Origin: Mycobacterium kiyosense
GTDB lineage: Bacteria > Actinomycetota > Actinomycetes > Mycobacteriales > Mycobacteriaceae
Assembly: GCA_021654635.1 (NCBI GenBank)
Contig: AP025179.1
Coordinates: 3,906,001-3,970,000, forward strand
Length of the DNA: 64,000 bases
Direction: 5' to 3'
This document shows positions 1 through 64,000 of this stretch, one piece after another. The translations under genes were made by a program, and so were the position numbers. Under the pieces are notes generated by a model. It was not told the DNA's origin and did no database searches. It worked only from the letters and a program-made list of their open reading frames with translations. Numbering within the stretch: position 1 is the first letter of the stretch; every line of letters starts with the position of its first letter.

Positions 1-576
1 GCGCGCCTTCTCCCGTACCTTGGCCGCCTTCTCGACCGCCGGTGCCAGCGCGGCCGCACGTAGCGGGTCCTGCGCGATCACCGCCTGCAGGTCGGCACGC
101 CGGGGATAGAGGCGGCGGCCGTCCAGCACCGCCGCCGCGGCCAGCGGTGACGCCGACGGATCATCGACCCCCCCGTGGGCACCGCAGTCGTCAACACAGT
201 GCCAGCGCCCGCCGCGCGCAATCTCGTCGACCACATGCGCCGCGTACAACTCGATGTCGTACCGGGCAAGGGCATCGTTGAGCGCTTCGCACAGCCGCCG
301 ATACTCCTCGTTGCACACCGAACAGTGCGCACCCTCGGCATCGACGATCACTACGATCGCGGCTTCCGGCTCGGCGCCGGCGGCAACCTGGGCCAGTTGG
401 TCCACCCGGTCGATCAGGCCCTCGTCCAGGTCGGCTCGCATCACCGCGCCCAATCCACCGCGCTCCAACGACACCAAGACCAGCGATTTCTCCGGCACGA
501 AGCCGAGGATGGCGGGCAGCGCGGCGATCAACGAGCCGGGGCGGTTCAGTTCAAAGTCGTTTCGATGCTTCGTCAT
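1..576 (-). CDS. DUF4192 family protein, C-terminus cut by window edge (Rv2712c-like)
   Basis: The gene reads from an ATG at 576 leftward and is still open at base 1, so about 192 N-terminal residues are visible. The N-terminus has the DUF4192 pattern: a short Leu/Ala segment with [20 protein letters not shown], followed by a hydrophobic strand [12 protein letters not shown] and a [11 protein letters not shown] segment. Function of the family is unknown; it is widespread in actinobacteria. It lies divergently upstream of sthA, which is the arrangement of Rv2712c-Rv2713 in M. tuberculosis. Family assignment is by recognition of sequence pattern and synteny. Confidence 0.8.
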
Positions 577-688
577 GACGACCACGCTGACGACCGGCAC
601 CGTCAGTTGGTGCTCGCACAACGTGATTCGGCGCCCGCTTGTGGAGAAAGTCGCGACTGTGGGCCTTATCGTCTATCTCATGACTTCC

Positions 689-2095
689 ATGCGCGAATAC
701 GACCTGGTCGTTATCGGATCAGGGCCAGGCGGACAGAAGGCCGCCATCGCCGCGGCCAAGTTGGGCAAGTCGGTCGCGATCGTGGAGCGTGGCCGGATGG
801 TCGGCGGGGTCTGCGTGAACACCGGCACCATCCCGTCGAAAACCCTGCGCGAGGCGGTCGTCTACCTGACCGGAATGAGCCAGCGCGAACTGTACGGCGC
901 GAGCTACCGCGTGAAGGACAAGATCACCCCGGCCGACCTGCTGGCCCGCACTCAGCATGTGATCGGCAAGCAGGTCGACGTAGTGCGTTCACAGCTGATG
1001 CGCAACCGCATCGACCTGGTCCTGGGCCACGGCCGGTTCGTCGACCCGCACACCATCCTGGTGGAGGAAGACTCCCAGGGTGAGCGTGTGACGGTCAGCG
1101 GCGACTACATCGTCATCGCCACCGGCACCAAACCGGCGCGACCGTCCGGAGTCGAGTTCGACGAGCGCCGCGTGCTGGACTCCGACGGCATCCTGGACCT
1201 GAAATCGCTGCCGGCGTCGATGGTCGTGGTGGGCGCCGGGGTGATCGGGATCGAGTACGCGTCGATGTTCGCCGCCTTGGGCACCAAGGTGACGGTGGTG
1301 GAAAAACGCGACACCATGCTCGATTTCTGCGATCCGGAGATCGTCGAAGCGCTCAAGTTCCACCTGCGCGACCTTGCGGTGACCTTCCGGTTCGGCGAGG
1401 AGGTGACCGCGGTGGACGTCGGCGCCGCGGGCACCGTCACCACGCTGGGCAGCGGCAAGCAGATTCCCGCCGAGACCGTCATGTACTCCGCCGGGCGCGA
1501 AGGCCAGACCGCGAACCTCGGCCTGGAGAACGCGGGCCTGGAAACCGACAATCGCGGCAGGATTTTCGTCGACGACCAGTTCCAGACGAAAGTCGAACAC
1601 ATCTACGCCGTCGGCGACGTCATCGGATTCCCGGCGCTGGCGGCGACCTCAATGGACCAGGGCCGGTTGGCCGCCTACCACGCCTTCGGCGAATCGACCG
1701 ACGGCATCACCGCGCTGCAGCCGATCGGCATCTACTCCATCCCGGAGATCTCCTACGTCGGAGCCACCGAGGTGGAGCTCACCAAAAACTCGATCCCCTA
1801 CGAAGTGGGAGTGTGCCGCTACCGGGAACTCGCCCGCGGACAGATCGCCGGCGACTCCTACGGCATGCTCAAGCTGCTGGTGTCCACCCGCGACCGCACG
1901 CTGCTCGGAGCGCACATCTTCGGCACCAGCGCCACCGAGATGGTCCACATCGGGCAGGCCGTCATGGGATGCGGCGGAACCGTCGACTACCTGGTCGACG
2001 CGGTGTTCAACTACCCGACGTTCTCCGAGGCCTACAAGGTCGCCGCCCTGGATGTCACGAACAAGATGCGCGCCCTCAGCCAGTTCCTGCGCTGA
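689..2095 (+). CDS. sthA: Soluble pyridine nucleotide transhydrogenase
   Basis: SthA moves hydride between NADPH and NAD+ in the cytosol. The 468-residue product matches the M. tuberculosis length if translation starts at MREYD; an in-frame ATG three codons upstream (680) is possible and neither has a strong ribosome site. The FAD site is [12 protein letters not shown] near the N-terminus, the NAD(P) site is [13 protein letters not shown] in the middle, and the C-terminal FAD segment is [13 protein letters not shown]. The former redox motif reads [11 protein letters not shown], lacking the second cysteine of lipoamide dehydrogenases, which is typical of soluble transhydrogenases. Dimerisation domain follows to the end. 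Confidence 0.95.
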
Positions 2096-2245
2096 ACGCA
2101 GCAAGCGAATAGAAATTCGCCCTGATGCGTTGATACGAGTGTCAGCAAATTCCGCTGACGCAATCGCACGTTCCACCAGCGATTGAGAGAGACTGTTTGG
2201 GGCACCCTGGATACGCCTTGAGACCCCCGAGAGGAGGCTCCACCC

Positions 2246-3239
2246 ATGTACGAGGATGAAGCACGGTCCGACCACACGCCCGGGCAGGCGCAGGAATACC
2301 AGCCCGGGCAATCCGGCATGTATGAGCTGGAGTTCCCGGCGCCTCAACTGTCGGCGTCCGACGGCCGCGGACCGGTGCTGGTACACGCACTGGAGGGCTT
2401 CTCCGACGCCGGCCATGCGATCCGGTTGGCCGCCGCGCACCTCAAAGCGGCCCTGGACACCGAGCTGGTGGCGTCCTTTGCGATCGACGAACTGCTGGAC
2501 TACCGCTCCCGCCGGCCGCTGATGACGTTCAAGACCGACCATTTCACCAAATACGACGACCCCGAGCTCAGTCTGTACGCGCTGCGCGACAGCGTCGGCA
2601 CCCCGTTCCTGCTGCTGGCCGGCATGGAGCCGGACCTGAAATGGGAACGCTTCATCACCGCGGTGCGGCTGCTGTCCGAGCGGCTCGGTGTGCGACGGAC
2701 CATCGGTCTGGGCACCGTCCCGATGGCCGTCCCGCACACCCGGCCCGTCACGATGACCGCACACTCCAACAACCCGGACCTCATCGGCGACTTTCAACCG
2801 TGGATCTCCGAGATCCAGGTCCCCGGAAGCGCGGCCAACCTGCTCGAATACCGCTTGGCCCAGCACGGCCACGAGGTCGTCGGATTCACCGTCCACGTCC
2901 CGCACTACCTGACCCAGACCGACTATCCCGCGGCAGCGCAGGCATTGCTCGAGCAGGTCGCCAAGACGGGCTCTCTGGAACTGCCGCTGACGGCGCTGGC
3001 CGAGGCGGCCGCCGAGATCCGGGCCAAAATCGACGAACAGGTTCGGGCGAGCGCGGAAGTCGCTCAAGTGGTGACGGCACTCGAGCGCCAGTACGATGCG
3101 TTCATCGACGCTCAGGAAAACAGGTCCTTTGCTGACGCGAGACGAGGACCTGCCTAGCGGAGATGAACTCGGAGCAGAGTTCGAGCGTTTTCTGGCTCAG
3201 CAGGCCGAGAAGAAGCGTGACGACGACGACACGGGCTAA
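2246..3239 (+). CDS. PAC2 family protein (Rv2714-like), frameshifted near the C-terminus
   Basis: PAC2 domain proteins are related to proteasome assembly chaperone 2; the mycobacterial role is unknown. A good ribosome site (gaggagg at 2231-2237) precedes ATG 2246. The PAC2 domain starts around residue 30 with VLVHALEGFSDAGHA and continues to about residue 260; the tail is helical and charged. As written the frame closes at 3157, but the +1 frame continues with LTRDEDLPSGDELGAEFERF, the conserved tail, to a TAA at 3237-3239. One extra T in the run at 3128-3130 explains the shift; the corrected protein is 330 residues. The clean tail in the second frame points to a sequencing error. Confidence 0.85.
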
Positions 3240-3276
3240 CGCTGCGTGACGTCCTGACGACAACGAGGTTGGCGAC

Positions 3277-4303
3277 ATGCCCGAGCGGACGCGCAATCTT
3301 CGCCCGGTGCGGGAAGTGACATCCCCGTCGCTGCAGTACCGCACCATCCACGGCTACAAGCGGGCCTTCCGGATAGCGGGGTCCGGTCCGGCGATCCTGC
3401 TGATCCACGGCATCGGCGACAATTCGACGACCTGGGCGCCGATCCACGCCAAACTGGCTCAGCGCTTCACCGTGATCGCCCCGGACCTGTTGGGGCACGG
3501 CAAGTCCGACAAGCCGCGCGCCGACTACTCGGCCGCTGCCTACGCCAACGGCATGCGCGACCTGCTCAGCGTGCTCGACATCGAGCGGGTGACCATCGTC
3601 GGGCACTCTCTGGGCGGCGGTGTGGCGATGCAATTCGCTTACCAGTTTCCACATTTGGTCGACCGGCTGATCCTGGTGGGCGCCGGGGGCGTCACCAAGG
3701 ACGTCAACATCGCGCTGCGGTTCGCGTCGCTGCCGATGGGCGCTGAAGCCTTGGCGCTGTTGCGGCTGCCGATGGTGCTGCCGGCGGTTCAGTTGCTCGG
3801 CCAGCTGGCCGGCCGCGCGCTGGGTTCGACGGCCATCGGCCGCGATCTGCCCAACATGTTGCGGATCCTGAACGACCTGCCCGAGCCGACCGCCTCGTCG
3901 GCGTTCACCCGCACGCTGCGAGCGGTGGTGGACTGGCGCGGACAGATCGTCACAATGCTGGACCGATGTTATCTGACCGAAGCCATCCCGGTGCAGATCG
4001 TCTGGGGCGAAAAGGATTCCGTGATCCCCGTCCAGCACGCCTACATGGCCCACGCCGCGATGCCCGGCTCTCGGATCGAGATATTCTCCGACGCCGGCCA
4101 TTTCCCCCTTCCACGACGACCCGGCCCGGTTCCTCGACGTCGTGCAGCGATTCATCGACAGCACCGTGCCCCCCGAATACGACCAGGCCGCGCTGCGGGA
4201 ACTGCTTCGCTCCGGTGGCGGCGAGCGCACGATCACCGGGCCTGCCGACACCCGAGTCGCGGTGCTCAACGCCATGGGAGCCGACGAGCGCAGCGCAACC
4301 TAG
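3277..4303 (+). CDS. Alpha/beta hydrolase (Rv2715-like), frameshifted
   Basis: The product is an alpha/beta-fold hydrolase. The nucleophile elbow is GHSLGGG (about residues 109-115), the oxyanion-side HG motif is LIHGIGDN near residue 47, and the late catalytic segment contains DAGHFPFHDDP once the frame is corrected. A run of five C at 4104-4108 has one base too many; after removing it the reading continues PARFLDVVQRFIDST and stops at TAG 4301-4303, giving 341 residues, the same length I recall for Rv2715. Substrate unknown; members act on ester or C-C bonds. It follows the PAC2 gene and precedes a PhzF-like gene on the same strand, probably one transcription unit. Confidence 0.85.
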
Positions 4304-4315
4304 GTCAGAAGCTTC

Positions 4316-5003
4316 ATGACCGTCGACGTGACCGTGCTGCGGGTCTTCACCGACTCCGACGGCAGGTTCGGCAACCCGTTGGGGGGTGGTGGACGCCGAC
4401 GTGGTCGATGCCACCGAACGGCAGCGCGTCGCAACCGAATTAGGTTACAGCGAAACGGTTTTCGTCGAGATGCCGACCGCCGATTCCACTTCGGCTCAGG
4501 CCACCATCTACACACCGCTAATCGAGCTGCCCTTCGCCGGCCACCCGACCGTCGGCGCGTCGTGGTGGTTACGCGAACGCGGATTGCCGGTCAACACTCT
4601 GCAGGTGCCGGCCGGCCTGGTGCAGGTGAGCTACGAGGACGATCGCACCGCCATCGAGGCACCCGCGGAGTGGGCACCCGACTTCGCCATCCACGATCTG
4701 GAGTCACCGGACGCGGTCGTGTCCGCCGATCCCGCCGACTACTCCGACGATGTCGCGCACTACCTCTGGGCCTGGGCCGACCGGTCCGCCGGGGCTGTCC
4801 GGGCCCGGATGTTCGCCGCCAACCTGGGAGTGGCCGAGGACCAGGCAACCGGTTCGGCGGCCATGCGGCTGACCGACTACCTGAGCAGGGATCTGGTGAT
4901 CACGCAGGGCAACGGATCGGTGATCGAAACCCGCTGGAGTCCGCGAACATGGGTCCGGATCGCCGGCCGCGTCACCGAAGACACTGTGCGACAGATCGAT
5001 TGA
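4316..5003 (+). CDS. PhzF-like isomerase/epimerase family protein (Rv2716-like), frameshifted
   Basis: Begins at ATG 4316, 12 bases after the hydrolase gene. The N-terminus ([19 protein letters not shown]) and the [15 protein letters not shown] and [13 protein letters not shown] segments are the PhzF/diaminopimelate-epimerase-like signature. The run of six G at 4381-4386 has one base too many; removing it joins the N-terminus to [13 protein letters not shown] and yields 228 residues, matching the M. tuberculosis homologue. A substrate cannot be named from sequence. The conserved PhzF glutamate (E in YSETVFVE) is present, suggesting an active enzyme. Confidence 0.85.
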
Positions 5004-5015
5004 CGCGCACGCCGG

Positions 5016-5501
5016 TCAGGATTTGCGGTGTAGCACGGCCGACAGATGATGCTGCACGGGTTGACCGACCGCACCCATGCGCAGCGAATAGGACAACTGG
5101 TCGCCGTCGATTCGCAGGGAACGCCCAAGGGCGGTTACGTGTTTGGCTGTCGGCGTCAGACCGATATCGGAGGTGACCGTCTCCATTTCGATGACGTCAC
5201 CGCTGACCGAGTAGTTACCGACCTCGATCTCGGTGACACCGCTGGGATGCGCCAGCACCAGCTCGAGGTGACCGCGTTGCGGCACCCGCAGATAGCCCGT
5301 TTCGGCGTGCAGCGGCTTCCCGTCGGTGACCGCCCTGGTCTTTTGCCCGTAGATCAGGAATGGCTTGCCGACGTGGGAGAACACCACCTCTTCGAGATAT
5401 TCGAAGGGTTCGATCGTCGGATACTCACCGGAACCCTTTCCCGCCCAAGTACCCAGCAGCGGGGCCAGCTCGGCCAGTTCGGGGTGCAGTTCCGGCGTCA
5501 C
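5016..5501 (-). CDS. Nitrobindin family heme protein (Rv2717c-like)
   Basis: A 161-residue beta-barrel heme protein. The family hallmark GTWAGKGSG (GxWxGxGxG) lies about residue 17, and the protein ends with HHLSAVLHRKS, including the region of the proximal heme histidine. Mycobacterial and plant nitrobindins bind ferric heme and react with nitric oxide or peroxynitrite; a THAP4-like fold is known for Rv2717c. The chosen start is GTG 5501, giving the normal family length; longer in-frame extensions upstream enter nrdR. It sits ten bases downstream of nrdR on the same strand. Confidence 0.88.
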   Translation of the reverse strand: MTPELHPELAELAPLLGTWAGKGSGEYPTIEPFEYLEEVVFSHVGKPFLIYGQKTRAVTDGKPLHAETGYLRVPQRGHLELVLAHPSGVTEIEVGNYSVSGDVIEMETVTSDIGLTPTAKHVTALGRSLRIDGDQLSYSLRMGAVGQPVQHHLSAVLHRKS

Positions 5502-5511
5502 CGATGCCTGC

Positions 5512-5973
5512 TCAGTTGGGCGCCGACACGTTACGGTGAGCCCGCAGTGCCTCGATCTCGCGCTCGAAATCGTCTGCGGACGAGAAGGATCGGTACACCG
5601 AGGCGAAGCGCAGGTAGGCCACCTCGTCGAGGTCGCGCAGCGGACCCAGGATGGCCAGGCCAACCTCGTTACTGGGCACCTCCGGCCCGGCGGCCCGCAC
5701 GGCATCTTCCACCTGCTGAGCCAGCAGGTTCAAGGCGTCATCGTCCACCTGGCGCCCCTGGCAGGCCCGCCGAACACCGCTGATGACTTTCTCGCGGCTG
5801 AACGGCTCGGTGACGCCGCTGCGCTTGACTACCGCGAGCACCGCGGTTTCCACGGTGGTGAACCGGCGTCCGCACTCCGGACAGGATCGACGACGACGAA
5901 TTGCCTGGCCTTCGTCGGTTTCCCGGGAGTCGATCACTCGGGAGTCGGGATGCCGGCAGAACGGGCAATGCAT
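5512..5973 (-). CDS. nrdR: Transcriptional repressor NrdR
   Basis: NrdR represses ribonucleotide reductase genes in response to dATP/ATP ratio. The 153-residue product opens with the zinc ribbon: MHCPFC at the N-terminus and CPEC about 30 residues on (two CxxC pairs), followed by the [15 protein letters not shown] signature and an ATP-cone domain to about residue 140. Length is normal. It lies upstream of the nitrobindin gene on the minus strand and downstream of chiZ, the conserved mycobacterial order beside lexA. Confidence 0.95.
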
Positions 5974-6141
5974 GGCCGCTCCTTCGCCGCGCTGACGTTA
6001 CGGGGTCCGCAGAACACCCCGAGAGTACCCGTGCGCCGCTCAGCCGGGCCAATGCGCACGCTAGGAGTAGATCCTCCTCGATCTCTGGTAGTGGAAAAGC
6101 GCTGGTGCGCTTACCTATTCAAGCTGCGGCGGCGATGGACG

Positions 6142-6648
6142 TCAGCCGACCGGCGCGATCAGTGTCTGCCCCGCCGAGACTGACCCCGAGTCCAGCGCGT
6201 TCAGGTCGCGGATGCGTTCGACGACGTCGTGAACGGGCGCGCCGGGAGCGACCCGGGCGGCCAGGTCCTGCAAAGACTCCCCCGGCTCGACTCGCACCAC
6301 GGCCAATGCGGCAGGCATCTTGCTCGTCGACTCGGCCGAGTCACCGTTGATGATGCTGCCGAAGTTCGCCATCAGCCCCAGCCAGACGGTGATGACCCCG
6401 GCGAGGAGAGCCAGGCCGATCGTCGTCCGCACGCTGACCGGCCGGCGGTGGTGCGTGGCGGTGGACCGAACGACGCCGGTGCCGTAGTACTGCATCGGCG
6501 CACCGGCGGGTCGGGCCGGCCCCGGCCGGACCGACCGGTTGCGCCCCGCCCGATAGGAGGGAGACTCACTGGCGGGCCTGTTGACAGGCCTGTTCAGCGG
6601 GCTCTGCGTGCTGCCGTTGCGGTGCGGACCCGCGTAGATGAGTGTCAT
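6142..6648 (-). CDS. chiZ: SOS-induced LysM-type cell division inhibitor/peptidoglycan hydrolase (Rv2719c)
   Basis: The 168-residue product has a basic, proline-rich cytoplasmic N-terminus, one membrane segment (about residues 75-95, TIGLALLAGVITVWLGLMAN) and an extracytoplasmic C-terminal LysM-like domain (VEPGESLQDLAARVAPG to the end). Rv2719c (ChiZ) is a DNA-damage-induced protein that delays septation and interacts with FtsI/FtsQ; hydrolase activity has been reported. It is divergent from lexA, and three LexA-like sites lie just upstream at 6674-6730. The LysM call is from the family pattern, not from a catalytic motif that I can see. Confidence 0.88.
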   Translation of the reverse strand: MTLIYAGPHRNGSTQSPLNRPVNRPASESPSYRAGRNRSVRPGPARPAGAPMQYYGTGVVRSTATHHRRPVSVRTTIGLALLAGVITVWLGLMANFGSIINGDSAESTSKMPAALAVVRVEPGESLQDLAARVAPGAPVHDVVERIRDLNALDSGSVSAGQTLIAPVG

Positions 6649-6673
6649 GCCGTTCCCTCCGGTCGACTACATA

Positions 6674-6730
6674 TCGCTCGTGTGTTCGACACTAGTCGCT
6701 CATGTGTTCGATATCCGAACATTTGAGCGA
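6674..6730. promoter_or_regulatory. Three tandem LexA (SOS) boxes upstream of chiZ
   Basis: Three 16-base LexA-like sites: tcgctcgtgtgttcga at 6674-6689, tcgctcatgtgttcga at 6696-6711 and ccgaacatttgagcga at 6715-6730. Each keeps one perfect half-site of the mycobacterial consensus TCGAAC-N4-GTTCGA (GTTCGA in the first two, CGAAC in the third) and a degenerate second half (tcgctc or gagcga). Centres are 22 and 19 bases apart, about two helical turns. They lie 25 to 82 bases before the chiZ start. Confidence 0.8.
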
Positions 6731-6892
6731 GGCGTGTCGCACGAGCAAAACGGTAGAGCACACCACCGACAGGGTTTAGTCGGTGCAACCAGCTGGTGAC
6801 TGTTAAATACCCGATCCATCGGTAAGTTACACACTTGTGATTCGACGAATTTGCGCAGATCGACGCGCCCGATCCGGACCCCGACGCGCCGG

Positions 6893-6908
6893 TCGAACAC
6901 ATGTTTGA
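6893..6908. promoter_or_regulatory. LexA (SOS) box upstream of lexA
   Basis: TCGAACACATGTTTGA matches the mycobacterial SOS consensus at nearly every half-site position, and I recall the same sequence before M. tuberculosis lexA. It lies 32 bases before the lexA start codon, consistent with autorepression. Confidence 0.9.
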
Positions 6909-6940
6909 TTCTTGACGCGGATGCGGTTACATTCGGAGCC

Positions 6941-7621
6941 ATGAGCGACAGCAACGACACCTCGGGCTTGCACGCGGTCGACAACGCGCTGACTGAGCGG
7001 CAGCGCACCATCCTGGAAGTAATCCGCTCCTCGGTGACCACCCGCGGGTATCCGCCGAGCATCCGCGAGATCGGTGACGCGGTGGGCCTGACGTCGACGT
7101 CGTCAGTAGCACATCAGCTGCGCACCCTGGAGCGCAAAGGTTACCTACGCCGCGACCCGAACCGACCGCGCGCGGTTGACGTGCGCGGCGCCGATGACGC
7201 AGTGACACCGCCGGTTACCGACGTTGCCGGTTCCGACGCATTACCAGAACCCACCTTCGTCCCCGTTCTCGGACGGATCGCCGCAGGCGGTCCTATCCTC
7301 GCCGAAGAGGCCGTCGAGGACGTCTTCCCGCTGCCGCGCGAGCTGGTCGGGGAAGGGACGCTGTTCCTGCTCAAGGTTGTCGGTGAATCGATGGTCGAAG
7401 CCGCGATCTGCGACGGCGACTGGGTGGTCGTGCGTCAGCAGAACGTCGCCGACAACGGTGACATCGTGGCCGCCATGATCGACGGCGAAGCGACCGTGAA
7501 GACGTTCAAGCGGGCCGGCGGTCAGGTGTGGCTGATGCCGCACAACCCCGCGTTCGATCCCATTCCCGGTAACGACGCGATCGTGCTCGGCAAAGTCGTC
7601 ACCGTTATCCGCAAGGTCTAA
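6941..7621 (+). CDS. lexA: LexA SOS repressor
   Basis: LexA represses DNA-damage genes and self-cleaves when RecA filaments form. The 226-residue product has an N-terminal winged helix ([15 protein letters not shown] through [22 protein letters not shown], recognition helix) and a C-terminal S24 peptidase domain. The cleavage site is the Ala-Gly in GRIAAGGP, the catalytic serine is in [10 protein letters not shown], and the lysine is in [12 protein letters not shown] 6941 is the first start after the SOS box at 6893-6908; longer in-frame readings would run through the operator. Divergent from chiZ. Confidence 0.97.
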
Positions 7622-7641
7622 CCCGGCGCCGGCGCGAGCGC

Positions 7642-10092
7642 TTAATCAGCTCGCACGAAGCCATTGGCTCGGGCAGCGTCCTCGGTGGCGAACCAGATTT
7701 CGGCCAAGGTGTCGTGGTACAGCACGCTGCTGGGCGTGTAGTACAGGCCGAACCGGGCGCTGGCCTTGATCGGATAGCCGTCCGGCGCGCGATACGGGTC
7801 ATCGTCAAGCGGCAGATGGATGGTGGGACGCACTGCGGCGCTGCCCGCGGGCACTGCCACCGGCGCCTCGGCCCGCGGCGCAGCCGCATACGGCGTATCG
7901 GCCTCCGCGGTGTACCCGGCTGGCTCCGCAGCTGCATGCCGGCCCGTCCGAACCTCGGGGACGGGGGCGGCCTCCGGCGGAGACGCGAAGTCCGGCGACT
8001 CCTCGTCGGCGGGTTCGGTCTCGTCGGTTTCGGCATATGTGGATTCGGTGTAGGCGGACTCCGCAGCTGCGTTTTCGGCGAAAGCGTGTTCGGCGAAAGC
8101 GGATTCGGCAGCAGCCGATTCAGTATCGGCGGGTTCGGCGTCGGCGTAGAAGTCGTTCAGGTACTCATCGTCCGGGAAGCTCTCCGGCACATCGCTTTCC
8201 AGCGCATCCACTTCCGGCACGCCGATGCCGGGCAAGTGCGTCTGCGGCACCATGACGTCGGTTTCGAAAACTTCCGGCGTGACGGGCTCGGCGGCCGCCG
8301 GTTCCTCCACGATCAACTCGCCGGAGGCACTGCGCGTCACGATCGGAATCGGAGTGGTGCCCACCGCGTCGGGATCCTCGTCGTCGCCGAACTCCGCGAG
8401 CTCCCCCGACTCGTAACCCTCGTCGCCCACAGCCGCATATTCGGCGAATTCGTCGTCATACTCGTCGTCGAGGCGCGGCTCAGCGTCGGCAACGTCGCGA
8501 TCGATGTCGCCGCCGACGTCCCGGCCGGGCTCCGCGCCGCCGACCAGCCCGCCCCGGGACCAGCCGACCCGCCCGGCCGGACCGGAGTCGGCATGCTCCT
8601 CGAACTGCTCGTCGACGGGCGGGAATCGCTCGGAACCGTAGTCGATGTCGTCGTGCCCCCAGGGCACGTCGGCGCGGGGCTCGTAGCCGGCGCCCACATC
8701 GAGTTCCGGTTCTCGTTCGTACTCGGGTACAACCTGGCCGGCGGCGCGGCGACGGCGCATGCCCACCAACACCAATACGAACATCAGCAGGAGCAGCAGC
8801 ACCGGTACGGCCGCGACCAGCCACCACCAGTGGAAGGTGAACTTCTTAGCCGGCGGCGGGGACGCGGAGTTACTCGGCTGGTTCTGCCCCGCGACCTGCA
8901 GGCCGGACAGCAACGGCGCCAAGTTCGACGGATCGGTGCTGAAGGCGTTCTTGGCGCGGTTCCACGAGATCTTGCCGCCGGTGAACTTCTGCGACACCAC
9001 GTCGCCGTCCATGGTCTGGTCCCCAACGGGGGCGCCGAGTTTCCCGGTGGGGCCCTTGAGCTTGTCCCACGCGGCCTTCATGGCACCGCGCACCACGAAC
9101 GCGCCGTGATCGGGCGTCCAGAAGATCACCGGCTTGTCGGCGGCGGAGAATGTCGCGATCCGGCTGGCGGGCGTGATGCCGCCGTCGGCCTCATTGGCGG
9201 TGGGAAAACCCAGGTCGCTGCTGACCGGTCCCCCGACCGCCTCGTACTTCTGCAGAATCGGCCCTTCGACCGCATTGGCTCCGGTGGCCGGGCTGAAGAA
9301 AATCTTGCCGCCGTTGAAGTCCTGGACGATCCCGTCGCCGCCGATCGGATATTGACCGCCCTTCTTGGCGCCCAATGGGCCGTTCGCTCCGCCGGCGGCG
9401 CGCCAGGACATGTTGATGGCTGCCGTGGGGTCGATCGCTACCTGCAGGCCCTTGAGCTGCTCGGCCAGGGTCGCGGGATTGGTGGTGAACTCCTTGGTCT
9501 TGCGGTTCCAGGACACCTCGCCACCGGTGAACTTCTGGGAGGTCACCTCGCCGTCGTAGGTTTCGTCACCGATCGGGGCGCCCAGCACGCCGCCCGAACT
9601 GCCCAACTTGTCCCACGCCGCGTTGAGCGCGCCGCGAACCACGAACGCGCCGTGGTCGGGGGTCCAGAAGATCACCGGGTTGTCGCTGGCGGCGAAGGTG
9701 CTGACCCGGCTGTCGGGTCCGGCCAGGCCGGGAACCTCGTTGATGGTCGGGAAACCCAGATCGCTGCCTGCCGGACCGCCCAGCGCCTCGTACTTGGCCA
9801 GGATCGGTCCGAACATGTATTTGGCGCCGGTGGCCGGCGTGTAGAACATCTTGCCGCCGTCGAATTCCAGTGCGAATCCGTCCCCGACGGGATATACGTC
9901 GCCTTTGCGGGCTCCCAGCGTCGACGTGTCGCCGCCGGCTTTCTCCCAAGCGGCCATCATGGCCGCCTCGGCATCGCCGATCGGGGACGCCGAGACGGTC
10001 GGCGCCATCAGCGTGACGGCCAGCGCAGTAGCCGCCAAGCCGAGTAACGCCCGCCCGAACAGCCTGCTCAATTGACCTCTCTGCCCGTTCAC
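7642..10092 (-). CDS. Large LGFP-repeat membrane protein with C-terminal sunset-like domain (Rv2721c-like)
   Basis: About 816 residues. A signal peptide or anchor (residues 12-36) precedes an extracytoplasmic region of LGFP-type repeats (LGARKGD, LGFPTINE, LGAPIGDE and similar, each about 50 residues, residues 40-400), thought to contact the cell wall. A lysine- and proline-rich linker and one strong membrane helix (about 425-450, HWWWLVAAVPVLLLLLMF) follow, then an acidic, Glu/Ala-rich, repetitive cytoplasmic tail (ESAFAEHAFAENAAAESAY). The last 45 residues (FGLYYTPSSVLYHDTLAEIW, ending ARANGFVRAD) resemble the sunset domain. The start is GTG 10092; TTG 10095 or a TTG at about 10071 are alternatives. 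Function unknown. Confidence 0.85.
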   Translation of the reverse strand: MNGQRGQLSRLFGRALLGLAATALAVTLMAPTVSASPIGDAEAAMMAAWEKAGGDTSTLGARKGDVYPVGDGFALEFDGGKMFYTPATGAKYMFGPILAKYEALGGPAGSDLGFPTINEVPGLAGPDSRVSTFAASDNPVIFWTPDHGAFVVRGALNAAWDKLGSSGGVLGAPIGDETYDGEVTSQKFTGGEVSWNRKTKEFTTNPATLAEQLKGLQVAIDPTAAINMSWRAAGGANGPLGAKKGGQYPIGGDGIVQDFNGGKIFFSPATGANAVEGPILQKYEAVGGPVSSDLGFPTANEADGGITPASRIATFSAADKPVIFWTPDHGAFVVRGAMKAAWDKLKGPTGKLGAPVGDQTMDGDVVSQKFTGGKISWNRAKNAFSTDPSNLAPLLSGLQVAGQNQPSNSASPPPAKKFTFHWWWLVAAVPVLLLLLMFVLVLVGMRRRRAAGQVVPEYEREPELDVGAGYEPRADVPWGHDDIDYGSERFPPVDEQFEEHADSGPAGRVGWSRGGLVGGAEPGRDVGGDIDRDVADAEPRLDDEYDDEFAEYAAVGDEGYESGELAEFGDDEDPDAVGTTPIPIVTRSASGELIVEEPAAAEPVTPEVFETDVMVPQTHLPGIGVPEVDALESDVPESFPDDEYLNDFYADAEPADTESAAAESAFAEHAFAENAAAESAYTESTYAETDETEPADEESPDFASPPEAAPVPEVRTGRHAAAEPAGYTAEADTPYAAAPRAEAPVAVPAGSAAVRPTIHLPLDDDPYRAPDGYPIKASARFGLYYTPSSVLYHDTLAEIWFATEDAARANGFVRAD

Positions 10093-10364
10093 CAAGCCTC
10101 CCAGCCGATGCCCTGCCCACCTGGCGAGCCGGCGGATTCACCGCCGTGGGCCGTTTCCCCGCAACGGTCCGCATCGTCGCCGGGCTCGCATTACTTTGCT
10201 CTTGCGAACGAGAAATGCGAAGTCAAATTGTAGATATTACGGAAACGGATACCGAGCCGATGTCGAAATGATGCCGTGCCGCGCTCGTGTCGCGAACACG
10301 CGGCGTGCGGAACTCCCGGGCGAGCTGGGGTGGCGAGGGGACTTTGCCGATGCCTGGGCGGAGG

Positions 10365-11525
10365 TCAGACGCCTAGGCCGCGGCCGATGATCTCTTTCAT
10401 GATCTCGGTGGTGCCGCCGTAGATCGTCTGCACCCGAGCATCGAGATACGCCCGGGCGACCGGGTATTCGCGCATGTAGCCGTACCCGCCGTGCAGCTGT
10501 AGGCCCCGGTCGATCAGCTGGACCTGCTTCTCGGTCGAGTACCACTTAGCCATCGCGGCCTGCTCGGCCGTCAGCTTGCCTTCCAGGTGCAGCGCCAGGA
10601 ACTGGTCGACCATGATGCGCACCACGGTCGCCTCGGTGGCCAACTCGGCCAGCAGGAACCGGCTGTTCTGGAAACTGCCGATCGGCTTGCCGAACGCCTT
10701 GCGTTCCTTGGTGTACTGCAGCGTCTGTTCGAGCACGGTTTCCATGGCGGTGGCCGCCATCACCGCGATGTTGATCCGCTCCTGGGGCAGGTTCTGCATC
10801 AGGTAGATGAAGCCGAGGCCCTCCTCGCCGAGCAGGTTCTCGACGGGCACGTGCACATCGGTGAACGACAGCTCCGCGGTGTCCTGGGCGTCCAAACCGA
10901 TCTTGTCCAGGTGGCGGCCCCGCTCGAAACCCTCCATGCCGCGCTCGACCACCAGCAGGCTGAAGCCCTGCGCACCCTTCTCGGGGTCGGTCTGGGCGAC
11001 CACGATGACCAGGTCGGAGTTGATGCCGTTGGTGATGAACGTCTTCGAACCGTTCAGGACGTAGTGGTCGCCCTGCTTGACCGCCCTGGTCTTGATGCCC
11101 TGCAGGTCACTGCCGGTACCCGGCTCGGTCATCGCGATCGCGGTGATCAGTTCGCCGGTGCAGAACTTGGGCAGCCAGCGCTGCTTCTGCTCTTCGTTGG
11201 TCAACTTCAGCAGGTAGGGCGCCACGACGTCGTTGTGCAGACCGAACCCGATGCCGCTGTAGCGTCCGGCGGTGGTCTCCTCGGTGACGATGGTGTTGTA
11301 GCGAAAATCCGGATTGCCGCCGCCGCCGTACTCCTCCGGGACGGCCATCCCGAGGAAGCCCTGTTTGCCGGCCTCCAGCCATACGCCGCGGTCGACGATC
11401 TTGGCTTTCTCCCATTCCTCGTGATGAGGCGCGACATGGCGGTCCAGAAAGGCCCGGTAGGACTCGCGGAACAAGTCGTGCTCGGGTTCGAAAAGCGTGC
11501 GCTGGTATTTGACGGCACCGCTCAT
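10365..11525 (-). CDS. fadE20: Acyl-CoA dehydrogenase FadE20
   Basis: Flavin-dependent acyl-CoA dehydrogenase of beta-oxidation, 386 residues, the M. tuberculosis length. Family signatures are visible: AIAMTEPGTGSDLQGIKTRA in the middle domain and QLHGGYGYMREYPVARAYLD near the end, with the C-terminal YGGTTEIMKEIIGR. The likely catalytic glutamate lies in the C-terminal half as in long-chain and isovaleryl types. The start at MSGAVKYQR is preceded by a possible repressor palindrome 51-68 bases upstream. In M. tuberculosis a TerC gene and Rv2722 lie between Rv2721c and fadE20; only 269 bases remain here, so they are absent from this position. Confidence 0.93.
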   Translation of the reverse strand: MSGAVKYQRTLFEPEHDLFRESYRAFLDRHVAPHHEEWEKAKIVDRGVWLEAGKQGFLGMAVPEEYGGGGNPDFRYNTIVTEETTAGRYSGIGFGLHNDVVAPYLLKLTNEEQKQRWLPKFCTGELITAIAMTEPGTGSDLQGIKTRAVKQGDHYVLNGSKTFITNGINSDLVIVVAQTDPEKGAQGFSLLVVERGMEGFERGRHLDKIGLDAQDTAELSFTDVHVPVENLLGEEGLGFIYLMQNLPQERINIAVMAATAMETVLEQTLQYTKERKAFGKPIGSFQNSRFLLAELATEATVVRIMVDQFLALHLEGKLTAEQAAMAKWYSTEKQVQLIDRGLQLHGGYGYMREYPVARAYLDARVQTIYGGTTEIMKEIIGRGLGV

Positions 11526-11575
11526 GCGTGCGACCTCCGGGTAGCGAAAATTTGGCAGACCTGCCACCAACATAT

Positions 11576-11593
11576 ACCAACCGGGCGGTTGGT
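11576..11593. promoter_or_regulatory. Perfect 18-base palindrome upstream of fadE20
   Basis: ACCAACCGGGCGGTTGGT-type dyad: accaaccg and cggttggt arms around a central gg, 51 bases before the fadE20 start. Sites of this form are typical of TetR-family repressors in mycobacterial lipid genes. The cognate regulator is not encoded nearby and the role is inferred. Confidence 0.5.
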
Positions 11594-11637
11594 CGGCGGC
11601 AGGCGTGGCCGGACGCCCCGACGGCTGATCGCAGCGG

Positions 11638-13063
11638 TCAGGCCCCCCGACCGAAATCGTGCAGGGTGGCGGCCAGAGCCGCCGGCACCCGGGCCTTGAT
11701 CCGCGTGCCGTCCGCCTGATGCTCCGCCTGCTGCACCCGACCCTCGGCATGCAGCCGGGCGACCAGGTCACCGCGCTCGTAGGGGATCACCACGTCCACC
11801 GCGGCGTCGGTCGGACCCACGAGTTCGGCCATCCGAACACGCAGCGCGTCGATCCCCTCCCCCGGTGCGCGCGGAGACGAAGACGGCGCCGGGCAGTTCG
11901 TGACGCAACTTGGCCAGCATCAGGCCGCTTGCCGCGTCCACCTTGTTCACCACCACCAACTCCGGTGGCGCCGCGGTGTCGTGGTCGGCGATGACCTCGG
12001 AGATCACCTGCCGAACCGCGCTGATCTGGGCCAGCGGGTTGACGTCGGAGCCGTCGACGACGTGCACCAGCAGGTCCGCGTCCACCACCTCCTCCAGAGT
12101 GGACCGAAACGCCTCGACCAACTGGGTGGGCAAGTGCCGCACGAACCCGACGGTGTCGGTGAGCACGTACGGCCGGCCGTCCTCGAACTCGGCGCGCCGC
12201 GTCGTGGGCTCCAGCGTGGCGAACAGCGCGTCCTGGACCAGCACTCCCGCCCCGGTCAGCGCGTTGAGCAGGCTCGACTTGCCGGCGTTGGTGTACCCGA
12301 CGATGGCGATCGACGCCATGTCGGCGTGCAGCCGGCGACTGCGCTGGGTGTCGCGCACCTGCTTCATCGCCTTGATGTCGCGGCGCAGCTTGGACATCCG
12401 CTCGCGGATGCGGCGCCGATCGGTCTCGATCTTGGTTTCACCCGGGCCGCGCAGGCCCACCCCACCACCGCTGCCACCGGCGCGACCGCCGGCCTGCCGC
12501 GACATCGACTCACCCCAGCCGCGCAGGCGCGGCAGCATGTATTCCATCTGCGCCAGCGCTACCTGTGCCTTGCCCTCCCGGCTGGTGGCGTGCTGGGCGA
12601 AGATGTCCAGGATCAACGCGGTGCGGTCGATGACCTTGACCTTGACGGCCTTCTCCAGCGCCGTCAGCTGGGCCGGGGACAGCTCGCCGTCGCAGATCAC
12701 CGTGTCGGCGCCGGTGGCGATCACCACTTCGCGCAGCTCCTGGGCCTTGCCGGAGCCGATATAGGTGGACGGGTCGGGGCGGTCGCGGCGCTGAATGAGG
12801 CCTTCGAGGACCTCGGAGCCAGCGGTTTCGGCCAGCGCCGCCAGCTCCTCCATACTGGCCTGGTTGTCGGCTGAGGTCCCCTCGGTCCACACGCCGACCA
12901 GCACCACCCGCTCCAGGCGCAGCTGCCGGTATTCGACTTCGGAGACGTCGGTGAGTTCGGTCGACAGCCCGGCGACGCGGCGCAGCGCGGATCGATCTTC
13001 GAGCGCGAGCTCACCGAGGCTGGGTTCTGGAATGCCCGTTTCGGGCGAATCTGGATAATTCAT
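11638..13063 (-). CDS. hflX: GTPase HflX, frameshifted near the C-terminus
   Basis: HflX is a ribosome-associated GTPase that splits or rescues stalled ribosomes. ATG 13063 begins MNYPDSPETG. The N-terminal HflX domain spans about residues 35-210 (GSGKAQELREVV, LILDIFAQHATSREGKAQVA, LRGPGETKIETDRR), and the G domain carries GYTNAGKSSLLNALT (P-loop), ATLEPTTRR (switch I), DTVGFVRHLPTQLV (switch II) and VNKVD. The run of five C at 11859-11863 (G on the coding strand) has one extra base; after correction GEGIDALRV joins MAELVGPTDAAVDVVIPYER and the protein ends at 11638, 474 residues. Without correction the last 80 residues are scrambled. Confidence 0.92.
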
Positions 13064-13110
13064 AAGCGCTTTCGATGGTGGCACGTCGCGGGCGGCGATG
13101 CACCTGAATA

Positions 13111-13980
13111 TCAGGCCGGTGAGTCCCACCAGGCGTCGTCGAGCTCGCCGCGGGCCACCAGCACCGACGGCCCGCGCAGGAAGCTGGTGGCCTCGGTGAC
13201 GGTGACGACGACGTCGCCGCCGGGAACGCGCACGGTCAGGGTTCCGGTCTGCGCACCCTCGGATGCCAGCGCCGCGACGGCGGCCGCGACCGTTCCGGTG
13301 CCGCACGACCGGGTCTCGCCGACACCACGTTCGTGGACGCGCATGGTGACCATGCCGTCGGCGGGGGCGGTGAGAACCTCGACGTTGACACCTTCGGGGA
13401 ATTGCGCGGTATCGAAGGTGACCGGCGCCGCGACGTCCAGGGCGGCCAGCGCGGTGGCGGTCAGTTGCGGATCGACGCACGCCAGGTGCGGGTTGCCCAC
13501 GTCGACCGCCACTCCGGCGAATCGCCTGCCGCCGACCGTAGCTTCGCCGCGGCCGAGCACATTCGCCTTGCCCATGTCGACGGTGACGTCGGCGTTGGTC
13601 TGGTCGACGTGGTGCAGGGTCACCGGCCGGGGTCCGGCCAGGGAGCCGACCACGAACTCGTCGCGCGTCTCCAGCCCGCTGGCACGCAGGTAGTGGGCGA
13701 ACACCCGCACGCCGTTGCCGCACATCTGCGCGGTCGAGCCGTCGGCGTTGCGGTAATCCATGTACCAGTCGCCGGGGCACACGCCATCGGGCAGCCGATC
13801 GAGCACGCCGGCGGCCTGCGCGGCCCCGGCGGTGGTGACCCGCAGCACACCGTCGGCGCCCAGGCCGCGGCGCCGGTCGCACAACGCGGCGACCTTGGCG
13901 GCGGGCAACCCCACCCGGCAATCGACGTCGGGCAGCAGCACGAAGTCGTTCTGGGTGCCGTGACCCTTGGCGAAGAACAC
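13111..13980 (-). CDS. dapF: Diaminopimelate epimerase
   Basis: Converts LL- to meso-diaminopimelate for lysine and peptidoglycan synthesis. 289 residues, normal length. The two catalytic cysteines lie in [15 protein letters not shown] (about residue 87) and [12 protein letters not shown] (about residue 225), and the substrate loop is [18 protein letters not shown] at the N-terminus. It lies between hflX and miaA on the minus strand, the conserved order. Confidence 0.96.
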
Positions 13981-13997
13981 CGGATCAGCCTACGAAC

Positions 13998-14918
13998 TCA
14001 GCCTGAGCGTTGCCAGGCCCGCAGCGTTTGATCGACCGCGTCGGCCGCGGTCGCATCGATCCAATGCACGCGGTGGTCGCGGCGAAACCACGATCGTTGC
14101 CGTCGCACATAGCGCCTGGTGCCGAAAAAGGTCTGCTGCTGCGCGTCGTCGAGTAGTTCGGCGGTTCCGCCGGCGTCCAGTGCCTCGATGACTTGCGCGT
14201 AACCCAGCGCGCGGGCGGCGGTGACGCCGTCGCGCAGGCCGCGACCGAGTAGCGTCCGCACCTCGTCGACCAACCCTTCGGTGAACATCAGCTCGGTGCG
14301 CCGCGCCAGGCGTTCGTCGAGAATCGTTGTGTCACAATCCAACCCAACGATCGCGGTGTTCCACCGGGGGACACCGATGCGCGGCGCGGACGCGGCGAAC
14401 GGCTGCCCGGTGAGCTCGATTACCTCCAGCGCCCGCACCGTGCGCCGGCCGTCGGTGGGCAGAATCGCCGCGGCCGCGACGGGATCCCGGCGGGCCAGTT
14501 CGTCGTGCAGCCGGGCCACCCCGATCTCGGCCAGCCGTTGTTCCCAGCGGGCGCGTACGGCCGGATCGGTCGCCGGGAAGGACCAGTCGTCCAGCAGGGA
14601 TTGGATGTAGAGCATCGACCCGCCGACCACGACCGGGACGGCCGCCCGGGCCCGGATCGCCTCGATGTCGGCGACGGCCGCCTGCTGATAGCGGGCAACG
14701 GTGGCGGTTTCGGTGACGTCGAGGACGTCGAGCTGGTGGTGCGGGATGCCGCGGCGCTGGGCGACCGGCAACTTGGCGGTCCCGATGTCCATGCCGCGGT
14801 AGAGCTGCATCGCGTCGGCGTTGACGATCTCCGCCGCGCCGCCCAACCGGTCCACGACGTCGAGCGCAAGTTGCGATTTGCCGGTGCCGGTCGGGCCGAT
14901 GATCGCCAGCGGTCTCAT
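13998..14918 (-). CDS. miaA: tRNA dimethylallyltransferase
   Basis: Adds the isopentenyl group from DMAPP to A37 of tRNAs that read UNN codons; MiaB, encoded at 19073-20668, then methylthiolates it. 306 residues. P-loop [11 protein letters not shown] at residues 7-17, then [17 protein letters not shown] and the [11 protein letters not shown] and [17 protein letters not shown] segments typical of the family. ATG 14918 overlaps the stop of the preceding gene by four bases (ATGA), so the two are translationally coupled. Confidence 0.96.
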
Positions 14919-15597
14919 GGTTGCCAGACACCGGCGAAGTAGCCCACCCCGTAGGGCGCCCCCCGGTAGAGCTCCTTGGCCGACCGCGGTCCGGTTCGGC
15001 CAGACCGGCCAGCACCTGGAAGGCGACCCGACCCAGGACCCGGTCCGGCAGCCGGGCCAGGGCGCCGATGTCACCGGCGGCGAGCGCATCGTCGAGGACC
15101 AGCTGCGGAGGGGCGCCGCTGGGGTCGTAGCCGCCGGGCGCGCTCGGGGTCAGGGTGTTCACGCCGTCGGCGACGACCAGCACACCGATCGGCTCGGATT
15201 CGCCGTCGATCTCAATACGCAACCGGCGCCCGCACGCGAGCGCGCCGGCGGGGTCCCGGTCGGCGGCATACGCCCGGACCTGCACGCTGCCGTCAGGTCG
15301 GGCCCGGCCGCGGACCCACCCAGCCAGCAGCGCGCACAACGGCAGGTCGGTCGGCTGGCGGCTTCCCGGCGCGAGAGCCACGGGTACGTCGACGCCGAAT
15401 CCCGCGAAGGTTCCGGCGCACTCCGGGCCCAGGGTGGCGTCGGTGCCCGCAATGCCCACGGCGATCCACCGGGCCGGCAACACCGCGGCCGCGGCCAGTA
15501 CCGCCGTCCGCAGCTCACTCGTCTCGGCGGCGGCCGCCCCAGCCAGGTCCGGGACCAGCACCGGCGCGGAAGGGACGATCGCGATCGCGCTCAGCAC
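14915..15597 (-). CDS. Conserved actinobacterial protein (Rv2728c-like), frameshifted at the C-terminus
   Basis: The product starts [20 protein letters not shown] and has the pattern of actinobacterial proteins encoded directly before miaA; it resembles class III extradiol dioxygenase-like (MEMO/LigB) folds, but a function is not established. The read frame loses its conserved end: [20 protein letters not shown] appears in the other frame and stops at 14915, overlapping the miaA start. One base is missing near the CC at 14980-14981. Corrected length is 227 residues. Confidence 0.8.
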
Positions 15598-15617
15598 GCC
15601 ACCAAACTAGCTGGACG

Positions 15618-16580
15618 TCACCCAGTCGTCGGCCCCCACGCCGGCTCCTCGGCCGCGATGACGGGAGCGGCGGGTCGGGCCGGGGCGGTGGGGGCTTCAG
15701 CTTCGGCTTCGGCCTCGGCCTCGATCGTGGCGGCCTCGCCGCGAGCCAGCGCCACCGTCGCGGCGATCACCATGGCGACGGCCGCACCCAGGCCGACCCA
15801 CTCGAAGCCGTCGGCCCGCAGCGTCTCCCCCAGGACCGTGATACCCAGCACCGTGGCCACCACCGGCTTGGCCACCGTCATCGTCGGCAGCGATGCCGTC
15901 AGCACGCCGGCGCGGAACGCCGACTGCTGGAAAATCATCCCGCACAGCATCATCACCAGCCACGGGATGAATTCCGGCGCGCTGATCGCGGCCAAGAAAC
16001 CCCGCGTGTGCAGCACGTCGACGACGCCTTTGGTCAGCACGGCGAACAAGGCCAGCGAGGAACCCGCGACGAAGGCCAGCAGCACCGCTGCCTGCGGGCG
16101 GCCCGACCACACCTTTGCCGCGATCACACAGGACACCAACAGCGGACCCATCACCACGGCCACGATCAGCCACGTCGACAGCGGTGCCCGGTCATGTCCG
16201 GCCGTCGGGTCACCGACTGAGATGACCACCGCCAGAGACGCGGCCAGCACACTCGCCCAGATCCACTCCGACCGGGTGATGCGGTGGTGGGTCAGGCGCG
16301 AGTAGATCGGCAGAGCGAACAGCAGGGCCGTCACCTGCAGCGCCGTCACCAGCATCACCGACGCCCAGATCAGCGCCACCGCCTGCAGGCTGTAGTTGAG
16401 GATGGCGCACAGACCGCCCGTCCACCAGCGCGCGTCACGCAGGGACATGCCGAACAGCTTGAGATGGCCGACCTGCTCGTCGGTGATCTCGTGCGCCGAG
16501 CGCTGGCGGATCACGTCGCCCGTCGCCGAGGCCAGCGCCGCGAACAGGGCGATGATCCCGGCGATCGCAACCATTGACAT
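15618..16580 (-). CDS. DMT-superfamily-like integral membrane protein (Rv2729c-like)
   Basis: A 320-residue protein with about nine membrane helices arranged in two halves, as in EamA/DMT transporters; the helix ASVMLVTALQVTALLFALPI and the late VATVLGITVLGETL segment (the usual DMT GE-motif) support this. The C-terminal tail is Glu/Ala/Pro rich (EAEAEAEAEAPTAPARP) and probably cytoplasmic. The transported compound is unknown. It is the first gene of a minus-strand run leading into Rv2728c-like and miaA. Confidence 0.82.
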   Translation of the reverse strand: MSMVAIAGIIALFAALASATGDVIRQRSAHEITDEQVGHLKLFGMSLRDARWWTGGLCAILNYSLQAVALIWASVMLVTALQVTALLFALPIYSRLTHHRITRSEWIWASVLAASLAVVISVGDPTAGHDRAPLSTWLIVAVVMGPLLVSCVIAAKVWSGRPQAAVLLAFVAGSSLALFAVLTKGVVDVLHTRGFLAAISAPEFIPWLVMMLCGMIFQQSAFRAGVLTASLPTMTVAKPVVATVLGITVLGETLRADGFEWVGLGAAVAMVIAATVALARGEAATIEAEAEAEAEAPTAPARPAAPVIAAEEPAWGPTTG

Positions 16581-17083
16581 GGGTGACCCTCATTCCCAAC
16601 TTCGCCGCCAGCGTCCCCCCGTCAGGTCTACGGACACCTGATATTCGCTGGCAGTTCAACCAATACTGTATGGCTCTGCAGAGACACTGAACAGTGCTGC
16701 GGCCGGTCGCCAATCCGTTTCGCGCCCTTGGAAACCTCCCGACGGTTACCTCGCCCCAGAGCCTTGCCAGCGAAACTTCAGCTCCGCCCAGAGCCGGTTA
16801 TGTGGCGGCTGTGAGAATGCTCCGCGCCCGCCGACGTCCCCTCGTTACGGTACCCGGCCGCGAGCAGTCCCCGCCGGGTGCAATCCAACGGGAACCGATT
16901 CGTTACGCACCCTGTCACGGCGGGAAAAAGCATCGGTGCCCAAAGGTGGCCGCGTACCGCCTGCCAAACTGCTTGAATACTGGTGGGGAACCGGTCGGCA
17001 GAGCACCAGAGCTGCCGGTCGTCTTGGGTGCCGCTTCGCGCGGCAGCTGCGCGGGATCTCGACCGCGTGACGGAGAAGGATAG
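16581..17083. other. Intergenic region between the DMT-like gene and the DUF349 gene
   Basis: 503 bases between divergently transcribed genes. An open frame of 129 codons on the plus strand (16694-17083) lacks a ribosome site and any recognisable domain, and I do not call it. A ribosome-binding sequence ggagaagga at 17071-17079 serves the GTG start of the next gene. No repeat or RNA gene is evident to me. Confidence 0.6.
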
Positions 17084-18463
17084 GTGACGAGCGCAATGAC
17101 GGGTGACCAGCCCAGCGGCAACGACTCAGCAGGGTCGATCAGTGAAACATCCGCCAGGCCGGTACCCGGCCCGCGCCCAGGTCCCGGGCCCCGGCCCGGT
17201 CCGGCGCCGGGTACCCGACCCACGGTCACCCACCACGTGTCCAAGCACCCGCCCAGCGATCCGCACAAGTTCGGGCGGGTCGACGACGACGGCACCGTAT
17301 GGCTGATCACCGCGTCCGGCGAGCGTGTTGTCGGCTCCTGGCAAGCCGGTGACCCCGAAGCCGCGTTTTCCCATTTCGGGCGGCGTTTCGACGACCTGAG
17401 CACCGAAGTCTCGCTGATGGAAGAGCGGCTGGTGTCCGGCACCGGGGATCCCCGCAAGATCAGCGCCCACGCCGCCGCACTGGCCGAGACGTTGCCCACG
17501 GCTGCGGTGCTCGGCGACGTGGACGCGATCGCCCGCCGGCTGGACGATATCCAGGCGCGCATCGACGTGTACGTCACGGCGCACCGGTCCAGGCGCGAAG
17601 AGCATCGGATCGCCCAGACCGCCCGCAAGGAGGCGCTGGCCGCCGAGGCGGAGGAGCTGGCCACCAACTCGACGCACTGGAAAGTCGCCGGCGACCGGCT
17701 GCGGGCCATCCTCGATGAGTGGAAGACGATCAGCGGGCTGGACCGCAAGGTCGACGACGCGTTGTGGAAGCGCTACTCCACCGCGCGGGAGACCTTCAAC
17801 CGGCGGCGCGGTTCCCACTTCGCCGAACTGGACCGGGAGCGCTCGGGCATCCGTGCGGCCAAGGAGCGGCTCTGTGAGCGCGCCGAAGCGCTGTCCGACT
17901 CGACGGACTGGGCGGCCACCAGCGCCGAGTTCCGCAAGCTGCTGACCGAGTGGAAGGCGGCGGGACGCGCCAGCAAGGACGTCGACGACGCGCTGTGGCG
18001 CCGGTTCAAGGCCGCTCAAGACACGTTCTTCAAGGCCCGCAACGCCGTCACCGCGGAAAAGGACGCCGAGCAGCGGGCCAATGCCGCCGCCAAAGAGGCC
18101 CTGCTGGCCGAAGCGGAGAAGATCGACACCAGCAATCACGACGCCGCGCGCGCCGCGCTGCGCGCGATCGCCGACAAATGGGATGCGATCGGCAAGGTGC
18201 CGCGGGAGCGGTCCGCCGATCTGGAGCGGCGGCTGCGGGCGATCGAGAAGAAGGTGCGTGACGCAGGCGAGTCGGACTGGGCGGACCCGCAGGCGCAGGC
18301 CCGCGCCGAGCAGTTCCGGGCCCGCGCCGAGCAGTACGAACAGCAGGCGGCCAAGGCCGAGGCGGCGGGCAAGACCAAAGAAGCCGATCAGGCCAGGGCC
18401 AACGCCGAGCAGTGGCAGCAGTGGGCCGACGCCGCGGCCAAGGCGCTGACCCGCAGGTCCTAG
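17084..18463 (+). CDS. DUF349 domain coiled-coil protein (Rv2731-like)
   Basis: 459 residues starting at GTG 17084 after ggagaagga. A Pro/Gly-rich N-terminal segment (about residues 20-50) is followed by a conserved [19 protein letters not shown] motif and at least three DUF349 repeats, each a helical unit of about 75 residues recognisable by W-K-x-A/T and DDALW(K/R)R(F/Y) (residues ~205-235, ~285-310, ~345-390). The C-terminus is an Ala/Glu coiled coil. Cytoplasmic, function unknown; its end overlaps the convergent gene by four bases. Confidence 0.88.
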
Positions 18464-19068
18464 CGTTCGTCGGGCTCGGGGCTTTCGGGGTCGGTCGGCT
18501 CCGCGGGCGGACGGCCCAGGACGGTGTTGGACTCCAGCTCGCTGACGACGCGGCGCCGTTCCTGCTCGGCGGCCAGTTGCACGATGGTGCGCTGCCACAC
18601 CACGCGGGCCCAGTGGAAGGTCAGCAGGATCACGGTGATCCAGGAGACGAACAGGCCGATGCCCGGGCCGGGGTGGCCGAGCGGCACAGTCTGGCGCGAC
18701 CAGACGGCCAGCATGCCGGCGCCGCTGGCCAGCGCCGAGCCCGCCAGTGCCACCCACGCCACCGCCCAGCGCCGGGTCAGCAACGCCAGCGTGGAGAAGC
18801 CGATCCCGAACACCAGCGCCAGCCACTCGAAAACCCGCAACGGCAGCGCGACCACCGCCTGGGCGGCGCCGTGGGTGTTGAACAGCAAATCCCAGCCGCG
18901 GACGCTTCCGGTGTGCGGCAGGACGAACGAGCTCACCAATACGAACACCAAGATCGCCACGACCAAAGCCCTTGCACCAGGATCGATTTCACGTGCCACA
19001 CGCCGCTCGGCGTCCTCGATCTCGGACCGGTAGGCGTCGAAATCCGCCACGTCTGTGTCTCCGTTCAT
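18460..19068 (-). CDS. Four-helix membrane protein (Rv2732c-like)
   Basis: 202 residues with a hydrophilic N-terminus ([20 protein letters not shown]) and about four membrane helices (residues ~33-52, 66-95, 100-122, 138-158), then a charged cytoplasmic tail rich in Pro and Glu. It lies four bases downstream of miaB on the same strand. No catalytic motif is visible; family function unknown. Conserved position next to miaB in mycobacteria. Confidence 0.85.
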
Positions 19069-19072
19069 CTGC

Positions 19073-20668
19073 TCATCGACCGAAGCCGGGTTGACCGCAT
19101 CCGGCCGGTTGGGCCGGGGCGAGCGGCAACCCGACCGCGGGCATGCCGAGGCCGACCCCGCTGCTCGGTTTGCGGCCCGCGGCGTGCGCGTCTCCGGCGC
19201 GGGTGCGGCGATGGCTCAGGACGCCGGCATCGGCAATAAGGTGGTGCGGTGCGGCGTCGGTAACTCGCACGGTAACGATGTCACCGGGGCGCACCTGGTC
19301 GGTTCCCGACACGCGCCCGGTCGAGTCGACCGCCTGGGTCCGGTCGCTGGTGGCGAAGTGGACCAGCCTGCCGTCGCGCGCCCGGCCCGTCATGCGTGCC
19401 GTGCTGGCGTCCTTGCGTCCCTCCCCGGTGGCGACCAGAAGTTCGACGGTTTGGCCGACCAGGGCGCGGTTGTGCTCGAGGGAGATCCGCTCCTGCAGGT
19501 CGACGAGACGCAGATAGCGTTCCTGCACAACGGCTTTCGGTAGCTGATCCGGGAGTTCAGCGGCGGGGGTGCCGGGGCGCTGCGAGTACTGGAAGGTGAA
19601 TGCCGCCGCGAATCGAGCCCGGGCCACGACGTCGAGGGTGGCCTGGAAGTCCTCCTCGGTCTCGCCGGGAAATCCGACGATCAGGTCGGTGGTGATGGCG
19701 GCATGCGGCATCGCCGCCCGGACCCGTTCGATGATGCCGAGGTAACGCTCGGCGCGGTAGGAACGGCGCATCGCGCGCAGGATCCGATCCGATCCGGACT
19801 GCAGCGGCATGTGCAGCGCCGGGCAGACATTCGGTGTCTGCGCCATCGCCTCGATCACGTCGTCGGTGAACTCGGCGGGGTGCGGTGACGTGAACCGGAC
19901 CCGCTCCAGGCCGTCGATGTCGCCGCAGGCCTTGAGCAGTTCGGCGAAGGCGCCGCGGTCGCGGGGTATCGCGGGGTCGGCGAAAGAGACGCCGTAGGCG
20001 TTGACGTTCTGACCCAGCAGGGTGATTTCCAGGACGCCGTCGTCCACCAGTGAGCGCACCTCGGCCAGAATGTCGGCGGGACTGCGATCGACCTCTTTGC
20101 CCCGCAACGACGGGACGATGCAGAACGTGCAGCTGTTATTGCAGCCCACGGAGATGGAAACCCAAGCGGCATAAGCCGATTCGCGAGCACTCGGCAGCGA
20201 AGACGGAAACTCCTGCAGGGCCTCGGCGATCTCCACCTGTGCCGCGTTGTTGTGCCGGGCGCGTTCCAGCAGGGTGGGCAGCGAGCCGATGTTGTGAGTG
20301 CCGAAGACGACGTCGACCCACGGCGCCTTGTGCAGCACAACGTCGCGGTCCTTCTGCGCCAGGCACCCGCCGACGGCGATCTGCATGTCGGGGTTGCTGC
20401 GCTTGCGTGGCGCCAGGTGACTGAGGTTGCCGTAGAGCTTGTTGTCGGCGTTCTCCCGGACGGCGCAGGTGTTGAACACGACGATGTCGGCCTCGGCCTC
20501 GTCGGCCGCGCGCTGGTAGCCGGCCGCCTCGAGCAGGCCCGCCAGTCGCTCGGAGTCGTGGACGTTCATCTGGCAGCCGTAGGTACGCACCTGGTAGGTC
20601 CGCGCCGACGCTGCGGAAACGGCGTCACTCGCCGCGCCCGCAACGCCTGGTACCACCGTCGAAGTCAC
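19073..20668 (-). CDS. miaB: tRNA-2-methylthio-N6-dimethylallyladenosine synthase
   Basis: Radical SAM methylthiotransferase that completes ms2i6A37 on tRNA after MiaA. Start GTG 20668, 531 residues. N-terminal methylthiotransferase domain with the auxiliary cluster cysteines in [25 protein letters not shown] and VGGCLAQKD; radical SAM cluster in [20 protein letters not shown]-terminal TRAM domain about residues 395-460. A further 60-residue tail ([20 protein letters not shown] onward) is poorly conserved low-complexity sequence. Confidence 0.96.
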
Positions 20669-20740
20669 GGGGTAATGGTACGGGGACCGCCGCTGACCGG
20701 AGGAACCCGCAGCTCACGGCAGCCCCCGCAGCCGGGTCGG

Positions 20741-21268
20741 CTAGACCCGCCGACGCTCCCGTTCGGCGGCCAACTCGGCCAGCACCACCTCGCACGCGAC
20801 GGTCTGGCTGTACCCGCGGCGGGCCAGCAGCCCGACCAGCCGGCGAGTCACCTTGATGTCGTCGTCGCCACCCAGCACCTCCCGGCGCAGCCGAGTCCGT
20901 ATCAGCTGCTCGGCTTGCGCCCGCTCGGCACCGGCATCGATCCCGCCGAGCACCCCGGTGATCACCTCGTTGTCCACGCCCTTGGTACGCAGCTCAGCAG
21001 CCAACGCGCGTTTGCTCTTACCCGCGTTCGCCCGCCGCGACCGCACCCACTGCTCGGCGAAGTCCGCATCGTCAACCAGCCCGACGGCGGCCAGCCGGTC
21101 GAGTACCCGGTGGCTGACCTCGTCGGGATAGCCCTTCTTGGCCAGTTGGCCGGCCAATTCGGCCCTGGTACGTGCTCGCGCGGTGAGCAGGCGCAGGCAC
21201 AATGCCCGCGCCTGCTCTTCGCGGCGAGACGACTCAGAAGTCGACGGGGGCGGGCAGGACGCTGTCAT
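20741..21268 (-). CDS. recX: RecA regulatory protein RecX
   Basis: RecX binds and inhibits RecA filaments. 175 residues with three three-helix repeats; hallmark segments are [42 protein letters not shown] and [19 protein letters not shown] 21268 lies 35 bases inside the 3' end of recA in another frame, the usual mycobacterial overlap, so the pair is co-transcribed and coupled. Confidence 0.95.
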
Positions 21269-22274
21269 CGGTCACCACTGCACCAATGCCGAGCTTTTCC
21301 TTGATCTTCTTCTCGATCTCGTTGGCCACTTCGCTGTTCTCCATCAGGAAGTTGCGGGCGTTCTCCTTGCCCTGGCCGAGCTGTTCGCCCTCGTAGGTGA
21401 ACCAGGCCCCGGCTTTGCGGATGAAGCCCTGATCCACTCCCATGTCGATCAGCGAACCTTCCCTGCTGATACCCCTGCCGTAGAGGATGTCGAACTCGGC
21501 CTGTTTGAACGGCGGTGACACCTTGTTCTTGACGATCTTGACGCGGGTGCGGTTGCCGACCGCGTTGGTGCCGTCCTTGAGCGTCTCGATCCGCCGCACG
21601 TCCATACGCACCGACGCGTAGAACTTCAGCGCCTTGCCGCCGGTGGTCGTCTCAGGACTCCCGAACATGACTCCGATTTTTTCGCGCAACTGGTTGATGA
21701 AGATCGCCGTGGTGCCCGAATTGTTAAGCGCACCAGTCATTTTCCGCAGCGCCTGACTCATCAGCCGGGCCTGCAGCCCGACGTGGCTGTCACCCATCTC
21801 GCCTTCGAGCTCCGCGCGCGGCACCAGTGCCGCCACCGAGTCGATGACCAGGATGTCCAGCGCACCCGAACGGATCAGCATGTCGGCGATCTCAAGTGCC
21901 TGCTCCCCCGTGTCCGGCTGGCTGACCAACAGCGAATCGGTGTCGACGCCGAGCTTCTTGGCGTAATCCGGGTCCAGCGCATGCTCGGCGTCGATAAACG
22001 CCGCGACGCCGCCGGCTGCCTGGGCGTTGGCCACCGCGTGCAGTGCCACGGTGGTCTTACCCGAGGACTCCGGGCCGTAGATCTCGATGACCCGGCCACG
22101 GGGCAGGCCGCCGATGCCCAGCGCGACGTCCAGCGCGATGGACCCCGTCGGGATGACTGAAATCGGCTGACGCACCTCGTCGCCGAGGCGCATCACCGAG
22201 CCTTTGCCGTAACTCTTCTCGATCTGGGCCATCGCCAGTTCGAGAGCCTTCTCGCGGTCAGGGGCTTGTGCCAT
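21234..22274 (-). CDS. recA: Recombinase RecA, without intein
   Basis: 346 residues. Walker [10 protein letters not shown], Walker [13 protein letters not shown], loop L2 region [20 protein letters not shown] and the [17 protein letters not shown] segment are intact. In M. tuberculosis the RecA intein interrupts exactly this VKNK/SPPFK point; here the reading is continuous, with Val where M. tuberculosis has the intein-flanking Cys. The start is [20 protein letters not shown] at ATG 22274; longer in-frame readings upstream cross the promoter. It is followed by overlapping recX and controlled by the PafBC and LexA sites at 22328-22395. Confidence 0.98.
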
Positions 22275-22327
22275 GGTGCCTCTCCTGTAGTCGGTGTTCG
22301 GTGACCGGTATTGGTCGGTTGGCTGTG

Positions 22328-22350
22328 ACACTAGAGAGGGCCACCGACAA
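22328..22350 (-). promoter_or_regulatory. PafBC-type (RecA-NDp) promoter of recA
   Basis: On the minus strand: TTGTCGGTG, eight bases, then TAGTGT. This is an exact fit to the LexA-independent mycobacterial DNA-damage promoter TTGTCRGTG-N8-TANNNT activated by PafBC. It lies 54-76 bases upstream of the recA start codon. Confidence 0.85.
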
Positions 22351-22379
22351 GTCGAGATCTCCGAATGCCAACACACTAG

Positions 22380-22395
22380 CCGAACACCTGTTCGA
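22380..22395. promoter_or_regulatory. LexA (SOS) box between recA and the FhuF-like gene
   Basis: On the minus strand TCGAACAGGTGTTCGG, one mismatch from TCGAAC-N4-GTTCGA and identical to what I recall for M. tuberculosis recA. It is 106 bases from the recA start and only 57 bases before the divergent FhuF-like gene, so it could act on both. Confidence 0.88.
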
Positions 22396-22451
22396 CTCCA
22401 CTTTCGACACGCCGCATAGGGCGATTTCGCCGGAAAGGCACCCGGAAACCC

Positions 22452-23099
22452 ATGGACATCGCCGCCGAACTCGCCGAGATCTCCACCTATGGAGGATTTT
22501 TCGCCGTGAAAGTGGGCGGCGACCCCACGGGCTGGCATCCCGTCACCACGTCCTACACCGACGGCTTCACCGATCTGATCGATGTCACCAACACGCGCCT
22601 GGCCAGCTCCGAGCCGCGAATCGGCGCTTCGCTGGTGCACCTGGCCCACGCCGCTCGGCTGTGGTCACTCGTGTTGGCCTGTGTGCTGGCCCACGGCGTG
22701 CTGCCCGACCTGACCGACCTGCAGCGCGCCGACGACAGCGCCCAACTGCGGCTGCCCGAACCCGTCGGCGAAACCGTTCCACCCGATCCCGAACTCTTGT
22801 ATTGCGTCGTCGTGCAGGACCACATGGAGCGGTTTGCCGCCGGCCTGCGGGTCAATCTGGCACCTGGCCTGCGCTCCGGCAACATCGCCTCGGCGCTCAC
22901 CGGAACCGCGCGAATGCTGCTCGCGGCGCGGCCCGATCTCCGGGGGCCGATCACCCGCACCACTGCCGCCCTGCTGGATATCGGCGAACTGGCCGGAACC
23001 GGCGAACTCGTCGGCCCCGATCTGGGCTTCCGGCGCAACAGCTGCTGTCTCTACTACCGCGTGCCTGGCGGTGGCAAATGCGGCGACTGCGGGCTTTGA
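22452..23099 (+). CDS. FhuF-like [2Fe-2S] ferric-siderophore reductase family protein
   Basis: 215 residues from ATG 22452. The C-terminus [19 protein letters not shown] carries the FhuF cluster pattern C-C-x10-C-x2-C, ligands of a 2Fe-2S centre used to reduce ferric siderophores in the cytosol. The central helices (residues 60-85 and 130-160) are consistent with the family. No IdeR box is visible upstream. Divergent from recA with an SOS box in the shared promoter region, which is an unexpected placing for an iron gene. M. tuberculosis lacks a gene here. Confidence 0.82.
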
Positions 23100-23125
23100 C
23101 GGCTTGAGTTCCCCGCCGAGAGTCA

Positions 23126-23243
23126 CGCCAGCGTGACGTTCGGCGTCGAAGTCTGCGCCAGCGTGACGTTCGGCGGAAAGGCAGGGAGTTGGGCGCCAGC
23201 GTGACGTTCGGCGTCGAAGTGTGCGCCAGCGTGACGTTCGGCG
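23126..23243. repeat. Four copies of a 20-base repeat in pairs
   Basis: The unit cgccagcgtgacgttcggcg occurs at 23126-23145, 23156-23175, 23194-23213 and 23224-23243. Spacings are 30, 38 and 30 bases, so a 68-base block (two units) is itself duplicated. The paired spacers also match (tcgaagtctg and tcgaagtgtg). It lies between the convergent ends of the FhuF-like and DUF3046 genes. Confidence 0.85.
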
Positions 23244-23257
23244 AAAAGGGAGCAACA

Positions 23258-23452
23258 TCACCACTGGTCGCGCGGGACGTCGAAGTCCGCGCACAGCGCC
23301 CGCCACACCTCACGCGGCTCGACGCCGTCCTCGATCGCCTGCGCGGCCGTGCGCCCGCCGAACCCGGTCAAAACGTGGTCGACCAGCACCGATGCGCCGT
23401 AGGCGGCGCCAAAGCGCAGCACCACCCGCTCGTTGAACTCCGTCAGCCGCAC
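23258..23452 (-). CDS. DUF3046 family protein (Rv2738c-like)
   Basis: A small, 64-residue protein from GTG 23452: RLTEFNERVVLRFGAAYG, then LVDHVLTGFGGRTAAQAIED and WRALCADFDVPRDQW. This is the complete DUF3046 domain, an actinobacterial family of unknown function almost always encoded near recA. The frame can be extended upstream into the neighbouring glycosyltransferase gene, but family alignment supports the GTG. Confidence 0.85.
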   Translation of the reverse strand: MRLTEFNERVVLRFGAAYGASVLVDHVLTGFGGRTAAQAIEDGVEPREVWRALCADFDVPRDQW

Positions 23453-23474
23453 GCCAGCCAAGATACCCAGCCGG

Positions 23475-24641
23475 TCACCCGGCCAAAGCAAGCGCTTCGT
23501 GGCACACCCGCACCGGGTCGGCCACCTGCGCAATGCTGTCGGCGGCCCGCCGGGCGGCCTCGCGATACCCGGGCGACCCCAGCACGTCGCCGACCGCTGA
23601 TACCAGCGCCTCGGCGGTCAGTGGGCGAATCAGCCGCCCGCTGCCCTGCCGCACCACCCGGTTCGCCATCTCCCACTGATCGCCACCGCCGGGTACCACC
23701 ACCAGCGGCACCCCGGCGAGCAAGGCCTTGGCCACCAGGCCGTGACCGCCGCCCCCGATCACCACATCGGCGTGGGTCAACAGCTCGTCCTGCCGGCCCA
23801 ACCCCACCACAGCCCAGGGCGGCGGCGCCAGGTCCGCACCACCGAGCCGCGACACCACCAGCCGCGAACCCTCGGGCAAAGTGTCGCCCGGTATCAGGCT
23901 TTCCAGGGCGAGCTCCGCCAGCCCGATGGTGCCCGTCGCCGCGGTGGAAGGGGCTACCATCACTACCGGCCCGGAGCCGGGCGGAATCTCCAGCACCTGT
24001 TCGGTCGGCTCGAAATGCAGCGGTCCCACCACGACGGCCTCGTCCGGCCAATCCGGGCGAGGCACCTCCAACGCCGGCAGCGTGGCGATCAGCCGCCGCA
24101 GCGGCCCCGGATCGTCGGCCGGTAAACCGATGTCCACCCGCACGGCGGCACGCTGGCGCTGACCCGCACGCACCGAGCGTGTCGTCAGCGCTCGCATCAC
24201 GGTGTCGCGCAGCCGTCCCCGCACCCCGGTCCCAGGCGCCAGACCGCTGCCGATCGGCGGCAACCCCTTCGACGGGAGGTACAGCGGATGCGGGCTCAGC
24301 TCGACCCACGGGATGCCCAGCAGTTCGGCGGCCATGCCACCGCCGGCGGTGATGACGTCGGAGACCACCAGGTCGGGAGCCAGCTCGCGCAGCGTCGGCG
24401 CGACGAGCTCCGCCATCCGCGCCGCTCGCCGGTGAATCCTGGCGCCGGCATCGACGTCCTCGTCGACGGCCACCAGACCGTCCAGTTCGACGGCGTCGAC
24501 CCCGACCGCGCGGGCGGCCTCCAGCCACTCGACCCCGGTGAACAGCGTGGGCGTGTCTCCGGCCGCGGATAAGCGCCGGCACAGCGCGATCGCGGGAAAC
24601 GAGTGCCCGGGATCGGGCCCGGCTACCACGGCGACGCGCAT
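23475..24641 (-). CDS. UGT-type (GT1-like) glycosyltransferase (Rv2739c-like)
   Basis: 388 residues, the same as Rv2739c, starting at MRVAVVAGPDPGHSFPAIAL (an N-terminal acceptor-side Rossmann domain). The C-terminal donor-binding part has HADVVIGGGGHGLVAKALLAGVPLVVVPGGGDQWEMANRV in two halves, matching the UGT signature with the nucleotide-sugar-binding histidine and the terminal D/Q pair region. Acceptor unknown; actinobacterial relatives glycosylate natural products or lipids. The gene follows ephG divergently. Confidence 0.85.
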   Translation of the reverse strand: MRVAVVAGPDPGHSFPAIALCRRLSAAGDTPTLFTGVEWLEAARAVGVDAVELDGLVAVDEDVDAGARIHRRAARMAELVAPTLRELAPDLVVSDVITAGGGMAAELLGIPWVELSPHPLYLPSKGLPPIGSGLAPGTGVRGRLRDTVMRALTTRSVRAGQRQRAAVRVDIGLPADDPGPLRRLIATLPALEVPRPDWPDEAVVVGPLHFEPTEQVLEIPPGSGPVVMVAPSTAATGTIGLAELALESLIPGDTLPEGSRLVVSRLGGADLAPPPWAVVGLGRQDELLTHADVVIGGGGHGLVAKALLAGVPLVVVPGGGDQWEMANRVVRQGSGRLIRPLTAEALVSAVGDVLGSPGYREAARRAADSIAQVADPVRVCHEALALAG

Positions 24642-24684
24642 CGGCCCTACCCTGCCACAACCGCACTCGCCTACGCTGGCAACC

Positions 24685-25119
24685 ATGACCGAGCTGACTC
24701 AGACCACCACCAACGACAACATCCGCACGGTCGAGGGATTCTTGTATGCGCTGCAGGATCAGGATTTCGAGACCCTGGACGCCGCCCTTGACGACAACCT
24801 CGTCTACGAGAACGTCGGGTTTTCGACGATCCGCGGTGGTCGCCGCGTGGTGAAGCTGTTCCGCAAGATGCAGGGCCGGATGGGTTTCGAGGTGAAGTTC
24901 CACCGGGTGGCCGCCGACGGCGACGCGGTGCTCACCGAACGCACCGACGTGCTGGTCTTCGGGCCGCTGCGAATCCAGTTCTGGGTGTGCGGGGTGTTCG
25001 AGGTGCGCGACGGGCGGATCACGCTCTGGCGGGACTACTTCGACGTCTTCGACATGCTCAAGGCGACGCTGCGTGGCGTGGCCGGCATGGTGATCCCGTC
25101 GCTGCGCCCGACGCTTTAG
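24685..25119 (+). CDS. ephG: Limonene-1,2-epoxide hydrolase-type epoxide hydrolase EphG
   Basis: 144 residues with the SnoaL/LEH cone fold. The catalytic Asp-Arg-Asp set is visible as R-T-D in TERTDVLVF and D in LWRDYFDVFDM, with the water-positioning Tyr and Asn in LVYENVGFS. Rv2740 prefers sterol-like or lipophilic epoxides. ATG 24685 gives the usual length; upstream in-frame sequence has no family similarity. A hairpin directly follows the stop. Confidence 0.92.
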   Translation: MTELTQTTTNDNIRTVEGFLYALQDQDFETLDAALDDNLVYENVGFSTIRGGRRVVKLFRKMQGRMGFEVKFHRVAADGDAVLTERTDVLVFGPLRIQFWVCGVFEVRDGRITLWRDYFDVFDMLKATLRGVAGMVIPSLRPTL

Positions 25120-25124
25120 GGCAA

Positions 25125-25164
25125 GCCACGTCCACAGCAAACGGCACATGCCGCGGCACGTGGC
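25125..25164 (+). terminator. Stem-loop after ephG
   Basis: Arms gccacgt (25125-25131) and acgtggc (25158-25164) enclose a second small palindrome (cggcacatgccg, 25142-25153). It starts five bases after the ephG stop. No T run follows, as is common for mycobacterial terminators. Confidence 0.4.
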
Positions 25165-25170
25165 AAATGG

Positions 25171-25191
25171 CAAATTTCTGAGCGAAATTTG
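25171..25191. promoter_or_regulatory. Inverted repeat caaattt-N7-aaatttg before PE_PGRS
   Basis: Perfect 7-base arms (25171-25177 and 25185-25191) in an AT-rich pocket of a GC-rich region, 135 bases upstream of the PE_PGRS start. It may be an operator or part of a terminator for ephG. Confidence 0.4.
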
Positions 25192-25325
25192 ACGTTGTTC
25201 GGTGAAAAACCTAAAAATCACCGCGCCGCGATCGACTTACGATGACGCTGACGAGGTTCGAGGGCAGGCTCGGAGCCTCGTAATGCGCATGACCGATAGG
25301 CCATGGCAAATTGGGGAGGCCCAAA

Positions 25326-25994
25326 ATGTCATTTGTAGTCGTGACGCCAGAGTTAATAACGGCAGCTGCAGCGGACTTGGCCAGCATCGGCGCGTCGGTG
25401 GATGCGGCGGGTGCCGCCGCGTCAGCCCCCACCGTCGCGGTCCTGGCCGCAGGCGCCGATGAGGTGTCGGCCGCCATCGCATCGTTGTTCGGAACCCACG
25501 GCCAGGCGTACCAGGCCCTCAGCGCGCAGGCGTCGGCGTTCCATGAACAATTCGTGCAGATCATGGCTGCCGGCACCGGCGGCCAGGGCGGCGCCGGCGG
25601 CACCGGCGCGCTGATCGGCTCCGGCGGCGCAGGCGGCGCCGGCGGCTTGGGTCAGTACTGCGGGCCTGGGGGGACCGGCGGAAATGCCGGACCGGTCTAC
25701 GGTAGCGGCGGGGCCGGCGGCACCGGCGGAAGCGGCATCGGCGGCGACGGCGGAAACGGCGGAAACGGCGGCAAGGCCGGGCTGATCGGCGATGCCGGCA
25801 ACGGCGGGAACGGCGGTCAAACGCTGGCTGGTGCGCCCCGCAAGGGCGGTGATGGCGGCAGCGGCGGCGACGCCTGGCTGATCGGCAACGGCGGCAACGG
25901 CGGGACTGCCGCCGCTAGCGGGACGCGCGGCGCAGTCGGTCCCGGTGGCGCCGGCGGGCTACTACTCGGCTCCAGCGGTCAGAACGGGCGGTAG
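25326..25994 (+). CDS. Short PE_PGRS family protein
   Basis: 222 residues from [20 protein letters not shown], preceded by ggggagg. Residues 1-85 are a PE domain (two helices), directing ESX-5 secretion together with the usual C-terminal YxxxD/E signal, seen here near [15 protein letters not shown]. Residues ~90-222 are Gly-Gly-Ala/Asn PGRS repeats with GGNGG and GGAGG units and LIG(N/D/S)G periodicity. It occupies the position of PE_PGRS47 (Rv2741), which in M. tuberculosis is more than twice as long. PE_PGRS proteins are limited to some slow growers and are poorly represented in the M. avium complex. Confidence 0.9.
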
Positions 25995-26021
25995 TTCGCC
26001 TCCGCTGCAGCGCGGTCAGGC

Positions 26022-26849
26022 CTACATTGCCCTCGGCAACCCACCGAGCTCGTCGAACGCCTGCGCCCAGCTCATCAACCGATCGGTCACGTCGACCAGC
26101 TCGTCGCGGTAGCGCTGTTGAATCGCGCCGCCCGCGCCCTCCCCGTTTGCCGCCGACACCAATTGCGCTGCCGCAGTGACCATTTCGTTGTACTGACGAA
26201 CGCCCGCGCCCAGCTGAGCGGTGTAGGCGTTGATGGTCGGCACCAGGTACTCCCGCGACGGGTCGGAGTTGTGCGCGGCCCGTTCCATCGACACCACCTG
26301 CGTCGCGGTGGCGGCCATCGCCGCTGACGTCCGGTTGGCCGCGGCAGTCAACTCGGCGATCTCGTCGGCCGGTAGCAGGGCGCCGCGTTCGATCACGCCT
26401 AGCAGCGAATAGAACCCGCGTTCGGAGGCCCCCAGCGCGTACATCGCCGGCCGAGCGGCCGACCCCGGCGCCGGCAGCCGCCGGATGTTGCTCAGCCGCG
26501 GCGATGGCAGCGGCTCGGCCTTCAACCAGTGGTAGCGGAAGAACAGCAGGGTCGCGGGAATCACCATCAAGACCGCGATCGCTCCGGTGATCTGCAGCAG
26601 CAGCGCGAACCAGCCCCAGGCTGCCAGTCCCGCCGTCACCGCCGCCCAGAACAGGCACCCGAAGGTGAAGATCCAGGCCCAGCGCAGCGCGCGGCGGCGG
26701 CGGCGCAGCATCCGGGCGCGCGGATCGGCGACCGCGTTGATCTTCTGGGCGACCAGGCCGGTCAAGTCGGCAACGGTATCGAATCCGCGCTGCAGCAGCG
26801 CCCGCCACCGCGGATGTGGATTCGACTTCGCAGACATCTCGGACGTCAC
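26022..26849 (-). CDS. pspM: Phage-shock-type membrane protein PspM (Rv2743c-like)
   Basis: 275 residues from GTG 26849, two bases after pspA ends, so the two are coupled. Two adjacent membrane helices at about 58-105 (WAWIFTFGCLFWAAVTAGLA, then ITGAIAVLMVIPATLLFF) are followed by a cytoplasmic helical domain. Rv2743c anchors PspA at the membrane in the ClgR-PspA-Rv2743c envelope-stress system. No separate Rv2742c (PspN) gene fits between here and the PE_PGRS gene; only a Arg-rich alternate frame inside pspM exists. Confidence 0.87.
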   Translation of the reverse strand: MTSEMSAKSNPHPRWRALLQRGFDTVADLTGLVAQKINAVADPRARMLRRRRRALRWAWIFTFGCLFWAAVTAGLAAWGWFALLLQITGAIAVLMVIPATLLFFRYHWLKAEPLPSPRLSNIRRLPAPGSAARPAMYALGASERGFYSLLGVIERGALLPADEIAELTAAANRTSAAMAATATQVVSMERAAHNSDPSREYLVPTINAYTAQLGAGVRQYNEMVTAAAQLVSAANGEGAGGAIQQRYRDELVDVTDRLMSWAQAFDELGGLPRAM

Positions 26850-26851
26850 GC

Positions 26852-27676
26852 CTATTGCTGACCGTAGGGCTGCTCAGGAACAGGTCCGGCGGCCCCGGTG
26901 GCGGGCGTGGTGGTGTTCACGCCGGGTGCAGGCGTCCCCCCGGCCGGCAGTGCGTCGCCGCGCATCGAGGCGCGGATCTGCTCGAGCCGCGAGTGCCCGG
27001 CCATCTGGACGCCGGCCTGTTCGACTTCGAGCATGCGGCCCTGCACGGAGTTCTGGGCGAGTTCGGCGGATCCGATCGCGTTGGCGTATCGGCGTTCAAT
27101 CTTGTCGCGCACCTCGTCGAGGCTGGGGGTGTTGCCCGGCGCGGCGAGCTCGCTCATTGACCGCAGCGACGCGCTGACCTGCTCCTGCATCTTGGCCTGC
27201 TCGAGCTGGCTGAGCAGCTTGGTGCGCTCGGCGATCTTCTGCTGCAGCACCATCGCGTTGCGTTCAACCGCCTTCTTGGCCTGGCCCGCGGCTTGCAAAG
27301 CCTGGTCGTGCAGGGTTTTGAGGTCTTCGACGGACTGCTCGGCGGTGACCAGCTGCGCGGCGAAGGCCTCTGCGGCGTTGTTGTACTCGGTGGCCTTGGC
27401 GGCATCTCCGGCGGCAGTGGCCTGGTCGGCCAGCGTCAGCGCCTGACGCACGTTGACCTGCAACTTCTCGATGTCGGCCAGCTGCCGGTTGAGCCGCATC
27501 TCAAGCTGACGCTGATTGCCGATGACCTGCGCGGCCTGCTGGGTTAGCGCCTGGTGGGTGCGCTGGGCTTCCTCGATGGCCTGCTGGATCTGCACTTTGG
27601 GGTCGGCGTGCTCGTCGATCTTCGAGTTGAACAGCGCCATCAGGTATTTCCACGCCTTGACGAACGGATTGGCCAT
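26852..27676 (-). CDS. pspA: PspA / 35 kDa antigen, membrane-stress protein
   Basis: 274 residues from [20 protein letters not shown]. The N-terminal amphipathic helix and the long coiled coil (residues ~25-220) define the PspA/IM30/Vipp1 family, ESCRT-III-like proteins that coat damaged membranes. The C-terminal 45 residues are Pro/Gly/Thr rich ([20 protein letters not shown]), as in mycobacterial versions. Encoded between clgR and pspM on the minus strand and presumably driven by the SigE promoter before clgR. Confidence 0.95.
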
Positions 27677-27806
27677 CAGTGAGCTCCGCCTTCGCTTCTT
27701 ATGTGCTGGTTGGGCCGCAACGCTACCCCTGACGCTCAATTTAGTGGGTCAACCCGCATCTACCCACCCATGGTGGGACCAAAATGACGAGGTGTTCGGC
27801 CGGCAA

Positions 27807-28136
27807 TCAGGCGACGGCCAGCGCGACCACCGGCGGAATGACGACTTTGGTGCTGACATCGATGGTGGCGGCCCCGGCGTCGAGGCGTGCGCTGCTGCGC
27901 TCCTCACCGGCCATCCGCTCGCCGGCGTCGATGAGCACCTGCGACAACGGGACTTGCAGCGCGTCGCAGATCGAGTTGAGCAGCTCGCTGGAGGGTTCCT
28001 TGCGACCGCGCTCGACTTCCGACAGATACCCGAGGCTTACCCGCGCCGAATCGGACACCTCGCGCAGCGTCCGGCCCTGAGATGTCCGGGCCCCCCGCAG
28101 CACGTCGCCAATGACCTCGCGCACCAGTGACGTCAT
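27807..28136 (-). CDS. clgR: Transcriptional activator ClgR
   Basis: 109 residues from [20 protein letters not shown] (ATG 28136; an ATG at 28151 adds five residues). The HTH is [20 protein letters not shown]. ClgR activates clp protease genes and, in mycobacteria, its own operon with pspA. The C-terminus ends VVALAVA, a non-polar tail of the type recognised by ClpP1P2, allowing rapid turnover. A SigE promoter lies upstream. Confidence 0.94.
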
Positions 28137-28203
28137 CGCGCTCTCCTCCATCCGGTCAGAATCCAGTCACGATCGTGCCCCTAAAAAGCATGGGACTTTA
28201 GGA

Positions 28204-28231
28204 CAACGCCAACCGGGGCCGCGTTGGTTCC
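28204..28231 (-). promoter_or_regulatory. SigE-type promoter of clgR-pspA-pspM
   Basis: On the minus strand GGAAC (28231-28227), 18 or 19 bases, then CGTTG/GTTG (28207-28204). This fits the mycobacterial SigE consensus GGAAC-N18/19-CGTT. It is 68-95 bases before the clgR start and lies inside the corrected 3' neighbourhood of pgsA3, outside its coding end (28250). Confidence 0.75.
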
Positions 28232-28249
28232 CAGGAAAACGACAGAAAT

Positions 28250-28877
28250 CTAACCGGACCGCTTGGTGTGGCGGATTTCTCGCACCGTCGACGCCACGTA
28301 GTCGATGCCGGTGACCAGCGTCAGCACGATCGCCAGCCCCATCACCACCTGCGCGGCGGTGTGCAGCAGACCCGCGAGCGGCAGTACGAACAACCCGATC
28401 GCCACCGCTTGGACGACCGTCTTCAGTTTGCCGCCCCCAGCTGGCCGGGATAACGCCGCGCCGGATGACGGCCAGCCGCAACGCGGTGATGGCCACCTCC
28501 CGGGCCATGATGACCACCGTCACCCACCACGGCAACTCACCCAGCATCGACAGGCTGATCAGCGCCGACCCGATCAGAATCTTGTCGGCGATCGGGTCGA
28601 CGAATGCGCCGAACTCGGTCGCCATGCCGTAGTTGCGGGCCAGCAGTCCGTCGAACCGGTCGGTGATGCAGGCGACGGCGAAGATCGCCCACGCCACGAT
28701 CCGCGCGTAGGTGTGGTGGCCGTCGCCGTAGAACAGGGCATAGAGGAAGATCGGGACGAGCAGCAGCCGGGTCAGAGTCAGGATGTTGGCGAGATTCGCG
28801 ATGCGGGCACGGCCTTCGATCTGACCTGTCTGCGGCTGCCCCGACCACGGCAACAGAATAACGGCTGACCAGCTCAT
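28250..28877 (-). CDS. pgsA3: CDP-alcohol phosphatidyltransferase (PgsA3), frameshifted
   Basis: Membrane enzyme that joins CDP-diacylglycerol to an alcohol; PgsA3 (Rv2746c) is the mycobacterial phosphatidylglycerophosphate synthase. The catalytic motif DG-x2-AR-x8-G-x3-D-x3-D reads as DGLLARNYGMATEFGAFVDP plus IAD, all residues present. About five membrane helices. A run of five C at 28434-28438 has an extra base; correction restores WGGKLKTVVQAVAIGLF and ends at 28250, 208 residues, one less than M. tuberculosis. As written the last 70 residues are out of frame. Confidence 0.9.
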
Positions 28878-28906
28878 GTGGTGGCTGACGTCGATACTGT
28901 TTGCAC

Positions 28907-29431
28907 GTGACCCAAAGTCGACGGGACAACCAGCCGGTGGTCCGGCGGGCGCGGACTTCCGACGTTCCCGCCATCAAGCATCTCGTCGACACCTATTCGG
29001 GCCGAATCCTGCTGGAAAAGAATCTCGTCACGCTTTACGAGTCCGTCCAGGAGTTCTGGGTCGCCGAGCACCCGGAAATCGAGGGCAAGGTCGTCGGTTG
29101 CGGGGCACTGCACGTGTTTTGGGCGGACTTGGGCGAGATCCGGACCGTCGCGGTCGATCCGGCGATGACCGGCCACGGCATCGGCCACGCGATCGTCAAC
29201 AGGCTGCTCGAGGTAGCCCGGGAGCTGGAGCTGCAGCGACTGTTCGTGTTGACCTTCGAGACCGAGTTCTTCGCCAGGCACGGTTTCACCGAGATCGAGG
29301 GCACCCCGGTCACCGCCGAGGTGTTCGAGGAGATGTGCCGCTCCTACGACATCGGCGTGGCCGAATTCCTGGATCTGAGTTACGTCAAACCCAACACGCT
29401 GGGTAATTCCCGGATGCTGCTGGTCCTGTAG
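28907..29431 (+). CDS. argA: N-acetylglutamate synthase, short GNAT type
   Basis: First step of arginine synthesis, acetylating glutamate. A 174-residue GNAT-only enzyme as in actinobacteria, unlike the longer ArgA of enterobacteria. The acetyl-CoA loop is VDPAMTGHGIGHAIVNRLL (Q/RxxGxG/A form), and the family tail ETEFFARHGFTEIEGTPVTA and GVAEFLDLSYVKPNTLGNSR is intact. GTG 28907 is chosen; a TTG at 28901 adds two residues. Divergent from pgsA3, convergent with ftsK. Confidence 0.92.
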   Translation: MTQSRRDNQPVVRRARTSDVPAIKHLVDTYSGRILLEKNLVTLYESVQEFWVAEHPEIEGKVVGCGALHVFWADLGEIRTVAVDPAMTGHGIGHAIVNRLLEVARELELQRLFVLTFETEFFARHGFTEIEGTPVTAEVFEEMCRSYDIGVAEFLDLSYVKPNTLGNSRMLLVL

Positions 29432-29443
29432 CCATGCGAGCAG

Positions 29444-32032
<2,589 letters not shown>

Positions 32033-32218
32033 GATCGCAAGCCTAGTCGCAAAAACAACATCTGCACCATCCGCCACACTGGTAACGACCGCGTCGCCGC
32101 GATGTGCCCGCCTCGTGACCTGACCGGTGTGAGTAGGGTGACAACCGGCCGCGGTTGTGCCGCGGCGCACCACCGAAAGTTCACGCCTGAACCCGCCAAA
32201 GTCGCCAGGAGGCTCACC

Positions 32219-32533
32219 ATGCCCGTCGTCGTCGTCGCCACCATGACCGTCAAGCCTGAATCGGTCGACACCGTCCGCGACATTCTCACCGGCGCCGCCG
32301 GCGAGGTGCACGAAGAGCCCGGCTGCCAGCTGTACTCGCTGCACCAGACCGGTGAGACCTTCGTCTTCGTCGAGCAGTGGGCCGACGAGGAGGCGCTCAA
32401 GACCCACAGCACCGCCCCCGCGATCGGCAAGATGTTCGCCGCCGTCGGCGATCACCTGGCCGGGGCTCCCGACATCAAGATGTTGCAGCCGCTTCCCGCT
32501 GGAGACCCCGACAAGGGCCAACTGCGCTCCTGA
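32219..32533 (+). CDS. Antibiotic-biosynthesis-monooxygenase (ABM) domain protein (Rv2749-like)
   Basis: 104 residues from ATG 32219, after a caggagg ribosome site. A complete ABM ferredoxin-like fold ([59 protein letters not shown]). Members include heme-degrading and quinone monooxygenases; the exact substrate is unclear. Its stop overlaps the next ATG by one base, so it is coupled to the SDR gene. Confidence 0.87.
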
Positions 32534-33351
32534 TGAGTCGCGCGCTCGAAGGCAAGGTCGCCTTCGTCACCGGCGCCGCGCGCGGCCAGGGCCGTGCCTA
32601 CGCGGTCCGGTTGGCCGCCGACGGCGCCGACGTGATCGCGGTCGACCTGTGCGGCCAGATCGACAGCGTCCCCTACCCGCTGGGCACCGCCGAGGATCTG
32701 GCCGTCACCGTCAAGCAGGTCGAGGACACCGGTGCGCGCATCGTGGCCCGCCAAGCCGACGTCCGGGACCGCGACGCGCTGGCGGCGGCGCTGCAAGAAG
32801 GTCTGGACGAGTTCGGCCGGCTCGACATCGTGATAGCCAATGCCGGTATCGCGCCGATGCAGTCCGCAGACGGCTGGCGCGATGTCATCGACGTGAACCT
32901 CACTGGCGCCTACCACACCGTCGACGTCGCGATTCCTGCTCTGGTCGCGCACGGCGACGGAGGTTCGATCGTGCTGATCAGCTCGGCCGCCGGACTGGCC
33001 GGCGTCGGCAGCGCCGACGCCGGCTCCATCGGCTATGCCGCCGCCAAACACGGGATGGTCGGACTGATGCGCTTGTACGCCAATCTGCTTGCCAAACATG
33101 ACATTCGGGTCAACTCGGTGCATCCGTCCGGGGTCGACACACCGATGATCAACAACAAGTTCATCCGCCAGTGGCTGGCCGACATGGTCGCCGAATCGGG
33201 TTCGGCCCCGGGAATGACCAATGCACTGCCGGTGCAGATTCTGCAGCCCGACGACATCGCCAACGCGGTAGCTTGGCTGGTGTCCGACCAGGCCCGCTAC
33301 ATCACCGGGGTCACGCTGCCGGTTGACGCGGGTTCGGTGAACAAGAGGTAG
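32533..33351 (+). CDS. Short-chain dehydrogenase, mycofactocin-coupled type (Rv2750-like)
   Basis: 272 residues. NAD site [23 protein letters not shown] motif IANAGIAP, and catalytic S-Y-K in ISSAAGLAG and [12 protein letters not shown]. The insertion after the second strand ([20 protein letters not shown]) is characteristic of the mycofactocin-dependent SDR group, which hold NAD tightly and use mycofactocin as electron acceptor. The alcohol substrate is not known. Confidence 0.9.
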
Positions 33352-33355
33352 GCGT

Positions 33356-34228
33356 ATGTCCCGAAACCCCGCCGCGCGCACCGCATTCGGGCCGATGGTG
33401 CTGGCCGCCGTCGAGCAGAACGAGTCGGCCGATCGCAGGCTGATCGACGATGATCTCGCCGAACTGTTTCTGCCGATACCGATGCGCCTGCTCGTCGCCA
33501 CGACACACTGGCCGACAGTCCGCGGCGCGCTGATCCGCGCCTCGGAGTGGACCGGCCGCGGGCTATGGGCCAATATCGCTTGCCGCAAACGATTTATCGG
33601 CGACAAACTCGCCGAGGCTCTCGACGATATCGACGCGGTGGTGATCCTCGGCGCCGGCCTGGACACCCAGGCGTACCGGTTGAACCGCCAGGTCCGCAAG
33701 CCTGTCTTCGAGGTGGACCTGCCGGTCAACATCGCCCGCAAGGCCAAAACGGTACGACGGGTGCTGGGCGAACTGCCACTCTCGGTTCGGTTGGTGGCGT
33801 TGAACTTCGAACGCGACGACCTGCTGACCGCACTGGCCGAGCACGGCTACCTCCCCGACTACCGGGCGTTCTTCATCTGGGAGGGAGTCACCCAATACCT
33901 CACCGAGCAAGCGGTACGCACCACGTTGGAGGGGCTGCGCCCGACGGCACCGGGCAGCCGCCTGGTGTTCACCTACGTCCGTCGCGACTTCATCGACGGC
34001 ACCAACCGATACGGAACCCGCACCTTGTACCGGTCGGTCCGTGGACGAAAGAAGTTGTGGCACTTCGGTCTTGATCCCGACGAAGTCGCGCAGTTCTTGA
34101 ACGAATACGGCTGGCGACTGGTGGAGCAACTCGGGCCCGACGAACTCAGCGAGCGCTACGTCGCGCCCACCGGGCGCAAACTGGCGACTTCCCAGATCGA
34201 ATGGTCGGCATACGCCGAGAAGACCTAA
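33356..34228 (+). CDS. Putative SAM-dependent O-methyltransferase, LCM/TIGR00027 type (Rv2751-like)
   Basis: 290 residues. The SAM-binding start VVILGAGLDTQAYRLNR and the acidic motif FEVDLPVNIARKAK are the signature of the mycobacterial leucine-carboxyl-methyltransferase-like family, which is expanded in this genus. The C-terminal segment SERYVAPTGRKLATSQIEWS is conserved. It follows the SDR by four bases, so the monooxygenase, SDR and methyltransferase probably share an operon. Substrate unknown. Confidence 0.87.
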   Translation: MSRNPAARTAFGPMVLAAVEQNESADRRLIDDDLAELFLPIPMRLLVATTHWPTVRGALIRASEWTGRGLWANIACRKRFIGDKLAEALDDIDAVVILGAGLDTQAYRLNRQVRKPVFEVDLPVNIARKAKTVRRVLGELPLSVRLVALNFERDDLLTALAEHGYLPDYRAFFIWEGVTQYLTEQAVRTTLEGLRPTAPGSRLVFTYVRRDFIDGTNRYGTRTLYRSVRGRKKLWHFGLDPDEVAQFLNEYGWRLVEQLGPDELSERYVAPTGRKLATSQIEWSAYAEKT

Positions 34229-35901
34229 ACCTCCAGGACGGTCGGCACGATCATGGGTTGACGGCGATACGTCTCGCCCACCCACTTGCCCACCGTGCGG
34301 CGCACACCCTGCGCGATCCGGATCGGGTCGACGACGTTGTTGGCCGCCAGCGATTCCAGCTCCGCTTCGACCTTACGCACCACCGGCTCAAGCGCTTTCG
34401 GATCTTCGGAGAACCCGCGCGAATGCAGATGCGGCGGCACCACCGGCTTTGCGGTGCCGCGCTTGACCACGACGGTCACCGCGACGAAACCCTCGGTCAG
34501 AATCAGCCGCTCCCCCAGCGTGATCTCGCCGACGTCGCCGGTGATCAAGCCGTCGACGAACATCTTGCCGACCGGAACCGCGCCGGCCACCACGGCTTTG
34601 CCGGCGACCAGGTCGACGCTGACGCCGTTCTCCGCCAACAGGATCGACTCCTGGGGCACGCCGGTGCTGGCGGCCAGCTTGGCGTTGGCTCGCAGGTGCC
34701 GCCAGGTTCCGTGCACCGGCATGACGTGACGCGGCCGCACCCCGTTGTACAGGAAGAGCAGTTCCCCGGCGTAAGCATGGCCCGAAACATGCACGCGCGC
34801 TTGGGCGTTGGTGACGACACGAGCCCCGATTTTGGCCAGCGCGTCGATGACGCCGTAGACCGCCTCCTCGTTACCCGGAATCAGCGACGAGGACAACACG
34901 ATCAGGTCCCCCGATGTCAGGGTGATGCTGCGATGCTCGCCGCGCGACATCCGCGACAGCGCCGCCATCGGTTCACCCTGGGTACCGGTGGTGACCAGGA
35001 CCACCTGGTCGGGTGGCAACATCTCGGCCGCCGCGATGTCGACCAGGTCGGTGTCGGCGACCCGCAGGAAGCCCAACTCACGCGCAATGGCCATGTTGCG
35101 CACCATCGATCGGCCCACGAACGAAACCCGGCGGCCCAAAGCCACTGCGGCATCGATGATCTGCTGCACCCGGTCGACGTTGGAGGCGAAGCATGCCACG
35201 ATCACCCGCCCGTCGGCGCCGCGGATCAACCGGTGCAAAGTCGGGCCGATCTCACTTTCCGACGGCCCGACGCCGGGGTGCTCGGCGTTGGTCGAGTCGC
35301 ACAGGAACAGATCGACGCCGGCGTCGCCGAGGCGTGACATGCCGGGCAGATCGGTGGGTCGGCCATCCAGCGGCAGTTGGTCGAGTTTGATGTCGCCGGT
35401 GTGCAGCACGGTGCCCGCACCGGTGTAGACGGCGATCGCCAGCGCGTCGGGAATGGAGTGGTTGACCGCGAAGTACTCGCATTCGAACACGCCGTGCCGG
35501 CTGCTCTGCCCCTCCTTGACCTCGACGAACACCGGCTTGATCCGGTGCTCCCGGCATTTGGCGGCAACCAGCGCCAGGGTGAATCTGGAGCCGACGACCG
35601 GGATGTCGGGACGCAGCTTGAGCAGGAACGGGATCGCCCCGATGTGGTCCTCGTGCGCGTGGGTGAGCACCAGCGCCTCGATGTCGTCGAGGCGGTCTTC
35701 GATGTGACGCAGGTCGGGCAGGATCAGGTCGACGCCGGGCTCGTCGTGGGTGGGGAACATCACCCCGCAATCGATGATGAGCAGCCGGCCGAGATGCTCG
35801 AAAACCGTCATGTTGCGGCCGATTTCGCTGATCCCACCGAGCGCTGTGACCCGCAGCCCGCCCGCGGGCAGGGGACCTGGTGGGGCGAGTTCTTCGTTCA
35901 C
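34225..35901 (-). CDS. rnj: Ribonuclease J
   Basis: Metallo-beta-lactamase/beta-CASP ribonuclease with 5' exo- and endonuclease activity in rRNA and mRNA turnover. 558 residues. Zinc motif THAHEDHIGAIPFLLK, later HTGDIKLDQ and the beta-CASP motifs CDSTNAEHPGVG, FASNVDRVQQIID and VHVSGHAYAGELLFLYN. The C-terminal 100 residues form the dimerisation and RNA-contact domain. It lies seven bases downstream of dapA's reading direction, as in other mycobacteria. Confidence 0.95.
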   Translation of the reverse strand: MNEELAPPGPLPAGGLRVTALGGISEIGRNMTVFEHLGRLLIIDCGVMFPTHDEPGVDLILPDLRHIEDRLDDIEALVLTHAHEDHIGAIPFLLKLRPDIPVVGSRFTLALVAAKCREHRIKPVFVEVKEGQSSRHGVFECEYFAVNHSIPDALAIAVYTGAGTVLHTGDIKLDQLPLDGRPTDLPGMSRLGDAGVDLFLCDSTNAEHPGVGPSESEIGPTLHRLIRGADGRVIVACFASNVDRVQQIIDAAVALGRRVSFVGRSMVRNMAIARELGFLRVADTDLVDIAAAEMLPPDQVVLVTTGTQGEPMAALSRMSRGEHRSITLTSGDLIVLSSSLIPGNEEAVYGVIDALAKIGARVVTNAQARVHVSGHAYAGELLFLYNGVRPRHVMPVHGTWRHLRANAKLAASTGVPQESILLAENGVSVDLVAGKAVVAGAVPVGKMFVDGLITGDVGEITLGERLILTEGFVAVTVVVKRGTAKPVVPPHLHSRGFSEDPKALEPVVRKVEAELESLAANNVVDPIRIAQGVRRTVGKWVGETYRRQPMIVPTVLEV

Positions 35902-35908
35902 TGCCAGC

Positions 35909-37270
<1,362 letters not shown>

Positions 37271-37274
<4 letters not shown>

Positions 37275-37507
37275 CGCCGGTCTTCGGCCAAATCGGCGAG
37301 GATGGATTCCGTTGTGGCGGCCGGAGTATCGCCCGCCTTCCGTGCCGCCGCCATTTCTTCCAGCGCCTCAGCCGGAGTGGGGCGGTTGGCGAAATCGACC
37401 ACCCAGTCGCGCATGTACGACTGCAGCGATCGCCCCGCGGCGCGGGCACGATTTCGGATGACCAGGTAGGCATCCTCGGGGATTTCCCGGATCTGTATGG
37501 TCGCCAC
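37271..37507 (-). CDS. vapB: Antitoxin, VapB/FitA ribbon-helix-helix family
   Basis: 78 residues: MATIQIREIPEDAYLVIRNR is the ribbon strand and first helix of an Arc/FitA-type ribbon-helix-helix that binds its own operator; the C-terminal part (EEMAAARKAGDTPAATTESI) wraps the toxin. ATG 37507; the stop overlaps vapC by four bases, so the antitoxin is made first, as is standard. Confidence 0.88.
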
Positions 37508-37609
37508 AGCGCTATTTTAGCGCTGAACCGCCTAGGGGGTCAGACCTGCGGCCTCAGGCTTCGGTCACACAACCCGATTGCTCCCTACGCCTTCCCCCGC
37601 TACGCGGCC

Positions 37610-38371
37610 TCAGGCTTCGGTCGCGAAAGGACTCGTGGCGACTTCCGTGCCGTCCGCGAGCCTGGTGATCTCGAAGTCGGCGAAAACCGCAGGCGCGACG
37701 TCGACCAGCTGGCGCAGGCAGGCGATAGCCAGCCGCCGGATCTCGACGTCGGCGTGCTCGCTGGCCCGCATGGCGATGAAGTGCCGCCAGGCCCGATAGT
37801 TGCCGGTCACGACGATCCGAGTTTCGGTGGCGTTCGGCAGTACCGCGCGGGCGGCCTGGCGGGCTTGTTTGCGCCGCAACACCGCGTTGGGTTGGTCAGC
37901 GAACTTGGCTTCCAGCTTGGTCAGCAGCTCGGTGTAGGTGGCGCGGCTGGCGTCTGCGGCCGCCGTCAGGATCTCCCGCAGCTCGGGGTCGTCCTCCATG
38001 CCGGGCGGGACCACGACCTGGGACTCGTATTCGGGCACGTAGCGCTGCGAGAGCTGCGAATAGGAGAAATGCCGGTGCCGGATCAGTTCGTGGGTGCAGG
38101 AGCGGGAGACGCCGGTGATGTAGAACGAGACGCTGGCGTGCTCGAGCACCGAAAAATGCCCGACGTCGATGATGTGCTTGATGTAGCCGGCGTTGGTCGC
38201 GGTCCGAGGATTGGGTTTGGACCAGCTCTGATAGCAGGCGCGACCGGCGAACTCGACCAGTGCGGAGCCCCCTTGCACGTCAGGGCTGTCCGTGGTCCAG
38301 GGGACGTCGGGGGGCGCCAGGAAGTCGGTCTTGGCGATCAGTTGCACGCGTAGCGGCGCGGTCTCGGCCAC
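37610..38371 (-). CDS. thyX: Flavin-dependent thymidylate synthase
   Basis: Makes dTMP from dUMP with FAD and methylene-THF. 253 residues from GTG 38371. The ThyX motif [11 protein letters not shown] (RHRx7S) is present, along with [20 protein letters not shown]. The C-terminus ATSPFATEA matches M. tuberculosis ThyX. The window also encodes ThyA (44048-44849), so both thymidylate synthases are present, the typical mycobacterial state. Confidence 0.96.
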
Positions 38372-38904
38372 GGCGCTCACCTTAGCCCGCGCGGCCACTG
38401 CCGGTATCGCGCTGCACCGGTTCGGTCAATTACTGCGTCGGCCAGGCACAACTTGCTCCACGAGGTCAGCGCCGTGGGTCGTCCCGCGGTAGCAGCGAAG
38501 CCCGTCGCCACCGATGCCGCACCATCGGTCGTCTTCATCGCTTCGCGCACCTTTGCACGCAGCCGGGAGGCTGACAGTTTCTTGGCCGGTAGGGCGGGTT
38601 ACGCACCGAGCTACCTCGACGCGCCATGCCACCTCGAATTGATCACGCCCGGAGGGCACGACACAGCGAGCCTCACCGAACCGACAACGTCGGCAAACAA
38701 GACGGTGACTTGCTTGTGTTCGCCTGTCCGCTGTCGTCGCGTGACGGGCGTCCCGCACACGTCGCAGAACCGCTTCTCTAGCCGGACGGACCATTGCACT
38801 GACTTCTGTTGCGCCGTCAATGCCCCTCATCATCGCGCACCAGGCCGGCTGGGAACTTAACGGCAAACGACCTCACCCGGCCTGCGACTGGTCGACGAAA
38901 AGGA
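38372..38904. other. Gene-poor junction between thyX and hsdM
   Basis: 533 bases with no intact gene. It contains a short remnant of a class III cyclase gene (38611-38820) and otherwise unreadable frames. Such debris beside a restriction-modification locus suggests past insertion and deletion. Confidence 0.6.
38611..38820 (-). pseudogene. Remnant of a zinc-ribbon/class III adenylate cyclase gene (5' end)
   Basis: The minus-strand reading FCDVCGTPVTRRQRTGEHKQ followed by VTVLFADVVGSVRLA is the N-terminal zinc-ribbon and the first catalytic segment of the large mycobacterial cyclase-ATPase proteins (CxxCGxP, then KQVTVLFADVVxS with the first metal aspartate). Just after RLA the similarity stops and the frame closes at 38611 without the rest of the cyclase domain. 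Only about 50 residues of recognisable sequence remain. Confidence 0.65.
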
Positions 38905-40443
38905 TCAGCGTAAGGGCCGCAAAGGATTTCTAGGCCCCGAATCGATCCGCTCCAGCTGCTCTCGGACCACATTGTCCAACCGTGCCGACTCGTCCAACGC
39001 CGCCAGCAATTCCGTCCTCAAGCGCGCGATCTTCTGACCCATCGGCTCCCCATCGTCCTGGGCCGCGGCCGCGCCGACATACCGACCAGGGGTCAATGCA
39101 TAGTCCGCGGCCTTGATCTCCGCCAGTGTCACCGACCTACAGAACCCCGGAACATCCTTGTAGGTAATGCCTTTCGCAGCTGCCGAAGGCGTACCCCGCC
39201 ACTCGTGGTAGGTGTCACCGATCCGAGCGATGTCGTCGTCGCTCAGTGCGCGCTCGGTTCGGTCCACCAGGGAACCCAACTCGCGGGCATCGATGAAAAG
39301 CACCTGACCGGAACGGTCGACGCAACCTTGCTCACCTGCCGTCTTGTCCTTGGCAAAGAACCACAGGCACACCGGGATTGCGGTACTACGGAACAACTGT
39401 GTCGGCAGCGCAACCATGCACGACACCAAATCGGCATCCACGATCCGCGCCCGAATGTCGCCCTGTCCGTTCGATTTCGACGACATCGAGCCGTTGGCCA
39501 TTACCACCCCGGCCTTGCCCGCCGGCGCGAGCTTGGACAGGATGTGCTGGATCCACGCGAAGTTGGCGTTGTTGGCCGGCGGCACGCCGAACCGCCAGCG
39601 CGGGTCGGCCTCGTGACGGGTCCAGTCCTTGATGTTGAACGGCGGATTGGCCAGCACGTAGTCCATTTTGACGTCGGTGTGCTGATCGTGCGCGAGCGTG
39701 TCACCCCACCTCCGGCCCAACCCGGCGTGATCGATCCCGTGGATGGCCAGGTTCATCCTGGCCATCCGCCAGGTTTCCTCGATGCTCTCCTGGCCATAGA
39801 TCGCAATGCTTTTCGCGTCCGCGTGGTGGTCGGCGATGAATTTCTCGGTCTGCACGAACATGCCGCCCGACCCGCAGCACGGGTCATAGACCCGGCCGCC
39901 GGCGGGTTCGAGCACCTCCACAATCACCTTCACCACGCTGGGTGGCGTGAAGAACTCGCCGCCCCGTTTGCCTTCGGCGCGAGCGAAATTGCCCAGAAAA
40001 TACTCGTAGACCTCCCCCATCAGGTCGCGGGCTCGGTGCGCACCCTGCCGGCTGAACCGGGCGCTGTCGAACAGGCCGATCAGCTCGCCGAGCCGGCGCT
40101 GGTCGATGTCGTAGCGGTTGTACACACGTGGCAGCGTCCCGCCCAGCGTCGGGTTGGCCATCATCACGGCGTCCATCGCCTCGTCGACGAGCTGACCGAT
40201 GTTCTTGCCGGGCCGGCCCTCAGCAGCGTTGTCCGCCAGGAACTTCCATCGCGCGGCCGGAGGCACCACGAACACTCCGGGCTCGTCGAGCGCGTCCGAG
40301 AGGTACTTCAGAAACACCAGACCGAGGATCACGTCTTTGTAGTGGCTGGCCGACAGCGATCCGCGCAGCTTGTCCGCGGCCTTCCACAGCGTGTCCTTGA
40401 GTTCCCTCATGGTCGAAGGCTCAGGCTGTCTGTGAGGCGGCAT
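38905..40443 (-). CDS. hsdM: Type I DNA methyltransferase subunit HsdM
   Basis: N6-adenine methyltransferase. 512 residues. N-terminal HsdM helical domain (TMRELKDTLWKAADKLRGSL, LGLVFLKYLSDALDEP), SAM motif DPCCGSGGMFVQ and catalytic NPPF in DYVLANPPFNIKDW; the FFTPPSVVKVIVEVLEP segment is typical. The C-terminus includes LAEIKAADYALTPGRYVG. It forms a complex with HsdS encoded immediately upstream. No hsdR is in the window, so the system may methylate without restricting, as in M. tuberculosis. Confidence 0.95.
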   Translation of the reverse strand: MPPHRQPEPSTMRELKDTLWKAADKLRGSLSASHYKDVILGLVFLKYLSDALDEPGVFVVPPAARWKFLADNAAEGRPGKNIGQLVDEAMDAVMMANPTLGGTLPRVYNRYDIDQRRLGELIGLFDSARFSRQGAHRARDLMGEVYEYFLGNFARAEGKRGGEFFTPPSVVKVIVEVLEPAGGRVYDPCCGSGGMFVQTEKFIADHHADAKSIAIYGQESIEETWRMARMNLAIHGIDHAGLGRRWGDTLAHDQHTDVKMDYVLANPPFNIKDWTRHEADPRWRFGVPPANNANFAWIQHILSKLAPAGKAGVVMANGSMSSKSNGQGDIRARIVDADLVSCMVALPTQLFRSTAIPVCLWFFAKDKTAGEQGCVDRSGQVLFIDARELGSLVDRTERALSDDDIARIGDTYHEWRGTPSAAAKGITYKDVPGFCRSVTLAEIKAADYALTPGRYVGAAAAQDDGEPMGQKIARLRTELLAALDESARLDNVVREQLERIDSGPRNPLRPLR

Positions 40444-40455
40444 CGATGCGGCCTC

Positions 40456-41548
40456 CTAGTCTCCGGTATCGGGGGCAGAAGTCGCGACGAAGTGGTCCCT
40501 TGCCCGCACGGCGCCGCTGATCAGCAACGGAAGCAGCCGGTCGCGCATCGCCGCCAACGCGGCGGATTCGGCGCGACGCTGCTCACAGACCGCGCCGAGC
40601 GTGGTGATCGTCGCCGCCGACCCGGAATCCAGACAGCGCACGTCACGCACCCGGACATCGAGCAGTTCGCGCGGCCGGATGCGTTGTCGGCTGCCCGTCA
40701 TCCCCGCAGCCAGCCGGGCAAGCACCGACGACACCTCCGGCTGCCGAAGTGCCGACCACAACACCGAAGTGTCCACTCCGATCGGCCGCAGCACCACGAA
40801 TTCACTGCTGGCCAGACCTGGTTCGGCACCCGGGCGCGGGATATTCCAGATCCGCGGGGTGCCGGGATTCAGTTTGGCGAACAACACACACGGGTGCTCG
40901 ACCAAGAATTTCACGCTTCTGATCACATTGGCATCCAACATGATTGGACGTTGGTCATGGTCGAATGCCGGGAAGCTGTAGAGCGCGACATTGTCCGCCA
41001 GCTTGCCGGGTTGGATGCTCGCAGAAGACCTTTGCGCCACATTCGCCAGTGTCGTGTACTCGGCGACTCTCCCGGCCAGCGTCGTCATCAACGCTTCGGC
41101 GGATTCGACGACCCGACAGTTGACGGCAATCTTGTCGTCGAGGGCGGCCAGCAGACCAGCGATCGGTTGCCGCTCCGCAGGGTCCGCCGCGCTGATCGGG
41201 ACGCTGCCCAACACGCGGTGGTTGAGCACCGGTTGACCAGAACCGGCGCGAAACCTGTTGAGCTCAAAGCTTTTCAGATGGTAGTACCAGTATCGCGTCT
41301 CTGCCGGGTTTTTTGGCGCGGCAGACCATCGCGTTGTCGCTGACCCACGCATCGCCGGGGCAGTACTGCACGCTGCCGCAGCACGAGCCGACGCGGCCCA
41401 CCACGATCATCGGGCCACGGGCATTGGACTCTCTCGTGCGCCCGATGACGCCGTTGGCACCGTAGACCGGAAAACACCCGTCGGCCGTCATCGCCGGCAA
41501 CGCCTGCCCGACGCGGAACTCCAGGTGATGCCCCAGCCTGCCGTCCAT
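40456..41548 (-). CDS. hsdS: Type I specificity subunit HsdS, frameshifted
   Basis: HsdS sets the DNA sequence methylated by HsdM. ATG 41548 overlaps the stop of the upstream gene by one base (TGATG). The first target-recognition half (LGHHLEFRVGQALPAMTADG, IGRTRESNARGPMIVVGRVG) joins the first conserved helix (EALMTTLAGRV) only if one A is removed from the six-base run at 41309-41314 (T on the plus strand); then AKNPAETRYWYYHLKSFEL is continuous. The second half ends with AAMRDRLLPLLISGAVRARD. Corrected length 363 residues, one less than Rv2761c. One hsdS here contrasts with the split pair in M. tuberculosis. Confidence 0.88.
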
Positions 41549-42772
41549 CAGCCGGCCCGCTTGATCACGGCGCTGCGCAGATCCGCCGCCAGGTCCCCCC
41601 CGGTCGTTCACGCCGACGCGGCCCAGGCCGAGCCACGAGGCCATCGACTCCAGCTCCCCGGTCAGCGCCGACGCAACCCGGCGCCGGTCGATCCCGGCTT
41701 CGCCGAACGCCCCCACCACTTGCAGCTCGTCGGCAACCCGGTCGGATTTGAGATCGACTCGCGCCACCAGTCGGCCGTCCAGCAGGAAAGGCCATACGTA
41801 GTACCCGTAGCGGCGTTTGGCCGCGGGTGTGTAGATCTCGATGCGGTAATGAAAGCCGAACAGCCGCTCCACCCGGGGCCGGAAGAAGATCAGCGGGTCG
41901 AACGGGCACAGCAGCGCGGTCCCGCGATCGACGCGCGGCACGGTTCGGGGGCGCAGGTAGGCCGGCGGCCACCCCTCGACGTCGACGCGTTCGAGAGCAC
42001 CGCCGGCCACCAACTCGGCCACCGCCGGCCTGGTCTGCTGCGCGGAGAGCCGGAAGTAGTCGCGGATGTCCGCCTCGGTGCCCACCCCCAACGCGGTGGC
42101 CGCGCGCAGCACGAGCTCGCGTACCGCCTCGTCGTCGTCGACCTGCCGAGCCAGCACGGGCGCCGGTAGTACCCGCTCCACCAGGTCGTAGTGCCGGGCA
42201 AAGCCGACCCGGGTGGCCGTGGTGAGCACACCGGCGGCGAACAGCGCCTCGGCCACCCACTTGGTGTCGCTGCGCCCCCACCACGGCCCCGTGGCGCCGC
42301 GCGGTTCGGCTTCCAGGTAGGCCTCGATCTGCCCGGCCGTGCTGGGTCCGAGCTCGGTCACCGCGGCGACGATGTCGTCGGCCAGCTGCGGATTGGCCTT
42401 GACGATGTGGGTGCCCCACCGGCCGTGCCGGTACTGACGCATCCGCCAGCGCAGCAGCGGCCAATCGTCGACGGCCATCAGCGCGGCCTCGTGCGCCCAG
42501 TACTCGGCGAACAGCCGATTGCGGGCCGGACCCCAGGCCGCTTCGTCGAGCACGTTGCGGTCGTAGGGCCCCAACCGGCTGAACACCGGCGCGTAGTGCG
42601 CCCGCACCGCCACCGACACGGAGTCCAACTGCAGCACCTGGATTCGCGAAATCAGCCGCCGCAGGTGCGCCCGGGATATCGAACCGGCCGGCTGCGGCTG
42701 GCTAAACCCTTGAGCCGCAACGGCTATCCGCCGGGCTTGGGCGGCGGTCAGCCTGGGAGTCCGCAGCGCCAC
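41548..42772 (-). CDS. YcaQ/AlkX-like winged-helix DNA glycosylase family protein, frameshifted
   Basis: 407 residues after correction. The HTH_42/DUF1006 family includes E. coli YcaQ (AlkX), which opens interstrand DNA cross-links. The N-terminal helices contain the catalytic Q-x-D motif as LQLDSVSVAV; tandem winged helices follow (GPSTAGQIEAYLE; LGVGTEADIRDYFRLS), and CPFDPLIFFRPRVERLFGF and RRYGYYVWPFLLDGRLVARV are signature segments. The seven-C run at 41595-41601 has one base too many; correcting it ends the protein with DLAADLRSAVIKRAG at 41548, overlapping the hsdS start. Coupling with a methylase is notable. Confidence 0.83.
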
Positions 42773-42814
42773 GGGCCGAGAATACCGGCCTGCCGGCCTT
42801 CCGCGACCGCGAGG

Positions 42815-43510
42815 CTAGCCGGTCCTTCTTTTCTGATCCAACGGCGTCACCGCGCCCGACTCCCGGTCGCGTTCGCCGTAGGCGGCTTCCAACGCCGGTG
42901 GAATCGAATCCAGATCGCGGTAGACCTCCGCGAGTTGCTCCAGGATCCGGATGCGCCGCTCGGCGGCCTCCTCCACCGCGCGCCGCGCCTGCTCCATGAG
43001 TCGCTCCCGCTCCTGCTGAGCCTGCTGGGTCTCCCGCTCGATCGTCGATTGGGTGTCGGCCCGCATCTTGGCCAGCTCCGCGGCCAGGTTTTTCCTGGTT
43101 TCCTCGCATTCGGCTGCCAAGGCTTCGCGCTGTGCGTGCATGTTGGCCAACTGTTCTTCGTGCCGGCGCTGCTCGTCGGCGATGTCGGCCCGCGCGGATT
43201 CGATCAACGCGTCCGCCTCGGCGCGTGCTTCGGCCTGCATCTCGGCGATTTCGTCGACCGCGCGGCGCATCATCTTGGCCATCCGATGCTGAACCGCATG
43301 CGGCGACGGCGAGGTGTCGGCGAGCAGGGCGACCTCTGCGCGCAGCGCGGCGGCCTCGTCGGCGGACTCCTTCAACCTGGCCCGCAGGCTCTCCACGTCG
43401 TCGCGCAGCAGCTGCTCCTTGGCGGTCAGCATCTCGATGCGAGCGTCCACCGCGGCCGGGTCGTAACCCCGGAACATGCGCGGGAACGTCTTCCCCGGTT
43501 CGGTTCTCAC
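42815..43510 (-). CDS. DivIVA/Wag31-like coiled-coil protein
   Basis: 231 residues from GTG 43510, after the strong ribosome site aaggggg. The N-terminal block RMFRGYDPAAVDARIEMLTA is a DivIVA-like membrane-targeting motif (F-x-GYDxxxVD), then a coiled coil of about 180 residues rich in Glu, Arg, Ala and Gln. Such proteins sense negative curvature or serve as scaffolds at poles and septa. It is not the main Wag31. M. tuberculosis has no gene at this exact place that I recall. Downstream of dfrA on the same strand, 58 bases away. Confidence 0.78.
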   Translation of the reverse strand: MRTEPGKTFPRMFRGYDPAAVDARIEMLTAKEQLLRDDVESLRARLKESADEAAALRAEVALLADTSPSPHAVQHRMAKMMRRAVDEIAEMQAEARAEADALIESARADIADEQRRHEEQLANMHAQREALAAECEETRKNLAAELAKMRADTQSTIERETQQAQQERERLMEQARRAVEEAAERRIRILEQLAEVYRDLDSIPPALEAAYGERDRESGAVTPLDQKRRTG

Positions 43511-43568
43511 TGCGAATTCCCCCTTGTGAAACGCCTGGCATTTCGTCGAGCGGGCGCGGCCACGCCCC

Positions 43569-44051
43569 TCACGCTCGAGAGTAGCTGTGGAACCGGTAGC
43601 GCAACCCCGAGCGACTGACCCGCCATTGCCCGACCTCACCCTGCCACGTCTCGTCCAGCAGCGGGGCGACGATGTCGCCGTCGTCACGTGGCAGCACCAC
43701 GTCGACTTCGGTGACCTCGCAGCGCGTCGCCCGCGGCAGCGCCAGCAGGTAGATCTCTCCGCCACCGATCACCCAGGTGTCGTCCGGGTCGGTGAGCGCT
43801 TCGTCGAGGGATCCCGCCACCTCGGCGCCGTCGGCGACGAAATCCCGCTGCCGGGTCAGCACCACGTTACGGCGGCCCGGCAGCGGCCGGTTCCGCGCCG
43901 GCAGCGATTGCCAGGTGCGTCGCCCCATCACCACCGTGTGTCCCAGCGTGATTTGCTTGAAGTGGGCCATGTCCTCGGGCACCCGCCAGGGGATGTCACC
44001 GGCGCGCCCGATCACCCCGGACGTCGACTGGGCCCACACCAGGCCCGTCAT
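43569..44051 (-). CDS. dfrA: Dihydrofolate reductase
   Basis: Regenerates tetrahydrofolate used by ThyA. 160 residues, family-normal. Motifs: [20 protein letters not shown] with the conserved Trp-Pro, [20 protein letters not shown] with the substrate Asp and NADPH GRRTW, and [17 protein letters not shown] 44051 overlaps the thyA stop (TCA/CAT on the plus strand), so dfrA is translated from the thyA transcript. Confidence 0.97.
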
Positions 44052-44849
44052 ACAGCTACTGGGGCTTTGATCGCCGGGTGCGGGTCGTAGTTCTCCACCA
44101 CGACGTCCTCGTAGCGGTATTCGAAGATCGAATCTCGATGCGCCAGAACCAGTTTCGGGTATGGCCGGGGCTCTCGGCTGAGTTGCAACGTCACCTGCTC
44201 GACGTGGTTGTCGTAGATGTGACAGTCACCACCGGTCCAGACGAACTCCCCCCACCTCCAGGCCGGCTTGGGCGGCCATCATGTGGGTGAGCAGCGCGTA
44301 GCTGGCGATGTTGAACGGCACCCCGAGGAACAGGTCGGCGCTGCGCTGGTAAAGCTGGCAGCTCAGGCGTCCGTCGGCGACGTAGAACTGGAAGAACGCG
44401 TGGCACGGCGGCAGCGCCATCTGCGGGATGTCGCCGACGTTCCAGGCCGACACGATGATGCGCCGCGAGTCCGGGTCGGTGCGCAGCAGCTCCAGCGCGG
44501 CGCTGATCTGGTCGATGTGTTCACCGCTCGGGGTCGGCCAGGACCGCCACTGCACCCCGTAGATCGGCCCCAGTTCGCCTGTCTCACTGGCCCATTCGTC
44601 CCAGATGGTGACACCGTGCTCGTGTAGCCAGCCGATGTTGGAGTCACCGCGCAAGAACCACAGCAGTTCATACACCACGGACTTGAGATGAACCTTCTTG
44701 GTGGTCAGCAGTGGGAATCCGGCCGACAGGTCATACCGGATCTGCCGGCCGAAAAGGCTGCGGGTGCCGGTGCCGGTGCGGTCGGATTTCGCCGTTCCCG
44801 TGTCCAGAACCAAGCGCAGCAGGTCTTCGTACGGCGTCGCGATCGGCAC
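44048..44849 (-). CDS. thyA: Thymidylate synthase ThyA, frameshifted near the C-terminus
   Basis: Folate-dependent dTMP synthesis. The active-site cysteine is in [17 protein letters not shown], with [20 protein letters not shown] following. In the raw sequence the six-C run at 44248-44253 (G on the coding strand) carries an extra base and the protein stops after GGVRLDRW; with it removed the reading continues [20 protein letters not shown], the conserved C-terminal half including the dUMP-binding Tyr/His, and stops at 44048. Corrected length 266 residues. Confidence 0.93.
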
Positions 44850-44981
44850 CCGGCCAGCTTAGTCGCGCTTGGCACCGCTAGTGGGAACTGACTGCGATTT
44901 TCCGGGCGCTGGTTTGACGGTGCGGTTTTATTCGCGGGGTAGCAAGGCTGAGCGGGAACGGGGCGGAGTAGAACGAAGGGC

Positions 44982-45719
44982 ATGCCGAAAATCACCGACA
45001 GCGTCACCACCCCCGACGGCAGCTGCGACGTCGCACTGTTCACCCCGGACGGGACGGGCCCCTGGCCCGGGGTGGTCATGATCCCCGACGCCGGCGGCGT
45101 GCGGGACACGTTCGACGAGATGGCGGCCAAGCTGGCCGGATTCGGTTACGCGGTACTGCTTCCCGATGTGTACTACCGGGAGGGCGACTGGGCCCCGTTT
45201 GACATGGCGACCGTGTTCGGTGACGCCGACGAGCGAGCCCGGATCATGTTCATGATGGGTACCCTGACGCCGGACCGGATCACCCGCGACGCCGAGGCGC
45301 TCTTCGACTACCTGGCCGGGCGCCCCGAGGTCACCGGCGAGCGGTTCGGCGTCTGCGGCTACTGCATGGGCGGACGTATCTCGGTGCTGCTGGCCGGGCG
45401 CCTTCCACAGCGGGTCGCCGCGGCGGCGTCGTTCCACGGCGGCGGCCTGGTGAGCGACAACGAGGACAGCCCGCACCTGCTGGCCGACCGGATGAACGCG
45501 GTGATCTACGTGGGCGGCGCCGAGAACGACCCGTCGTTCACCGCCGATCACGCCGAGCAGCTGGGCAAAGCACTGACCGCGGCCGGGGTCCGGCACACCA
45601 TCGAGTGGTACCAGGCCGGGCACGGGTTCGCGGTGCCCGACAATGCGCCCTACGACGCCGCGGCCGCCGAGCGGCACTGGGCGGCGATGGCGGAGACGTT
45701 CGCCTCGGCGCTGCGTTGA
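44982..45719 (+). CDS. Dienelactone hydrolase family protein (Rv2765-like)
   Basis: 245 residues, alpha/beta hydrolase of the DLH group. The nucleophile is the cysteine of FGVCGYCMGGRISVLLAG, with the acid and histidine in GGAENDPSFT and YQAGHGFAVPDN. DLH enzymes open dienelactones in aromatic breakdown, and related ones act on other lactones or esters, so the substrate is unsure. Monocistronic and divergent from thyA. Confidence 0.92.
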   Translation: MPKITDSVTTPDGSCDVALFTPDGTGPWPGVVMIPDAGGVRDTFDEMAAKLAGFGYAVLLPDVYYREGDWAPFDMATVFGDADERARIMFMMGTLTPDRITRDAEALFDYLAGRPEVTGERFGVCGYCMGGRISVLLAGRLPQRVAAAASFHGGGLVSDNEDSPHLLADRMNAVIYVGGAENDPSFTADHAEQLGKALTAAGVRHTIEWYQAGHGFAVPDNAPYDAAAAERHWAAMAETFASALR

Positions 45720-45726
45720 GCGTCAC

Positions 45727-46494
45727 TTACCGGGACTGAAAACCGCCCGCGGGGCCGAGCAGCAGGCCGCCGTCGATCACCATCGTTTCGCCGGTGATCC
45801 AGCTCGCCGCGTCCGACACCAGGAACGCGACCGCACCTGCCACGTCGACGGGCTCACCGATGCGGCCCACCGCAATGGATTTGGCGAGCGGATCCTCGTT
45901 GCCTTTCCACAGCGCCTCGGCGAGCCTGGTGCGCACCACGCCCGGGGCAATGGCATTGACCCGGATACGCGGTGAAAGTTCCAGGGCCAGTTGCTTGGTC
46001 ACGTGAATCAGCGCGGCTTTCGTAGCGTTGTACATGCCCATCCCCGGCGACTGGTGCAGGCCGCCGATGGAAGCGGTGTTGACGATCGCACCGCCGTGCT
46101 CGCCCATTCCCGATTTCACGACCAGCGATGTCCACAGCAGCGGCGCCCACAGGTTGACGTCGAAGATCTTCGCGAACCGCGCATGATCCTGCTCGATCAG
46201 CGGTCCGAACGCCGGGTTGGTGCCCGCGTTGTTGATCAGGATGTCCACCCGTCCGAACCGTTCCACCGTGAGCTCGACGCAGCGCCGCGCCGCGTCCTCG
46301 TCCACCGCGTGCGCACCGACGCCCAGCGCCCGCTCACCGACCTGGGCGGCAGCCTGCTCGGCGGCCTCCTGTTTGCGTGCGGTGAGCACCACGTTGGCGC
46401 CCGCTTCGGCGAGTTGCTGCGATATCGCCAGCCCGATGCCGCGTGAGGCGCCGGTGACGATGGCGGTGCGGCCGGTCAGATCGAGTGAGGTCAT
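45727..46494 (-). CDS. Short-chain dehydrogenase/reductase (Rv2766c-like)
   Basis: 255 residues from [23 protein letters not shown](P) site [16 protein letters not shown] motif [12 protein letters not shown], catalytic Ser in [10 protein letters not shown] and YxxxK in [12 protein letters not shown]. 3-oxoacyl-ACP-reductase-like; substrate unknown. Converges with the DLH gene (seven bases between) and is divergent from the small secreted protein gene. Confidence 0.92.
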
Positions 46495-46578
46495 GATGTC
46501 AGCCTGCTGTCTGTAAAAAGTGGTGAAAGACTTTTTGGGGCAAGGTTTGAATGCGCGCACACGTGGTATGCGAGATGC

Positions 46579-46923
46579 ATGTTATCGAAATTGAATTTTA
46601 TGAAACCACTGGTGGTGGCCGGGGCTGTCGCTACAGCGATTGCCGCGGCGCCAATGGCCTCTGCAGACGTTGCCGCGACCGTGCCGGGCTCTCCCAGCAC
46701 CGGCATCACGCATTTCGCACCCCTTGACCCGGGTGGCAGCGGCTGCGACGCCAACGGAAACTGCGGCTCGGGCGGTGTCAACCAAGGCCCCGGCGGCGGA
46801 CCCGGCGGCCAGGGCTGCGTAGGCGGAATCTGCGGCAGCGGCGGCCAGTTCGCCGGTCCGGGTGGCGTGCCGGGCGGCGAAGGCTGTCTTCCGGGCGTCG
46901 GTTGCGGCACCGGCCACGGCTGA
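46579..46923 (+). CDS. Small secreted glycine- and cysteine-rich protein
   Basis: 114 residues. A clear signal peptide ([21 protein letters not shown], cleavage after ASA near residue 29). The mature part has three cysteine pairs: CDANGNC, CVGGIC and CLPGVGC, spaced by Gly/Pro-rich linkers [10 protein letters not shown] and [10 protein letters not shown]. This is a tandem repeat of about 25 residues. Cell-envelope or extracellular, with up to three disulfides. I do not recognise a characterised family; related glycine-rich secreted proteins occur in mycobacteria. Confidence 0.75.
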
Positions 46924-46968
46924 TTCGGTTCCCACGCAAAACACCACTACCCCGTTATCCACAACCCG

Positions 46969-49900
46969 TCAGTGTCCCGGCAGCCTGGTGATCCAGGTCC
47001 GGGACTCTGCCGGGTCAATCACATCGTCGAGTTCGAAAGTCGTGGCAGCGCGTAACGCCTTGCCGTGCTCGTAGGCGGCGGCAACCAGCCTGTCGAACAA
47101 CGCTTGTCGTGCGGCGTCGTCCGCGGCGGCCGCCAGCTCCTTGCTGAAGCCAAGCCGCACAGCACCTTCCAAACCCATGCCGCCGATCTCGCCGGTCGGC
47201 CATGCGACGGTGAACTGCGGCGCGTGGAACGAGCCACCGGCCATCGCCATTGCACCCAGGCCATATCCCTTGCGCAAGATGATCATTCCGAACGGGACGG
47301 TCAATTGTGCACCGACGATGAACATCCGGCCGAACCGGCGGACCGCCGCCTCTTTCTCCGTCTCAGGCCCGACCATGAATCCTGGTGTGTCGCACAGCGA
47401 CACCACCGGCAGACGGAACGATTCGCACAGCGCCAGGAAGTCCCCCGCCTTGTCGGCGGCCTCGGCGTCGATCGCCCCACCCAAATGGTGGCTGCTGTTG
47501 GCGATCAGCCCGTACGCCTCGCCCTCCACCCGTACCAGCGCGGTGACAATGCCTACCCCGTAATCGGGTCGCAGCTCCAGCATCGAGCCGACGTCGACGA
47601 TCGACTCGATCGCCCGGTGCACGTCGTAGGCGCGCAACCGGTTCTCCGGCACCACATGCCGAGCCAGCCGGGGATCGGGCTCCTCCCAGCTTCCGAGCGA
47701 GCCCTGGAAATAGGACAGGTACTGCTTGGCCAAGGCCACCGCGTGGGCTTCGTCGCGCGCCACCAGGCTCACCACGCCGTTGCGCCGTTGCACATCGATC
47801 GGACCGATCGCCTCCGGCGGATACACCCCAGCCCGCCGCCCTCGATCATCGCCGGGCCGCCCATCCCGATGTTGGCGTCCGGTGTCGCGATGATCACGTC
47901 GCACACCCCGGCCAACGCGGCGTTTCCGGCAAAGCACCGCCCCGAGACGATCGAGACCAACGGCACCCGACCGGACAAGCCCGCCAGCGCCGCGAACGTC
48001 GGCACGTCCAGGCCGGCATGACCGCCGACGTCGGTGTCGCCGGGCCGCCCGCCCCCACCCTCGGCAAACAGCACCACCGGCAGCCGCTTCCGGACGGCGA
48101 GGTCGAAAACCCGGTCGGTCTTGGCGTGGTTGCGCATGCCCTGGGTACCGGCCAACACGGTGTAGTCGTAGGACACCACCACCGCCTCGGCAGCATCGCG
48201 CCCGAACCGGTGCGCCCCGATGGTGGCCAGGCCGGCGACCAGGCCGTCGGCCGGGGTGTTGGCGATCAGGTCCTCTTCGGAGCGGCGGCTGCGCTGCGCT
48301 GCGATCGCCAGCGCGCCGTACTCGACGAAGCTGCCGGGGTCGACCAGGTCGGCGATGTTCTCCCGGGCGGTGCGACGGCCCCGCTGGTGCCGCTTGGCGA
48401 CCGCCGCCTGTCGGCCTTCGTCCAGGGTGATCAGGTGGCGCCGCCGCACCTCGTCCAGATCGGCGCGAGATGCATCGAGATCGATTGAACCCGAAGTGTT
48501 TTCGTCGTTGGACTCGGATCCGGTGCGGGTGTAGACCACCAGCGGGTCGCCGGTCCCGACGACTTGGCCGGGCATGACCAGGTTGCGGGTGGTGCGCAGG
48601 GCGCCCGGAGCAACCAGCACGTGCTGCATCTTCATCGCTTCGAGCACCACCAGCTGCCCGCCGGCCTCGACGTTGGTGCCCTCGGGCGCGACCTCGATAA
48701 CCGTGCCGGCGAGCTGTGCCCGCAACGCTTCCTCCCCCGGGTAGAGCTCGACGTGGGCCTGCTGCCGGCGCTGGTGCGACGTGGCCGCGGCGGCCAGCCC
48801 GGGAAGCCGGCTGTCCAGAAAACTCGTGGTCACCACACCTGACTGGAAGTCGCTGTCGGACAGCAGCTCTCGCAGTAACTCCAGGTTGGTGCCGACACCC
48901 TCGATACTGAATTCGCCCAGCGCGGTGTGCATTTTGCGGACTGCGGCGGCAAATGACGCGCCCCGCACATGGGTGACGACCTTGGCCAGCAGCGAATCGT
49001 ACCTAGGACTCGGGGTCAGGCCCGGACGACCGTAGGTGTCCACCCGCACCCCCGGGCCAGTGGGCGGCGAGAATACGTTGAGGGTTCCCGACGTGGGCAG
49101 GACGGATCCGTCGGGAGCGAACGTTTCCATGTTGACCCGCGCCTGGACGGCGATGCCGTGCGGCTTTATCGGCTGACCGATCACTTCGGTTCCGTCCGAG
49201 GTGATTCCGGCCGGCAGGCTCAGCTGCCCGTAGCCCGCACCCCGGGCAATCGCCAACTGCACTGCGATCAGGTCGGTGCCGGTGACTTCTTCGGTGACGG
49301 TGTGTTCGACCTGAATCCGCGGGTTCACCTCCAAGAAGACGAATTCGGAACCGCGAACCAGGAACTCCACGGTTGCCAGGCCGCGGAGACCCACCTGGGC
49401 GCACAACCGGGCTGCGGCACCGTGCAGTGCGCGCCGCAACTCGTCGGAAAGCTGTTGCGCGGGAGCGACTTCGATGACCTTCTGATAACGCCGCTGGACA
49501 CTGCAGTCGCGATCGCCGAGCGCAATAGCCCGCATCCGCTCCCCGTCCGGCGCGGCCACGATCTGCACCTCGATGTGCCGGGCGTCGTCGAGCAGCGCTT
49601 CGGCGAAAACCGCCGACTCACCGAAGCCGAGTCGGGCTTCGGCGGCGCACTGCCGGTAGGCATCGTCAACCTGGTCGGCGCTGTCCACCCGGCGCATGCC
49701 CCGCCTCCCCCGGCCAGCGCCTTGATGATGATGCCGCCGTCCTGGACGGCGAAGAAGGCGCGCACCTCGTCCACGCTGGCCGGTCCGTCGGTGGCCGCCA
49801 GCACCGGTACGCCGGCGGTGACCGCGGCGCCGCGGGCGGCGGACTTGTCGCCGAAGCACTCCAATGACTCCGCCGCCGGACCCACGAACACGAACCCGGC

Positions 49901-50209
49901 GTTCGCGCAGGTCCGGGCGAATTGCGCGCTCTCGCTGAGGAACCCGTAGCCCGGGTGGATCAGCGCGGCGCCGGCCGATTTCGCGGCCACCAGCACCGCG
50001 GTCTGGTCGAGGTAGGCCGCGACACCGTTGCCCGGCAGGTTGATCGCCTCGTCGGCGGCGTGTACGTGCGGGCTGTCGGCGTCGTCGTCCGCGTAGACAG
50101 CGACCGTACTCATGCCCAGTTCGGTTGCGGTGCGGATGATTCGGAGAGCGATCTCGCCGCGATTGGCAATCAGCAGAGTGGTTTCGCGTTCGCGCGCTGC
50201 CGGCCGCAT
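46969..50209 (-). CDS. Single-chain long-chain acyl-CoA carboxylase (BC-BCCP-CT fusion), two frameshifts
   Basis: After correction about 1,080 residues. Order: biotin carboxylase (LLIANRGEIALRIIRTATEL, ATP-grasp; EVNPRIQVEHTVTEEVTG), BCCP with biotinyl lysine in VVLEAMKMQHVLVAPG, then carboxyltransferase (RRTARENIADLVDPGSFVEY, GVCDVIIATPDANIGMGGPA, CDTPGFMVGPETE). This architecture is that of the M. avium subsp. paratuberculosis homohexameric LCC. Single-base losses break it: in the glycine-rich ATP loop (KALAGGGG / RGMRRV, near 49699-49711) and after AMIEGGGLG (47826-47829). Both frames on either side are well conserved, and the total length becomes a multiple of three with two added bases. 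Confidence 0.9.
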
Positions 50210-50231
50210 AGCGCTTAGCGTACGGGCCAGA

Positions 50232-51350
50232 TCAGACGACGCCGTGCTTGGGCATCACCGTCGGCCGCACGCCGTAACGCGGCCCCGACACCGGTCGGGC
50301 GCCGTCCACGACGACGGCGGGTGCGCCCGGCAGCACGTCCATCGGATCGTCCGCGCCGGGAACCGCCCAGCCGGTGCCGACCGACGTCGGTTCGCCGGCC
50401 CGGGCCGGCGCCGCGACGTACCACCCCGTCGGCACCGACAGGCGACCGACCGAGGACGCCGCACCCGAGGCGGCCACCACCGGTGTCGCACCCGCCGGCA
50501 CCGCGGGCGCACCCAGCCGGGGCCCTCGCCGCAACCTTCGCTGCGGCGATATCGGCGAAATCGTCGTCGTCGTCGTTGGCCGGCATGGCGATGTTCGAGA
50601 AATTGGCACCGAAGTCGGCGTAAACGGCCTTGACGTGGTTGACGACCTCGAAGATCGGATGGTCGATGCCGTCGATCCAGGCAAGCAGCCCGATGATCCC
50701 CCCCCGATCCCGCCCACCGCTGCCGGCGAGGTCGAGGCGGCCGGCGCAGCCAGACTCAGTACGGCGTTCGGGCCGCTGTCGACCAGATGCGCCAGGGCGG
50801 TCTGCTGCGCGGGCGCGGCGGCGGGGTCGGCCACCGCCGACGGGCTGCGCAGCGCATCCAGTCGCCCTGCCGCCGCCGAGGACGCGGCGTACCCGTACAT
50901 GGCCGCGGCGTCCTGCGCCCACATCTCGCCATAGCGCGCCTCGGCGGCCGCGATGGCCGACACGTTCTGCCCGAATGTGTTGGTCGCCGTAAGTTGCGTC
51001 AACCGCGCCCTGTTGGCGGCGACCTCGGCCGGCGGCACCGTCGCCCGGAACGCGGTCTCGAAAGCGGCCGCCGACGCCCGGGCCTGTTCCCCGGCGAACG
51101 CCAGGCAGTCAGCGGTGCAGCTCAGCCAGACCGAGAAGGGCTGCGCCGCAGCGGCCATCGCCCGCGCTGCCGGACTCAGCCATTCCTCGGTGGTCAGCCT
51201 GGTTATCACCGCCTCGAAATCGGACGCGGCGGCGCTCAACTCGGCGGCCACACCGTTCCACGCCGCCCCGGCCGCCAGCATCGGCGCCGCCCCGGCGCCG
51301 GCGTACATCAGCGCCGAGTTGACCTCTGGAGGCAGTGCCCCGAAATCCAA
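50232..51350 (-). CDS. PPE-SVP family protein (PPE44-like)
   Basis: 372 residues. PPE domain (residues 1-~175): MDFGALPPEVNSALMYAGAG and the WxG-like SAAASDFEAVITRLTTEEW. The SVP motif SVGRLSVPTGW and the tail GPRYGVRPTVMPKHGVV are close to those of PPE44 (Rv2770c), which is syntenic. The segment between about residues 215 and 280 reads as low-complexity Ser/Thr/Arg; the alternate frame gives IIGLLAWIDGIDHPIFEVVN, a typical PPE middle. The shift begins at the eight-C run 50698-50705 and is undone near 50519-50522, so the frame survives but that part is probably wrong. No PE partner gene is adjacent. Confidence 0.87.
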   Translation of the reverse strand: MDFGALPPEVNSALMYAGAGAAPMLAAGAAWNGVAAELSAAASDFEAVITRLTTEEWLSPAARAMAAAAQPFSVWLSCTADCLAFAGEQARASAAAFETAFRATVPPAEVAANRARLTQLTATNTFGQNVSAIAAAEARYGEMWAQDAAAMYGYAASSAAAGRLDALRSPSAVADPAAAPAQQTALAHLVDSGPNAVLSLAAPAASTSPAAVGGIGGGSSGCLPGSTASTIRSSRSSTTSRPFTPTSVPISRTSPCRPTTTTTISPISPQRRLRRGPRLGAPAVPAGATPVVAASGAASSVGRLSVPTGWYVAAPARAGEPTSVGTGWAVPGADDPMDVLPGAPAVVVDGARPVSGPRYGVRPTVMPKHGVV

Positions 51351-51822
51351 TCTGTATCCGTTCTCCGGCGGGCCGTGGTACCGGCGCTCCCGCCCAACAG
51401 GCCGTTTGTCCGATCAAGCTCACCGCCGGTACGCGTGCGCTCGGCGAACCCCCCACTCGTTGCCAGACCGGTCGCAGTAAGCCGGTCGAGTTGACTCCGT
51501 ATTTCTCTGCATGCTCCCTGAATCGCCGATACCCCGCATCCGCACGGGTGCGGCCGCCGTCGTTGTATCGTGGCTGGTCAGAGCCTCGTGAAGACGGGAT
51601 TCGACCGGTTAGCAGACATACGGAATTCATAGAACCCGACTCTTGTCATTTTCCCGGGAGTCCGTCATAGCCACCGTTTACAAGCAGCTCACGCGGCGAC
51701 TTTGCGCAGCACGACGGGCTGCAAACCGTATCGCGACCCGGCGTATCCGGGCCCGCCTCTGCCGCCATGGCCAAGCCCGGCGCGCTGAGTATCCCGATGG
51801 TCGGGGCGGCCTGCGGGACGGC
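51351..51822. other. Gene-poor region between PPE and fadD
   Basis: 472 bases with no intact gene. A PPE-like C-terminal fragment is readable at 51689-51772. In M. tuberculosis PE27 and a PPE gene lie in this neighbourhood, so deletion is plausible. Confidence 0.5.
51689..51772 (-). pseudogene. Possible PPE C-terminal remnant
   Basis: The minus-strand end GGPGYAGSRYGLQPVVLRKV with a TGA at 51689 resembles the conserved PPE-SVP ending (GPRYGxxPxVMxK). No PPE N-terminus is attached; upstream sequence is the fadD 3' end. Similarity covers only about 20 residues, so this is tentative. Confidence 0.4.
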
Positions 51823-53364
51823 TCAGCGCAGCGCCGGCCCCCACCGGACCTGTTCGCGCAGCGCGCCTTTGAGTAGTTTTCCGCCGGCGTTGCGCGGCAG
51901 CGGCGTGGTCGCCACCGAGACGTATTGCGGAATCTTGAAGTCGGCCAGTTGCGTGCGGCAGTGCTCGAGCACCGCCGTCACATCCAGTTGTTCTCCGACC
52001 AGCACCGCCCCCACCTTCTCGCCCATCACCTCGTCGGGCACCGCGAGCACACACGCATCGGCCACCCCGGGAGCCGAAAGCAGCACCGCTTCCACCTCGA
52101 CACTGGAGACGTTTTCGCCGCCCCGGTTGATGATGTCCTTGAGCCGATCAACGATGTGCACGCGGCCGGCGGCATCGACACGCACCACGTCGCCGGTGTG
52201 CAACCATCCGTCGACAATCGTCGCGGCGGTGGCGTCCGGACGGTTCCAGTAACCGGCGGTGACATTGGCGCCCCGGGTCACGAGTTCTCCGACCAGGTCA
52301 CCGGAGTCAGCGGAGTCGCCGCCCATCGGGATCACACCGAGATCGACTGAGGGAACGGCATATCCGACCGAGTCCGCGTGCTCGACCGCGTCCGCGTCGG
52401 GTAGCACGGTCATCAGGGACGCGCTCTCGGTCATGCCGTACCCGTTGAACACTTGGGCTGACGGGAACGCGACCTGCACCGACTGCACCAAGCTGGGCGC
52501 GATCGGGGCGCCACCGTAGCCCGCCCAGCGGACACCGGAAACGTCGGCGGCGGCGAAACCTTTGTGCCGCAACAACAGTGCGTAGATCGCGGGAACGGTC
52601 ACCATCACCGAAATGCGCTCGGCGCTCAATGCGCTCACCAACTCGTCGAGGTTGAGAACGGGCATGATCACCGCCGCGCCGCCGAGCCGGTGCGCCGCCA
52701 GAAGCTGTGAGTTGCAACCCGTCACATGAAACAAGGGCACCGAAATGAGGGTGCGCAGCGCTTCGGCGATGTCCCGGGGTTGCCGCAGGCACCGCACCGC
52801 GTTCTCGGTATTGGTGACAAAGGCCTGGTGCGTGGTCGGTACGCCTTTGGGATGCCCGGTGGTGCCGGAGGTGTAGAAGAGCGCGGCGACGTCGGTGCTT
52901 TGCGCCCGCTCGGTCACGTAGGGCCGCCCGTCCGGCAGCGGCGCATCCGGCGCCAGGTCGACGTGCGCTCCCGCGTCGGCCAGGACGAAGTCCACCTCGG
53001 GCTGAGCCGAACGCGTATTGACCGCCACCGCAATGCCTCCGGCCAGCACCGTGCCCCAGAAAGCCAGCACCCAATTGACCCCCGCATGATGGCGAATCGC
53101 CACCCGGTCACCGGCTTTGAGCCCGGCCGCCCGCAGACCGCCGGCCACCCGCGCCGCACGGTCCCACAACTGCCGGTAAGTCAATCGCTGCCCGCCCAGT
53201 TCGACGACGGCCTCGCTGTCCGGGCGCGCGTCCACGTGCTCGGCGAGCATGTCCAGCAGGGTGGCCGGGATGTCGTCATAGTGCGGAACGCCGTTGCGGC
53301 CGAAGGAAACCCCCGTCCGCGGGAAAGGGTTGCCGTCCCGGGGGATCTCGACGATTTCCGCCAT
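51823..53364 (-). CDS. Fatty-acyl-CoA/AMP ligase (FadD type)
   Basis: 513 residues from MAEIVEIPRDGNPFPRTGVS. AMP-binding P-loop ALFYTSGTTGHPKGVPTTH, FNGYGMTESASL (A5), DGWLHTGDVVR (A7) and DRLKDIINRGGENV (A8), with the C-terminal catalytic lysine in RNAGGKLLKGALRE. It activates a carboxylic acid to an acyl-CoA (or acyl adenylate); chain length cannot be told. An adjacent long-chain acyl-CoA carboxylase and thioesterase suggest a fatty-acyl setting. Confidence 0.92.
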   Translation of the reverse strand: MAEIVEIPRDGNPFPRTGVSFGRNGVPHYDDIPATLLDMLAEHVDARPDSEAVVELGGQRLTYRQLWDRAARVAGGLRAAGLKAGDRVAIRHHAGVNWVLAFWGTVLAGGIAVAVNTRSAQPEVDFVLADAGAHVDLAPDAPLPDGRPYVTERAQSTDVAALFYTSGTTGHPKGVPTTHQAFVTNTENAVRCLRQPRDIAEALRTLISVPLFHVTGCNSQLLAAHRLGGAAVIMPVLNLDELVSALSAERISVMVTVPAIYALLLRHKGFAAADVSGVRWAGYGGAPIAPSLVQSVQVAFPSAQVFNGYGMTESASLMTVLPDADAVEHADSVGYAVPSVDLGVIPMGGDSADSGDLVGELVTRGANVTAGYWNRPDATAATIVDGWLHTGDVVRVDAAGRVHIVDRLKDIINRGGENVSSVEVEAVLLSAPGVADACVLAVPDEVMGEKVGAVLVGEQLDVTAVLEHCRTQLADFKIPQYVSVATTPLPRNAGGKLLKGALREQVRWGPALR

Positions 53365-53450
53365 GGCCGTGGCTCCTTCCGCCGCCCGATCGAGCATGCC
53401 TCTCACACCGTAGGAGCCGCGTGGCCCATGGTCCAGATCGGCGCAGCAGA

Positions 53451-53855
53451 TCAGGTCTGCAAATCGGCTTCGAGGAAGTTGTCGACGTCGACGGTGCGCG
53501 TGATCCAGCGCCACCACCCCGGCAGCTGCGGCTCGGCGGTGGCGGCGTCGATGACGCGCGGCTGCACGACCTCGACGGTGCGCCCCTTGGTCACTACGGT
53601 CGCCGATCCGGCGGCGAGCACGTTGCGCAGCCAGTCGACACCGGTGCCGTAGGGCAGCGGCACCAGGATCTTGTCCGGCGTCGTGATGACGACAACCGGA
53701 GTCTGGTATCGCCGTCCCGAGTTGCGGCCGGTATGCCGGATCACCGACGCATACCAATAGCGGCGGCCCGCCAAGGCCATGCTGAGCGGGTTGGTCACCC
53801 GCTTGTTGAGTTGTCGGACCGCGTCCCGGACGTGTGGATTTCGGTAGGTGGGCAT
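53451..53855 (-). CDS. Deazaflavin (F420)-dependent nitroreductase family protein (DUF385)
   Basis: 134 residues from MPTYRNPHVRDAVRQLNKRV. The split beta-barrel fold is marked by VIRHTGRNSGRRYQTPVVVI and LVPLPYGTGVDWLRNVLAAG, the F420-binding segments of the Ddn/FDOR-A-like group. It may reduce quinones or unsaturated compounds with F420H2. Upstream in-frame codons belong to the intergenic region. Divergent from the thioesterase gene. Confidence 0.85.
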   Translation of the reverse strand: MPTYRNPHVRDAVRQLNKRVTNPLSMALAGRRYWYASVIRHTGRNSGRRYQTPVVVITTPDKILVPLPYGTGVDWLRNVLAAGSATVVTKGRTVEVVQPRVIDAATAEPQLPGWWRWITRTVDVDNFLEADLQT

Positions 53856-53928
53856 GTGTTCAGCCTGCTGGCATCGGGGACCGATGGCCAGGGACTTACG
53901 TCCTGAATCGCCGGTTAGTCTGTCCTCG

Positions 53929-54777
53929 ATGACGACCGCCGACTCCACGCCCGCACTCGACGCGTTCTTCACGGTCGACGGCGAGTTCTACCTGCCCGGT
54001 GAGATGACGCGGGGTCCCTGGGGCGCGACGATGGGCGGTCAGATCGTCGGCGGTCTGTTGGGTTGGGGAATCGAACAATCCGGTATCGAACAATCCGGTA
54101 TCGACGCGGATTTTCAGCCCGCCCGGCTCACCGTGGACCTACTGCGGCCGGCGCTGCTCGAGCCGGTGCAGATTCATACCTCGGTGCAGCGCGCAGGTCG
54201 TCGTCTCAGGCTCGTCGACGGCACGCTGGTGCAGAACGGGAAGACCGTGGCGCGGGCCAGCGCGCTGTTTCTGCGCCGCGGCGACCATCCCGAGGGCGAA
54301 GTCTGGTCGGCAGCAGTGCAGATGCCGCCCCTTCCGGCCGGCTCGGCGGGTTTTCCGGACGACATGCCGTTCCACATCTGGGGGTACGGCGCCACTTCGG
54401 CAGGCAGCCCGGGTATCGCGGCCGGCGAGTGGGAGCAGACACACTCCCAGAAATTCGCCTGGACAAGGCTTTTCCGTCCGTTGGTGGAGGGCTTTCCGTT
54501 GACCCCGTTCACCCGGCTGGCGTTCGTCGGGGATGTGACAAGCTCGCTAACCCATTGGGGCACAGGGGGTTTGCGGTACATCAATGCCGACTACACGGTC
54601 ACCGCAAGCCGACTGCCGGAGGGCGAGTACGTCGGGTTGGCCGCCCAGAGTCATTACGCAGCCGCCGGAGTGGCCACCGGCAGCGCGATCCTGTTCGACC
54701 AGCACGGGCCGATCGGCACCAGTTCGGCGCTGGCCCTGGCGCAGCCCGCCGAGGCATTCAAACCGATGTTCACTTAG
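53929..54777 (+). CDS. Acyl-CoA thioesterase-like double-hotdog protein
   Basis: 282 residues from MTTADSTPALDAFFTVDGEF. Two hotdog units: FYLPGEMTRGPWGATMGGQI with the first helix, and a second half (YINADYTVTASRLPEGEYVG, GVATGSAILFDQHGPIGTSS) as in TesB-like acyl-CoA thioesterases. A perfect 15-base tandem copy (atcgaacaatccggt at 54070-54084 and 54085-54099) duplicates I-E-Q-S-G in the helix. Acyl substrate unknown. Confidence 0.85.
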   Translation: MTTADSTPALDAFFTVDGEFYLPGEMTRGPWGATMGGQIVGGLLGWGIEQSGIEQSGIDADFQPARLTVDLLRPALLEPVQIHTSVQRAGRRLRLVDGTLVQNGKTVARASALFLRRGDHPEGEVWSAAVQMPPLPAGSAGFPDDMPFHIWGYGATSAGSPGIAAGEWEQTHSQKFAWTRLFRPLVEGFPLTPFTRLAFVGDVTSSLTHWGTGGLRYINADYTVTASRLPEGEYVGLAAQSHYAAAGVATGSAILFDQHGPIGTSSALALAQPAEAFKPMFT

Positions 54778-55022
54778 CCGAAACGCCACCGGGCTGCCAG
54801 ACCTCGGCCCGGGTGCGGCGTTTGGGTTATGCTGACGCTCCATCAGCCGCGACCGGATCCGCACGTCTCGGGTGGCGGGCGGACGGTCACTACGACGGGT
54901 GGACATTCCCTTGGAGGGGAACCGGCCATGCGCATTCACTTAACACCGCTACTCCTTTTCCGGACCCCTTTCCCGTACTGCGCAGTCCGGCCGGCAGCGC
55001 CCACCCCGGTGTGCCCTGCGCC

Positions 55023-58000
55023 GTGACGACCCCGGTGCTCGACCTCGACGGCCGGCTGATCAACCGGCAGCAGGAGTTCGCCGAACTTCGGGCCGCGGTG
55101 GAAACGGCGGGACGTGTCGGCGGTGAGTGCCTGCTGCTCAGCGGGACACCGGGAGTCGGCAAGTCGACGCTCATGCAGGCCTTCGGCGTCGAGGTGTCCG
55201 AACGTGGCTGCGTGTTCGCGTACGGCAGGTGCCGGGACGGCGCCGCCGCCCCCTACGCGGCGCTGTCGGACGCGCTCGGCTCGCTGGTGCGCAGCATGCA
55301 GGTCACCGGGCCGCCCGAATGCGAGCACTGGCGCGCCGATCTGGTCAGCGAGATGTCGGGGTTTGCGGGCATTCTCGGCGAACTCGTGCCCGACCTGGCG
55401 GCGGTGCTGGGCGGCCCCTCGGACGAAGTCGACCTCGATGCGGCGGACTCGCGCCGCCAATTGCACCGCGCCGCCATTCGGCTGTTGTCCGCCACGGCGT
55501 CCTATCGGCCGGTGGTCCTGGCGATCGACGACCTGCAGTGGGCCGATCGGGACACACTGCTGCTGCTGGCCGAACTCTTGACGGTGTCGCTGCGCAACGT
55601 CCTGGTCGTCGGTGCGTACCGCTCGGGTGCGTTCGATGCGACCGCGGCGGGCATCAGAGCGCAGAGCCTGAAGACGATCGAGCTCGAACCGCTGGCCGCC
55701 GATGATGTCGAGGAGCTGCTCGCCGAGGTGTGCGGTCGCAGCGTGGAGATGCGCGACGTGGCAGCGGAGTTCCACCATCGGACCGGCGGCAACCCGCTGC
55801 AGCTGCGTCAGCTGTTCTATCGGGCGCAACGCGAAGGCGCGCTCAACCCGGCCGGCCCGGGCGGCCGCCCGAGTTGGGATCTGCGCGTACTCAGCTCGAT
55901 CGAGGTCTCCGCCACCGCCGCGGAGTTCCTGGGGCGCTACCTCGATCAGCTCCGCCCGACCGACCGGGAGGTGTTGAGTTCGTTGTCGTGTATCGGCACC
56001 GAGTTCGACCTCGACGACGCGACGGCAGCGGCCGCGCGGTCTCCCGACGTCGTGGCCCACGCGCTGTGGGTGTGCCTCGAGCTTCGTTTGGTCGAGGCCC
56101 TCGACGGCGGTGGCCAGCGGATTACCAACGCGATCAGCCGCGACGCCCGCTACCGGTTCAGCCACGACCGGGTAGCCGAGGCAGCGCGCGCCGGGATGTC
56201 CGCCGATCAGATGCGCGCCGTGCACCTGCGTATCGGGCGGCGACTGGTCACGCTCGGGGACGATCGGGTGTTCGAGGCCGCGCGCCACGTCGGGATCGGC
56301 GGGCTGGGGTTGGCCGACGAGGTCGAACGCACCGGTTTCGTCGAGGTGGTGCGGCGGGCGGCGCGCAAGGCCCGGGCGCAGGCTTCGTTCCCGTTGGCCC
56401 TCGGGTATTGCCGTAATGCTCTGGATCTGCTTGGCGGGCAACGTTGGGCCGCCCACTTCGCGCTGACCCGGGAGCTGCAGCTCGACGCCGCCGAGGCCGC
56501 ACTGCTGGTTGGTGACATACCGGTGCTCAATGCGCTGCTCGACGAGGCCGAGCAGATGCTGTACGAACCGCCGGACCGCGCGCGCCTGGCCTATCTACGG
56601 CTCAAGGGCCGGGTCGCGGAGAACCGCCTGCAGGAGGCGCTCGAAATCGGGCTGCAAGCCCTCGACGAACTCGGCGAAAAGATCCCCAGCGAGGCGGGCA
56701 AGCCGCGGATGGGCAACGCGATCGTCCGGATGCGACTGACGATGAGCCGCTGGAGCAGCGAGCGACTGCTGGACCTGCCGCACTGTGCGGACCGGCGGGT
56801 CATCGAAATCCAGCCGATTCTCGCCGAACTGTGCAGGTTGTCGGTGCTCGTCCGGCCCAACCTGTTGCCCTTGCTGGTACGCAAGCAACTCGATCTGATG
56901 CTGGCCCACGGCCACACACCCTCCTCGCCGGTGGTGATCGGCGGTTACGGGATTGTGCTCGTACTGCTCGGTGACCATGCCGGCAGCCAGCGCTTCGGCG
57001 AGGTCGGCATGATGCTTGCCGAGCGACCGGAATTCCGGGACGCGCGGCCGCAGACGTTGTTCATGCACCTGGACTTCATCCAGCACTGGCGCCACCCGCT
57101 CCGCGACGGCCTGAGCGAGCTTCGCGACGCCATCGAGGAGGCGCTCGACCAGGGCGACCAGGAGAGCGCTGCAAGCCTGGTCGCCGTCCTGCTCTCGCAG
57201 TCGTTCTGCGTCGGTCGTCCGCTCGCGGAGATCGACGCAATCGCCAGCTCCCTGATCCCGCACATCCGTTCCCAGCCGGTGCACAGCTCGCTATGCCAGG
57301 CCATGCACCAGTTCTGCCTCAACCTGATGGGCCGCAGCGCCGATCCCGTCCTCCTCGCCGGCGAAAGCGGATACGACGAGCGAGAGGTGCTGCCAGCCGC
57401 CCGACGGGAGGGCGACGAGGTGTCGCTGAGTGTCGCCGCAGCCATGAAGCAGGGCCTGCACTTCTGGTGCGGGGACCACGCCGGCGCGGTCGCCGCCACC
57501 CCGGAGGCAATCGAGCACCTCGGGGGTCTGGCCGGCACCGCGGTGTCAGAACTTGTCCACCTCATCGCCGCGCTCAGCATGATCCGGTGCGCGCCTCGGG
57601 ATCGCTCGACGGCGCGTTTCGTCCGCCAGACGCTGGCGTCGCACCGCAAGTGGGCGACGGAGGCACCGGAAAACTACGCAGCGCCCTATGCCCTGATCCG
57701 GGGCGCATGGGCGCGAGCGCGGGGGCAACACGCCAAGGCCGAGCGCCACCTGCACAGGGCGATCGAGCTCGCCGAGAAAAATCAGCTGCCGATGATCAGT
57801 GCGCGAGCCCAGGAGGAGGCGGCCGCCCTCTATGCCGACACCAGCCGGACGACGCTGCGCGACCATATGCTGCGATCGGCCTATCAGCGCTGGCTGAACC
57901 TGGGTTTCAAGGTGCGTACCGACTGGCTGGCGCGGGAACATCCCTGGCTGCTCAGACGCGATCTCAAGACGGATGCGGCCGGGATCGACCCGGTCGGCGC

Positions 58001-59369
58001 CCATCAGCTGCTGCACGCGCTGTCGGGCGCCCGGACCCCGGACGGCTTGGCCAACATCATTCTGGGCTCGGTGGCGGACACGACCGGTGCGCGCCGCGTC
58101 CTGTTCCTCACCGGTGCAGCGGAGAATCTGTCGGTCCGCGCCATCCACGAACACGGCGACATCTCGATCGTGGACGGCCCCTGGACCGAAGTGCCCTACG
58201 ACGCCGACATCGTGCGCCGCGCGATGGGCACCGGCTCCCCCATGATCGTCGCCGCCGAGCCCGCCCAACCGGGTGGCCGGTCACCGGGACGCGGTCAACA
58301 GCATCCGGGCCCGTCCGTGCTCGTCGTTCCGATCACGTTGCAGGACAAAATAATCGGCGTCATTTACGCCGAGCAGGACGAATCCGGCGGAAGCTTCACC
58401 GCCGACCACGAACAGGCGGTCGCCTTCTTGAGCGCCCAGGCCGCCGCGCCCCTGTGGAACTTCCAGCTCGAGGCACGCCTGCGGGCCGCCGACGAGCACC
58501 GACAGTCCCTGATCGACGTGCAATCCCGGTTTGTGCCCAATGAACTGCTGCGCATCCTCGACATCGACGACCTTCGCCGCGTCCGCAGCGGCTACCGGGT
58601 GGAACGCGAGATGACCGTGCTCATCAGCGATATCCGGGGTTATACGACCATGATCGAGGACATGGACGTCGCCGAGGCGGGCAACCTGGCGATGGGCTTC
58701 CTGCGGGCTGTCGAGCTGCCGATCATCAGCTACAACGGCATGATTCAAGACGTGCGCGGGGACGAGATCGTCGCCGTGTTCGAGTCCGAGTCCGACGGCA
58801 TCCGCGCGGGATTGGCCATGCTGCGCTCGCTGCGCGAGCACAACCAGGAACGCAGAGCACTCGGCTCCGAGGAGCTGCGGGCGGGCATCGGCATCAACAC
58901 AGGCGCGGTGGCGGTCGGGCTCGTCGGTGGGGTGAACCGGATGGTGCTCACCATCATCGGCGACGCGGTGAACCTCGCCGCACGTATCGAGAGCACCAAC
59001 AAGCGTTACGGCTCGGCGTTGCTCATCTCCGACCGCACCTATCAGCGCCTCTCGTCGTCCGAGCAATTCGACATCCGGCGCATGGAGCGCGTGATGGTGG
59101 TCAACCGACGTCGACCGGTGACGATTTACGAAGTGTACGAAGAGGATTCGGCTCCCCTGCGGGCCGCAAAGCGCGCGGCGCAACCCGCGTTCGACGAGGC
59201 CTTCGCATTGTTCGACGCGGGCGACGTCGAGGGGGCGCGCGCCGCTTTCGAACGATGCCGCGAGTTGTTGCCCGAGGATCCCGTAGCACCGCTGCATCTG
59301 GCGCACTGCGACGCGGTGGCACGCGGTGAGCTGACCCCTGGTCAAGAGATAGCCCTGATGACCAAGTAG
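55023..59369 (+). CDS. AAA/STAND ATPase - TPR-like - GAF - class III nucleotide cyclase
   Basis: About 1,448 residues, starting at GTG 55023 (GTG 55011 also possible; no clear ribosome site). Residues 1-300: AAA_16-type ATPase with P-loop GTPGVGKST (41-49) and Walker B VVLAIDDLQWAD (~160). ~320-990: helical repeats. ~1000-1150: GAF domain (DPVGAHQLLHALSGARTPDG, VPITLQDKIIGVIYAEQDES). ~1195-1380: class III cyclase with first metal Asp in LISDIRGYTTM, second metal Asp in DVRGDEIVAVF, and IIGDAVNLAARIES carrying the transition-state Asn and Arg. The position three before GD, normally Lys in adenylyl cyclases, is Asp. The rest is a TPR-like tail. Signal and nucleotide are unknown. Confidence 0.88.
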   Translation: MTTPVLDLDGRLINRQQEFAELRAAVETAGRVGGECLLLSGTPGVGKSTLMQAFGVEVSERGCVFAYGRCRDGAAAPYAALSDALGSLVRSMQVTGPPECEHWRADLVSEMSGFAGILGELVPDLAAVLGGPSDEVDLDAADSRRQLHRAAIRLLSATASYRPVVLAIDDLQWADRDTLLLLAELLTVSLRNVLVVGAYRSGAFDATAAGIRAQSLKTIELEPLAADDVEELLAEVCGRSVEMRDVAAEFHHRTGGNPLQLRQLFYRAQREGALNPAGPGGRPSWDLRVLSSIEVSATAAEFLGRYLDQLRPTDREVLSSLSCIGTEFDLDDATAAAARSPDVVAHALWVCLELRLVEALDGGGQRITNAISRDARYRFSHDRVAEAARAGMSADQMRAVHLRIGRRLVTLGDDRVFEAARHVGIGGLGLADEVERTGFVEVVRRAARKARAQASFPLALGYCRNALDLLGGQRWAAHFALTRELQLDAAEAALLVGDIPVLNALLDEAEQMLYEPPDRARLAYLRLKGRVAENRLQEALEIGLQALDELGEKIPSEAGKPRMGNAIVRMRLTMSRWSSERLLDLPHCADRRVIEIQPILAELCRLSVLVRPNLLPLLVRKQLDLMLAHGHTPSSPVVIGGYGIVLVLLGDHAGSQRFGEVGMMLAERPEFRDARPQTLFMHLDFIQHWRHPLRDGLSELRDAIEEALDQGDQESAASLVAVLLSQSFCVGRPLAEIDAIASSLIPHIRSQPVHSSLCQAMHQFCLNLMGRSADPVLLAGESGYDEREVLPAARREGDEVSLSVAAAMKQGLHFWCGDHAGAVAATPEAIEHLGGLAGTAVSELVHLIAALSMIRCAPRDRSTARFVRQTLASHRKWATEAPENYAAPYALIRGAWARARGQHAKAERHLHRAIELAEKNQLPMISARAQEEAAALYADTSRTTLRDHMLRSAYQRWLNLGFKVRTDWLAREHPWLLRRDLKTDAAGIDPVGAHQLLHALSGARTPDGLANIILGSVADTTGARRVLFLTGAAENLSVRAIHEHGDISIVDGPWTEVPYDADIVRRAMGTGSPMIVAAEPAQPGGRSPGRGQQHPGPSVLVVPITLQDKIIGVIYAEQDESGGSFTADHEQAVAFLSAQAAAPLWNFQLEARLRAADEHRQSLIDVQSRFVPNELLRILDIDDLRRVRSGYRVEREMTVLISDIRGYTTMIEDMDVAEAGNLAMGFLRAVELPIISYNGMIQDVRGDEIVAVFESESDGIRAGLAMLRSLREHNQERRALGSEELRAGIGINTGAVAVGLVGGVNRMVLTIIGDAVNLAARIESTNKRYGSALLISDRTYQRLSSSEQFDIRRMERVMVVNRRRPVTIYEVYEEDSAPLRAAKRAAQPAFDEAFALFDAGDVEGARAAFERCRELLPEDPVAPLHLAHCDAVARGELTPGQEIALMTK

Positions 59370-59470
59370 CGCACTACTTCACTTTTGAACCTCGGCAATT
59401 TAATTGCGCACACGTTGATTCTGTCTGCCATGATTTGAACGACAGTCGGGGCCGGCAAGGAGTGTCAGAC

Positions 59471-60247
59471 ATGTATCTGAGTGCGGAGCGGTTGGCCCTG
59501 GCCAACCAAACAGTCCGAGAGACTTTCGAGCAGACCAGCGTCGCCTGGCAGGCCATCCCGCACTGGGACACCGGCGACCCCAGCCAGACGGCGGTGTCCC
59601 AAGACAACTTGACCCCGCCGATCAACCTGTTGTCGCTCACCCCAGCGCACGTCGTTTCATTCACGCTGACGCTGGCCGAGGTTGTCGCCCCGACTGCCGA
59701 CACATTGCTGGCGAACGTGATCGCCAGCACCGTCCAGCTTGCCGCAGATTTCGACACCGCCGTATTCCCGGCGCTGCTGACGGGGACGACACCCAAGCAG
59801 GTGGTCGGCGGAATTACCGCATCGGATCTCCTGATTGCGCTGATCGCGGCCCGCGCGCAGGTAGAGAACAACGGATACCGTGCCCCGTCGTGTCTGGTCA
59901 CCGACACGTTCGGGGTGATGGCGCTCGCCGCGAGCACGATCGCGAACGGTTACGCCGGAACGGACGTGCTGCTACCTCCGGCGAACGTCAACTCCCTGCA
60001 GCGGGTTGACACGCTCGCGACCGACCCCGATGTCCGCGGGTGGCTGCTGGGACGGCGCCAGCGAATTGCGCCCGCAGGCGCAGCGGACGCGTCGGCGGGT
60101 GAAGAAGCGGTGGACATCGCCGTCAGCATTCCTCCCAGCCTGGAAGTCGTCGGCGAAGTGGCCGCTAACACAATCGAATTGAGAGTCCGCATCGCATACG
60201 CCACCAGGGTGAAGGATGAAGGCGGCCTCGTTGCCTTCACCGTCTGA
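59471..60247 (+). CDS. Capsid-like (possible HK97-fold/encapsulin-like) protein, first gene of a terpenoid operon
   Basis: 258 residues from ATG 59471, with aaggag at 59457-59462. No signal peptide, no membrane helix. The middle (DLLIALIAARAQVENNGYRA then LVTDTFGVMALAASTIAN) and end (VDIAVSIPPSLEVVGEVAAN, TIELRVRIAYATRVKDEGGL) resemble the domain-A sheet and C-terminal strand of HK97-type shell proteins and encapsulins, and GRRQRIAPAGAADASAGEEA resembles a flexible loop. I could not name a family with certainty; the capsid idea is from pattern and from the operon, in which encapsulins often precede terpene enzymes. The stop overlaps the next ATG (TGATG). Confidence 0.55.
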   Translation: MYLSAERLALANQTVRETFEQTSVAWQAIPHWDTGDPSQTAVSQDNLTPPINLLSLTPAHVVSFTLTLAEVVAPTADTLLANVIASTVQLAADFDTAVFPALLTGTTPKQVVGGITASDLLIALIAARAQVENNGYRAPSCLVTDTFGVMALAASTIANGYAGTDVLLPPANVNSLQRVDTLATDPDVRGWLLGRRQRIAPAGAADASAGEEAVDIAVSIPPSLEVVGEVAANTIELRVRIAYATRVKDEGGLVAFTV

Positions 60248-61431
60248 TGACAGCCACGCTGCCTGACGCGCGGCCGGTACCGACGGCGCTCAGCCCGCTC
60301 GAGGATTATCTCGCTGTATGCAAGGACGCTTGCTTCGGCGAGATCAAGCGGCTCTACAGTCCCGGTGACGCTCACTCGAGCGGTCTGCACGAAATGATCC
60401 TCGACTACCCGATGCGTGGCGGAAAAGCGCTGCGGCCGGCACTGAGCATTGCCACCTGCCTCGGGCTCGGTGGCCACCTCGAGGCGATACTGCCGACCGC
60501 CGCGACGCTGGAGCTCTATCACAACGCGTTCCTCATCCACGATGACATCGAGGACGAATCCTGGTGGCGGCGCGGCAAACCCACGCTGCACGTCGACCAC
60601 GGCGTGCCGATTGCGGTCAACGTCGGCGACGCCATGCTGTCGATGTCGCTGCAACCGCTGCTGGACAACGTCGAGCGCATCGGCCTCGGGCCCGCGCTAC
60701 GCATCCTGCGTGCCGTCGCGAAAATGACCCGGCTGACCGTCGACGGCCAGGCCGTGGAACTCGAGTGGGTCCGGTCCAACGCCTGGCGGCTCGACGACGC
60801 CGACTACCTGAACATGGTGGAACTGAAAACCAGCTGGTACTCCTTCATTACGCCGCTACAGGCCGGCGCGATCGCCGCCGGCGCGGGAGCCGAGCGGTTG
60901 GCGCCGCTGGAGTCCCTCGGCCGACATCTCGGCGCGGCCTTCCAGATCACCGACGACCTGCTGAACCTGCGGGCGGACCCGCAGGAATACGGCAAGGAGA
61001 TCGGCGGCGACCTGTGGGAGGGCAAGCGGACGCTGATGTTGTTGCACGCCTTGCGCACTGCCGAGCCCAACGACCGGGATCAGGCCGTGCGGATTCTGGC
61101 CAAGCGCCGTCCGAGCCCGGACGACGAGTTGGGGCTGAGCGAGCTGCTGGACCGGCTCGCCGCTCGCGGGCAACTGTCCCAGTCGGGCCGGGCCGAGATC
61201 GAGGCCCGGCTGCAGGGGCAGCATCCCTCAGAGCCCAAGACCCTCAACGACATTCGGTGGCTTTACGAATTGATGCACCGCGTCGGTTCACTCAAGCACG
61301 CCCGCGACATCGCCGCCCGGCAGGCACGGGAGGCGGCCAAAGTTCTTGCCACCCTGAATTGGTTGCCGCGCAGCCGCCACCGCGACGTGCTCGCCGACCT
61401 GGTCGACTACGTGCACGGGCGGACCCGATGA
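60247..61431 (+). CDS. Trans-polyprenyl diphosphate synthase
   Basis: 394 residues. RGGKALRP (57-64), first Asp-rich motif DDIED (99-103), GKEIGGDLWEGKRT (249-262) and second Asp motif DDLLN (236-240). It elongates allylic diphosphates with IPP in the cytosol, giving a C15-C20 or longer chain; the residues before the first motif are YHNAFLIH, with Ala at -5 and Phe at -4. The second motif has Asn for the last Asp, which is unusual. An N-terminal Pro/Ala extension of about 15 residues precedes the fold. The stop overlaps the next start by four bases. Confidence 0.88.
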   Translation: MTATLPDARPVPTALSPLEDYLAVCKDACFGEIKRLYSPGDAHSSGLHEMILDYPMRGGKALRPALSIATCLGLGGHLEAILPTAATLELYHNAFLIHDDIEDESWWRRGKPTLHVDHGVPIAVNVGDAMLSMSLQPLLDNVERIGLGPALRILRAVAKMTRLTVDGQAVELEWVRSNAWRLDDADYLNMVELKTSWYSFITPLQAGAIAAGAGAERLAPLESLGRHLGAAFQITDDLLNLRADPQEYGKEIGGDLWEGKRTLMLLHALRTAEPNDRDQAVRILAKRRPSPDDELGLSELLDRLAARGQLSQSGRAEIEARLQGQHPSEPKTLNDIRWLYELMHRVGSLKHARDIAARQAREAAKVLATLNWLPRSRHRDVLADLVDYVHGRTR

Positions 61432-61886
61432 ACCCCGAAGGCTTGATCGGCATGCTCGCGGAACTCGAGCGGATCCGCGAACTCACCCTCGACCTGATCG
61501 AACAACAGACCCCGCAGTTGCGTCCGGCCCCTCCGGATGAGGCCGACGGGACGGAGCGAACCGTCTTCGACGTCCTCGTCGGGCTGCGTCGTGCCGTCCT
61601 GGGCAATCCCGCGGCCGCCCGACGCATGCACGATCTCCTTGTTGCCGAAGGCCGCCGCTATGCACGCACCCCCCGTGGGACGCGGCTGCGCGACGCGCTG
61701 GTCGCCTCCGAAGCAGTGGAGAACCTGCGACGCGTCTGGGAGATGGTGAGCCTCAACATTTTGGACGGTCCCACCGCGCCCAGCGGCGTCCCGAACGCCT
61801 GGGCAGACCTGCTGGCCGACGCTTTGATCGGGCGTGGGCTCGACGATTCTGTCCTGGCTCGGCTGCGGCCCGAGGGGTTCGCATGA
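61428..61886 (+). CDS. Uncharacterised helical protein of the terpenoid operon
   Basis: 152 residues: MNPEGLIGMLAELERIRELT opens, then LIEQQTPQLRPAPPDEAD, a mostly helical Arg/Leu/Ala-rich body (LRRAVLGNPAAARRMHDLLV) and WADLLADALIGRGLDDSVLA. No signal, no membrane helix, no known motif. It overlaps both neighbours by four bases, so it is an integral operon member. It could be a cargo-binding, assembly or regulatory subunit; I have no direct evidence. Confidence 0.75.
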   Translation: MNPEGLIGMLAELERIRELTLDLIEQQTPQLRPAPPDEADGTERTVFDVLVGLRRAVLGNPAAARRMHDLLVAEGRRYARTPRGTRLRDALVASEAVENLRRVWEMVSLNILDGPTAPSGVPNAWADLLADALIGRGLDDSVLARLRPEGFA

Positions 61887-62164
61887 CGCTCACCGATCCC
61901 CGCGAAGCGCTCGCCGACCAGAGCGAGTTCATCGGCTACCTGGTTGGCATCGCCGGGCTGGCCCGGGTGGTTCACACCTTGGCCGCCGACGGCGACCGCC
62001 GCCCTGAAAGTCCCTGCGAGGCAGACGACTTCGTGCACGTCCTGCTCGGGGTGGCGAGTATCGGTGCGGGGATCGAGCAGCTCGCCAATCCAGTTGCCGC
62101 ACAGCAGGACATGACAGCCGATGCAACGCTTCCCGTCGCACCGAGCACGCGGTGGCTGCGATGA
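61883..62164 (+). CDS. Small uncharacterised protein of the terpenoid operon
   Basis: 93 residues: TDPREALADQSEFIGYLVGI, then AGLARVVHTLAADGDRRPES and ADDFVHVLLGVASIGAGIEQ. One moderately hydrophobic helix near residues 50-65, no clear signal peptide. No family recognised. Start and stop overlap the neighbours by four bases each. Confidence 0.7.
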   Translation: MTLTDPREALADQSEFIGYLVGIAGLARVVHTLAADGDRRPESPCEADDFVHVLLGVASIGAGIEQLANPVAAQQDMTADATLPVAPSTRWLR

Positions 62165-63185
62165 GTGCCCTGCTCGCGCGCAGCGACTTCCTCCGCGCCC
62201 CGGTGCTGGCCACCGCCCGGCCGGCGGGTTTCAAAGGAGTGGCACCACTTCGTGGTCCACGGTCGGGGGTTGCGGCTGTTGATCAACTTCAGCCTCACCA
62301 ATGAAGCGTTCGGGACAGATGAAGTCCGCCTTACGCCACGCGTCATCGTGATCGCGCGCGACGAGAATTTGGACGGGGGCCATCGAGCGGTTCGACGAGC
62401 GCGCGCTGAACGTCTCGGCCGATCTGGGTGAACTCACCATCGGCGACAGCCGGGTCTCCGTGCTACCCGACGGCTACCGCGTGTCAATCGACCTGCCCGA
62501 CAAGGGGATTCGCGGCGAACTGCACTTCACCTCCGGGTGCAGGCCAGTCGTGGTTCGTAACGAACCGGTGGGAGACGGCCGAATCAGCTGGCTCTTCGTA
62601 CCTCGGCTGCGCGCCGACGGATGGCTACGTATCGCCGGCCGGGAGTACCGGATGGAAAACGACCTTGCCTATCACGACCACAACTGGGGCCGCTTCTGGT
62701 GGGGCGACGACTTCGGCTGGACGTGGGGCACCGTTTTGCCGACCGAACCCGGCAACCCGTGGTCGATGGTAGTAGTGCAGATGACCGACCGCAGTCGGCT
62801 GCGCTGCCTGTCGCGTGCGCTCTACGTGTGGCATCACGACGAGCCTGCGGCGACGTTTCGGCACGCGGCGGTGCAGACGCGCTCGGACGGTCTGCTCAGC
62901 CGCGCGGCCGACTGCACCTTGCCGCCCCAAATGCGGTTGCTGCTCGACGGCGAGGTGCCAAGCGTCCCGGAGCGCCTCGACGTCACCGCAACCCGGGGCG
63001 CCGATACGGTGCACATCGAGTTCCGTTCGCGCTGTTATGCCCGCCTGGCGCAGCCGAGCGAAGTATGTCTCGATCGATCGACCGTGCTCTGCGAAACAGA
63101 CGGTAGCGCCCGAGCCACCGGAACGATCAACGGCGAAAACATCGACTTCGCCGGTACCGGTGTATTCGAGTTCCTACATGGCTGA
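62161..63185 (+). CDS. CrtC/AttH-like lipocalin-fold protein (carotenoid hydratase-like), two frameshifts
   Basis: About 340 residues after correction. YHDHNWGRFWWGDDFGWTWG is the conserved core of the CrtC/AttH/Svf1-like calycin superfamily (hydroxyneurosporene synthase-like), with FVVHGRGLRLLINFSLT, LPDGYRVSIDLPDKGIRGEL and the C-terminal strands. Members bind or hydrate isoprenoid double bonds. Two one-base insertions are needed: AAA at 62233-62235 and TTT at 62368-62370; then FKEWHHFVVHG and RDENWTGAIERFD read through. Start ATG 62161, four bases before the previous stop; end at 63185. Confidence 0.78.
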
Positions 63186-63582
63186 ACGGGTTTCGTCGCT
63201 ATTGCGGCGTTCGGTCGAGCACCTGGAGAACGAGGTGCCCGACAGCTACCGCTTGCTGGTCAGCGAGCTCGGCCCGCTGGTGGTACAAATCGACGTCGAC
63301 GGTGAGGTGTTCACACTGCGCGGCGGTGATCGGCTTCGAGTGTCCGAAGGTGCGGCGCAGCCGGGCGATGCCCGGATCGCCACCTCGCGAGTCGCGATCC
63401 TCGATCTGCTCGATGCGCGGGTCGGGCTGGGTGAGGCCGTGGAAGCGGGGGCGGTGTGCGTTCACGGTTCCCTCGATGACGTCCAGCGTGCTCACGACTC
63501 GCTGCGGGCATACGTCCATGCCGCGATCCGGGCGCCCTCGCTGCCCGTACTGCTGACCGAGCTTCGCGCGGGGGCGCCATGA
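63178..63582 (+). CDS. SCP2-like sterol/lipid carrier domain protein
   Basis: 134 residues from ATG 63178, starting eight bases inside the previous gene. LLVSELGPLVVQIDVDGEVF, then a glycine-rich turn and RIATSRVAILDLLDARVGLG with a C-terminal helix; the alternating hydrophobic strands and tunnel-forming helices match the SCP2 fold. It may shuttle an isoprenoid or lipid intermediate. Its stop overlaps the next start by four bases. Confidence 0.68.
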   Translation: MAERVSSLLRRSVEHLENEVPDSYRLLVSELGPLVVQIDVDGEVFTLRGGDRLRVSEGAAQPGDARIATSRVAILDLLDARVGLGEAVEAGAVCVHGSLDDVQRAHDSLRAYVHAAIRAPSLPVLLTELRAGAP

Positions 63583-64000
63583 GCGAGTGCATAACGACAC
63601 CGGCGTCACGCAAACCACGTCCCACGGTGGCGGTGCTGGGGGCGGGCATCGCCGGACTCACCGCGGCGCATGAGCTCGCCGAGCGCGGCTTCGTCGTCAC
63701 GGTGTACGAGGCACGGCGCGATGAACGCAACGGGTTGGGGACCGAGCCGCCCGGAACTTACCCTCCGGTCAAGCTCGGCGGGCTGGCCGCCTCGCAGTAT
63801 TCGACGGTGGGCACGCACAACGGAAGCCAAGCTGAGCTGCGCCCCTTCCCGGGCCGTCGGGGTCAGCCCCGTGATCCGGGGCGAGCGGCTGCCGGTGAAC
63901 ATGGCTTCCGCTTCTTCCCGGCTTACTACCTGCACATCTGGGACCTGTTCCAACGCACTCCGGTCTATCAGCTCACCCAGACGGCCGACGGGACGGCCCG
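63579..64000 (+). CDS. FAD-dependent amine-oxidase/phytoene-desaturase-like enzyme, C-terminus beyond window
   Basis: Only the first 140 residues are visible. The dinucleotide site VAVLGAGIAGLTAAHELAERG with the ribose-binding Glu in VTVYEA is clear. EHGFRFFPAYYLHIWDLFQR is a motif of the actinobacterial FAD-dependent amine-oxidase-like proteins related to phytoene and squalene desaturases/dehydroxylases. It probably oxidises an isoprenoid made by the upstream synthase. Overlaps the SCP2-like stop by four bases. Confidence 0.82.
   Translation, partial: MSECITTPASRKPRPTVAVLGAGIAGLTAAHELAERGFVVTVYEARRDERNGLGTEPPGTYPPVKLGGLAASQYSTVGTHNGSQAELRPFPGRRGQPRDPGRAAAGEHGFRFFPAYYLHIWDLFQRTPVYQLTQTADGTA

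What the first reader, a model, noticed from the sequence alone, without database searches (positions are those of the whole stretch)
59471..64000. Seven overlapping genes: capsid-like shell protein plus an isoprenoid pathway
The seven genes overlap by 1-8 bases without a gap, so they act as one unit. Order: capsid-like protein, polyprenyl synthase, two orphans, CrtC/AttH-like protein, SCP2-like carrier, FAD desaturase-like enzyme. Known encapsulin classes (2B and 3) enclose terpene enzymes, and a cyclase gene precedes this operon. If the first protein is an HK97-fold shell, this is a new encapsulated terpenoid system; otherwise it is still an undescribed lipid pathway.
Basis: partly seen in the sequence, partly recalled or inferred. 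Interest (0 to 1): 0.82.

Follow-up and report, generated by a model that had tools for sequence, protein, structure and literature searches.

The report
Lipid-making encapsulin in mycobacteria
In dozens of mycobacteria, and in a more distant form in two marine Ruegeria strains, a gene for a protein predicted to fold like the shell of an encapsulin sits next to genes for isoprenoid-type enzymes and a nucleotide cyclase, so these bacteria likely build tiny protein compartments in which a still unknown isoprenoid lipid would be made.

The parts
54063..59369 (+). Nucleotide cyclase with AAA_16, GAF, guanylate-cyclase and TPR domains; conserved neighbour directly upstream of the shell gene (the real start codon is uncertain; the part used for comparison begins near codon 310 of this frame)
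   Evidence: Pfam AAA_16 3.2e-28, GAF 2.1e-9, Guanylate_cyc 2.7e-10; directly upstream on the same strand in 45 of 46 relatives' loci, downstream on the other strand in the remaining one
59471..60247 (+). Encapsulin-like shell protein, 258 aa, predicted HK97 fold
60247..61431 (+). Polyprenyl diphosphate synthase-like enzyme (PT), 394 aa
   Evidence: Pfam polyprenyl_synt 2.8e-59; PDB profile best 1wmw geranylgeranyl diphosphate synthetase 3.4e-61
61428..61886 (+). orf3, conserved 152-aa protein of unknown fold
   Evidence: No convincing Pfam, NCBIfam or PDB match; 56-84% identical in 22 relatives aligned
61883..62164 (+). orf4, conserved 93-aa protein of unknown function
   Evidence: ORF; matched in all 44 loci that reach it; no Pfam match, one sub-cut-off NCBIfam match (0.0037)
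62161..63185 (+).
   Evidence: Pieces matched apart to one continuous frame in relatives; an intact relative hits the Rv3169 family at 1.4e-4, below its cut-off; DUF2804 in 11 of 22 relatives, best 0.0063, and tocopherol cyclase in 3, best 0.028
63178..63582 (+). SCP2-like small protein, 134 aa, possible lipid carrier
   Evidence: Pfam SCP2 in 10 of 23 members, best 5.1e-5; the related Alkyl_sulf_C in 8, best 0.0015; window protein itself 0.038, below cut-off
63579..64000 (+). FAD-dependent oxidoreductase, first 140 of 1033 codons (gene continues outside the window): conserved core of about 735 aa plus a 298-aa Pro-rich tail with two amphipathic motifs
   Evidence: Pfam NAD_binding_8, Amino_oxidase, DAO; tail motif in 43 of 44 relatives plus own

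Best explanation
The cluster encodes a divergent shell protein predicted to fold like a Family 1 encapsulin, and it likely packages an isoprenoid-modifying pathway (polyprenyl synthase, FAD oxidoreductase, CrtC-like and SCP2-like proteins) whose expression or activity would be set by the adjacent nucleotide cyclase. Shown by sequence or computation: gene order and conservation, the enzyme families of the PT and of the FAD protein's N-terminal part, the predicted shell fold, the tail and its repeated motif, and the recurrence of cyclase + encapsulin + FAD oxidoreductase + PT in Ruegeria. Inferred: the shell assembles into a particle of encapsulin size; the proline-rich tail (fused to the FAD enzyme in about half the loci, a separate frame in the rest) binds the shell interior through its amphipathic motifs and so loads the FAD enzyme, and perhaps the others, as cargo; the PT makes a linear prenyl diphosphate that the FAD enzyme desaturates or isomerises, the CrtC-like protein hydrates or cyclises, and the SCP2-like protein carries; the shell keeps a hydrophobic or reactive intermediate together with its enzymes; and the cyclase reports a stimulus.
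Against: No experiment; assembly, cargo and product are untested. The window protein itself hits no Pfam family; the profile comparison with 21 Family 1 shells of this genome and relatives is negative (probability 1.6%, E 0.031); and the Ruegeria-type profile, run over whole genomes, did not find the window's shell in its own genome at E <= 0.001 (only 6 of 14 first-look candidates scored, and this genome's ordinary Family 1 shell was missed too). The canonical Family 1 targeting peptide is absent: 2 stray matches in 312 operon proteins of relatives (1 of 46 shells, 1 of 44 SCP2-like), none in 43 tails and none in five window proteins plus the own tail, while the same pattern rings in the frame beside this genome's own Family 1 shell. 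The Ruegeria FAD protein ends in a different stretch, where I saw no copy of the tail motif (by eye). The Ruegeria cyclase has its cyclase motif before the AAA part, the reverse of ours, and matches ours only in one AAA-containing stretch (26%, E 1.9e-9), so the shared cyclase may be two separate recruitments. Ruegeria has no CrtC-, SCP2- or orf3-like partner by profile search of the five cluster proteins. No terpene cyclase or phytoene synthase domain was seen in the unit, so no product can be named. In the window one gene is broken, so the system may be partly inactive in this genome.
Confidence: 0.67

Rival explanations
1. The shell forms a particle, but the tail binds lipid droplets or membranes rather than the shell interior: a phasin- or perilipin-like amphipathic anchor (resemblance recalled, not tested) that brings the FAD enzyme to its hydrophobic substrate, with the shell acting on something else.
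For: The motif is amphipathic and the partners are lipid-type proteins; no canonical encapsulin targeting peptide is found.
Against: Tail motif and shell occur together in 43 of 44 loci plus own, and the tail is a separate frame in 23 of 43 untruncated loci, which fits an adaptor for the shell at least as well.
Confidence: 0.2
2. The HK97-fold protein is a domesticated phage capsid that does not enclose the enzymes; it is a scaffold or stays as small oligomers, and the operon is a plain lipid pathway.
For: The HK97 fold is shared with phage capsids, and 11 of 113 homologues hit a phage major head family. The shell varies more than the enzymes (43-68% against 72-87% identity for the PT, partial matches of L065 and L072 left out).
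Confidence: 0.12
3. An anti-phage defence island: AAA ATPase plus nucleotide cyclase as sensor and signal, with a capsid-like protein as decoy or trigger.
For: The cyclase domain matches Pycsar cyclase models (best 1.7e-16); the locus is patchy (23 of 198 genomes of the genus).
Against: None of the other 7 proteins scanned matches a PADLOC model convincingly (OloA 0.0085, LmuA 0.0038; a desaturase-named model 4.6e-7 that covers only 31 residues of the FAD-binding fold); no effector of a known type seen; enzymes under strong conservation.
Confidence: 0.04

Closest known systems
Family 1 (classical) encapsulins, e.g. Myxococcus xanthus EncA and the mycobacterial DyP encapsulin
   Same: Predicted fold and length (258 aa against chains of 257-280), N-terminal helix, best structural matches; profile link through Ruegeria-type shells.
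   Different: Sequence below family cut-offs; no canonical targeting peptide; partners are isoprenoid-type enzymes and a nucleotide cyclase, not the peroxidase, ferritin-like and few other cargos given for Family 1 in the section of PMC8346489 that I read. This genome also has an ordinary Family 1 shell beside a frame ending in a GSLSIGSL peptide.
Family 2B encapsulins with polyprenyl transferase or terpene cyclase cargo
   Same: A shell next to a polyprenyl synthase-type enzyme (PMC8346489 section on Family 2, part 1); the PT scores 180.9 bits on the Family 2 PT cargo model (cut-off 450). Both have a link to cyclic nucleotides.
Ruegeria plasmid cluster: cyclase, Family 1 encapsulin, DUF3237, FAD oxidoreductase, PT
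   Same: Same four core gene kinds side by side; homologous FAD enzyme and PT.
   Different: Gene order differs, a DUF3237 protein is present, no CrtC-, SCP2- or orf3-like proteins found by profile in the cluster, different cyclase domain order and a different FAD tail.

Membership tests
Encapsulins in general (HK97-fold cellular shells) | HK97 fold of the shell protein | tested here: met
   By prediction only: pLDDT 95.5, Foldseek and VIA matches to solved encapsulins
Encapsulins in general (HK97-fold cellular shells) | Self-assembly into an icosahedral shell | not testable with these tools
   Needs expression and electron microscopy
Encapsulins in general (HK97-fold cellular shells) | Not part of a phage genome; neighbours are metabolic genes | tested here: met
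   Operon conserved in 44 of 46 loci; no PHROG hit at E <= 0.001 among 9 operon and flanking proteins, shell and cyclase not included; no phage record or IMG/VR contig found with the shell
Encapsulins in general (HK97-fold cellular shells) | Dedicated cargo loading | not testable with these tools
   Only a candidate element, the tail, was found
Family 1 encapsulins | N-terminal helix in place of the phage N-arm | tested here: met
   Model helix 5-22; alignment to Family 1 chains from model residue 1. Judged from secondary structure and aligned ranges, not from coordinates
Family 1 encapsulins | Match to Linocin_M18 or NF041155 above the curated cut-off | tested here: not met
   Window protein: no match; best of 113 homologues 0.013 and 0.0032. 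The Ruegeria shell passes NF041155
Family 1 encapsulins | Cargo with GSLxIGSL-type targeting peptide | tested here: not met
   Pattern scan: 2 stray matches in 312 operon proteins of relatives, none in 43 tails, none in the window proteins scanned; positive control rings
Family 2B encapsulins | cNMP-binding domain in the shell protein | tested here: not met
   258 aa, no Pfam domain; residues 1-258 are spanned by matches to HK97-fold chains
Family 2B PT cargo | PT above the NF041169 cut-off (450 bits) | tested here: not met
   180.9 bits; outside the 22 rows chosen by that model in the tree (long branches, exact place unsure)
Family 3 (natural-product) encapsulins | PF05065 shell | tested here: not met
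   No PF05065 match in the window protein or in 113 homologues at E <= 0.1; one homologue bears the UniRef name 'Phage major caps...'
Family 3 (natural-product) encapsulins | Embedded in a peptide natural-product gene cluster (NRPS, PKS, sulfotransferase and the like) | tested here: not met
   None of the cluster proteins scanned hits such a family; genes beyond the cluster were not scanned for this

The most novel reading that the evidence does not exclude
A new branch of encapsulins: a Family 1-like shell that houses a multi-enzyme isoprenoid pathway, loaded through a disordered, multivalent tail or free-standing scaffold protein instead of a short targeting peptide, and coupled to a dedicated nucleotide cyclase; the same logic arose or spread in mycobacteria, Pseudonocardia and marine alphaproteobacteria.
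Probability: 0.55. Interest if true: 0.88.

Novelty: new variant of a known kind. Interest (0 to 1): 0.8.

Why it matters
If true, it extends Family 1-type compartments from redox and iron chemistry to isoprenoid lipid synthesis. It adds an adaptor-like loading protein that exists both fused and free, a natural experiment on how cargo is recruited, and it joins a compartment to a nucleotide cyclase in two phyla, which makes the published guess of cyclic-nucleotide control of encapsulins (PMC8346489, Family 2 section) testable in a system without a cNMP domain in the shell. It also points to an undescribed isoprenoid product in environmental and opportunistic mycobacteria.

Tried and rejected
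Single-sequence structure prediction was useless (pLDDT 35); only the alignment-based model was used. Direct searches with the shell gave nothing in Pfam or, as a profile, among PDB sequences. Comparison with 21 of the 28 Family 1 matches (alignment A7, mostly same-genus genomes) was negative. The terpene-cyclase reading of the upstream gene is rejected. PT as a member of the Family 2 PT cargo group is not supported (the 22 rows were the best scorers on NF041169, 7 of them above its cut-off, and shells beside them were not looked for; treekit warned that long branches make places unsure; one row of 'ownparalogs', L173, is the window's own PT, so that label was impure; L176 gave no hit and was left out). 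Prophage origin is not supported; the shell was also not found in 72,556 plasmid records. The Ruegeria-type shell profile matched 10 of 396 Actinomycetota genomes; the five strongest, all of one family, were fetched and show no PT, FAD or cyclase homologue within the 18.5-19 kb taken (tblastn, E <= 1e-4), so this shell type is not tied to isoprenoid genes everywhere; the other five were not fetched. A search for other proteins with the tail motif in the own genome found only the FAD gene with confidence (E 2.9e-50; next 0.087). Family 2A shells are not in the 50 listed VIA rows; that absence is not evidence. A solved-structure profile search found nothing for the CrtC-like protein or orf3 and only a weak SCP2-like hit (0.85) for the SCP2-like protein. 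Literature: nine searches of the open PMC library; no listed title or abstract start describes this operon, and the listings were capped. Read: PMC8346489, abstract and sections on distribution, Family 1, Family 2 (part 1 of 2), Family 3 and phylogeny; PMC12407261, five passages found by term; all else only as listings. The supplement of PMC8346489, whose unassigned Family 1 operons could include relatives, was not readable, and subscription journals and bioRxiv (apart from copies in PMC) were not searched, so 'undescribed' is provisional.
Full report
WHAT IS THERE. The window is G000:C1:3906001-3970000 of a 6.35-Mb single-contig genome. From 59471 to 66680 (window numbering; the last part lies outside the window) seven genes follow each other with overlaps of 1, 4, 4, 4, 8 and 4 bases. 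Downstream come a small gene and dapB on the other strand (names by eye). Upstream, 101 bases before the shell gene, ends a long gene with AAA_16, GAF, guanylate-cyclase and TPR domains. The CrtC-like gene does not form one open frame here: its pieces lie in different frames, while in relatives it is one frame of 332-344 codons in 43 of 44 loci, the exception being the decayed M. lepraemurium locus L065.

THE OPERON IS A UNIT. A pattern-based scan of GTDB contigs gave 46 loci, 44 mycobacterial and 2 from Pseudonocardiales. All seven genes are found in the same order in 44 of 46; the other two end inside the run at the end of the DNA held. Junctions, with starts picked by script and L065 dropped: PT/orf3 overlap by 4 bases in 44 of 44; orf3/orf4, CrtC/SCP2 and SCP2/FAD overlap in 43 of 43; shell/PT in 25 of 44; orf4/CrtC in 33 of 43. 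The cyclase lies directly upstream on the same strand in 45 of 46, with a gap of 22-105 bases in 44 of those (L065 gives 533 because its shell frame is broken), and in Pseudonocardia eucalypti it lies downstream on the other strand. Genes further out differ: dapB-side genes in 6-8 loci, and at least four other downstream groups of 5-11 loci. The locus is patchy: 23 of 198 genomes of the genus, 8 of 348 of the order including one of another family, 6 of 396 of the phylum, all of the genus; each count includes the own genome, and the sets are samples. The shell was not found in phage or plasmid records or IMG/VR.

THE PARTNERS. The PT is a trans-isoprenyl diphosphate synthase by profile (Pfam 2.8e-59; best solved relative a geranylgeranyl diphosphate synthetase, 3.4e-61). 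It is no closer to the Family 2 encapsulin PT cargo model (180.9 bits, cut-off 450) than to IdsA (185.9), and in a tree of 42 rows the 22 PTs chosen as best scorers on that model (7 above its cut-off) form one side of a branch (99/98) without it (long branches make its own place unsure). The FAD protein has a conserved core of about 735 residues; only its first 50 or so residues match known models, among them HpnE and carotenoid desaturases. The SCP2-like protein hits SCP2 in 10 of 23 members, best 5.1e-5. The CrtC-like protein, judged in intact relatives, hits the Rv3169 family (1.4e-4 in the one tested, below its cut-off), DUF2804 (11 of 22, best 0.0063) and tocopherol cyclase (3 of 22, best 0.028). 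orf3 and orf4 stay unknown.

THE TAIL. After the core comes a stretch rich in Pro, Ala, Gly and Ser. In 20 of 43 untruncated loci (L065 among them), and in the window's genome, it is fused to the FAD enzyme; in 23 the FAD frame ends at 738-756 codons, and in all 23 a motif-bearing frame follows. The tail carries a motif like LFxYLQAWRQYLE in 43 of 44 relatives plus the own genome (read in any forward frame; the miss, L029, is a contig end), with two or more copies in 27 of those 44 sources; mean hydrophobic moment 0.393 against 0.216 (sd 0.012) in shuffles, single-window median p 0.047 (windows are related, so the joint figure overstates independence). A second short motif, P(K/R)(S/T)L(F/Y/L), is in 24 of 43 tails and the own one. 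The usual Family 1 targeting peptide is absent: 2 stray matches in 312 operon proteins of relatives, none in the 43 tails or the window proteins scanned, while the same pattern rings in the frame next to this genome's ordinary Family 1 shell. I read the tail as a multivalent cargo-loading or scaffold element; that is inference, and disorder itself was judged from composition only.

RECURRENCE IN ANOTHER PHYLUM. Following the PT into plasmid records led to Ruegeria sp. AD91A and THAF33: a nucleotide cyclase, a protein annotated as Family 1 encapsulin shell (105.7 bits, cut-off 100), a DUF3237 protein, an FAD oxidoreductase (in THAF33 seen by tblastn, not in the gene table) and a PT, one after the other. 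The PT is 38% identical to the window's over 350 residues including its C-terminal part; the FAD enzyme is 25% identical over 658 residues, with a profile E of 9.2e-53 in a set of six proteins. The cyclase has its cyclase motif first, then the AAA part, and matches ours only in part (E 1.9e-9); there are no CrtC, SCP2 or orf3 relatives by profile, and the end of its FAD protein differs. So the combination of cyclase, shell, PT and FAD enzyme recurs, with different details. A related FAD enzyme also stands next to a PT-family gene on a Streptomyces plasmid where no shell was annotated or found by tblastn in the 15.6 kb seen, which suggests that the enzyme pair also works without a shell; this is inference from few cases.

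MECHANISM AND LIMITS. The likeliest mechanism is a Family 1-like compartment that holds the FAD enzyme, and perhaps the PT and the small proteins, by way of the tail, keeping a hydrophobic isoprenoid and its enzymes together. The cyclase would tie expression or activity to a signal; its adenine-specifying lysine position (recalled) is Asp in the 37 of 47 sources in which my pattern matched, so its substrate and activity are open. Nothing here shows assembly, loading, catalysis or product.

COMPARISON AND NOVELTY. PMC8346489 (sections read) gives PT and terpene cyclase cargo for Family 2B, and peroxidase, ferritin-like and a few other cargos for Family 1, plus 90 unassigned Family 1 systems detailed in a supplement I could not open. 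Nine searches of the open PMC library listed no description of this operon. I file it as a new variant of a known kind: works like an encapsulin system, shell nearest to Family 1 by predicted structure, but not a member by the curated sequence cut-offs or the targeting peptide.

Noticed in passing
G000:C1:5671174-5671926 (L081): The same genome has an ordinary Family 1 encapsulin (Linocin_M18, E 4.7e-97) next to a frame that ends in a GSLSIGSL-type targeting peptide, as expected of a DyP peroxidase (identity not scanned).
   Followed up: partly
G000:C1:2203429-2204301 (L082): A Family 2 encapsulin-like gene (401.5 bits on the 2B model over two stretches, without the stretch between them) lies before a frame that looks, by eye, like a cysteine desulfurase; so this genome has three kinds of HK97-type shell genes.
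   Followed up: partly
L065 (Mycobacterium lepraemurium): The operon is present but decayed: matches to the shell, CrtC-like and FAD genes are broken into pieces.
   Followed up: no
window 54063-59369: The conserved cyclase has Asp where class III adenylate cyclases have the adenine-specifying Lys (motif recalled); the 37 sources in which the pattern was found agree.
   Followed up: partly
window 53848-54777: An acyl-CoA thioesterase-like gene (4HBT_3 domains) lies upstream of and overlaps the open frame of the cyclase; I did not test whether relatives share it.
   Followed up: no
L181 (Streptomyces sp. NBC_01174 plasmid), 6977-9740: An FAD oxidoreductase related to the operon's enzyme stands tail to tail with a polyprenyl synthase-family gene, with no shell gene annotated or found nearby.
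   Followed up: partly
L178 (Kitasatospora sp. NBC_00039 plasmid), 9878-10966: A polyprenyl synthase 46% identical to the window's over 264 residues, with no shell or related FAD gene found in the 20.8 kb seen.
   Followed up: partly
L177 1-2011: In Ruegeria a choline/ethanolamine kinase-family gene and a second FAD oxidoreductase lie just before the cyclase.
   Followed up: no
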